From positions 1-36,510 of the forward strand of contig JHUT02000017.1 in NCBI GenBank assembly GCA_000690595.2: a stretch of 36,510 nucleotides of DNA, read 5' to 3'. Positions 1 to 36,510 of the stretch are shown one piece after another. A program made the translations under genes and the position numbers. This DNA comes from Natrinema mahii (GTDB lineage Archaea; Halobacteriota; Halobacteria; Halobacteriales; Natrialbaceae). Numbering within the stretch: the first letter of the stretch is position 1; each line of letters opens with the position of its first letter. The notes beneath the pieces were generated by a model, which worked only from the letters and a program-made list of their open reading frames with translations, had not been told where the DNA came from and searched no databases.

Positions 1-759
1 GCCGTCCTCGCCGCGGGCCCAGAGACGGACCGCGTCGCCGGGGCTGGCGTCGGCCGCGGGGTCGCCCTCGAGCGCGACGGCGACGGTCCCCGGCGCGAGC
101 GTCGGGCCGATACCGGCCGGGCGGCTCCCCACGGCGAGGTACGTGACCGTCCCGTCGGGCTCGAGATCGACATCGACGTGGCCGATCCCGAAGTCCCGCT
201 CGAGGCGGGCGACGAGCCGCTCGCGCAGTTCCTCGTCGGTGAGCCGCCGTGGGAGGAGAAACGTCTCGCCGGCGAGGTCGGCCTTCACCGACTCGTCGAC
301 TGGGTCGTAGCCCTCGATGTCGTCGATCTCGTCGGGGAGCCCGACCGTGACGACCCGGCCGGCCGAGCGGACGAGTTGGGTGACCTCGGTGATCGTCCGC
401 GGGGTCGCGACCACGAACACGTCCCGGGCGAGGTAATCGCCCAGCCGCCGGCCACCGTCGGCCGCGACCGCGCTGGCGGCGAAGGCACCGACCGTGTAGA
501 CCGCGGTGCCGGGCTCGAGCAGGCCCGTGTCGCCGATGATCGCCTGCTGGAGCGCCGTCTGGGTGTTCAGCCAGATCGCGACGAGCGCGACGCCGAACAA
601 CACCGCGATGCCCTCCGGGATCCCGTCGGCGCTGTACCAGCGATAGACGAAGGCGACGCCGGCCCCGCTGCCGGCCGCGAGCAGGGCGAACCCGAGGATT
701 CGGAGGAGCGCCTCGAGCAGCGTCTCGGTCGGGATCACCTGTGCGACGATCGCGGTCAT
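1..759 (-). CDS. TrkA-C-like membrane protein (partial, runs off the window)
   Basis: The reading frame is open from an ATG at 759 to the window edge, giving 253 codons without a stop, so the C-terminus is missing. Two hydrophobic segments lie at about residues 17-40 and 47-64. A soluble part follows with an RCK/TrkA-like start (GRRLGDYLARDVFVV) and a conserved-looking DDIEGYDP stretch. The next gene upstream has the matching phrase DMEGYPPL, so the two are probably diverged paralogues. The ATG overlaps the stop of that gene (ATGA), which indicates one transcript and probably a joint complex. Haloarchaeal proteins of this kind are annotated as potassium-transport-associated TrkA-C proteins. 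The substrate cannot be read from the sequence. Confidence 0.75.
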   Translation of the reverse strand, partial: MTAIVAQVIPTETLLEALLRILGFALLAAGSGAGVAFVYRWYSADGIPEGIAVLFGVALVAIWLNTQTALQQAIIGDTGLLEPGTAVYTVGAFAASAVAADGGRRLGDYLARDVFVVATPRTITEVTQLVRSAGRVVTVGLPDEIDDIEGYDPVDESVKADLAGETFLLPRRLTDEELRERLVARLERDFGIGHVDVDLEPDGTVTYLAVGSRPAGIGPTLAPGTVAVALEGDPAADASPGDAVRLWARGEDG

Positions 760-1997
760 CGCGCGATCGCCTCCGCGAACGCCTCGACTGCGTCGTCGGG
801 GCCCGCGACGAACGCCTCGTCGCCGACCTCGAGCCGCCGTTCGATCCCGGGTGCAAACACCCAGCCGTGGCGACGCTCGCCGGTTTCGGCCCCCTGTCGA
901 CGGACCGCGAGGACCGACACGTCGGTCCCGGCGATCGTCTCGTCGGTCGCTCCGGTGGAGCCGACGGTCAGCCGGCGGATGGCGTACCCCTCGCGTTTGA
1001 CCAGCGAGAGCGCCTCGAACTCGCGGCTGGTGCCCCGCGAGCGCACGACGAGCCGCGGCGACTCGGCCTCGAGGATCGGTTTCACGTCCCGCCGGGAGAC
1101 GGCGACCGTCACCCGCCCGGGTCCGCCGGCAGTCGCCGCGTGCGGTTTCGCCGCGGGCACGGGGCCCGTCCCGCCATCGGTCGCGACCGCGTCGGCGGGC
1201 TCCGACGAACCGTCATCGCCGTCGGCCGCGGCGGCATCGACCTCGGTTCGGGCGCTGACGACGGTCCCGGTGATCGAGCGGTCGCCGGTGCGGACGCTCA
1301 CCGCGTCCCCGCTCGCGAGCCCGGTCGGGACGAGCGTCGTCAGCGAGACGGCCCGCTGGCCCGCCGGGACGCGCCGGGAGAGACCGCCCGAGGGCGGCGC
1401 GGCCGTGATCGTCGCCCGGGCCCGCTCGTCGATCGCGACGGCGACGTCCGCGAGGTCGTGGTCGGTCCGCAGGCGCTCCTCGAGGCGGGCCTCGAGTTCC
1501 GAGAGCGGGAGGTCGGCGGGGAGCCGCCACGAGCCGCCCTTCAGCGTCCGGCGGAGATCGGCCGACAGCGGCGGGTAGCCTTCCATGTCGTGAACCTCGC
1601 CGGTGGGACGTACCGTGACCTGACCGACCGAGCCGACGAGTTCGACGACGTCGGCCGAGAGGGTCCGCTGGCGCAGCGAGGTCAGCGAGAGCCGACGCGG
1701 GAGTTCCGCGCCGAGCTTGTCGCCCTGGTTGTGGGCGTACAGCGCGAGCATGAGGACGACCAGCACGGCGACGAGCAGCCGCGGCGACTGGGCGATCGTG
1801 GGTTCGACGAGTCCGAGCAGCCCGCCCTGGACGCTGGCGATCGACAGCGCGAGGACGACCACACCGAACCCGGGCAGGGTGACGCCGGTGAAATACCGGA
1901 CGAGAAAGCCGAGCGACCCCGCGACGAACGCGGGAACGATACCGGTCAGGAGGCCGAGATAGAGCCCCAGCAGTACTTCGACCGGAAGGGATGGCAT
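756..1997 (-). CDS. TrkA-C-domain membrane protein, paralogue of its neighbour
   Basis: A 413-residue protein. The first 90 residues hold about three membrane segments (around 5-32, 40-62 and 70-87). The rest is soluble, with an aspartate/alanine-rich linker near residues 255-285 and a C-terminal region of RCK_C/TrkA-C type ending in a GDEAFVAGPDDAVEAF-like strand-helix unit. Such domains bind small ligands that gate ion transport. The gene overlaps the following gene by 4 bp (ATGA). A TATA-like TTAAATTA lies 24-31 bp before the ATG, which fits a leaderless start. I see no ion-channel filter, so this is probably a regulator or an unusual transporter and not a classic Trk channel. Confidence 0.75.
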   Translation of the reverse strand: MPSLPVEVLLGLYLGLLTGIVPAFVAGSLGFLVRYFTGVTLPGFGVVVLALSIASVQGGLLGLVEPTIAQSPRLLVAVLVVLMLALYAHNQGDKLGAELPRRLSLTSLRQRTLSADVVELVGSVGQVTVRPTGEVHDMEGYPPLSADLRRTLKGGSWRLPADLPLSELEARLEERLRTDHDLADVAVAIDERARATITAAPPSGGLSRRVPAGQRAVSLTTLVPTGLASGDAVSVRTGDRSITGTVVSARTEVDAAAADGDDGSSEPADAVATDGGTGPVPAAKPHAATAGGPGRVTVAVSRRDVKPILEAESPRLVVRSRGTSREFEALSLVKREGYAIRRLTVGSTGATDETIAGTDVSVLAVRRQGAETGERRHGWVFAPGIERRLEVGDEAFVAGPDDAVEAFAEAIAR

Positions 1998-2020
1998 TGT
2001 GGGTCAGTGGGCCGGAGCAG

Positions 2021-2028
2021 TTAAATTA
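2021..2028 (-). promoter_or_regulatory. TATA-like box of the TrkA-C pair
   Basis: TTAAATTA (palindromic except at the ends) lies 24-31 bp upstream of the ATG at 1997. This matches the distance expected for a leaderless haloarchaeal transcript starting at or next to the ATG. Confidence 0.5.
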
Positions 2029-2193
2029 GCACCGGCACGGCCGCCGTGTGGCTCGCGACCGCTGGCGATCGATGAACACACCCTGTCGATCGGCGACGAC
2101 GAAGCGCCGCCGACAGCGGTCGCGAGCTCGAGGACGGTTCCACGGCGGGTACCCGAAAGTGGGGTTTATGCTGCCGCTCGTGGAAGCGACCCC

Positions 2194-2613
2194 ATGCTCG
2201 ATCGCGTACTGGTGCCGATGGACGACTCCGTACTCGCCGAGCGTGCGCTTGCATACGCGCTCGAGAACCACCCCGACGCGTCGGTGACCGTCCTCACCGT
2301 CGTCGACGAGCCGTCGATGATGATGGGAGACGCGGTGAGCCTCGCGTTCGAGTCGGATATCGACGCTGCGGCGGCGGAGCGCGCCGAACCGGTGTTCGAT
2401 CGCGCCAGCGAGATCGCCGCCGATCACGACGCCGAGATCGACACCGTCGTCGCGGTTGGCCGTCCGGCGCGGGCGATCGTCACCCATGCGACGGACTACG
2501 ACGCGGTCGTCATGGGCAGTCACAGCAGTGAGATGGTCGACTGGCTGTTCGTCGGCAACGTCACCGATACCGTGTTCAAACGGGCACCGGTGCCGGTGAC
2601 CGTCGTCCGTTGA
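2194..2613 (+). CDS. universal stress protein UspA family
   Basis: A 139-residue single-domain UspA protein. It starts with the typical strand MLDRVLVPMDDS and has the nucleotide-binding G-x2-G-x9-G-(S/T) region in altered form near the C-terminus (VMGSHSSEMVDWLFVGNVTDTVFKRAPVPVTVV). The glycine after MGSHS is lacking, so ATP binding is uncertain. A longer in-frame start exists at 1999, but the TATA-like TTTATG at 2165-2170 sits 24 bp before the ATG at 2194 and supports the shorter start. It is divergent from the TrkA-C pair and upstream of a K+ channel. Usp domains often accompany transporters in haloarchaea. Confidence 0.88.
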   Translation: MLDRVLVPMDDSVLAERALAYALENHPDASVTVLTVVDEPSMMMGDAVSLAFESDIDAAAAERAEPVFDRASEIAADHDAEIDTVVAVGRPARAIVTHATDYDAVVMGSHSSEMVDWLFVGNVTDTVFKRAPVPVTVVR

Positions 2614-2667
2614 GGGGCCGAGAAGCGACGGGACGGCCGGCTCCGACGGGCGACTCGAGACGGAGAC

Positions 2668-2676
2668 GTTTAACTG
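2668..2676 (+). promoter_or_regulatory. TATA-like box of the K+ channel gene
   Basis: GTTTAACTG lies 23-31 bp before the ATG at 2699. It supports a leaderless start there and not at the in-frame GTG six bases upstream. Confidence 0.45.
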
Positions 2677-2698
2677 ACGCCGTCGCTCACCGGTGTGT

Positions 2699-3886
2699 AT
2701 GGCCGACGACCGGTCGCTTCGATCGCGACTGCCAGACGACTGGGGGCGGGTGCTGACGACGCGGGCGACGATTATCCTCGTGTTACTCGTCGCCTTGCTC
2801 TCGGTCGCCACCGCGGTCGTCAACATCGGGACCGACAACGTCGGTGGTCCACTCGCCCAATACGTCCCCGACGTCGTCCGTAGCGCCACCGCGTTCACCG
2901 GTGCGCTCACCGGCTTCCTGATGGTCGGGAGCGCGCTCGCGCTCCGGCGCGGGCTCCGGACCGGGTGGTGGGCGTCGCTGCTGTTGCTCCCGCTGACCGC
3001 GGCACAGGGACTGCTCCAGTCGAGCCCGTACTCGCTCCCGCTGGTCGTCCTCTCGCTCGTCTCGGTCCCGATCCTGCTCGTTACCCGCAGGCGGTTCACC
3101 AAACCGCTCTCGCTGTCGACGACCCAGATCGCGGCCGGCGCGGCGCTGGTCGGCGTCCAGCTGTACGGCACCATCGGCGGCTACGCGTTGCGCGAGCATT
3201 TCGACGGCATCAGCAACATCCTCGACGCGTTTTACTTCACGCTGATCACCTCGAGTACGGTCGGCTACGGCGACGTGACGCCGAACCCGGAATCGGTACA
3301 GGCGATGCTGTTTACGATGTCCGTCCTCATCCTCGGCGTGGCCAGTTTCGGTATCGCCATCGGGGCGCTGGTCGGCCCGCTCATTCAGGACCGCATCTCG
3401 AAGACACTCGGCAAGATGACAGAATCACAGCTGCAACTCCTCGAGGACCACATCATCGTCCTCGGCTACGGCGAACTGACGGAACCGATCGTCGACGAAC
3501 TGGCCGACGGCGGCCGCAAGTTCGTCGTCGTGACCAGCGATCGCGATGTCTCGACGGACCTCACCGACCGCGGCATTTCGGTCGTCACCGGCGACCCCAG
3601 CGACGAGGGACCGCTCCGACGCGCGAAGATCGGCCGCGCGGCCGCGATCGTCGTCGCCACGAACCACGACGCCGAAGACGCGCTGGCGATCCTAACGGCC
3701 CGGGAACTCGCGCCAAACACCCGCATCGTCGCCGCCGCGACCGATCGCGAGAACACGAAGAAACTCGAGCGGGCCGGCGCGGATGCGGTGATCAGCCCCT
3801 CGGTGCTGGGCGGCCACCTGCTCGTGCGGTCGGCGCTGGGCAGCGACGAGAGCGGGCTGATCGACCGCATTCTCGAACGCGAATGA
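2699..3886 (+). CDS. potassium channel with RCK (TrkA-N) domain
   Basis: A 395-residue channel subunit. Several hydrophobic helices occupy about residues 20-160. A two-helix pore module follows, with the K+ selectivity filter TVGYGD near residue 195 between the pore helix (DAFYFTLITSS) and the last inner helix. The cytoplasmic part begins with the Rossmann motif IIVLGYGEL near residue 256 and continues as an RCK/TrkA-N domain that normally binds a nucleotide or ion to gate the pore. This extra N-terminal membrane region makes it longer than minimal MthK-type channels. It ends flush against the convergent HPP gene: the two stop codons are adjacent with no intergenic base. Confidence 0.92.
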   Translation: MADDRSLRSRLPDDWGRVLTTRATIILVLLVALLSVATAVVNIGTDNVGGPLAQYVPDVVRSATAFTGALTGFLMVGSALALRRGLRTGWWASLLLLPLTAAQGLLQSSPYSLPLVVLSLVSVPILLVTRRRFTKPLSLSTTQIAAGAALVGVQLYGTIGGYALREHFDGISNILDAFYFTLITSSTVGYGDVTPNPESVQAMLFTMSVLILGVASFGIAIGALVGPLIQDRISKTLGKMTESQLQLLEDHIIVLGYGELTEPIVDELADGGRKFVVVTSDRDVSTDLTDRGISVVTGDPSDEGPLRRAKIGRAAAIVVATNHDAEDALAILTARELAPNTRIVAAATDRENTKKLERAGADAVISPSVLGGHLLVRSALGSDESGLIDRILERE

Positions 3887-5305
3887 CTACCGTCGGCGAC
3901 CCCGATGGACGATCGCCACGTCCGCTTCCAGATCGCTGAGCTTCCGGAACGTCGGCGGCGAGACGAACCGCGAGGCCGCCGAGCGGTCAGTACTCGAGCC
4001 GACGAAACAGACGTCGTAGCGGGGCGCGACGCGGGCGAGGTAGTCCTCGACGGCGGCGGTGGCCACGTGGGTTTCGAAGGGGCCGGCGAAGGCGTCGATG
4101 AGGTCCGCGAGCGTCCCCTCGGCCGCCCGGCGGCGTGACTCCCGGTCGATGCAGGTACAGACGCTGATCGGCCGGCCGGACTCGGTCACTCGGATCGCGA
4201 AATCGAGCATCGCGCGGGCGGTGTCGCCCGCGCCGCGAACCGCGACGAGGCCGCTTCGCCAGCGCGTCCGTCGGACGCCGTTCGAGCGGAACGCGATCGC
4301 GTCGATCTCGCCCTCGAACAGTCCGGTGATAAACGACGAGAGACCGCCGCCCTCGCGTTCGGCGTACGGCGTGACGATGAGGTCGCAGTTCTCCGCTCGC
4401 GCGGTCTCGAGGGCCAGCCCCGCCGAGAGGTCACTGTCGGCCGCGACGACGACCTCGCAGGGGACGTCGTACGCGCTCCGGAGGTCGGTCGCGAGCGACT
4501 CGAGGCGGCGGCCGGCGTCGGTGGCTGCGCGCTCAGCGGGCGTCGATTCGGACGGGTCGCCGTCGGTCGACGCGTCCGGTGGCTCGTCGTCGACCGTCTC
4601 GACGACGTCGAGGAGGACCACCTTGCCGGCGTCGTGGGCCCCGGCGATCGACGCGGCGAAGCGGGCGACCGTCTCCTCGCCGTCGGTCATCGGGACGAGG
4701 ACGTGATCGTCGCCGCTGGTCGTCCGATAGAGATAGCGGGCGCGTTGCTCGTAGAACCGGTCGCGCCAGACGACGAACGCGGCCGCGACGAACGAACTCG
4801 AGACGACGATCCCGAGGACGTAGGCCACCTGTGCGTTGCCGGTCACGAGAACGAGCAGGGCCGTCGAGAACGCCGTCGGCACCTCGAGATCGAGCGCCCA
4901 CGTACAGACGCCGGTACAGAAGACCCCGAGTGCGGCACCCCAGGCGCTGATGCCACCACCCAGTCCGACGGCCGTCGTCAGCGCGAGCGCGAGCCAGCCA
5001 CAGCAGGCCCCGACGGTCATCCCGCCGACGAACTTCCCCGGAGAGGCGTACTTCCCCTCGGGCTCCGCAAAGAGCGTGAAGGTCCCCGAGGCAAGCGGCG
5101 GAAAGAGCAGGAACGAGATTACGGGGGTCGCGTTCGCCAGCCACGTCACCGCGGCGATCAGCAGGGGGACAAAGACCAGCACCGACAGGTGAAGCAGGTT
5201 CCCCGTCTGCTCGAGCCACCGGACGACGGCGTCGAGTTCGCGTCGTTCCAGCCGTCGCAGCCGCCTCGCGAGCGCGCGGAGTTTCGCGCGGACCCCCTCG
5301 AGCAT
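3887..5305 (-). CDS. HPP-type membrane protein fused to two UspA domains
   Basis: About 472 residues from the ATG at 5305; an in-frame upstream start at 5332 is possible. The N-terminal part has roughly five membrane helices with the FPPLASGTFTLFAEP and ASPGKFVGG phrases typical of the HPP family (PF04982 type, some members linked to nitrite transport). Two UspA-like domains follow: the first begins DDHVLVPMTDGEE near residue 200, the second begins WRSGLVAVRGAGD near residue 350. The fusion suggests a membrane transporter with a built-in stress or nucleotide sensor. It is convergent with the K+ channel and monocistronic as far as can be seen. The substrate is unknown. Confidence 0.85.
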   Translation of the reverse strand: MLEGVRAKLRALARRLRRLERRELDAVVRWLEQTGNLLHLSVLVFVPLLIAAVTWLANATPVISFLLFPPLASGTFTLFAEPEGKYASPGKFVGGMTVGACCGWLALALTTAVGLGGGISAWGAALGVFCTGVCTWALDLEVPTAFSTALLVLVTGNAQVAYVLGIVVSSSFVAAAFVVWRDRFYEQRARYLYRTTSGDDHVLVPMTDGEETVARFAASIAGAHDAGKVVLLDVVETVDDEPPDASTDGDPSESTPAERAATDAGRRLESLATDLRSAYDVPCEVVVAADSDLSAGLALETARAENCDLIVTPYAEREGGGLSSFITGLFEGEIDAIAFRSNGVRRTRWRSGLVAVRGAGDTARAMLDFAIRVTESGRPISVCTCIDRESRRRAAEGTLADLIDAFAGPFETHVATAAVEDYLARVAPRYDVCFVGSSTDRSAASRFVSPPTFRKLSDLEADVAIVHRGRRR

Positions 5306-5386
5306 GGGGTTCGTTGCTCGAGGGACGACCAAAACCGTTTGGCTTCTCGCGCGGACGATCAGCGAAGCCAGCGAGGATCCACGAAC

Positions 5387-5470
5387 TATAGTAGCCGCTG
5401 AAAGTCATTGCACACCTGATCGCACGACAGCGTTGCGATCAGTGTGTCAATCGTTTCAACGGCTACTATA
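5387..5470. repeat. 84-bp palindromic MITE-like element, copy 1
   Basis: The element is bounded by TATAGTAGCCG and CGGCTACTATA. Further inverted pairs lie inside: TGATCGCA against TGCGATCA, and CACAC against GTGTG. The whole element can fold into one long imperfect hairpin. Copy 2 at 26399-26482 is in the opposite orientation and identical at 79 of 84 positions by my alignment. It carries no gene. Its right end abuts the last native codon of deoC, so the deoC stop lies inside the element. A target duplication cannot be defined because the ends are themselves TATA. It is probably a non-autonomous, transposase-mobilised element; I do not know the parent insertion sequence. Confidence 0.85.
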
Positions 5471-6103
5471 TTCGGGCGCGCCCTCGAGGATCGCGACTCC
5501 GCTCGAGGCCCCGATGCGTTCCGCGCCGGCCTCGAGCATGGCCACTGCCTCGTCGTAGCTGCCGATGCCGCCGCTGGCCTTGACGGGGAGATAGTCGCTC
5601 ATGAGGGCGACGTCGTCGACGGTCGCGCCGCCCCCGCCGAAGCCGGTCGCGGTTTTCACCATCGTCGCGTCGGCGGCCGCGGCGGCCTCGCAGGCCCGCC
5701 GTTTCTCCGCGTCGGTCAGCAGCGGGGTCTCGATGATGACCTTGACCGGGATGGGGACGGCGGCGACTAGGTCCGCGAGTGCCGTTTCGACGGCATCGTC
5801 CGCGCCGGCCTGCAGTCGGCCGACGTTGATCACCACGTCGAGCTCGTCCGCACCGTCCTGCCAGGCCTCGACACCCTCCGTGCGTTTCGCCGCGGGCGCG
5901 TGCTGGCCGTGGGGGAAGCCGACCACCGTCGCGAGGGTCACGTCCGGGGCGTACTCGGCTGCCATCTCGACCGCGTACGGCGGGATGCAGGCGTTCATGC
6001 CGTACTCGGCCGCCTCGTCGAGGACCCGCCGAACGTCGGCCGGCGTCGTCTCGGGGCCAAGCACCGTGTGATCGATCAGGGGGGCGAGTTCGCTGCGCTC
6101 CAT
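5456..6103 (-). CDS. deoC: deoxyribose-phosphate aldolase
   Basis: A 215-residue class I aldolase that cleaves 2-deoxyribose-5-phosphate into glyceraldehyde-3-phosphate and acetaldehyde in nucleoside catabolism. The Schiff-base lysine is K150 in VKTATGFG, the second conserved lysine is K175 in VKASGGIG, and the core aspartate is in DELDVVIN near residue 89. The start at 6103 has a T-rich box (rc of AAAAAG, 6128-6135) about 28 bp upstream. The last native codon seems to be E211: residues YSSR and the stop are encoded by the 84-bp palindromic element. The normal C-terminus has therefore been replaced. All catalytic residues precede the junction, so activity may be kept. Confidence 0.93.
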
Positions 6104-6235
6104 ACGCGGGGCGACTCGGCGAGCGGGCAAAAAGCCGGTCGGTCGGCTCGAGGTCGATGCCGGCTCGAGTTCACTCGTGTCGAGACCCGTAGCCGTCTCG
6201 GAACGCCTTTGCCCTCGGCGGTCGCCTCCTCGAGT

Positions 6236-7531
6236 ATGAACGTCGACATCGGGAACGCACTCGCGTCGGTCGCCTCGCCGGGCGTCTCGCGTGCGTCCCT
6301 CGAGCGGTTGGACGAACAGGTCGCGGACGCCCACGAGCGCATCGAGCGCGGCATGGCGAACGCGGATCACGGCTACGAAGCACTGAATCTCCCCGAACGA
6401 ACCGACCCCGACGAGATCCGGGCGGCCGTCGAGCCGGTCGCCGACGCCGACGCCCTGCTCACCGTCGGGATCGGCGGCAGTTCGCTGGGCGCGGCGACGA
6501 TCGTCGACGCCCTCGAGTCCGACACCGAGACGGTCTTTCTGGACAACGTCGACCCCGAGTGGGTGTCGGCCCGCCTCGACGGGATCGCCCTCGAGAACGC
6601 GGCGATAAACGTCGTCTCGCGGTCGGGGACGACCGCGGAGACGCTGGCGAACTTCCTCGTCGTCCGAGAGGCCTTCGAGGACGCCGGCGTCGACTGGACC
6701 GAGCGGACGATCGTCACGACCGGCGAGTCCGGGCCGCTGCGGAACCTCGCGGATCGCCACGACCTCCCGTCGCTGAAGGTGCCCGACGGCGTCCCCGGGC
6801 GCTTCTCGGCGCTGTCGGCCGTCGGCATGGTCGCCGCCGCGGTCTGCGGTCACGACCTCGAGGCGCTGCTCGCGGGCGCGGCCGCCGAGCGCGAGTCGCT
6901 TTCGGGCTCGCTCTTTGACTGTCCGGCCTACGCCTACGGCGCGACGGCCTACGCGCTGGACGGCCGCGGCGCGGGGATCAACGCCGTGATGCCCTACGCG
7001 GAATCGCTCGAGACCTCGGCGGAGTGGTTCGCCCAGCTGTGGGCCGAGAGCCTCGGCAAGGACGACCTCGGCCAGACCCCGGTGCGGGCGCTGGGAGTCA
7101 CCGACCAGCACTCCCAACTGCAGCTCTACCGGGCGGGCCCACGGGACAAGCTCGTCACCTTCGTGACGGCCGACGCGGACGCGGATCGGTCGATCCCCGC
7201 GACCGACGTCGAGGAACTCACGTATCTGGGCGACGCGACGCTTGGCGACCTCCTCAAGGCGGAGTTCGAGGCCACCGAGGCGAGCCTGGCGGCGGCCGGC
7301 CGGCCGAACGTCCGCGTCGAACTCGAGGCCGTCGACGAGTACGAACTCGGCGGCTTCCTCTACGGGATGGAGGCCGCCTGCGTCCTCGCGGGCGAGCTCT
7401 ACGGCGTGAACACCTTCGAGCAGCCGGCCGTCGAGTGGGCAAAGAAGGCCACCCGCGGGCTGCTCGGCGGCGGCGAGTTCGAGGAGGCAAAGGCGGTCGC
7501 CGAGAAGACCGAGCTTCGGGTCGAGCGGTAG
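6236..7531 (+). CDS. pgi: glucose-6-phosphate isomerase
   Basis: A 431-residue enzyme that interconverts glucose-6-phosphate and fructose-6-phosphate. Recognisable SIS-type motifs are [10 protein letters not shown] (residues 77-86), the phosphate-binding SRSGTTAET (128-136), [10 protein letters not shown] and [11 protein letters not shown]. This is the classic Pgi superfamily in a short archaeal form, not the cupin type. The start MNVDIGNA is preceded by CCTTTGC at 6206-6212, about 27 bp upstream, which fits leaderless expression. It is divergent from deoC with about 130 bp between them, and both genes act on sugar phosphates. Confidence 0.95.
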
Positions 7532-7601
7532 CCGATCGAGCCGGTCCGAATCCGTCGTCCGGTTGCGGTGTGCATATGAGCCCTCGGACGAACACCCACG
7601 T

Positions 7602-8717
7602 ATGACCGAGACTGCACGGGCCGATGACGCCGGTCCGGTCGCGTCCGGCGCGATCCCGGGTATCGGGACCCTGCTCGCCGGGATCACGATGGTCGCCATG
7701 TTCGTCCCCGTTCGCAACGGCGTCGACGACCCCGTCGTCTGGGCCGGCGCTGGCCTGGCCGTCGCCGCCGTCCTCGCCTTCCTCGTTCGCCGACACGGCT
7801 CGCGCGAACCCCGGCTCTTCGCGGCGGTCGCCGCCGGCTCGAGCGTCGGCGTCGTCCTGTTCGCCGGCTACGCGCTGAATCAGGGTGTCACGACGTCGCT
7901 GCTCTCGATACCGATCGTGTTCGTGGCGTTCGTGACCGCCGGGCTGACCGTCGGCGTCGCGGTCGCGGACTGCTTTGGCATCGGCGTCGTCGGGCTCAAG
8001 CGCCGGACCACTCAGACCCTCGTCATGACCGGGGTCGGCCTCGTCGGGCTCATCCTGCCGCAGGTGCTGATGATCGTCTTTGCCGCACCGGTCTATCCGT
8101 TCCTCGAGACGCTGCCCGAGATCGAGCGACTCGTGGCCACCCAACTCGTCACCCAACTGGGCGTGGTCACCGGCACGGCGATCGTGGTCGTTGCCTTCCT
8201 CCGCTGGACGGACCGTGGGCTGGCGTTCATCGATCTCCGGTGGCCCACGCTGCGGGAGGTCGCCTGGACCGTCGGTGGCCTGATCGTTCTCTTCGGCGCG
8301 CTGTTTGCCATCTCGACGCTCATGCAGTCGACCGGCGTCGAGAGCGCGGACCACTCGACCACCCAGCGGGCCGCGGACAACCCCGAACTGATGCTGATCA
8401 TGGTGCCGATCGCGATTCTGATCATCGGGCCGTTCGAGGAGGTCCTCTACCGCAACGTGATCCAGAAGTCGCTGTACGAGACGTTCTCGCGATTCGGTGC
8501 CGTGGCAGTGGCGAGCGTCATCTTCGCGGCGGTCCACGTCCTCGCGTACGCCACCGACGGACTGGGTGCGGTCATCGCCAGTCTGGGGACGATCTTCGGG
8601 CTCTCGATCGTCCTCGGAACGATCTACGAACGGACCGACAACCTCCTGATTCCGGCGCTGGTCCACGGGCTGTACAACGCGTTGACGTTCCTGAACCTCT
8701 ATTTCATCTACGCCTGA
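7602..8717 (+). CDS. CPBP-family intramembrane metalloprotease
   Basis: A 371-residue polytopic membrane protein with about eight helices. The C-terminal half has the CPBP (Abi/CAAX protease-like) signature: EEVLYR (EExxxR) near residue 279, a His in FAAVHVL near 311 and a final HxxxN in VHGLYNA near 353. These residues line the intramembrane active site in Rce1-type proteases. In prokaryotes some members protect against self-made bacteriocins, but this gene lies about 5 kb from the halocin gene and in core sequence, so no link is claimed. The ATG at 7602 is chosen over 7563 because the TATA-like GCATATGA at 7572-7579 precedes it by 23-30 bp. Confidence 0.88.
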
Positions 8718-8766
8718 GACGGCAGGCGCTCACGGAAAATCGATCGTGATCGAAACCGATCGCGGG

Positions 8767-9225
8767 CTACGAGGGGTTCTTCCGGGCCAGTTCCGACCCG
8801 CAGATCGGACACCGGTCTTTCTCCTCGTCGAACTCGCGACCGCAGCCCTGACACTGGTAGGTCCAGTGGCGCTGCTCGTCGATTCCCTCCCGGGCGATCA
8901 CGTCGACCGCGACGTTGAGCTTCTCCGCGACGTTTTGCATCGCGTAGTCGTCGGTCACCAGAGTAGCGTCGAGTTCGAAGCTCGCGGCGACGAGCCGAAC
9001 GTCGGTGTCCGAGAGGACGCCGAGATCCCCGGATTCGCGGGCCGCGCGTTCGACCTTTTCGGTGGTGTCATCGTTCGGGATGTGGATGTGCATGCCCGAT
9101 CCCTCCATCGCATCGTAGCGATAGGCACTCTCGTCTTCGAGTTCCTCGCGGACGAGCGGGATCGTCGCAGTCTGTTCCGTCGTATGGAAATCGTGGATAA
9201 AAGCCGAGGAGTCGAGAACGTACAT
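8767..9225 (-). CDS. nob1: rRNA maturation endonuclease Nob1 (PIN domain plus zinc ribbon)
   Basis: A 152-residue protein with the archaeal Nob1 layout. A PIN domain occupies residues 1-112 with acidic metal ligands D5 (VLDSS), E28 or E29, D73/D75 (SDTD) and D92/D93 (TDD). A C-terminal zinc ribbon has C125-x2-C128 and C139-x2-C142. Nob1 cuts the 3' end of 16S rRNA during small-subunit maturation. It follows the PRC-barrel gene by 4 bp on the same strand, so the two are probably co-transcribed, and it lies opposite infB, another translation gene. Confidence 0.93.
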   Translation of the reverse strand: MYVLDSSAFIHDFHTTEQTATIPLVREELEDESAYRYDAMEGSGMHIHIPNDDTTEKVERAARESGDLGVLSDTDVRLVAASFELDATLVTDDYAMQNVAEKLNVAVDVIAREGIDEQRHWTYQCQGCGREFDEEKDRCPICGSELARKNPS

Positions 9226-9229
9226 ACCG

Positions 9230-9475
9230 TTAGCGCTGGACGACGATGTAGTCTTTCACCGCTTGCACGCGGTTGACGGGAACGAGGAAGTGACCGGCCT
9301 CGTCGAGATCGAAGTCGACGGCGCGGGTCGACAGCTCCTCGTCGGGCTCGATGACGAGATCGTGGAGCGTGCCCGATTTGAGATCCATGGTGATGTTATA
9401 GAGCAGTCCGAGCTCGGTGCCGTCGGAACCCATGACGGACTTCCCCGAGAGGTTTTCAGCGAGTATATCGCTCAT
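9230..9475 (-). CDS. PRC-barrel domain protein
   Basis: An 81-residue protein made of a single PRC-barrel domain. It begins ILAENLSGKSVMGSDGTELG and ends with a VPVNRVQAVKDYIVV strand. These small beta-barrels occur in archaeal proteins and in the ribosome maturation factor RimM. Pairing with nob1 (4-bp gap) suggests a role near rRNA processing, which is inference from context and consistent with the wide archaeal co-occurrence that I recall. The ATG at 9475 is supported by a TATA-like element at 9497-9505. Confidence 0.9.
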   Translation of the reverse strand: MSDILAENLSGKSVMGSDGTELGLLYNITMDLKSGTLHDLVIEPDEELSTRAVDFDLDEAGHFLVPVNRVQAVKDYIVVQR

Positions 9476-9496
9476 GCATGCCCGTACTTACTAATC

Positions 9497-9505
9497 GGTA
9501 TTAAA
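9497..9505 (-). promoter_or_regulatory. TATA-like box of the PRC-barrel/nob1 operon
   Basis: On the minus strand the sequence reads TTTAATACC, 22-30 bp before the ATG at 9475. This fits a leaderless transcript carrying both genes. Confidence 0.5.
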
Positions 9506-9621
9506 CGATTGGGACCGCTCTCGAGGCGAGCGGAGCGCCGGAACGGCCGGTTCCGACTCGAGCCGCGATCGCCGAGCGTCGGCGGTCGATCGCGACGATC
9601 CCGGAACGCGGATGACGATGG

Positions 9622-9652
9622 GTTTAACTACGGCGCTACGGACGATTTAGGT
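9622..9652 (+). promoter_or_regulatory. infB promoter region with two TATA-like boxes
   Basis: GTTTAACTA at 9622-9630 and GATTTAGGTA at 9643-9652 both resemble haloarchaeal TATA boxes. The second is spaced for leaderless initiation at the ATG at 9676. The first would give a short leader of about 25 nt. Confidence 0.4.
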
Positions 9653-9675
9653 AAGACCTTCTCGGGTGGTTCATC

Positions 9676-11475
9676 ATGTCGGACACGGATACACGCGACC
9701 CCACATCCCTCAGAACGCCGATCGTCGCCGTCCTCGGACACGTCGATCACGGCAAGACAAGTCTCCTCGATAAGATCCGCGGCTCCGCGGTCATCGAGGG
9801 CGAAGCAGGCGCGATCACCCAGCACATCGGCGCGACCGCCGTCCCGCTGGACATCATCTCGACGATCGCGGGCGACCTCGTCGACCCCGAGGACTTCGAT
9901 CTCCCGGGTCTCCTCTTTATCGACACGCCCGGCCACCACTCCTTTACCACGCTGCGATCGCGTGGGGGCGCGCTGGCCGACATCGCCATCCTCGTCGTCG
10001 ACGTCAACGACGGGTTCCAGCCCCAGACGCTCGAGGCCCTGGACATCCTCAAGCGCTCGGAAACGCCGTTTATCGTCGCGGCGAACAAGATCGACACCGT
10101 CCCGGGCTGGACGGAACACGAGGACGCACCGATCAACGATACCTACGAATCCCAGACCGATCGCGTCCGCGAGCGCCTCGACGAGAGCCTCTACGAGATC
10201 ATCGGCAACCTCTCGGACGAGGGCTTTTCCGCCGACCTCTACTGGCGGGTCCAGAACTTCCAGCGCAACGTCGGCGTCGTCCCCGTCTCGGCGATGACCG
10301 GCGAGGGCGTCCCTGACCTCCTGACCGTCATGATGGGGCTGTCCCAGCGGTACATGAAAGAGGAGATGGAGATCGACGTCGCCGGCCCCGGCGTCGGCAC
10401 CGTCCTCGAGGTCAAAGAGGAGAAAGGGTTCGGAACGACCATCGACACGGTGCTGTACGACGGCACGATCCGGGCCGACGACACGCTCGTCGTCGGTGGG
10501 CAAAACGAGCCGATCGTCACCGAAGTCCGGGCCCTGCTCCAGCCGCGGCCGCTGGCCGAAATTCGTACCGAGAGCCGCTTCGAAACGGTCGATGAGGTCT
10601 CGGCCGCCTCGGGGATCAAGGTCGCCGCGCCCGACCTCGCGGATGCGATGGCCGGCGCGCCGGTCCGGGTCGTCCGCGACCGCGACATCGACGAGGTCAT
10701 CGCGGAGGTTCAGGCCGAACTGGCCGACATCGCCGTCGACACGGCCGAGGAAGGCGTCGTCGTCAAGGCCGACACCCTGGGCAGCCTCGAGGCGATGGCC
10801 GACGCCTTGGGCGAGGCCGAGGTCCCGATCGTCCGCGCGGAGGTCGGCGACGTCGCGCCGCGTGACGTCTCGGTCGCCTCGACCGCCGAGGATCCGAAAC
10901 AGCAGGTGATCCTCGGGTTCAACGTCGACACGTTAGACGACGCCGAGCAACGCGCGGAGATCGACGACGTCGAGATCTTCACCGACGAGGTCATCTACCA
11001 GCTCGTCGAAGGCTACGAGGAGTACGTCGAGAACATCGAGCAGGCCCAGCAAGACACCATCCTCGAGAACATCACCCGGCCCGCCCGCTTCCGCATCCTG
11101 CCGGATCACACCTTCCGCCAGAACGACCCGGCGGTCGTCGGCGTCGAGGTGAACGCCGGGACGATCCAGACCAACGCCAACGTCGTCACGTTCGCGGGCA
11201 ACGAGCCCGAACGCGTCGGCCAGGTCAAAGGCATTCAGGAACAGGGCGAGGACGTCGACGAGGCCCGCGCGGGCAACCGCGTCTCGGTCGCCATCGACGG
11301 GCCGACCGTCGGTCGGGACATCGAGGAGGGCGATCGGCTCTGGATCGAGATCCCCGAGAAACACGCGAAGATCTTAGAGCAGGAACTGGCAAGCGAGATC
11401 CCCGGCGACGAACTCGAGGCGCTGAATATGTACCTCGACAAGCAGCGCAACCGGGACCCCTTCTGGGGCAAATAA
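9676..11475 (+). CDS. infB: translation initiation factor aIF5B (IF-2-like GTPase)
   Basis: A 599-residue GTPase that joins ribosomal subunits and helps place initiator Met-tRNA. The G domain shows GHVDHGKTS (G1, residues 21-29), a switch region AGAITQHIGAT, DTPGH (G3, 83-87) and NKID (G4, 137-140). The later domains include a beta-barrel II with EVKEEKGFGTTIDTVLYDG and a C-terminal barrel IV ending NMYLDKQRNRDPFWGK. The length matches archaeal aIF5B without the long eukaryotic N-terminus. There is no intein. It is the last core gene before the AT-rich island that begins just after its stop. Confidence 0.97.
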   Translation: MSDTDTRDPTSLRTPIVAVLGHVDHGKTSLLDKIRGSAVIEGEAGAITQHIGATAVPLDIISTIAGDLVDPEDFDLPGLLFIDTPGHHSFTTLRSRGGALADIAILVVDVNDGFQPQTLEALDILKRSETPFIVAANKIDTVPGWTEHEDAPINDTYESQTDRVRERLDESLYEIIGNLSDEGFSADLYWRVQNFQRNVGVVPVSAMTGEGVPDLLTVMMGLSQRYMKEEMEIDVAGPGVGTVLEVKEEKGFGTTIDTVLYDGTIRADDTLVVGGQNEPIVTEVRALLQPRPLAEIRTESRFETVDEVSAASGIKVAAPDLADAMAGAPVRVVRDRDIDEVIAEVQAELADIAVDTAEEGVVVKADTLGSLEAMADALGEAEVPIVRAEVGDVAPRDVSVASTAEDPKQQVILGFNVDTLDDAEQRAEIDDVEIFTDEVIYQLVEGYEEYVENIEQAQQDTILENITRPARFRILPDHTFRQNDPAVVGVEVNAGTIQTNANVVTFAGNEPERVGQVKGIQEQGEDVDEARAGNRVSVAIDGPTVGRDIEEGDRLWIEIPEKHAKILEQELASEIPGDELEALNMYLDKQRNRDPFWGK

Positions 11476-11527
11476 TTCAGTACGCTTCGATAGAGATAAT
11501 ACCTAGTTCGCCACATCCGTTCCGGAT

Positions 11528-11562
<35 letters not shown>

Positions 11563-11630
11563 TTAGTCAATGTAGTGTATAGTTGAGGAGTGTTATCGTA
11601 TGATATGTAAAATACACATAATTACATAAA

Positions 11631-11640
11631 GTTTTATTGA
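11631..11640 (+). promoter_or_regulatory. TATA-like box of the island regulator
   Basis: GTTTTATTGA lies 24-33 bp before the ATG at 11664, which fits a leaderless start for the FilR1-like regulator. Confidence 0.5.
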
Positions 11641-11663
11641 AAGTCATGTAGTAGCGTTCGATA

Positions 11664-12422
11664 ATGGGGACAGCCAGTGAACAAATAGCGTATTTGTCCC
11701 GGTCTGCGAACCGGCCCCGACTGTTACGATCGATCGCAGATCAACCAGGTACTCCGTCGGATCTCGTTGAACGGTGTTCTATCTCGCGAGCAACTGTTCA
11801 AAGGATTATCGCGGATTTCGAGAATTACGGGTGGGTGATAAAGAACAACGGTAAATACGGTCTCACTGCTGCAGGATCACTTATACTGGAAACATATGAG
11901 GAGACAATAACAAAAATAGACCAAATTATCGAAACAAAACCAGTCCTTCGTCAATTCTCCTCGGGGAATGAACCGCCCGTGCGACCGCTTTCGCAAAGCG
12001 ATATCGTGGTCGCGTCCGACGACCAACCCCACGCCCCGGTGTTCCATTATCGAAAGCAGTTAACTTGTCGCACAATTGAGGCACAGTATATTGTCGATCC
12101 GATCGCAAATCCGACCTTCGATGAGATTCATCATGACCTGTACGAAGAGTGTCAATCTGTAACTGTGATACTTAATTCGAATTTTGAGACTTCTATCGAG
12201 AATAGTGGGTGGTTGGTGGATGTATCTCCGGAGGAGATGTATGTGTACCCTGGAAAACTTTCGGTCGGTCTAGTTATCTCGGAAGATGATGTGCTAACAA
12301 TATTTTACGACGAAGATTGGTCAGTGAAGGTGTGTGTCGACAGTACAAATAAGAATGTCGTACGGTGGTTTACATTATACATGATGGAAAAGAAGGCCGA
12401 CGCGAAACGACTATCCAAATAA
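11664..12422 (+). CDS. winged-helix transcriptional regulator, FilR1-like
   Basis: A 252-residue protein. Residues 1-75 form a winged helix with an ArsR/MarR-like recognition helix (SISRATVQRIIADFENYGWV) and wing (NGKYGLTAAG). Residues 120-250 resemble the FilR1 middle domain found with such helices in many haloarchaeal regulators, including the closing pattern GLVISEDDVLTIFYDE followed by a VVRWFTLYM helix. Codon use is far more AT-rich than in the infB gene, which indicates transfer. It is the first gene of the island and reads toward the halocin gene about 560 bp downstream, so it is a candidate regulator of that gene; this is inference from position only. Confidence 0.8.
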   Translation: MGTASEQIAYLSRSANRPRLLRSIADQPGTPSDLVERCSISRATVQRIIADFENYGWVIKNNGKYGLTAAGSLILETYEETITKIDQIIETKPVLRQFSSGNEPPVRPLSQSDIVVASDDQPHAPVFHYRKQLTCRTIEAQYIVDPIANPTFDEIHHDLYEECQSVTVILNSNFETSIENSGWLVDVSPEEMYVYPGKLSVGLVISEDDVLTIFYDEDWSVKVCVDSTNKNVVRWFTLYMMEKKADAKRLSK

Positions 12423-12985
12423 TCTGAGAATCGAGTTCTGTGTAATTTCACTCCTGCGTGATGTACAGCGCGATGAATTACCATGCGTTCTCTTTTATTA
12501 TGGTCTTCAAATGATCACGTTCTCAGTAACCGGATTCGGTCGAAACCAGGGATTCACCTTGCGGTAGCATGGATCTATTCTCTTTGAGAAGCGACGCAAC
12601 GGAGCGAGTAGTACAGTAGTGCGAGGGGAGACATGTCTCAAACACTGCCTCTACCTCCGTTTATTACGTAACGCATCCGAGGAGACCCCTTCGAACACGT
12701 GGCGGACGACGATTGAGTAACTGTAATCACACGCTCTCGGACAACTGATCGACCAAGATGCTATTGATCGGTGTGGTAAAAGGGTCAGATCGGAACTACT
12801 CGAGACCCGATCTCACCGAGCAATCAGTAAACAGTGGCCGATAGAACGTAGATCGTTGACGTGATGGCGTCAAACCGTATATTAAAACCTATTTTCTCCC
12901 TCCGACACACGTCTCACGACCTGAATGTACATACATCAATTAATTATAATCTGTAGTGTATTATATCTCGATCTGGGTCGCTACC
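12423..12985. other. 563-bp non-coding gap before the halocin gene
   Basis: I see no convincing gene on either strand. The stretch is of mixed composition, AT-rich at both ends. Short GC-richer parts may be decayed sequence, but no protein family is recognisable. The last 60 bp hold the probable halocin promoter. Confidence 0.5.
12959..12966 (+). promoter_or_regulatory. TATA-like box of the halocin precursor gene
   Basis: TATTATAT lies 20-27 bp before the ATG at 12986, a suitable place for leaderless initiation. A second AT-rich element (AATTATAAT, 12941-12949) lies slightly further upstream. The palindrome ATGTACAT at 12925-12932 is a possible protein binding site. Confidence 0.45.
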
Positions 12986-13762
12986 ATGGCAGACCGGAAC
13001 AACGATACTACGTACAACCGTCGAAAGGTGCTTCGAATGGGGACCGCAACCGCAGCGCTAACGACGATCGGTATCGGCTCCGTCAGTGCTGAGACTCCAG
13101 ACGGTTTCGACAAACTGACTGATTCGGAAGCAACGGAAGTGTATGAACGGCTCCAAGACACGCCCGAGTTCCGGAAACTCGAGAGGGAGGTACGTAAAGA
13201 GGGAAATACTCTCGCCGACCACGATATCACCGCGGGTAGAGTCGATGGGAAGGACCGGCTTGAACTCGTCTCAGTCCCGATAGCGGGTTCGAGTGCCGAC
13301 GAGGCATATCTCACGATCGGACGATCGCTTGATTCAGCGGAAGTGACGATTGCGTCGCTCGAGTACGTCGAGAGATCGATCGAACGACCGTCCGCCGATG
13401 TGCAGTCTATTGACGACGTAGAGGGTACAATTACCGCACGCGTCGTCGACGCGCTCGATGGGATGGAAGAAACGGTACACGACGTATCGCTTGACCCCTC
13501 TGGTCCGGCCGCCGAATCGGACGAAATCTCGGTAGCGTTTGATATCGGGTGTGCAGGATGTAAAACCGCGGTCAAGCAAATCTGTCGGATCGGATGCGGA
13601 GCGTCAACTGCTTTCATTTGTGGCGTTCTTACCGGACTCGGGTACATCACGGGCGGTGCGTGCTTCGCATTCACGCAGGCCGCTTGTGCTGCGATTAGCC
13701 AGGTTGGCTGTGATTCCCCCGCCGAAGATATCTGCACTCATCCGAAGCTAGACCTCTGCTGA
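12986..13762 (+). CDS. halocin C8-type bacteriocin precursor with Tat signal
   Basis: A 258-residue precursor. It begins with a twin-arginine signal (RRKVLR at 12-17, hydrophobic 18-33, likely cleavage after A35). Residues 36-182 are an acidic region matching the HalI immunity position in the known halocin C8 precursor. The C-terminal 76 residues form a cysteine-rich hydrophobic domain with ten cysteines at 189, 192, 200, 204, 212, 226, 234, 242, 250 and 258. As I recall halocin C8, its mature 76-residue peptide has ten cysteines with the same first spacings (3, 8, 4, 8, 14, 8). Maturation near residue 182/183 is inferred from that alignment. It would be a secreted toxin against other haloarchaea, with immunity supplied by the same precursor. 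An in-frame GTG at 12956 is less likely because the TATA box overlaps it. Confidence 0.9.
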   Translation: MADRNNDTTYNRRKVLRMGTATAALTTIGIGSVSAETPDGFDKLTDSEATEVYERLQDTPEFRKLEREVRKEGNTLADHDITAGRVDGKDRLELVSVPIAGSSADEAYLTIGRSLDSAEVTIASLEYVERSIERPSADVQSIDDVEGTITARVVDALDGMEETVHDVSLDPSGPAAESDEISVAFDIGCAGCKTAVKQICRIGCGASTAFICGVLTGLGYITGGACFAFTQAACAAISQVGCDSPAEDICTHPKLDLC

Positions 13763-13809
13763 CGGTTCGGAATCGAGTACGGCCACATAATCGAAATGTA
13801 TTTATTATT

Positions 13810-13820
13810 TTATCTATAAT
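13810..13820 (+). promoter_or_regulatory. TATA-like box of the island membrane-protein operon
   Basis: TTATCTATAAT lies 21-31 bp before the ATG at 13841, within a very AT-rich 45-bp stretch. The two membrane proteins therefore seem to have their own promoter, separate from the halocin gene. Confidence 0.5.
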
Positions 13821-13840
13821 ACTAATACAGATAGGACACA

Positions 13841-14218
13841 ATGATCCAAAAAAGGCTCGAGTTACTGACGGCAAATAAACTTCTCATCGGAAACGCGCTT
13901 CTGCTCGCGCTTTGCGGAATCGTACTGTACGGGCTCGTCGAGATCGACGTTTCGGATTGGTACGCGACGGCAGGGGTTTTCGTTCTCTTGTCGGCCCTCT
14001 GTTACGGAATCGGTACCGTACTTTTCGATCACCGACCGCGCTCGCTCGCGGGTGGTGGTTTCGGACTCCTTCTGGCTGCAGGATTCGTAGTTCTCTTCGC
14101 ACCGATTACCACTGATGATGCGCTGGTCGTCGTCGGTGCCGGTGTTTGGATCGTCGTCGCAATTCCGTTCTTCGGCGAAGCAGCGGGCCTGAACACGCCG
14201 GATGAGCATGGGGAATAA
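13841..14218 (+). CDS. small four-helix membrane protein of the halocin island
   Basis: A 125-residue protein with four predicted membrane helices (about residues 13-33, 43-62, 72-89 and 96-113) and short loops, no signal peptide and no recognised family. It starts 78 bp after the halocin stop and its end overlaps the start of the next gene by 17 bp, so it is translated together with the 539-residue permease-like protein. Small membrane proteins next to bacteriocin genes are often immunity or export accessory proteins. That role is inferred from position. Composition is closer to the island than to the core. Confidence 0.75.
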   Translation: MIQKRLELLTANKLLIGNALLLALCGIVLYGLVEIDVSDWYATAGVFVLLSALCYGIGTVLFDHRPRSLAGGGFGLLLAAGFVVLFAPITTDDALVVVGAGVWIVVAIPFFGEAAGLNTPDEHGE

Positions 14219-15821
14219 TCACGTTCGTCTCGTCTTTTCGACGACGCTCCGTCGGAGTGGCCGTCGGCTGATAGCCGATCGCCGACGGTTGTTGTTGCTG
14301 GTCGCGAGTCTCCTCGTTACGACGCCGGTCTGGTATCGCGGTATTCGCGTCGTGTATCGGTACGGACGAAGATGGGTGACGGGTAAGCCACCGATCCCGC
14401 TTCCCGACCTTCTCGGGGGCCAACTGTCTTTCCTGGCAATTCTCGTCGTCGGGCTCACCGTGCTTCGAACGCTCCTAGAGATCGGCTATCCGGACGAACC
14501 GGCGTTCGTCCTGCTCGCCGCGCCCGCACCGGACATCGCCACCGGATTGGTACTCGCCGAGTGCGTTCGCGTCGTACTCGTCCTTGGTGTACCGATAACT
14601 GCCATCTGGACCGTCTTTGCGCTTGGGATGGACGCGCCACTGCTCGTCGTCACCGGCGGAGTATCCGTCGCATCGTTTCTCCTCGCATGTGTCCTCGGCG
14701 GGTACCTACTCGGGCTCGGTGCGACGCCAGTCGTCCGACGAGTCGGTCGGCGAGTGCTGTACGGTCTTTTCGCTGTTGTTCTCGCAGTCGTCATCGCCGG
14801 TCTCGAGCGGACTCCGTCTCCCCTCGCGTCGTTTCCAGAAGCCGTCCGTTCCCTCGAGGCGATCCAGACGCCCCTGTCCGTGTATACGAACCTCGCGCTT
14901 CTCGGTTCGCCCGCCGTTTCGACGGCCAGTTCGGTGGATTCCGCCCTTTCGATCGCTGCGGCGGTCGCGCTTCCGCTCTGTCTCCTCGGCGCGGTCCGAA
15001 CGGTCGCGCCGGCAGTCTGGTGGCGATCCTCCCAGCGATCTGCCGGTGCCAAACCGACGCGAGCGGTCGCAACGGGACACGTCCCATTCGAGAGTCACCC
15101 GTCGGTTCGCGTTGCTCGGATACAGATACTTCGCGGGGTTCGAAACCCCGTTGGTCTCGCACACGTGTTCGTCGCTGCGTTCGTGTTGCTCCCGACAGGA
15201 GTCTCGCTCCTCGGAGAACCGCTGCCAGTTGCGCTGCTCGTCGGCCCGCCTATCGTTTCGGTGGCAACCGTCTGGGCCGCTGGCGCACTCTTCTGTCTGA
15301 ACCCGATCGGTGACAGCGGACCGATGTACTCACAACTCGTCCTCGCGACCGTTCCGGATCGATGCTTCATCGCCGGTCGGATGCTCGCGGGCCTTGTCAT
15401 TACGCTTCCACCCGCAACGATACTGCTTGCAGTGGCTGGCATCGTGGGCCCGATTACGATCCCACAGACAGCGGTACTGACCGGGTTCACTGTGCTGTCT
15501 GCGATCTGTGCGACGGCAGTTGGAAGCGGTCTCGGTTGTCTGGTGCCGGCAACCCATCGATCGACCCGAGCCGACGGCCGGACCGTCGTCACTCCGCATC
15601 TCACCGTACTCGGACTCTACTCGTTTCTCGTCGGAGTCGGTGGGTTGGTCGGTTTGCTCCTCGTGTTTCTTCCGGAAGCGTTCACGATCGTCGTACCGTC
15701 CGTACCTGCCGACACGATTCAAACGTGGGGTGGACTTGCCCTATTGACGAGTTGTACTGCGATCAGCATCCTCTCGTATCGCTACGCGGCGGCCCGGTTC
15801 GCACGGTACGAGTTGTATTGA
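14202..15821 (+). CDS. large polytopic membrane protein, ABC-2-permease-like
   Basis: A 539-residue protein with about 12 membrane helices in two halves. The halves are separated by a polar cytoplasmic segment near residues 270-310 (SSQRSAGAKPTRAV to VRVARIQILRG). An N-terminal basic stretch (TTLRRSGRRLIADRRRLLLL) precedes the first helix, as in ABC-2 exporters of two fused halves. I see no nucleotide-binding domain in it, and no ABC ATPase gene follows. It overlaps the preceding small membrane-protein gene; a second ATG at 14208 is also possible. Position after a halocin gene suggests export or self-protection, which is inference. Confidence 0.7.
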   Translation: MSMGNNHVRLVFSTTLRRSGRRLIADRRRLLLLVASLLVTTPVWYRGIRVVYRYGRRWVTGKPPIPLPDLLGGQLSFLAILVVGLTVLRTLLEIGYPDEPAFVLLAAPAPDIATGLVLAECVRVVLVLGVPITAIWTVFALGMDAPLLVVTGGVSVASFLLACVLGGYLLGLGATPVVRRVGRRVLYGLFAVVLAVVIAGLERTPSPLASFPEAVRSLEAIQTPLSVYTNLALLGSPAVSTASSVDSALSIAAAVALPLCLLGAVRTVAPAVWWRSSQRSAGAKPTRAVATGHVPFESHPSVRVARIQILRGVRNPVGLAHVFVAAFVLLPTGVSLLGEPLPVALLVGPPIVSVATVWAAGALFCLNPIGDSGPMYSQLVLATVPDRCFIAGRMLAGLVITLPPATILLAVAGIVGPITIPQTAVLTGFTVLSAICATAVGSGLGCLVPATHRSTRADGRTVVTPHLTVLGLYSFLVGVGGLVGLLLVFLPEAFTIVVPSVPADTIQTWGGLALLTSCTAISILSYRYAAARFARYELY

Positions 15822-15858
15822 CCCGTTCCGATCAATTGCCCGTGATTCGTGACGGGTT

Positions 15859-16041
15859 CTACCGCTCGCTCGTATCGAACTCGATTCCACACTTCACATC
15901 CACGAGTTGATACGAGAAAAACAGGGGCGCACCGTAACCGGCCATGAGCAGTCCGTGGAACGATCCGACAATCTCACGTGTTCGCAGACGAGCGTTACGG
16001 CCATCACCGCGGTGAACACGAACCCGCCGGATCGGTGGCTG
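15859..16041 (-). pseudogene. possible decayed gene fragment (low confidence)
   Basis: On the minus strand one frame ends at a TAG at 15859-15861. It reads for about 60 codons from a stop at 16039-16041 without a convincing start. Its last part (HGLLMAGYGAPLFFSYQLV) looks like a membrane helix, and a shifted frame just upstream reads another hydrophobic run (VFTAVMAVTLVC). This pattern fits a frameshifted remnant of a membrane protein. The remainder of the 360-bp gap (15822-16181) shows nothing I can assign. No ABC ATPase is present in the gap. Confidence 0.3.
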
Positions 16042-16181
16042 CTACACCCTCAGGTCCAGACGACAGCGAGTTCGTCGTCGCTCCAAACCGCTACGAAGTT
16101 GCGAGCGGAGGTGGGGACGTGGAATTCGATTACCGCGGGGTCGCGAGCGGATACCATGGCCGTGACGACCCGCGGCTCGTG

Positions 16182-17090
16182 TCAGTCCGCCATCTCGACG
16201 GGCCGCGAGCCTCGGCGCGCGGCTCGTTCGAGCGCCTCGACGACCGCGTCGGCGTCCTCGATCACCGCGCGGTCACAGCGGAGGTCGAAGACGCCGCTCT
16301 CGAGGCCGAAGCGCCGCCGTTCGACGACGAGTTCGTCGTCGGTCAGCCGGACGCCGTCGACCGTTTCCCAGGGGACGAACTCCGTCCAGAACGAGCGGTC
16401 GACGACGAGGCCGGCCTCGTGGACGCGGATCTCCGGCGGATTCCACCGCGGATTCTCCTCGAGGTCGTACCAGTCGTAGTGTCTCGAGAGAATCATCACG
16501 GCCCCGTAGACGACCCAGAACGGCCCGAGGTACCACTCACCCTGCCACATGCTGACGAGCCCGGCGACGATCATGAACGCCATGATCACGGTATAGATCG
16601 GCTCGCCGCTCCACCCACCGCTTCGCTGCCACGTCCACGTCGCGGCGGGCTCGTCGGCCGTGAGCGCGTCGACGTACCGGTTTTTCGCCATCCGCTCGAG
16701 GCCAAAGCCCGAGACGCCGGCGAGAACGATCGCGGCGACGGTCAGGACGACGAACCGGCCGGTGGCGTCGATCGGCGTGAACCCGGCGGTGAGAAGGACC
16801 GCGGTAAACGCCGCCGCCGGGGCGTAACAGGCGAGGCGTCGCCAGCGGCTCCGGCCGATCCGCTCGGGCAGTCCGCGGGCCCGCCGCGCGTAGAGGTGAC
16901 CGACGATGGCGACGGCGGTCACCGTACTCGGCAGGATGCCAAGCAGCGCCGCCGTCCCCGCGTCGGCGAGCAGCCCCGCGATCGCGACGACTCCGGTAAC
17001 GACGATCCCGAGGTAGAAGCCGAACCCGGCCTGGAAGCCAATGTCGGGGTCGCTCACCTCGAGGGGACGGTGTCGTTCGGATGATGCCAC
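16182..17090 (-). CDS. conserved-type membrane protein with PH-like C-terminus
   Basis: A 302-residue protein with about six membrane helices: two at 20-65, two near 95-135 and two around 175-205. Its C-terminal soluble part of about 85 residues (RVHEAGLVVDRSFWTEFVPWETVDGV onward, cut here for length) resembles bacterial PH-type membrane domains. The start is a GTG at 17090. A TATA-like CTTATTTTATG (minus strand, 17116-17126) lies about 30 bp upstream, which supports it. The protein family is not recognised and no function is proposed. Base composition returns to core GC here, so this gene marks the right edge of the island. Confidence 0.75.
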   Translation of the reverse strand: MASSERHRPLEVSDPDIGFQAGFGFYLGIVVTGVVAIAGLLADAGTAALLGILPSTVTAVAIVGHLYARRARGLPERIGRSRWRRLACYAPAAAFTAVLLTAGFTPIDATGRFVVLTVAAIVLAGVSGFGLERMAKNRYVDALTADEPAATWTWQRSGGWSGEPIYTVIMAFMIVAGLVSMWQGEWYLGPFWVVYGAVMILSRHYDWYDLEENPRWNPPEIRVHEAGLVVDRSFWTEFVPWETVDGVRLTDDELVVERRRFGLESGVFDLRCDRAVIEDADAVVEALERAARRGSRPVEMAD

Positions 17091-17115
17091 GGTGTTCGCG
17101 ACATTAGGTCCTAAG

Positions 17116-17126
17116 CATAAAATAAG
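17116..17126 (-). promoter_or_regulatory. TATA-like box supporting a leaderless GTG start
   Basis: On the minus strand the sequence reads CTTATTTTATG, with its near edge 26 bp upstream of the GTG at 17090. It decides for the GTG because no in-frame ATG lies nearby. Confidence 0.5.
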
Positions 17127-17270
17127 ATCGGTACCCTTAGTCCGATTACACGCCCGTCGATCCTCGATTTACCCGCCGGTGCCCGCGATCGGCGGCGACG
17201 GACCGGGAACTCGAGACGGGCCGGCGAGTTCCGGTGTGAGAGTTACCACACTGCGCGTCGTGGATGGTGT

Positions 17271-17621
17271 ATGCTCGTACAACTCCGCCAGTACAAACAC
17301 GAGGAGGTCCAGTTCGACGACAACCGAACGACAGGCGAGTCCCAGACCGAGGACGCGGTGAACCCGGACGCGGACGAGTACTTCGGGGCCGAGATGGACG
17401 AGTTCGACCTCGAGACGTGGGACACCGTCGAGTACGAGGGCGACCCGATCTAGCGTCGCTCGGTCACGATCGACGGCGTCACTGCCGTTTCGGTGCCACG
17501 GGACGCCGATGAGGACGATCCGGGGCTCCCCGGCCGGACGATCCAGGTACGGATGGCGGACGGGAACGAATCGCTCGAGCAGGCCGAAATCGTCGACGTA
17601 CAGGACGAAGCGCCGGGATGA
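17271..17621 (+). pseudogene. small acidic protein gene interrupted by one in-frame TAG
   Basis: The frame from ATG 17271 reads 60 residues to a TAG at 17451-17453. It then continues open in the same frame to a TGA at 17619-17621, 117 codons in all. Both halves have haloarchaeal coding character: acidic residues and GC-rich third positions. The first half is strongly acidic (DEFDLETWDTVEYEGDPI) and the second reads RRSVTIDGVTAVSVPRDADE and onward, with strand-like content. The simplest reading is a gene with a recent nonsense mutation. Alternatives are a functional 60-residue protein or suppression of TAG. The family is unknown. No clear promoter is visible. Confidence 0.6.
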
Positions 17622-17724
17622 GACGCACCGGTGGACGAACACGAACGATGCGACCGAGAGGGAAACCGTCACCAACGGCAATGGGGAGTGACAACCCCTA
17701 TCGGGGCGGTTCGCTCCCGAAATC

Positions 17725-17733
17725 GTTTTCAAG
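17725..17733 (+). promoter_or_regulatory. TATA-like element of the pyrG operon
   Basis: GTTTTCAAG lies 21-29 bp upstream of the ATG at 17754, which fits leaderless transcription of pyrG-guaAB-partner. Confidence 0.4.
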
Positions 17734-17753
17734 CGGTCGCGCGCACACTCGGT

Positions 17754-19439
17754 ATGCCGACGGAATCGGACACTCATTATGACCCCTCGCTGGGGAACAA
17801 GTTCATCTTCGTCACCGGCGGCGTCATGTCGGGGCTTGGCAAGGGGATTACGGCCGCGAGCACCGGTCGACTCCTCAAAAACGCCGGGTTCGACGTCACC
17901 GCGGTGAAGATCGATCCGTACCTGAACGTCGACGCGGGGACGATGAACCCCTACCAGCACGGGGAGGTCTACGTCTTGGAGGACGGCGGCGAGGTCGACC
18001 TCGATCTGGGGAACTACGAGCGGTTCCTCGACATCGATATGACCTCGGACCACAACATCACGACGGGCAAGACCTACCAGCACGTCATCGAGAAGGAACG
18101 CGCCGGCGACTACCTGGGCAAGACCGTCCAGATCATCCCCCACATCACCAACGATATCAAACGGCGGATCCGGGAGGCCGCCGAAGGCACCGACGTCTGT
18201 ATCATCGAAGTCGGCGGCACCGTCGGGGACATCGAGGGGATGCCCTACCTCGAGGCCCTGCGCCAGTTCGCCCACGAGGAACCCGAGGAGAACGTCCTCT
18301 TTACCCACGTTACCCTCGTTCCCTACTCGAAAAACGGCGAGCAAAAGACCAAGCCGACCCAGCACTCGGTCAAGGAAGTCCGCTCGATCGGGCTCCAGCC
18401 CGACGTGATCGTCGGCCGCTGCGAGGATCGACTCGATCCCGAGACCAAAGAGAAGATCGCGCTGTTCTGTGACATTCCCACGGAGGCCGTCTTCTCGAAC
18501 CCCGACGTCGAGGACGTCTACCACGTCCCGCTGATGGTCGAGGACGAGGGGTTAGACCAGTACGTCCTCGAGCACTTCGACCTCGACGACGAGGCCCTGC
18601 CGGAGGGCGAACGGGCAAACGACTGGCGCGAGATCGTCACCAGCGAGAAGAACGACGAGGTCGACATCGCGCTGGTCGGCAAGTACGACCTCGAGGACGC
18701 GTACATGTCGATCCACGAGTCGCTGAAACACGCCGGCTTCGAGGTCGGCAGCGACGTGAACGTCCACTGGGTCGCTGCCGACGACCTGAGCGAGGGCTAC
18801 GACGGCCAACTCGAGGGGATGGACGGAGTCATCGTCCCCGGCGGGTTCGGGATGCGCGGCTCCGAAGGGAAGATCCGCGCGGTCCAGTACGCCCGCGAGA
18901 ACGACGTGCCGTTCCTGGGCCTGTGTCTGGGCTTCCAGATGGCCGTCGTCGAGTACGCCCGGAACGTACTCGGTCTCGAAGGGGCACACTCCGCCGAGAT
19001 GGACGAAGACACGCCCCACCCGGTCATCGACATCCTGCCCGAACAGTACGAGGTCGAGGACATGGGCGGCACGATGCGACTGGGCGAACACACGACCGTC
19101 ATCGAGCCCGAGACGCTGGCCTACGACCTGTACGGCGACACCTCCTGTTCGGAGCGTCATCGCCACCGCTACGAGGTCAACCCCGAGTACTTCGACGCCT
19201 TCGAGGACGAGCCGCTGACGTTCTCCGGGACCGCGGGCAACCGGATGGAGATCCTCGAACTCGAGGATCATCCGTTCTTCGTCGGGACGCAGTTCCACCC
19301 CGAGTACACGTCCCGACCCGGCCAGCCGAGCCCGCCGTTCCTGGGGCTGGTCGAGGCCGTTCTCGAAGAATCCGACGATGACGACGACACCGAACCCGCA
19401 GCCGACGACGCCGACGCGGAAACCGAGGTAACCCACTGA
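17754..19439 (+). CDS. pyrG: CTP synthase
   Basis: A 561-residue enzyme that aminates UTP to CTP with glutamine and ATP. The synthetase domain begins with the P-loop [10 protein letters not shown] (residues 22-31) and contains [21 protein letters not shown]. The glutamine amidotransferase domain has the nucleophile C391 in GLCLGFQ and the His/Glu pair in [11 protein letters not shown] short acidic tail of about 25 residues ([16 protein letters not shown]) is added at the C-terminus, typical of halophilic adaptation. The longer in-frame start at 17631 is rejected because the conserved N-terminus begins soon after residue 10 of the shorter form. The stop overlaps the guaAB start by one base (TGATG). 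Confidence 0.97.
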
Positions 19440-20356
19440 TGGTAGACACCGAGACGTTCGTACCCGACGCAGTCGCAGAGATCAAAGACGAAATCGGCGA
19501 CGCAAACGCCGTCATCGCCCTCTCGGGCGGCGTCGACTCCTCGACGGCCGCCGCGCTGGCGTACGAAGCGATCGGCACCCAGCTCACGGCCGTCTACGTC
19601 GACACCGGCCTGATGCGGAAGGGCGAAACCGACGAGATCCGCGAGACCTTCGACTACATGGACAGCCTCCGGATCGTGGAGGCCCAGGACCGCTTCCTCG
19701 AGGCGCTCGAGGGCGTCACCGACCCGGAGGAGAAACGCCATATTATCGGCGAGCAGTTCATCCGGGAGTTCGAGACGGTCGCGAACGAGGTCGACGCGGA
19801 CTACCTCGTCCAGGGGACGATCTACCCCGACCGCATCGAAAGCGAGGGGACGATCAAGTCCCACCACAACGTCGGCGGCCTCCCGGAGGTCGTCGACTTC
19901 GAGGGCATCGTCGAGCCGATGCGCGACCTCTACAAGGACGAGGTCCGCGAGGTCGCCCGCGCGCTCGACCTCGAGGAGGTCGTCTCCGAACGCATGCCGT
20001 TCCCCGGCCCCGGGCTGGCCGTGCGGATCATCGGCGAGATCACCGAGGAGAAGTTGGAGGTCGCCCGCGAGGCCAACCACGTCGTCGAGGAGGAACTCGA
20101 GGAGTACGAGCCCTGGCAGGCGCTTGCGGCCGTCATCGGCAAGGCCACCGGCGTCAAGGGAGACAACCGCGTCCACGGCTGGGTCGTCTCGGTGCGCTCG
20201 GTCGAATCCCGCGACGGCATGACCGCCCGCGCCCAGGAGATCGACTGGGACACCCTCCAGCGCATTCAGTCCCGAATTACGGGGTCCCACGAGAACGTCG
20301 CCCGCGTCGTCTACGACGTGACCCACAAACCGCCCGCGACCATCGAGTACGAATGA
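19439..20356 (+). CDS. guaAB: GMP synthase, ATP-pyrophosphatase subunit B
   Basis: A 305-residue subunit of the split archaeal GMP synthase, which converts XMP to GMP using ammonia from a separate glutaminase subunit. The PP-loop SGGVDSS is at residues 29-35. Other conserved parts are [26 protein letters not shown] and the dimerisation-domain phrase [11 protein letters not shown]. It ends with [11 protein letters not shown], the usual C-terminus of the family. The glutaminase subunit is not in the window. It is translationally coupled to pyrG (1-bp overlap) and to the next gene (ATGA), so pyrimidine and purine amidotransfer steps share one transcript. Confidence 0.96.
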
Positions 20357-20682
20357 GCGCCACGACCGCGGTCGTCGCCGGCGACGACGAGGACGGCATC
20401 GGTGCGGCCCTCGAGAACGCGGGCGTCGACGTGACCCGCGTCACGGGCGTCGTCTCCCGCCCCCAACTCGAGGAAGCCGGCGTCGTCGAGGCCGACCTCT
20501 ACGTCCTGACCGACGTCGGGCAGGCGACGACGATCCCGATCGTCTGCGATCTGAACGAGGACATCCGAACGGTCGTCTACGCCGACCGGACGGTCCCGGA
20601 GTTCGTCAAGGGCCAACTCGACATCGCGATCGACCCGCAGTTGATGGACGCCGACATCGTCGTCGAGGAACTCGTCGACTGA
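20353..20682 (+). CDS. small conserved haloarchaeal protein encoded after guaAB
   Basis: A 109-residue acidic alpha/beta protein. It has alternating strand and helix segments ([22 protein letters not shown], then [18 protein letters not shown]) that suggest a Rossmann-like fold. It overlaps guaAB by 4 bp (ATGA), so it is the third gene of the operon. I recall that homologues are conserved in this position in haloarchaea and sometimes mislabelled as CTP synthetase because of the neighbour. No catalytic motif is visible and its function is unknown. A role tied to nucleotide synthesis is inferred only from the operon. Confidence 0.85.
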
Positions 20683-21140
20683 GGCAGCCGCCGGAACACC
20701 GATCACGAGAAGCCGGGGCGATGGCAGCCGAATCCGTCGTCGTCCGAACGCCGGCGAAGCGTCCGTTCCGGCGACCGTCAGCGTTCGCTTTCATTACGCC
20801 CGAGACGTCCAGTACAAACCGTCTGACGGCGGATCTCGAGCCGATAAAGCCGCGTTGAATTCGGTCAAACTCGGCGTAAGAGCGGTATACCATCACCGCC
20901 GTTCAAGTGGGATCGGCCACTACCATCGCGTGGAGGTCGACGGGCAGACCCCAAGGCACCCACCACCTGTTCCCGCGACTTCCAGCAACCCCACCACAGC
21001 ACCCTTCCCCACCACTGCCAACCGATTCTCGCCGACGCGGGCCCGCCCCACCGGCTCGCGTCACACCCTGCGACCCTGGCATTCGGGGCACGGCCGCGCC
21101 GTGCCCCGGGGATGGATCCCCCCTTTACTCGAAGGCCGAA
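20683..21140. other. 458-bp intergenic region, partly strand-biased in composition
   Basis: No gene is supported. Around 20950-21025 the plus strand is C-rich and poor in G, with repeated CCACC/ACCCC units. A strong hairpin follows at 21085-21107. The composition could reflect a structured RNA read from the minus strand, but no known RNA family signature (tRNA, RNase P, SRP) is recognisable. Confidence 0.4.
21085..21107. terminator. strong GC hairpin downstream of the folate gene
   Basis: GGGGCACGGC, a 3-base loop and GCCGTGCCCC form a perfect 10-bp stem. It lies 34 bp beyond the stop of the minus-strand 5-formyl-THF cyclo-ligase gene. No T-run follows on the minus strand, so intrinsic termination is uncertain. 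A role in mRNA 3'-end stability or protein binding is equally possible. Confidence 0.4.
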
Positions 21141-21857
21141 CTACCGCTCCCGGAGCCGCCGGAGGACCGGAATCTCCGCGAGTCGCTCGTCCGTGAGCAG
21201 GTCCCAGTCGATGCCGGTCGGCTGGTCGCCGGTCTCGGGCCGGAACGCGTAGTCGGGCGTGACCACGAGGTCCATCGCGACGTCGTGGCTCCCGATCGCG
21301 ACCGGGCCATCGATCACCTGCCGGTCGTGAACCGTCGTCGCGACCGGCGTCGAGTCGTCGACGAGGCCGAGGTCGGAGAGGACGGCGTACTCGAGGTCGC
21401 TGTACCCCTCGCCCTTGCCGATGCGCCCGCCGTCTCTCGTCACCGCGACGCTTCCCGAGACGATCAGGTCGACTCGATCGACCGCGTCGGGGCCGACCTG
21501 CTTGCCGTGTTCGGACGAGCCCGAGACGGTCGTCGCCGCGTCGTAGTCGGTGAGTTCGTCGGGATCGAGCTTCAGGAAACACTCCTCGTCACGGAGCCGC
21601 GGGACCGCCATGTAGACGGTCTTGCCCTCGCGTAACGCCCGCCGGCGGACGGGCAGTTGCGGCGCGTCGGGATTGGCCTTGATCGTCGTCGCCTGCTCCC
21701 ACTCGGGTTGCTCGGCCAGTCGATCCGCGGCCTCGTCGGCCCCGGCGAAATTCGGGATCCGACCGTGGGGCGGGAACGGAAACCGCGCTTCGCCGCTGTC
21801 CTCGAGATCGTCCCAGACTCGCTCGCGAACGGCCGCCTTCTCGAGTCGCTCGCTCAC
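21141..21857 (-). CDS. 5-formyltetrahydrofolate cyclo-ligase family protein
   Basis: A 238-residue protein of the 5-FCL (MTHFS) family, which makes 5,10-methenyl-THF from 5-formyl-THF with ATP. Visible features are an N-terminal helix ending RERVWDDLEDSGEARFPFPPHGRIPNF (shortened here), then KTVYMAVPRLRDEECFLKLDP and the glycine-rich GGRIGKGEGYSDLEYAVL near residue 165. The last is the family's nucleotide/substrate loop (GxGKGxGYxD). The start is taken as GTG 21857 because the frame upstream lacks family character. It lies one base after the stop of moaB, so the two are co-transcribed. Confidence 0.85.
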   Translation of the reverse strand: MSERLEKAAVRERVWDDLEDSGEARFPFPPHGRIPNFAGADEAADRLAEQPEWEQATTIKANPDAPQLPVRRRALREGKTVYMAVPRLRDEECFLKLDPDELTDYDAATTVSGSSEHGKQVGPDAVDRVDLIVSGSVAVTRDGGRIGKGEGYSDLEYAVLSDLGLVDDSTPVATTVHDRQVIDGPVAIGSHDVAMDLVVTPDYAFRPETGDQPTGIDWDLLTDERLAEIPVLRRLRER

Positions 21858-21858
21858 G

Positions 21859-22425
21859 TCAGGCACCTCCGTCGGCGGGTTCGGCCCCGTTCGCGTCGGA
21901 CGGCTCCTCGTCGGTGTCGGCCGCCTCGTACCCGGCGCGCTCGACGAGGGTGGACGCTTCCGCGAGGACGATCTCCTCGAGGGCGAGTCGGGTCGCGTCG
22001 ACGTGGCCCGGCAGGCAAAAGACCGGCGTGCCGTCGGCGACGCCCGCGAGCGTTCGCGCGCCGACGACCGCCGTGCCAACCCGCTCATACCCGAGGACGG
22101 TGACGAGTTCGCTGAACGCGGCCAGCTCCTTCTCTAGCAGCGGTTCGACGGCCTCGATCGTGATATCGCCGGGCTCGACGCCGGTCGCGCCGGCCGTGAT
22201 CACGAGGTCGACGTCGTCCCGGTCGAGCAGTCGCGAGACGATCGACTGGACCGTGTCGTGGTCCGACTTGACGTGTTCCCGCACCGCGACTTCGTGGCCG
22301 TCGGCCTCGAGGAGGTCGTTGACCGCCTCCCCGGCCGCGTCCTCCTCGAGGCCGCGGTCCGAGGCGATCGTGATGACGCCGGCACAGAGCGTGTCCGCGG
22401 CGTCGTCCGCGTCCGTCTCGTTCAT
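21859..22425 (-). CDS. moaB: molybdenum cofactor biosynthesis protein MoaB/MogA family
   Basis: A 188-residue protein of the MoaB/MogA fold, which adenylates molybdopterin before metal insertion. Typical features are VITIASDRG at the N-terminus (residues 17-25), the central VITAGATGVEPGDITIEAVEPLL corresponding to the TGGTG..xRDxT loop (here partly changed), and FCLPGHVDATRLALEEIVL near residues 135-153. An acidic, disordered tail of about 20 residues follows. A TATA-like GCTTTTAC (minus strand, 22449-22456) lies about 28 bp before the ATG. It is the first gene of a two-gene unit with the folate ligase. Confidence 0.85.
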   Translation of the reverse strand: MNETDADDAADTLCAGVITIASDRGLEEDAAGEAVNDLLEADGHEVAVREHVKSDHDTVQSIVSRLLDRDDVDLVITAGATGVEPGDITIEAVEPLLEKELAAFSELVTVLGYERVGTAVVGARTLAGVADGTPVFCLPGHVDATRLALEEIVLAEASTLVERAGYEAADTDEEPSDANGAEPADGGA

Positions 22426-22508
22426 ACGCCGCCTTCGAAAGCCGGCGGGTAAAAGCTACGCACACATCCGCATCGACGATCCCTACGTCAGGTGCTGGTA
22501 GCCCAACT

Positions 22509-22517
22509 GTTATGAAC
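22509..22517 (+). promoter_or_regulatory. TATA-like box of the MDR oxidoreductase
   Basis: GTTATGAAC lies 24-32 bp before the ATG at 22541. Together with the minus-strand box at 22449-22456 for moaB it forms a compact divergent promoter pair. Confidence 0.45.
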
Positions 22518-22540
22518 GCCGTTTCCGTTGGCCACGGTAT

Positions 22541-23566
22541 ATGCAAGCGGTCCAAATCACGGAACACGGCGACACCGACGTCATCGAGTACGGCGAGTTC
22601 CCCGATCCCGAGGTCGATCGGGACGAGGTACTGGTCGACGTCAAGGCGGCCGCGCTCAACCACTTAGACATCTGGACGCGGCGCGGAATGCCGGGACTGG
22701 ACCTCGAGATGCCCCACATCCCGGGCAGCGACGCGGCGGGCGTCGTCGAGGAGGTCGGCGAGGACGTGACCCGGTTCGAGGAAGGCGACCGCGTCGCGGT
22801 CTCGGCCGGCGTCGGCGACCTCCGGATGGACGACCCGACGCTCGACCCGACGTTCCACATCATCGGCGAACACGTCCGGGGCGTTCACTCCGAGTACGCC
22901 GCCGTCCCCGAGGACAACCTGATCCCCGTCCCCGAGGGCGTCGACTGGGCGGTCGCCGGCTCGAGCAGTCTGGTCTTCCAGACCGCGTGGCGCATGCTCA
23001 TCGAGCGGGCGGACCTCGAGGCCGGCGAGAGCGTCCTCGTGCTGGGGGCAAGCGGCGGGGTCGGCCACGCCGCCTTACAGATCGCCGACTACGCGGGCGC
23101 GGAGGTCTACGCGACCGGCAGCACGGAGGAGAAACTCGACTACGCCCTCGAACACGGCGCGGATCACGTCTGTAACTACGAGGAGGAGAACTTCGCGGAC
23201 TGGGTTCTCTCGGAGACGGACGGCCGCGGGGTCGACGTGGTCGTCGAACACGTCGGCGCGCCCACCTGGCGGGACTCGCTGAAGAGCCTGACCAAGGGCG
23301 GCCGGCTCGTGACCTGCGGCGGCACGGGCGGGGGCAACCCCGAGACGGACATCCCGCGGATCTTCTGGGAACAGCTCACGATCATCGGCTCGACGATGGC
23401 CACCCCCGAGCAGGTCGACGACGTGATGGAACTGGTCTGGGACGGCACCTTCGAACCCGCGATCCGCGAGGAGCTGCCGATGAGCGAGACGGCCCGCGCT
23501 CACGAGATTATCGAGAACCGGGAGGGCTTCGGGAAGGTCGTCGTTCGGCCGGACAGCGAACTCTGA
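22541..23566 (+). CDS. zinc-type medium-chain dehydrogenase/quinone oxidoreductase
   Basis: A 341-residue MDR-superfamily enzyme. The N-terminal GroES-like domain has LNHLDIWTRRGMPG and PHIPGSDAAGVVEEVGEDV (residues 40-77). The Rossmann domain begins VLVLGASGGVGHAALQIA near residue 168, which fits NAD(P)H binding. The usual catalytic-zinc cysteine is absent (LNHLD in place of a CxxD motif), so it resembles quinone oxidoreductases more than zinc alcohol dehydrogenases. It is monocistronic and divergent from moaB. The substrate cannot be told. Confidence 0.88.
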   Translation: MQAVQITEHGDTDVIEYGEFPDPEVDRDEVLVDVKAAALNHLDIWTRRGMPGLDLEMPHIPGSDAAGVVEEVGEDVTRFEEGDRVAVSAGVGDLRMDDPTLDPTFHIIGEHVRGVHSEYAAVPEDNLIPVPEGVDWAVAGSSSLVFQTAWRMLIERADLEAGESVLVLGASGGVGHAALQIADYAGAEVYATGSTEEKLDYALEHGADHVCNYEEENFADWVLSETDGRGVDVVVEHVGAPTWRDSLKSLTKGGRLVTCGGTGGGNPETDIPRIFWEQLTIIGSTMATPEQVDDVMELVWDGTFEPAIREELPMSETARAHEIIENREGFGKVVVRPDSEL

Positions 23567-23677
23567 GACGGTTTGCTGTCCCGATTTGTCGTCCCGTGGT
23601 CACACCGGCAATAACGAACGGGAGACCGTCCGAACCCCGACCCGATCACGGTCGGACCGGTTGGCCAACCGTGAGGG

Positions 23678-23686
23678 CTTTTACGA
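23678..23686 (+). promoter_or_regulatory. TATA-like box deciding a GTG start
   Basis: CTTTTACGA lies 21-29 bp before the GTG at 23707. The in-frame ATG at 23686 overlaps the box and is therefore unlikely to be used. Confidence 0.5.
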
Positions 23687-23706
23687 TGCGGTCAAAGGGT
23701 CCGATA

Positions 23707-24018
23707 GTGAGTTCGAACGACGACGGCGGCTACGTCCACGATCCGGCGGCGTTCGACGCCGACGACGGGGAAACCGACGAGTCGGCCGACGACAACGATG
23801 GGTGGGACCCGTCCCACCCAGAGACGGTCGACCGCGAGTTCGACTGGCGCGGCTGGATCCTCGTCGGCGTCCTCGTGTTCGCCTTCCTGATCGCCCCGAC
23901 CGCGATCTATCTCTTCCCGCCCGGCGCGGAGGGGTATCGGTTCGCGTTACTCATCTTGCCGCTGGCTCCAGCTATTCTGCTCGCCGTGACGGCCGTCTGG
24001 GCGACGACGCGCCCGTAA
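23707..24018 (+). CDS. small acidic two-helix membrane protein
   Basis: A 103-residue protein. The first 48 residues are acidic and probably disordered (DADDGETDESADDNDGWDP). Two membrane helices follow (about 49-69 and 79-99) with a short PPGAEGY loop. The GTG start is chosen from the TATA-like box about 25 bp upstream. Proteins of this plan are common and conserved in haloarchaea, but I cannot name a function. It is convergent with the small gene at 24030, separated by only 11 bp. Confidence 0.75.
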   Translation: MSSNDDGGYVHDPAAFDADDGETDESADDNDGWDPSHPETVDREFDWRGWILVGVLVFAFLIAPTAIYLFPPGAEGYRFALLILPLAPAILLAVTAVWATTRP

Positions 24019-24029
24019 AAAGCGGTCCC

Positions 24030-24335
24030 TTAGGCCTCGCGAACGCCCTCGAGAGCATCGAGGACGGCCGATCCGTGGACGACATCCCCGTCCGGGGTGT
24101 CCTCGCGGTCGACGTACGCCGTCAGCGCGGTATAGAGCCGGTCGGCCTGGGTTCCGGTGAGTCGCGTCTCGGCGTCGGCTTCGATCGACTCGAGCGACTC
24201 GAGTACCCACTCCGGCGGCGTCTCGTCGGCGTCGAGGGCCTCGTCGAACCGGTTCGACAGGACGTGATGGGCGACCCATTGCTCGTCGCGGGAGAGCGTG
24301 ACTTCGTACGTCTCGGTTTGTGGTGAGGAACTCAT
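24030..24335 (-). CDS. small conserved-type haloarchaeal protein of unknown function
   Basis: A 101-residue soluble, acidic protein that appears all-helical: VTLSRDEQWVAHHVLSNRFDEAL, PPEWVLESLESIEAD and TGTQADRLYTALTAYVD. No catalytic or metal motif is visible. The ATG at 24335 is preceded by a TATA-like CTTATTATC on the minus strand near 24390-24400, which would leave a leader of about 35 nt. Function is unknown. Confidence 0.75.
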   Translation of the reverse strand: MSSSPQTETYEVTLSRDEQWVAHHVLSNRFDEALDADETPPEWVLESLESIEADAETRLTGTQADRLYTALTAYVDREDTPDGDVVHGSAVLDALEGVREA

Positions 24336-24546
24336 TTCGTCAGACGGGACCGTGTTGTCGGTCCTCGGGCAACGCTACGAACAGCGTGATAATAAGCCTT
24401 GTTACACCATGGCATGATTGCCGCGTCCCGTCCGACGACGGCGGTAGCGTGACAGGCGGGGGTGATCGGCGGACCCACGGCCGACAACGGGTCGGCCGTC
24501 GATCAAAAGCTACTAACAGAATCGCGCCGAGGAACGGGACGACGGA

Positions 24547-25602
24547 ATGGATCTCGCGACGCTGACGGAACCGATCGCGACCGGCCGCGTCGGACACGCG
24601 ATCTCCCGGCTCGTCCCGTCGACGGCCGTCTGGGAGCGCGAGTGGGACGTCTGTTGTGTCCTCGACGGCTGCCGGTACGATCTCATGCGCGAAACCGCGG
24701 CCGCCGGCCACGAGTTGCTGCCGGGGCCCGAGGGGGTGGGCTCGCTGTGGTCCGTCGGCTCCCAGTCAGCAGAGTGGATGGACCGGACCTTCGCCCCCGA
24801 GTATCGCGAGCGGATGGCCCGGACCGCCTACGTGACCGGCAACCCCTTTTCCTCCCAGCCCTGCGAACACATCCTCGTGACCTCCGACGAAGTCCTCCCG
24901 CTCTCGGCCGACGACTTCGGCGTCCTCCACGAGGCCTGGCGCGACGAGTGGGTCGATGACGATATCTCGACGATTCCGCCCGCGCCGCTGACCGACGCCG
25001 CGATCGCCGTCTGGCGCGCCCGCGAGGAACTGGGGATCGACCGCGTTCTCGTCCACTACATGCAGCCCCACGCCCCCTTCCGGTCACAGCCGGACTGGTT
25101 CTTCGGCTCGGCCGACATCGAACACTGGGGCCAGTTCGTCGAGGCCGACGACGATGACGAGGAGTTCGATCCCGAATCGCTGACCGCCGAGGAACGCGAG
25201 GCACTCGAGGCCTTCGCCGAGGCCGACGACGACGATGACTCGATGAACGACCCCTGGCTGCGGGTCCGCGAGGGCGACCTCCCCCGCGAGGCGGTCTGGG
25301 CTGCCTACCGGGACAACCTCGAGTGGGTCTTAGACGACCTGACCCGACTCCGGGAGAACTGCGACGGCCGGCTCGCGCTGACCAGCGACCACGGCAACGG
25401 CCTCGGCGAGTTCGGCGTCTGGTCGCACCCGCCGGGTACCCCCGCCCCCGCCGTGCGTCGGGTCCCCTGGGTCGTCCGCGAGGGCCGCGACCGGGGGACC
25501 TGCGACCCCGAGCTTCCGGCGGGGATCCGCGAGCGCGGTTCAGCCGCGGAGAGCGACGAGGACGAGATCGAATCGCGCCTCGAGGCGCTGGGGTACCGGT
25601 GA
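24547..25602 (+). CDS. alkaline-phosphatase-superfamily (sulfatase-like) hydrolase
   Basis: A 351-residue protein with alkaline phosphatase superfamily features: an N-terminal metal-site stretch CCVLDGCRYDLMRE (residues 36-49) and a C-terminal TSDHGNGLGEFG near residue 280, the Asp-His pair that binds the second metal. HYMQPHAPF near residue 170 is also typical of sulfatase-like members. An acidic low-complexity insert lies at about residues 197-228. The stop overlaps the GTG of the next gene (GTGA). The paired methyltransferase suggests a role in modifying a surface polymer or glycan, which is inference. Confidence 0.8.
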   Translation: MDLATLTEPIATGRVGHAISRLVPSTAVWEREWDVCCVLDGCRYDLMRETAAAGHELLPGPEGVGSLWSVGSQSAEWMDRTFAPEYRERMARTAYVTGNPFSSQPCEHILVTSDEVLPLSADDFGVLHEAWRDEWVDDDISTIPPAPLTDAAIAVWRAREELGIDRVLVHYMQPHAPFRSQPDWFFGSADIEHWGQFVEADDDDEEFDPESLTAEEREALEAFAEADDDDDSMNDPWLRVREGDLPREAVWAAYRDNLEWVLDDLTRLRENCDGRLALTSDHGNGLGEFGVWSHPPGTPAPAVRRVPWVVREGRDRGTCDPELPAGIRERGSAAESDEDEIESRLEALGYR

Positions 25603-26333
25603 CGAGGACGCTCCGGGACGCGATCTACGCCGTTCGGAAGGCCCGTCTGGGCCTCGAGCGCCGCCGGCTCGATTACGGCCGGGAGACGCGCGAGCGATCG
25701 GATCGACTGGCCGACGTGCTCCCGGCGTCGGCCGCCGAACTCCGCGAATACGAGCGCGAATACGACGACCTCGAGTGGTTCCACGACGCCTACGCCGACC
25801 GCGTGGCGGAAATCCACGACGCCGGCGTCGCCACCGACACGACCCACTGGCGCGACGGGGTGACGCTGTACGTCGTCTGTCGCGCGCTCGAGGTCGAGAC
25901 GGCCGTCGAGACCGGCGTGTTGTTCGGCTCGTTCGACGCGCACATCCTCGCCGCGATGTGCGAGAACGGCGGCGGGACGCTGCACGCGGTGGATCTACCC
26001 GGCGGACCGCCGGGGCCGTTCGAGTACGGCCATCTGATCCCGGATCGGTGTCGGGACCGGTGGGAGCTGCATCGGGGTGACGCGCGGGAGGTTTTGCCGG
26101 AGTTGCTCGAGGCGGTCGGCCCCGTCGACCTCTTTTTGCACGACTCGGATCACCGGCTGCCCCACATGCGATTCGAGTACGAGACGGCGTTGGGGCAGCT
26201 CGAGTCCGGCGGGGTGCTAGCCAGTCACGACGTGCGCCTCTCGGGGCTGTTCGATCGGTTCACCGACGCGAACGGGTTGCAGTCGTGCGTGGTCTGTGAT
26301 ACGGGGATCGCGCGGGTTCCGTCGCGACCGTGA
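25599..26333 (+). CDS. class I SAM-dependent methyltransferase-like protein
   Basis: A 244-residue protein whose central part (residues 85-190) has the Rossmann methyltransferase pattern: ETAVETGVLFGSFDAHILAAM as motif I in divergent form, GTLHAVDLPGG as motif II and PVDLFLHDSDH as motif IV. It resembles the Methyltransf_24 type. The basic N-terminal helix (RTLRDAIYAVRKARLGLERRR) may bind membrane or nucleic acid. The start is GTG and overlaps the preceding phosphatase-superfamily gene by 4 bp, so the pair is translationally coupled. Confidence 0.75.
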   Translation: MTRTLRDAIYAVRKARLGLERRRLDYGRETRERSDRLADVLPASAAELREYEREYDDLEWFHDAYADRVAEIHDAGVATDTTHWRDGVTLYVVCRALEVETAVETGVLFGSFDAHILAAMCENGGGTLHAVDLPGGPPGPFEYGHLIPDRCRDRWELHRGDAREVLPELLEAVGPVDLFLHDSDHRLPHMRFEYETALGQLESGGVLASHDVRLSGLFDRFTDANGLQSCVVCDTGIARVPSRP

Positions 26334-26398
26334 CGGAGTGACCGAGTCGCCGTTCACAGCCGTCAGTGCGGTGCGGGTGTCTCGGTCGGTCCCGTAAC

Positions 26399-26482
26399 TA
26401 TAGTAGTCGCTGAAACGATTTACACACTGATCGCAGCGCTGTCGTGCGATCAGGTGTGCAATGACTTTCAGTGGCTACTATA
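26399..26482. repeat. 84-bp palindromic MITE-like element, copy 2
   Basis: It has the same length and the same ends (TATAGTAG and CTACTATA) as copy 1 at 5387-5470. Its reverse complement matches that copy with five substitutions in 84 bp. It lies between the methyltransferase gene and the AbrB/PIN pair and contains no gene. The two copies face each other across 21 kb, so recombination between them would invert the intervening segment. Confidence 0.85.
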
Positions 26483-26644
26483 GATATCGAGGCGACGCTT
26501 GAGGACGACACGCGTACCGAACGATCGTCCCGATCCGGATAAACGCGAGGAGGTCGATCTCTGCCGCCGCGGGAGTCCGTCGGGAAACAGGAGCGGCCTG
26601 ACACCGATGACCAACGAGTGAAGTCGCTCATGTTCATCCACATG

Positions 26645-26653
26645 ATATTTATG
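26645..26653 (+). promoter_or_regulatory. TATA-like box of the AbrB/PIN module
   Basis: ATATTTATG lies 25-33 bp before the ATG at 26678. The in-frame ATG at 26651 overlaps the box, so the later start is preferred. Confidence 0.5.
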
Positions 26654-26677
26654 TCGGTCGAGAACCACACGTCACCC

Positions 26678-26920
26678 ATGACGCCGGAGATAGAGGAAGA
26701 GACGACAGTCAGTGCACGCGGCGGTGTCACGATTCCGTCCCTCGTTCGGGACCAGCTCGGCATCGAGGAAGGGGACAAACTCCGCTGGCATCTCGACGAC
26801 GACGGCGATCTACAGATCGAGGTCGTTCACCAGCGAGAGGGCGTCTTCGACGACGTCGAACCGATCGACATGGGGGAGACGAACGCCGTCGACGCCAAAG
26901 AGGAGTTCGGGATCGAATGA
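26678..26920 (+). CDS. vapB: AbrB/MazE-type antitoxin
   Basis: An 80-residue protein with an N-terminal SpoVT/AbrB swapped-hairpin DNA-binding domain (VSARGGVTIPSLVRDQLGIEEGDKLRW, given here in part: residues 11-37). An acidic C-terminal tail (MGETNAVDAKEEFGIE) would wrap the toxin. It overlaps the PIN gene by 4 bp (ATGA). Such proteins neutralise the partner and repress their own promoter. The gene has core-like GC content, so the module is either old or from a related host. Confidence 0.88.
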   Translation: MTPEIEEETTVSARGGVTIPSLVRDQLGIEEGDKLRWHLDDDGDLQIEVVHQREGVFDDVEPIDMGETNAVDAKEEFGIE

Positions 26921-27339
26921 CGGCGGCCGTCGATACGAGCGTTCTCTTCGCCCATCGAAGCGCGCACGACGAGTTTCACGAACGGGCCACGGAGATCATC
27001 GCAGGGGTAGATCACGGGAAGTTACCGGAACTCCACATCACGGATCACGTCCTCGCCGAGACGCTGAACCTCCTCCTCAACAAGGGGACCCACCGGAAGG
27101 CGACGCAGACGATGGATCTCCTCATCGAAGGGAGCCACTTTCGACTTCTACACACCCCGAAAACGGACTTCAATTCCACGCAGGCCCTCTTTCGCCGTCA
27201 TCCGCATCTCTCCTTCGTCGACGCGTCGATCGTCGCGTACATGCAGCGAACGGGGATCGAGTATCTCTACTCGTTCGACGACGACTTCGACTCGGTAGAC
27301 GGCGTGACGCGAGTGAATTCCGCCGTCGATCCGCGGTAG
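26917..27339 (+). CDS. vapC: PIN-domain toxin (VapC type)
   Basis: A 140-residue PIN ribonuclease with the four acidic positions in place: D6 (AVDTS), E48 (LAETLN), D102 (FVDASIVAYM) and D121-D123 (SFDDDFD). These bind Mg2+ or Mn2+ for cleavage of RNA, often tRNA or rRNA in this family; the target cannot be told here. It is the second gene of a two-gene toxin-antitoxin operon with translational coupling. It is convergent with the PadR-like gene at 27482. Confidence 0.88.
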   Translation: MTAAVDTSVLFAHRSAHDEFHERATEIIAGVDHGKLPELHITDHVLAETLNLLLNKGTHRKATQTMDLLIEGSHFRLLHTPKTDFNSTQALFRRHPHLSFVDASIVAYMQRTGIEYLYSFDDDFDSVDGVTRVNSAVDPR

Positions 27340-27481
27340 TAGTCGGCCCGTCTCGGCTTTGCCGTCGATCACTTGCCCGACCGGAATTCGGCCGGCGCTC
27401 GAGGCCGCCGATCGGGTTCTGTCCCACCGGGCGTCGGTGGTCGATACAGGTCGAGTCGATCCCCCGATAGCGCGCCGTCGG

Positions 27482-28006
27482 TTATCTGCTCGGTTTTTCT
27501 CGAGCGACCCCGTCGATCGGCTCGAGCCGGCGTTCGTAGAGCCCCGCGAGGCGTTCGGCGCGCTGGAGCAACAGCGCGCGCCCGGCGTCGGTGAGCCGGT
27601 AGGTGACCCCCTGATCGTCGCGTTTCGAGAGCAGGCCGCGCCCGACGAGCGCGCGCAGGTTGGGCTCGAGCCGGGCGCGGCTCACTGCCGGATACCAGTG
27701 CTCGAGGGTCCACGCGATCCCGGAGGGGTAGCCGGCGTAGCCGTCGCGCTCGCGGCGGGCGACGGCCTCGAGACAGTCGCGCTGGAAGCCGGTGAGTTCG
27801 ATCCACGCGCGTCGGCCGTCTTTTGACGGGTAGTCGGCTGCTGATGCGTCCGCTCGAGCGGGAGGTTCAAGGTCCCGCGAGTCGTGATCCGACATGGCTT
27901 TCGGGTGGGTTACGGAAGCCACGCGGACCGGTGGTAGGGACACCGGGTCCGCATTTTCGAGGACCGAATCGGGAAGCCGTGGATCCGTCTGGCCTCCGCG
28001 TGACAT
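27482..28006 (-). CDS. PadR-like winged-helix regulator
   Basis: A 174-residue protein. Residues 65-150 are a PadR-like winged helix: ELTGFQRDCLEAVARRE, then RARLEPNLRALVGRGLLSK as recognition helix and wing, then YRLTDAGRALLLQRAERL. The N-terminal 60 residues are polar and low in structure. The start at 28006 is chosen because GAGGAGG lies about 8 bases before this ATG on the minus strand. Most other genes in this window look leaderless, so a good ribosome site is unusual. A second ATG at 27895 has no such site. It is divergent from the repressor-like gene at 28125, with an inverted repeat between them. Confidence 0.75.
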   Translation of the reverse strand: MSRGGQTDPRLPDSVLENADPVSLPPVRVASVTHPKAMSDHDSRDLEPPARADASAADYPSKDGRRAWIELTGFQRDCLEAVARRERDGYAGYPSGIAWTLEHWYPAVSRARLEPNLRALVGRGLLSKRDDQGVTYRLTDAGRALLLQRAERLAGLYERRLEPIDGVAREKPSR

Positions 28007-28013
28007 ACTGATA

Positions 28014-28020
28014 GCCTCCT
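28014..28020 (-). promoter_or_regulatory. Shine-Dalgarno site that decides the PadR-like start
   Basis: On the minus strand AGAGGAGG ends about 8 nt before the ATG at 28006. A TATA-like CTTATGATA (minus strand, 28047-28055) would start a transcript near 28025, leaving a leader that just contains this site. Confidence 0.6.
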
Positions 28021-28033
28021 CTAACTTAAATTT

Positions 28034-28051
28034 TGATACCAGATAGTATCA
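28034..28051. promoter_or_regulatory. inverted repeat, candidate operator between divergent regulators
   Basis: TGATAC, six bases, then GTATCA: a perfect 6-bp dyad. It overlaps the TATA-like box of the PadR-like gene and lies about 75 bp before the divergent gene at 28125. Its place suits autorepression by a dimeric winged-helix protein. Confidence 0.45.
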
Positions 28052-28093
28052 TAAGCTCACTTTCAAGTATTAGCATCCGAGAGAGCACCCCCA

Positions 28094-28101
28094 GTTATAG
28101 C
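28094..28101 (+). promoter_or_regulatory. TATA-like box of the repressor-like gene
   Basis: GTTATAGC lies 24-31 bp before the ATG at 28125, which fits a leaderless start. Confidence 0.45.
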
Positions 28102-28124
28102 GGCAGATGGCGATTCGCTACTGA

Positions 28125-28397
28125 ATGCGCCCGCTGGTCTCGTGGATGACGAAATCCGATCCCGCGTTGCTCGAGTTCCTCGAGGAAACGGGGATAGCGA
28201 TGCCGCCAGCGGTGGTTTCGTACAATATCGACGGCGTCTCTCATCCGACGGTGAAGCGCCGTCTGCCGGTCTTGGAAGACCACGGCCTTCTCCGGAAAGT
28301 CGACGACGACCGAGGCTACTACCGCATTACGGATCGGGGTCGCGCGTATCTCGAGGGCGAACTTGATGCCGAGGACTTAGAACCGAGTGAAGACTGA
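28125..28397 (+). CDS. winged-helix repressor-like protein (PhiH1-repressor type)
   Basis: A 90-residue winged-helix protein with the phrase WMTKSDPALLEFLEE at the start, then the recognition region SHPTVKRRLPVLEDHGLL and wing RGYYRITDRGRAYLEGEL. This is the layout of the small haloarchaeal repressors related to the phage PhiH1 repressor, many of which sit in chromosomes as stand-alone genes. The ATG at 28125 is backed by a TATA box; MTKSD at 28146 is an alternative. It is divergent from the PadR-like gene and just upstream of a truncated paralogue. Confidence 0.8.
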   Translation: MRPLVSWMTKSDPALLEFLEETGIAMPPAVVSYNIDGVSHPTVKRRLPVLEDHGLLRKVDDDRGYYRITDRGRAYLEGELDAEDLEPSED

Positions 28398-28426
28398 GTA
28401 GCGGTGATCCGGTGACTGGATACAGA

Positions 28427-28520
28427 ATGCGACAGCCACGGGTGGACTGGATAACGCGGGCCGACGATGCGATCCTCGAGTTCCTGCTCAACGAGGGGAA
28501 CCGGCCTCTCGTCGCGAATT
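28427..28520 (+). pseudogene. truncated second PhiH1-repressor-like gene
   Basis: Thirty residues starting MRQPRVDWITRADDAILEFL match the N-terminus of the same repressor family (compare WMTKSDPALLEFL in the gene just upstream). The similarity stops near LVANF at about 28520. From there the sequence becomes AT-rich and belongs to the convergent PIN-like gene that ends at 28525. The recognition helix and wing are absent, so the gene is broken. The break marks the left boundary of the inserted module. Confidence 0.65.
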
Positions 28521-28524
28521 TTTC

Positions 28525-29184
28525 TCACGAACGAACTGCAAGGGAAACGACGTCCTCAAGCGCGGTTTGGCCAAGTATGAGTTCTCGATATCCTTCGTCA
28601 ACCAGATCACGAGGATTGACTGTTGCTAGTTCCGTAATCTCTCCTCTTTGCTCAACGACATCGTGTGCATCAAGACAAATCCGACGGTCATCCCAAGGAA
28701 TCTCAGAGAGTGCTTCATCGATTTCGGAGTAATCGTTTTTACGACTCCAAATTTCGGTTCTTGCTAGCAGCCACTGCCGGTTTTCGATGGCATTCTGTTC
28801 GATGTCACGTGAAAGTTCTCTGAGTCGCTTAATCAGCTCTTCCAACTGAATGAAATTTGTTACCTGGTTTCGGTAGAAATCGTGGAGTGACGTACTGGCG
28901 TTGTTATTTCCAACCAGGTTTTGGCGAATTTGTGAAGTATCCATGGAATCCAATTGGCCTTCGTAATCGGAGTTCTGGAGTTGGAAAATATGATCGCGAA
29001 TCCCGTCCGCAATCTCCTCAGCGAGATCAGGTTCTCTGTTCAGGTATTCATCCTCAACATGGTCGGAGATATACAACGAGAATCCGTTCTCCTCCAGATA
29101 TTCTCTGCACCGGTAATGGTGTGTGTCGTCCCGAAAACAGTAGCCGAGAGCGACACCAGTATCAAGAAACGAGGCATCAGTCAT
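28525..29184 (-). CDS. PIN-like nuclease of an AT-rich two-gene module
   Basis: A 219-residue protein read as a divergent PIN domain from its acidic residues: D8 (FLDTGVALGY), E44/E46 (HVEDEYL), D172 (CLDAHDVV) and D193 (NPRDLVD). A long helical insertion lies between residues 50 and 165, so the protein is much larger than VapC toxins (about 130-140 residues). It starts 3 bp after the stop of the upstream partner gene, so the two are co-transcribed. Codon use is AT-rich and unlike the flanks, which points to recent transfer. RNA or DNA as target is unknown. Confidence 0.7.
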   Translation of the reverse strand: MTDASFLDTGVALGYCFRDDTHHYRCREYLEENGFSLYISDHVEDEYLNREPDLAEEIADGIRDHIFQLQNSDYEGQLDSMDTSQIRQNLVGNNNASTSLHDFYRNQVTNFIQLEELIKRLRELSRDIEQNAIENRQWLLARTEIWSRKNDYSEIDEALSEIPWDDRRICLDAHDVVEQRGEITELATVNPRDLVDEGYRELILGQTALEDVVSLAVRS

Positions 29185-29187
29185 CGA

Positions 29188-30129
29188 TTAGTGGGACCGA
29201 AGCCGTTCGATTTGTTCTTCAATGGTACGAGAGTATGCGCGTGAAACGCCGTCCAGTTCGGTGCTTCGAGAACGATTACCGAGTAGCTCTCGTCTCGTTT
29301 CCTGGACGTTGTTTGTGAAATCCGACTTCACGTCAGCTGCATCTTCCTCCCAATCAGCCAGTCGGCTGTCGGAAATGTGTTGGCTGTAGTCGAATCGAAG
29401 CACTACTCTACTGAGAGCAAAAATGAAGTCGTCGAGGAATTCCGCGATTCGACTGTATTGGACAGATTGATCAAGCATGAGTCGGACCGTGTCATCCCAT
29501 CGGAGATAGAGCGCCTTCATTTCCTCATGACGCCCTTCATCTTCGGGGTATGCCCCCACCATTGTATCAAGTTTCTGTCGAAGATACTCTTCGTTCGATT
29601 CCACCGTCTCCTTGGTTCCTCCTTCGGTAAAGTTCTCCAGACGTTGCTGGCTTCCAAGATCGATTGTGCTTAGTAGCCAGCGTAGTTCACTGTACTCTTG
29701 AATGAAACTGTTCTCAGCGTGTTCCTCATACTGATGTTGCTTAATCGCCTCAACATTCTCCCTTCCAAACTCTCGTACAGTCCACTCTACGGAGTCTGTA
29801 ATCAGTTCGAAACCCTCTTTGGACACGTCAAATGCCTCTATGTCCAATGATTTCGGGATATATTGTTGGCCATCCCAGCCCATTGCTTGAGGTGCATTAT
29901 AGAACCGCCCGGAGAATTCGTGCTCATTCGTGAGTTCTCCGTACATATACCAGTAGCGGGCAAGTCCAACATCATATTCGTGTGTCTCGAGGAGGTTCCG
30001 ATCCGCGACACAACAAAGTTTGAGAAACTTCGAACGAGAGATCTGATCGTCGCTCTGATTTTTTAGCTCCCGGAGCAGATGCCAGCCTAAGAACTCCGGT
30101 TCGCCGAACTCCGGTTCCTCCTCAGACAT
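29188..30129 (-). CDS. partner of the PIN-like nuclease, possible Panacea/SocA-like protein
   Basis: A 313-residue protein from the ATG at 30129; an in-frame TTG at 30141 is less likely. The N-terminal part (residues 10-75) has a pattern recalling Panacea (DUF4065, SocA-like) domains: SRSKFLKLCCVADRN, then a hydrophobic stretch GLARYWYMYGEL and a loop before a small strand. This match is weak and from memory. The C-terminal half is helical and charged, perhaps coiled coil (EEYLRQKLDTMVG, ESVEDDAADV-like helices). It precedes the PIN-like gene with a 3-bp gap. Panacea proteins are antitoxins to diverse toxins, so the pair could be a toxin-antitoxin or defence module. The function remains unproven. 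Confidence 0.6.
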   Translation of the reverse strand: MSEEEPEFGEPEFLGWHLLRELKNQSDDQISRSKFLKLCCVADRNLLETHEYDVGLARYWYMYGELTNEHEFSGRFYNAPQAMGWDGQQYIPKSLDIEAFDVSKEGFELITDSVEWTVREFGRENVEAIKQHQYEEHAENSFIQEYSELRWLLSTIDLGSQQRLENFTEGGTKETVESNEEYLRQKLDTMVGAYPEDEGRHEEMKALYLRWDDTVRLMLDQSVQYSRIAEFLDDFIFALSRVVLRFDYSQHISDSRLADWEEDAADVKSDFTNNVQETRRELLGNRSRSTELDGVSRAYSRTIEEQIERLRSH

Positions 30130-30314
30130 TTTATTCGTCAAGCGCTTCGAAAGGGCTACAGTTAATGTTTCCCCTATTATGCAGTCATTTTGAATAGGAT
30201 CAATGAGAGTACAAAATTCAGTATAATCTACTACCGACTGACATCCACTAAGAACACTCTACCTAATTCTGTTCCTGGTTTTTGGTATCTCAGGATGCAC
30301 CTGCCCGAATCCGT

Positions 30315-31367
30315 TCATTCGAACACCGGCTCAGTAAACAGATCGCCGGCCGGCGACAGCCCCGACAACGCGTCCGCGGCCAGCACCGCCGCCCCGCCGG
30401 TCCACGTCGGCCGCTCGCCCGGCCAGAACTCCTCGTCCTCGAACTGATAGCCCGTCCAGAAGACCCCCTCGTCGTCGGTCCACTGGAACAGCCAGTCGTA
30501 GATCTCACGGGCGCGGTCGCGCTCGCCGACGGCGGCCAGCGAGACGACGAGCTCGCAGGACTCGGCGACGGTCACCCACGGTTCGTCCGCGACGCAGCGA
30601 CAGCCCAGTCCCTCCTCGAGGTACCGATCCATCCCGGCCTCGAGCCGCTGTCGGCCCGGGTCGCCGGTCACGACCCCACAGAGGACGGGGTAGAACCAGT
30701 CCATCGCGTAGCGGGACTTGCTCTCCCAGGTGCGGTCAAAGCGGTCGGGCCGCTCGCGGATCGCCTCGCCGAGGTCGGTACGGGCCGCGAGCCAGCGCTC
30801 GCGGGCCTCGTCGTGGCCCAGCGTGTCCGCGATCGCCGCGCCACAGGCCAGGCTCTTGTAGAGGGAGGCACAGCCCGAGATCAGTGCGTCCTCGTAGGGC
30901 TCGCCGTCGGGGCCGACGGTCCAGTAGATCTCGCCGGTCGGAGCCTGCTGGCGGCGAGCGAACGCGAGGGCATCGCGGACGGTCGGCCACAACGACTCGA
31001 GGAAGTCCCGGTCCTCGGTACACAGGTAGTGATGCCAGGCGCCGACGGCGACGTAGGCGCTGCGGTGGGTTTCCTTGCGCGGCTCGTCGCCGGCGTGGGC
31101 CCCGTCGTTGTCCTCGGCCTCGCCGTAGGTCGCCCACAGCGCCCCGTCGTCGTGCTGTTCGTCGGCGATCCAGCGGTACGCGCGGCGGGCGGCGTCCTCG
31201 CGGCCAGCGATCGACAGCGCCATCGCGCTCTCGACGTGATCCCACGGGTCGGCCGGTCCCTCGGGATACCAGAGGATGAGCCCGTCCGAACGCTGGGCAC
31301 GTTCGATGTGATCGACGGCGGGCTCGAGCCCCCAGTCGGCAAGCGACTCGAGCGTGGCGTTGCTCAC
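30315..31367 (-). CDS. alpha-toroid (glucoamylase/prenyltransferase-like) protein
   Basis: A 350-residue helical protein with repeated hairpins containing acidic and aromatic residues: DPWDHVESAMAL, WHHYLCTEDRDFLESLWP, SKSRYAMDWFYPVLCGV and FQWTDDEGVFWTGYQFEDE. This is the pattern of six-hairpin glycosidases and related toroids. It is often annotated in haloarchaea as a prenyltransferase or phenyltransferase domain protein. A carbohydrate substrate is more likely, given the neighbouring glycosyltransferase. The start is a GTG at 31367 that overlaps the methyltransferase stop (GTGA). Confidence 0.8.
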   Translation of the reverse strand: MSNATLESLADWGLEPAVDHIERAQRSDGLILWYPEGPADPWDHVESAMALSIAGREDAARRAYRWIADEQHDDGALWATYGEAEDNDGAHAGDEPRKETHRSAYVAVGAWHHYLCTEDRDFLESLWPTVRDALAFARRQQAPTGEIYWTVGPDGEPYEDALISGCASLYKSLACGAAIADTLGHDEARERWLAARTDLGEAIRERPDRFDRTWESKSRYAMDWFYPVLCGVVTGDPGRQRLEAGMDRYLEEGLGCRCVADEPWVTVAESCELVVSLAAVGERDRAREIYDWLFQWTDDEGVFWTGYQFEDEEFWPGERPTWTGGAAVLAADALSGLSPAGDLFTEPVFE

Positions 31368-32086
31368 GCCGATCCCTCCAGTTCGAAGTAGTAGACGACG
31401 CTCTTGCCCAGCGCGGGATCGAGCCCGCGCTCGAGCAGCCGCACGGGCCGGGGCGACTCGAGGACGTCCCACTCGAGGAAGCGATCGTAGGCCCGCAGGG
31501 GCAGGGGCGCGTCACCCCGTTGGTCGCGGTCCCACCAGAGACACTTCAGCCACCAGTAGGGGGCATGCAGGGCGTGGGCGAAGTGGCCGTCGACCCGCTC
31601 GAAGCCGCGGCGTTCGATCGCCGCCTGCAGTTCCTCGCGGTCGAAAATCCGGACGTGGCCGCCCTCGACCTCGTGGTACTCGTCGGAGAGGGCCCAGCAG
31701 ACCCGCTCGGGGCCGGCCCGGGGGACGCTGACCGCCAGCGTCCCGCCCGGGGCACAGACCCGCCGGAGTTCGTCGATGGCCGCCTCGTAGTCGGGGATGT
31801 GTTCGAGAACTTCGGTACAGCAGACGACGTCGAACGCGCCGTCCTCGAAGGGAAGCCGGAGCGCGTCGCCCGTCAGGAACGTGACCGGCACGTCCGACTC
31901 GGGCGCGATGTACTCGTCGTGATCGTCGCGGGCCGCCTCGAGGTTCGCCCGCTCGAGGTCGAGCCCGACGACCTCGCCGACGTTCTCGAGGGCGGCGGCG
32001 TTGACGTGGCGGCCCTCGCCACAGCCGACGTCGAGGACCCGCATGCCGGGGGTCAGCGTCAATCGGTCGAAGTCGATCGTCTCCAT
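31364..32086 (-). CDS. class I SAM-dependent methyltransferase
   Basis: A 240-residue Methyltransf_11-type enzyme. Motif I is RVLDVGCGEGRHV (residues 16-28), the acidic residue after strand 2 is in VGLDLERANL, motif II/III is TFLTGDALRLPFEDGAFDVVCCTEVLEHI (about 67-95, shown in part), and PGGTLAVSVPR follows. It lies in the middle of a three-gene unit: one base after the glycosyltransferase stop, and overlapping the toroid gene by 4 bp. The substrate is probably a glycan or lipid-linked sugar, which is inference from context. Confidence 0.88.
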   Translation of the reverse strand: METIDFDRLTLTPGMRVLDVGCGEGRHVNAAALENVGEVVGLDLERANLEAARDDHDEYIAPESDVPVTFLTGDALRLPFEDGAFDVVCCTEVLEHIPDYEAAIDELRRVCAPGGTLAVSVPRAGPERVCWALSDEYHEVEGGHVRIFDREELQAAIERRGFERVDGHFAHALHAPYWWLKCLWWDRDQRGDAPLPLRAYDRFLEWDVLESPRPVRLLERGLDPALGKSVVYYFELEGSA

Positions 32087-32087
32087 C

Positions 32088-33449
32088 TCAGGCGCCCCCC
32101 GACCGGGTCTCGATGGCGGCCCGATACTCCCGGACCGTCTCGCGGGCGGCCCGTTCCCAGTCGAACTCCTCGAGGATGCGCTCCCGGCCGCGCCGGCCGA
32201 GTTCGCGGCGACGGTCGTCGTCGGCCAGCAGGTCGCGGACGGCGTCGGCGATGGCGTCGGAATCGCCCGGTTCGACGAGGACGCCCGCGTCGCCGACCAC
32301 TTCGGGGAGGCCGCCGCCGGTGGTGGCGACCACCGGGACGCCACAGGCCAGTGCCTCGCCGGCGGGCAGGCCAAAGCCCTCGTAGATCGAGGGGACCACG
32401 GCGACATCGGCGGTGCCGTAGAGTTCGACCATCCGCTCGTAGCTGATCTCGCTGTGGGTTTCGACGGCGTCTCCGATCCCCAGTTCCGAGACCAGCCGGT
32501 CGCAGTCGCCGCCCTCGTCGAACTCGCCAACGACGACGAGTTCGGCATCGATCGACTCGCGAACGGCCGCGAACCCCTCGAGCAAGTGGCGGGCTCCCTT
32601 CAGCGGCACGTCGGCGCTGACGGTCGTCATGACGCGCGGACGATCGTGATCCCCGTTGACGGGGCGAAACAGGTCGGTGTCGATCCCGTTGTGGACGACC
32701 CGGATCGAGTCGGGGTCGGCCCCGAAGTCGGTGACAGTGCGGTGTTTGGCCGACTCCGAGACGGTCAGGACGTGGGGCAACTCCTGAACGACTTCGCGTT
32801 GCATCCGCAGGAACCGGTACCACCGCCGGATCAGGAGTCGCTCCGTCCAGTCGTCGGCGGCGGCCAGCGCGGCGTCGCGGTCGACGGTGATCGGGTGGTG
32901 TACCGTCGCCACGACGGGATGCCCGCGCTCGCGAAGCGTCCGGAGACCGTGACACAGCGACTGGTTGTCGTGGATCACGTCGTAGTCGGGATCGTGTGTC
33001 TCGAAGTAGTCGACGACCCGGTGGCCGAAGGCGTAGGGATCGGGAAAGCCGCCGGTGAGCGCGCTCAGCCACTCGTAGAGCGCCAGCGGCTCCCGCAGAT
33101 AGGACGGTTCGAACTGCCCCAGCCGGTCGAGTTCGTCGACCACGTTCTCGCCGGGGAGTTTCACCAGTCCGACGTCGTCGTCGAGGTCGGGGTACGGTTT
33201 GCCCGAGATGACGTCGACGGAGTGGCCCAGCTCCGTCAGCGCTCGGCTCAGGTACTTGACGTAGACCCCCTGTCCCCCGGAGTAGGGGTTCGAGCGGTAG
33301 CTCAACAGACAGATATCGAGTCGTTCGTCGGGTCGCTTCGCCTCGGCCGACGGCTCCGCCGTCGCCGCCGCGGCAGTCGACTTCCCCGTCGACGCGGCCG
33401 ACGTACTGATACTCCCCCGGAGAAGCCGTCTGAGCGTACCCATCACCAT
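32088..33449 (-). CDS. family 4 glycosyltransferase
   Basis: A 453-residue GT-B enzyme. The N-terminal 40 residues are a low-complexity Ala/Ser-rich region. The first Rossmann domain begins LDICLLSYRSNPYSGGQGVYV (shown in part) with the glycine-rich acceptor loop. The second has VVHNGIDTDLF, then TVSADVPLKGARHL and the nucleotide-sugar-binding EGFGLPAGEALACGVPVVAT with the paired glutamates. It is the first gene of the glycosyltransferase-methyltransferase-toroid operon. A TATA-like TTTATAG on the minus strand (33481-33488) lies about 33 bp upstream. The enzyme likely adds a sugar to a cell-surface or compatible-solute glycoside; the donor is unknown. Confidence 0.9.
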   Translation of the reverse strand: MVMGTLRRLLRGSISTSAASTGKSTAAAATAEPSAEAKRPDERLDICLLSYRSNPYSGGQGVYVKYLSRALTELGHSVDVISGKPYPDLDDDVGLVKLPGENVVDELDRLGQFEPSYLREPLALYEWLSALTGGFPDPYAFGHRVVDYFETHDPDYDVIHDNQSLCHGLRTLRERGHPVVATVHHPITVDRDAALAAADDWTERLLIRRWYRFLRMQREVVQELPHVLTVSESAKHRTVTDFGADPDSIRVVHNGIDTDLFRPVNGDHDRPRVMTTVSADVPLKGARHLLEGFAAVRESIDAELVVVGEFDEGGDCDRLVSELGIGDAVETHSEISYERMVELYGTADVAVVPSIYEGFGLPAGEALACGVPVVATTGGGLPEVVGDAGVLVEPGDSDAIADAVRDLLADDDRRRELGRRGRERILEEFDWERAARETVREYRAAIETRSGGA

Positions 33450-33535
33450 CGCAGTCTATCCGCCATGTGTGGGCACTCCCCTATAAACCTCCCGCTCGTG
33501 TACTGTTTCTCGAGGGTGTTTCGTCGTGCGTTTCG

Positions 33536-34096
33536 TTATCGCACGTCCCGTCGCATCGCGATCTCGAACCACGGGCAGAGTCGCAGTTGGCGGTACCACT
33601 CCGGGTTCGAGTGGAGTCGCTCGTACGGGACCCACATCAGGCCGGCGACCTCCTCTTCGTTGGGATCGAGGCTCCGGTCGGACAGCGTCAGTTGCAAGAC
33701 GGCACAGACCTCGTGTTCGACGCCCGCGTTCTCGAAGTAGCGCTTGTACTCGAACCGGTCGGTCAGCTGCAGGTCGTCGTACTGGTCGGGGGAGATTCCC
33801 AGTTCCTCCTCGAGGCGCTTTCGGGTCGCTTCCTCCTGGCTCTGGCCCTCGACGGGGTGGGAGGCGACGGTGCCGTCCCAGTAGGTGCCCCACAGGCGCT
33901 TGTCCGGCGCGCGCTGGGCCAGCAGGATGTTGCCCTCGCCGTCGAAGACGAGCGAGGTAAAGGCCCGGTGGCGAATCCCGTCGCCGGTGTGGGCATCGAG
34001 CCGGTTGACCAGCTCGAGTTCGGTATCGTCGGCGTCGACGGCGATCACGTCCTGTCCGGCGTTCTCGTGTTGGAGGTCCTCCTCCGGCGTGCTCAT
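33536..34096 (-). CDS. idi: Idi1-like Nudix protein (isopentenyl-diphosphate isomerase type 1 family)
   Basis: A 186-residue protein that aligns along its length with type 1 isopentenyl-diphosphate isomerases: RHRAFTSLVFDGEGNILLAQRA, then TYWDGTVASHPVEGQS, the Nudix-like helix EEATRKRLEEELGI and EHEVCAVLQL with the conserved glutamate. The active-site cysteine that in E. coli Idi lies in the xVCGHP loop is replaced here: GTVASHP has alanine. Isomerase activity is therefore doubtful from the sequence alone, although haloarchaeal relatives carry the Idi name. A second enzyme (type 2) may do that step elsewhere. The ATG at 34096 has a TATA-like box at 34118-34126 (minus strand). Confidence 0.82.
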   Translation of the reverse strand: MSTPEEDLQHENAGQDVIAVDADDTELELVNRLDAHTGDGIRHRAFTSLVFDGEGNILLAQRAPDKRLWGTYWDGTVASHPVEGQSQEEATRKRLEEELGISPDQYDDLQLTDRFEYKRYFENAGVEHEVCAVLQLTLSDRSLDPNEEEVAGLMWVPYERLHSNPEWYRQLRLCPWFEIAMRRDVR

Positions 34097-34166
34097 ACCC
34101 GTATACTGACCGTGACTCTTGAAACCAGTATCGTCTCGACGCGGCCGTTTCGAATCGATATACACG

Positions 34167-35135
34167 CTATCCGGTCGGTTCGAGCGACCAGAGTTCGCCG
34201 TCGTCGGGATTGGGGCGGTACGCCTCCCCGACGGGGACCGTGAGCGCGCCGCGTTCGGTCTCGAGGCGGAGCCGTTCGGTCTCGAGGGTCTCGCCGTCCA
34301 GGCTGTACTCGACGGCGTCCGTGTGGCTCTCGATCGACAGCGTCGGCGTTCGCCGGCGGACGATACGCGAACTGTCGCCGCCGAACAGTCCCTCGAGGGC
34401 CGCGCTGCCAAGTACCTCTCTCGCCGCGGCGTCCTCGACGATCGTCACCTCGAGCAGCCCGTCCTCGACGTCGGCCTGGGCGGTCCGCGCGCCGGTAAAT
34501 CGCCGGCAGTTTCCGATGAGGACGAACATCGCCTCGCCCTCCCAGGCGCGGGCCCGTTCGCCGTCGGGCCCCGGCGCGGTCTCGACGCGCAGCGGGAGCG
34601 AGTCGAACTCCCCGACCGCCTCGATCGTGTTCTTGACGTAGGCCAACACGCCCAGTTCGGCCTTGCTCTCGGGGGTCGTCTCGCTGCTGGCCTCGGCGGT
34701 GATCCCGCCGACACAGGAGTTGACGAAGGGACGGTCGTTGGCCCACCCGACGTCGATCTCCCGGCGACGGCCCTCCTCGATCACGGAAAAGGCATGCTCG
34801 AGGTCCCGAACGCCGACGTTCGTCGCGAAGTTGTTGCCCGTCCCCGCGGGGACGACAGCGACCGTCGTCGACTCGAGGGCGTCGGCGGCCGCGACGCCGT
34901 TGACGACCGCGTTGAGCGTGCCGTCGCCGCCGGCCGCGGCGACGAGGTCGGCGTCGGGCGCGGCCTCGCGTGCGAGTCGGATCGCGTCGCCCGCTTCCTC
35001 GGTCCGTCGGGTCTCGAAGCCGTGTCGGTCCGCGAGCGCGGCGACGGTGTCGACGTGGTCCCCGCTGCCGCTGACCGGGTTGCAGACGAGGACGCGGTCG
35101 CTCGAACGACCGTCGTCCGGCCCCTCCGATTGCAT
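34167..35135 (-). CDS. diacylglycerol/lipid kinase family protein
   Basis: A 322-residue protein with DAGK catalytic domain motifs: RVLVCNPVSGSGDH at the start, AAGGDGTLNAVVNG near residue 67 (the GGDGT nucleotide loop) and VVPAGTGNNFATNVGV near residue 93. Later parts include FVNSCVGGITAEA and a beta-rich C-terminal domain with ALEGLFGGDS and YSLDGETLE. Members phosphorylate diacylglycerol, sphingosine or archaeal lipid precursors; the substrate here is unknown. The ATG at 35135 has a TATA-like CTTTTGC (minus strand, 35159-35165) about 27 bp upstream and is preferred to 35231. Confidence 0.9.
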   Translation of the reverse strand: MQSEGPDDGRSSDRVLVCNPVSGSGDHVDTVAALADRHGFETRRTEEAGDAIRLAREAAPDADLVAAAGGDGTLNAVVNGVAAADALESTTVAVVPAGTGNNFATNVGVRDLEHAFSVIEEGRRREIDVGWANDRPFVNSCVGGITAEASSETTPESKAELGVLAYVKNTIEAVGEFDSLPLRVETAPGPDGERARAWEGEAMFVLIGNCRRFTGARTAQADVEDGLLEVTIVEDAAAREVLGSAALEGLFGGDSSRIVRRRTPTLSIESHTDAVEYSLDGETLETERLRLETERGALTVPVGEAYRPNPDDGELWSLEPTG

Positions 35136-35189
35136 ACCACGGGAGACGCCGGCCGAGCGCAAAAGGGTCTGGCCGGCGTTTGCGTATTC

Positions 35190-35906
35190 GTGTACTCCGT
35201 CGACCTCCACGCGCACACGCGATTCTTCCACGGTCGCCGCGCGCTCGGGGACCGGTTCGACCCGCTTGGCGTCAGGCTCCTCACCGAGCTAGCCGAACGC
35301 CGCGGCCTCGACGGGGTCGCGACGACCAACCACGACTACTACACGCCGTTCGATCCCTCCCCCGACGTGGCGACGCTGCCGGGCATCGAGATCACCACCG
35401 ACCGGGGCCACGTCCTCGTCGTCGGCCCCGATCCGCCCCGTGCGACGGCCCCCGGCGCGCTCTCGCCCGCGGAGGCCGTCGCGCTGGCCCACGACCGCGA
35501 CTGTGCCGCCATCGTCGCCCATCCGTTCCGGAACAGTACGGTGCGGGAACTCGAGGACGTTCCCTTCGACGCGATCGAGGTCAACGGCAAACACCCCCGC
35601 TCACAGCCGCTGGTCGAGGAGTTGGCCGGCGAACGCGATCTGCCGCTGGTCGGCGGCAGCGACGCCCACTACCCTGTCGAGGTGGGGCGGGCCTACACCG
35701 TCGTGGAGGCCGACCGGCTCACCCCCGAGTCGATCGTCGCGGCCATCCGCGACGGCCGGGTGAGCGCGACCGTCTCGCGGTCGGGGTTCGACAGCCTGTT
35801 GCGGCGGGCCTACCGCGCGGTCCACGACCGGAAGGGCGTGATCGACGCCATCGACCGCCCGACGCCCGGCGTGGGCGAACCGCCCGGCGAGGACGAGGCT
35901 GATTGA
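35190..35906 (+). CDS. PHP-domain metal-dependent phosphoesterase
   Basis: A 238-residue PHP protein. The four conserved metal motifs are DLHAHT (residues 5-10), TNHDYYT near 46, IVAHPF near 110 and GSDAHYP near 155. These His/Asp residues bind metal ions for hydrolysis of phosphate esters, possibly nucleotides or sugar phosphates. The start is a GTG at 35190 directly before the first motif (MYSVDLHAHT). The next in-frame upstream start lies inside the divergent kinase gene. It is divergent from the lipid-kinase gene; the starts lie 54 bp apart. Confidence 0.88.
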   Translation: MYSVDLHAHTRFFHGRRALGDRFDPLGVRLLTELAERRGLDGVATTNHDYYTPFDPSPDVATLPGIEITTDRGHVLVVGPDPPRATAPGALSPAEAVALAHDRDCAAIVAHPFRNSTVRELEDVPFDAIEVNGKHPRSQPLVEELAGERDLPLVGGSDAHYPVEVGRAYTVVEADRLTPESIVAAIRDGRVSATVSRSGFDSLLRRAYRAVHDRKGVIDAIDRPTPGVGEPPGEDEAD

Positions 35907-36226
35907 GACGTGCCGACCAGCGAGACTGTGAGTCGGAGTCAACCGATGTCGAACTATCGGGCGATAGGACGCAAGTAGTAGTCAACATTTGCGTCGAATG
36001 GCGGTCTCACCGTAGCACCAGCCAGCGATGAGTTATCCAATCGTTGAAACAACGCTTCGGCGAAACGGTGCGAGTACGGATCTGGTTCGGTCAGTTCCGC
36101 GAACTCACACTCAAGAATGCTACCAAAACCATGACACAACTCTAAGCCGATAAAACACATGATTTCGCCCCTCTAAGTACGATCCAATAGATCAAACCTA
36201 CGTTGGTACCAGTATAATTAGTTACG
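35907..36226. other. 320-bp region with a transposase remnant and otherwise nothing assigned
   Basis: The first 30 bp have core composition. The middle contains the remnant described separately. From about 36150 onward the sequence is AT-rich and without a gene until the small membrane-protein frame on the minus strand. Confidence 0.5.
36035..36148 (+). pseudogene. probable remnant of a DDE transposase C-terminus
   Basis: Between two stops the plus frame reads about 37 residues: QSLKQRFGETVRVRIWFGQF and RELTLKNATK follow on. This has the shape of the C-terminal end of haloarchaeal IS5-type transposases (ALKQRFG..LRARTWFGQFRELVLK in my memory). No start, no catalytic D/D/E and no inverted repeats are visible, so it is a decayed fragment. 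The opposite-strand frame at 35954-36160 (68 residues) is considered a shadow. The assignment rests on one recalled motif. Confidence 0.4.
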
Positions 36227-36430
36227 TCAGGTAGCATTTTCCGTTGCGATAGCCCGTTCTAGAAGTGTTATTAATACATACATGCATACAATTGTTATTG
36301 GGATCTCCCACACAATATTTGTCACACCCAGCAGTAAGTGTATTATGTTAGATAAAACCATACCAATAGCTATCCCTAATATATGCGCCAATGTTTTCTT
36401 TGACCAAAATTTCCTTCTATTTGATCCCAT
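36227..36430 (-). CDS. small two-helix membrane protein, AT-rich
   Basis: A 67-residue protein with a basic N-terminus (NRRKFWSKK) and two hydrophobic segments (about residues 14-35 and 40-59). Codon use is AT-rich and unlike the core genes, so it is probably part of another accessory region that continues past the window. No family is recognised. The ATG at 36430 is preceded by AT-rich DNA in which a TATA box cannot be singled out. It could be a chance frame, but the clean helix pattern argues for a real gene. Confidence 0.5.
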   Translation of the reverse strand: MGSNRRKFWSKKTLAHILGIAIGMVLSNIIHLLLGVTNIVWEIPITIVCMYVLITLLERAIATENAT

Positions 36431-36510
36431 AATATTTATATTACTTCATACCATGATATGATTTCGATTTTTGAATTGTCTTTCTGGACCATAGTAGACG
36501 TTAGAAATAA

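Follow-up and report, generated by a model that had tools for sequence, protein, structure and literature searches.

Panacea systems (PanA-PanT, PF13274/DUF4065; PMC8832971, PMC10440598) are the closest described relatives of the locus reported here. In the accessible parts of these two papers, they are mobile two-gene operons with diverse toxins, in which the antitoxin combines a Panacea domain with extra C-terminal elements. The family is paired with many toxins (PMC8832971), and the nuclease pairs tested include PIN/VapC-like toxins with various antitoxins (PMC8832971, PMC10440598). A Panacea antitoxin joined to a PIN toxin is, as far as the main texts of this literature go, not described; the supplements may list a methanogen version. 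From the toxin side, the nearest system is VapBC, which shares with our locus the PIN fold, the acidic active-site pattern and an operon of neighbouring genes led by that of the antitoxin. The type VI system SocAB likewise has a Panacea-type antitoxin, SocA, which serves as a proteolysis adaptor, and SocB is not known to be a PIN protein. Besides VapBC and RelBE, archaeal toxin-antitoxin systems have been little characterised.

The window analysed, 36,510 nucleotides of contig JHUT02000017.1 of Natrinema mahii, carries two genes that probably form a type II toxin-antitoxin operon spread by horizontal transfer and composed of a PIN ribonuclease toxin and a Panacea-like antitoxin. Gene A (29188-30129, minus strand) encodes 313 aa from an ATG at 30129 and is the first gene of the operon; gene B (28525-29184, minus strand) encodes a 219-aa PIN-fold protein, the predicted ribonuclease toxin. 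The ORF coordinates place both genes on the same strand with a spacer of 3 bp, and the GC content falls to 48-51% (about 49%) over 28-30.5 kb, against 63-71% on both flanks, in full agreement with the AT-rich two-gene module recognised by the first-pass annotation. Since each gene has many homologues, and since Ka/Ks lies at 0.05-0.2 for both A and B between near relatives, they are not chance frames. Upstream of A, a putative promoter element, aggggaaacattaact (30160..30175, minus strand, about 35-50 bp from the gene), is the sole conserved block in six close relatives; conservation 5' of A spans merely about 60 bp, and the flanks beyond diverge. For both A and B, Pfam, NCBIfam, PADLOC and PHROGs yielded no match that passed a cut-off or deserved mention, and profiles of A, B and Panacea, compared with PDB sequences, picked up chance hits only. 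The haloarchaeal pair is unannotated, no database naming either protein, and the present assignment makes two hypothetical-protein families nameable for annotators.

To B we confidently assign a VapC-type PIN fold, on the strength of an AlphaFold2 model built from 15 homologues (pLDDT 87.7). The model aligns with VapC2 of Rickettsia felis (3zvk_B) with a VIA Z of 13.0 over 123/133 residues at 2.7 A, and its elements follow the order expected for PIN domains (beta1-alpha-alpha-beta2-alpha3 ... alpha5-beta4). About 96 residues of the model fall outside this alignment. Curated PIN HMMs gave no match above cut-off for B, the PIN_3 match having an E of 0.061 and the best family member an E of 0.001 (PIN); among the B homologues, weak or sub-threshold matches were to PIN_3, PIN, PIN_12 and PIN_8. 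Remote PIN members often miss curated HMM cut-offs. Compared with the PF01850 VapCs of its own genome, the B profile showed a weak match and no clear sequence relationship, and the PIN call therefore rests on structure and motifs. These uphold the earlier description of the downstream protein as PIN-like, PIN similarity being found in a confident model and a structural alignment. As a separate observation, the N. mahii genome holds twelve PF01850 PIN matches, eleven of them above cut-off, so that B is one among many PIN proteins.

The active site had been proposed to consist of D8, E44/E46, D172 and D193, and most of it stands. D8, which ends strand 1, is invariant among intact B members; E44 and E46, at the start of helix 3, alternate between members, and one of them or D is present in nearly all; position 172 is D or E. 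The fourth position fared less well: residue 193 is H in several members, and position 190 (N or D) is better conserved. The proposal did not list D166, which is invariant. Either D166 or D172 may be the canonical third acid, the former agreeing with the D..I...A spacing and the latter with the distance to the T-x-N motif. Equally absent from the proposal were A173, H174 and T188, all invariant in haloarchaeal members. In the secondary structure of the model, PIN helix 3 is separated from the third acidic motif by a helical expansion (in the region of residues 71-160; 28705..28974, minus strand). The second acid (E44/E46) and the third motif (D166/D172) lie about 120-128 residues apart, against 56 in Shigella VapC numbering. 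The reported helical insert is thus seen in the model, but the net gain over VapC between these motifs is about 65-70 residues, not 100. Compared with VapC, B is longer by about 70-85 residues and carries the helical expansion.

The same structural comparison also brought up HARP, the minimal protein-only RNase P, which processes tRNA 5' ends and has a PIN fold with a helical insertion; it aligns with the model over 113 residues at a Z of about 9. B could on this basis be a physiological RNA-processing enzyme, and A its stable subunit instead of an antitoxin. The VapC match is clearly better, however, the pair is sporadic and mobile, unlike a conserved housekeeping enzyme, and orphan copies of B decay (see below). 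We consider the RNA-processing reading highly improbable.

The partner of B further separates the locus from VapBC, being a 313-aa Panacea-like protein and not one of the short antitoxins of the AbrB, RHH or Phd type; family libraries returned no DNA-binding family in A. The AlphaFold2 model of A is confident for about residues 8-151 only, which we delimit as the Panacea-like N-terminal domain (29677..30108, minus strand). Its top fold match is 7yk3_B, a DarTG chain (Z 10.3, 130 residues, 4.2 A, 14% identity), and the next row has a Z of 6.2. This match is a lead only: a Foldseek search of the PDB with A found nothing significant, the locus has neither a macrodomain nor DarT, and DarTG likeness is limited to this one structural match. 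The literature on 7yk3 chain B does not settle its relation to Panacea, and no Panacea structure was found in the PDB by sequence. With E values as high as 10 allowed, PF13274 matched neither A nor anything else in the genome that carries it, and at the position aligned to the GPV signature, which matters in a tested PanA according to the accessible part of PMC8832971, A reads YWYMYGE (YWYxYG).

The link to Panacea comes from methanogens. A profile search for B across the wider phylum recovered Methanosarcina-type homologues, and a separate search with PF13274 found Panacea proteins directly upstream of B homologues in the same Methanosarcina-type genomes. Eight such Panacea-PIN loci were inspected, and one of the Panacea proteins, checked by hmmscan, scored above cut-off (E 1e-8). 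Haloarchaeal and methanogen B proteins can be aligned across 196 columns (P 2.6e-17), and the C-terminal domain of A matches that of the PIN-linked methanogen Panacea proteins (P 4e-7). Five other proteins encoded upstream of B homologues (L076, L082, L086, L088 and L089) match A strongly (P 7.6e-26), and at the position of the YGE of A, L076 bears HGPVVP and L082 HGPL. L082 bridges both groups, its PIN protein being 39% identical to the Panacea-linked PINs and its partner belonging to the A family. Taken together, these loci tie Panacea to PIN nucleases and form a natural gradation, with Panacea proteins that bear GPV at one end and relatives that lack it at the other.

For the N-terminal domain, we aligned the A family by hhalign with Panacea proteins that have no PIN link. 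The score was 37.9 (prob 71), whereas an unrelated family scored 16.8, the reversed profile 12.9 and the best of 40 column shuffles 12.7. Variants of this alignment gave 26-31.5 or 47.6 (overall 26-48), with a probability of 71-82 in some and 7-22 in others, the full Panacea set giving 7. With moderate confidence, and from sequence comparison, we thus regard A as a remote relative of Panacea; it is termed Panacea-like, and not a member of the family, because the PF13274 match and the GPV motif are both missing. The suggested resemblance of the upstream protein to SocA/Panacea holds in this qualified form, supported by the homologous Panacea-PIN loci, the C-terminal match and the N-terminal profile. 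No sign of protease delivery, as practised by SocA, was seen for A and B. Those two missing features, the moderate N-terminal score and a best fold match to a DarTG chain would also be expected if A were an unrelated helical protein, joined by chance to a related PIN. Against this, its C-terminal domain matches that of genuine Panacea proteins whose neighbours belong to the PIN family of B, the intermediates L076 and L082 match A strongly while carrying GPV or GPL at the aligned place, and the hhalign score stands well above the reversed, shuffled and unrelated nulls; an unrelated origin of A seems unlikely to us.

Pairing of the two genes is conserved. Among 391 haloarchaeal genomes, A was found in 25 and a B match in 25, and both were present in 22, compared with about 1.6 genomes expected by chance (25 x 25 / 391). 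This amounts to about 6% of the haloarchaeal sample, and methanogens have a related pairing. In these 22 genomes A and B adjoin, without exception in the order A then B, and the gaps in the intact pairs measured run from -4 to +20 bp. This neighbourhood survey, recommended when the module was first noted, gives the proposal of a toxin-antitoxin pair its third support, beside the PIN fold and the homologous Panacea-PIN loci. The distances in the A and B trees are correlated (mirror-tree r 0.971; maximum 0.58 in 5000 permutations), and the two genes have been inherited together. A scan of genome contigs with the single B sequence gave 0 matches, and one with the B profile 15 loci. As an aside, a second haloarchaeal type of the pair (L086, L088, L089), detectable by profile only, has PINs of about 250-260 aa and divergent A proteins.

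The Ka/Ks values given above indicate that A and B are both under purifying selection. Between the window and its nearest copy (G192), A differs by 2.5 synonymous and 7.5 nonsynonymous changes and B by 1 and 4; relaxed selection was considered on these figures and rejected, as too few changes separate the two copies. The lack of clear constraint in this one comparison could still suggest a decaying remnant, or a selfish passenger without present function in its own genome. However, neither frame is disrupted and no catalytic residue is missing, Ka/Ks is low wherever changes suffice, and the flanks vary where the genes do not, which leaves this reading very unlikely.

The A-B pair is mobile, as seen from a variable slot, an empty site and a cut neighbour gene. 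The slot that holds the module (26315..30326) is absent as a block from the nearest relatives lacking the pair: in G091 and G025, alignment to the window (91-94%) breaks off at 26314-26324 and resumes at 30327, the two flanks being about 0.33 kb apart, and their flanking gene is 94% identical in protein sequence to that of the window. More distant genomes (G143, G302) have other genes in the slot, between a winged-helix gene and a glycosidase-like gene. Immediately beside B lies a remnant of such a winged-helix gene (28427..28519, plus strand), which forms the left boundary of the A-B insert. Positions 28425-28519 are 88% identical in nucleotides to the 5' end of the intact gene in G143 (L159:5014-5313), and the match ends at 28519, 5 bp short of the B stop codon, which confirms the broken repressor reported next door. 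Halobacterium hubeiense and Halococcus dombrowskii have A-B pairs on large plasmids as well.

Within the same 4-kb block missing from G091 and G025, a canonical pair at 26618-27339 (plus strand) joins a MazE/AbrB antitoxin (E 1.6e-10) to a PIN toxin (PF01850, E 7e-18). A near-palindromic dispersed repeat of about 88 bp, MITE-like and ending in CTATAGTAG / CTACTATAG, is present at 26396-26483 and 5386-5470 and recurs roughly 40 times or more across the genome. In G302, the slot holds an AT-rich segment (L160:4257-7450; 40.9% GC) that encodes three unknown proteins without a Pfam match, a possible defence cargo.

A sporadic, mobile pair in variable slots could also be an antiviral sensor-effector, in which A would sense a viral product and free B to cleave host or viral RNA or DNA, leading to abortive infection. 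Panacea has been proposed as a sensor in the accessible part of PMC10440598, and OLD-type ATPases, integrases or other defence-like genes lie near some loci. By contrast, the 84 neighbours checked are mostly housekeeping genes, PADLOC has no match for A or B, and no virus or phage relative hints at an arms race: no relative of B was found in viral contigs, and none of A in viral contigs or phages. An antiviral role is possible, although nothing here speaks for it specifically, and we hold the sensor-effector reading to be a tentative alternative, on balance doubtful. A general association with defence islands was rejected, no defence system recurring among the 84 neighbours. Among 165 neighbours in 19 loci, no third gene recurs, save a few in three closely related islands; to be conserved as two genes, with no constant companion, is a feature of type II toxin-antitoxin operons.

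Type II systems are further marked by toxins that do not stay intact without their antitoxin. The first-pass annotation had named a lack of PIN similarity, or solitary, non-toxic homologues, as evidence that would speak against its proposal, and the results bear out neither. Three copies of B were found without A (L040, L050, L070). In this small sample, all three are truncated at the N terminus, with D8 gone. A, on the other hand, persists beside a broken B (G217) or without any B. The partnerless A proteins differ from the paired ones at the C-terminal tail, STELDGVSRAYSRTIEEQ (residues 288-305; 29215..29268, minus strand), a putative toxin-binding element. Its motif, roughly [VIL][SAG]..[YF][SND], is kept in 23/23 compared A proteins with an intact B, and the tail is absent or degenerate in 4/4 partnerless ones, namely three Halorussus records and G124 (L004, L005, L013, L015). 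These four form a single clade (support 100/99). Loss of the tail in the partnerless clade suggests that the tail binds B, a case built on a single loss event; such a loss fits a tail that serves the toxin, as in the Corynebacterium PanA, whose C-terminal helices bind its toxin according to the accessible part of PMC10440598. The tail offers a specific element for binding tests. On two Halorussus plasmids, the partnerless A gene is flanked on one side by ABC transporter genes and on the other by a Rieske-protein gene, and may have been repurposed.

We thus favour a toxin-antitoxin operon that would work as follows. B is predicted to be a VapC-fold PIN endoribonuclease that cuts RNA and is toxic, and its helical expansion probably sets the RNA target or docks A. 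A, translated from the first gene of the operon, would neutralise B by holding it inactive. The active-site face of B is most likely covered by the tail of A, either by itself or together with the helical domain next to it (about residues 175-285). The N-terminal Panacea-like domain would probably be the folding or sensory part and release B on a trigger, which might be infection or loss of the locus; this sensing step is proposed on account of the hypothesis put forward in the accessible part of PMC10440598. A bolder version, which we think rather unlikely, makes the GPV-less A proteins sensor-antitoxins that act through a detachable tail, as an antiviral switch of haloarchaea and methanogens, with the partnerless clade repurposed after loss of tail and toxin.

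Counting against the toxin-antitoxin operon are the missing PF13274 match and GPV motif of A, its moderate N-terminal match, and PIN matches of B below the cut-offs. So do some methanogen B proteins that are preceded by unrelated small genes. Distant B relatives occur in Methanobrevibacter and Methanovirga (L071:5031-6154, L072:9327-10675, L074:5816-6971), and the genes that precede them, of 161-218 aa, showed no detectable similarity to A or Panacea; these short genes are possibly other antitoxins.

Elsewhere in the window, an ORF at 12956-13759 (plus strand) has a sub-threshold match to a halocin C8-like N-terminal domain (E 0.00056). This candidate halocin gene lies in an AT-rich stretch (43-55% GC), downstream of an HVO_A0261/FilR1-type regulator at 11664-12422.
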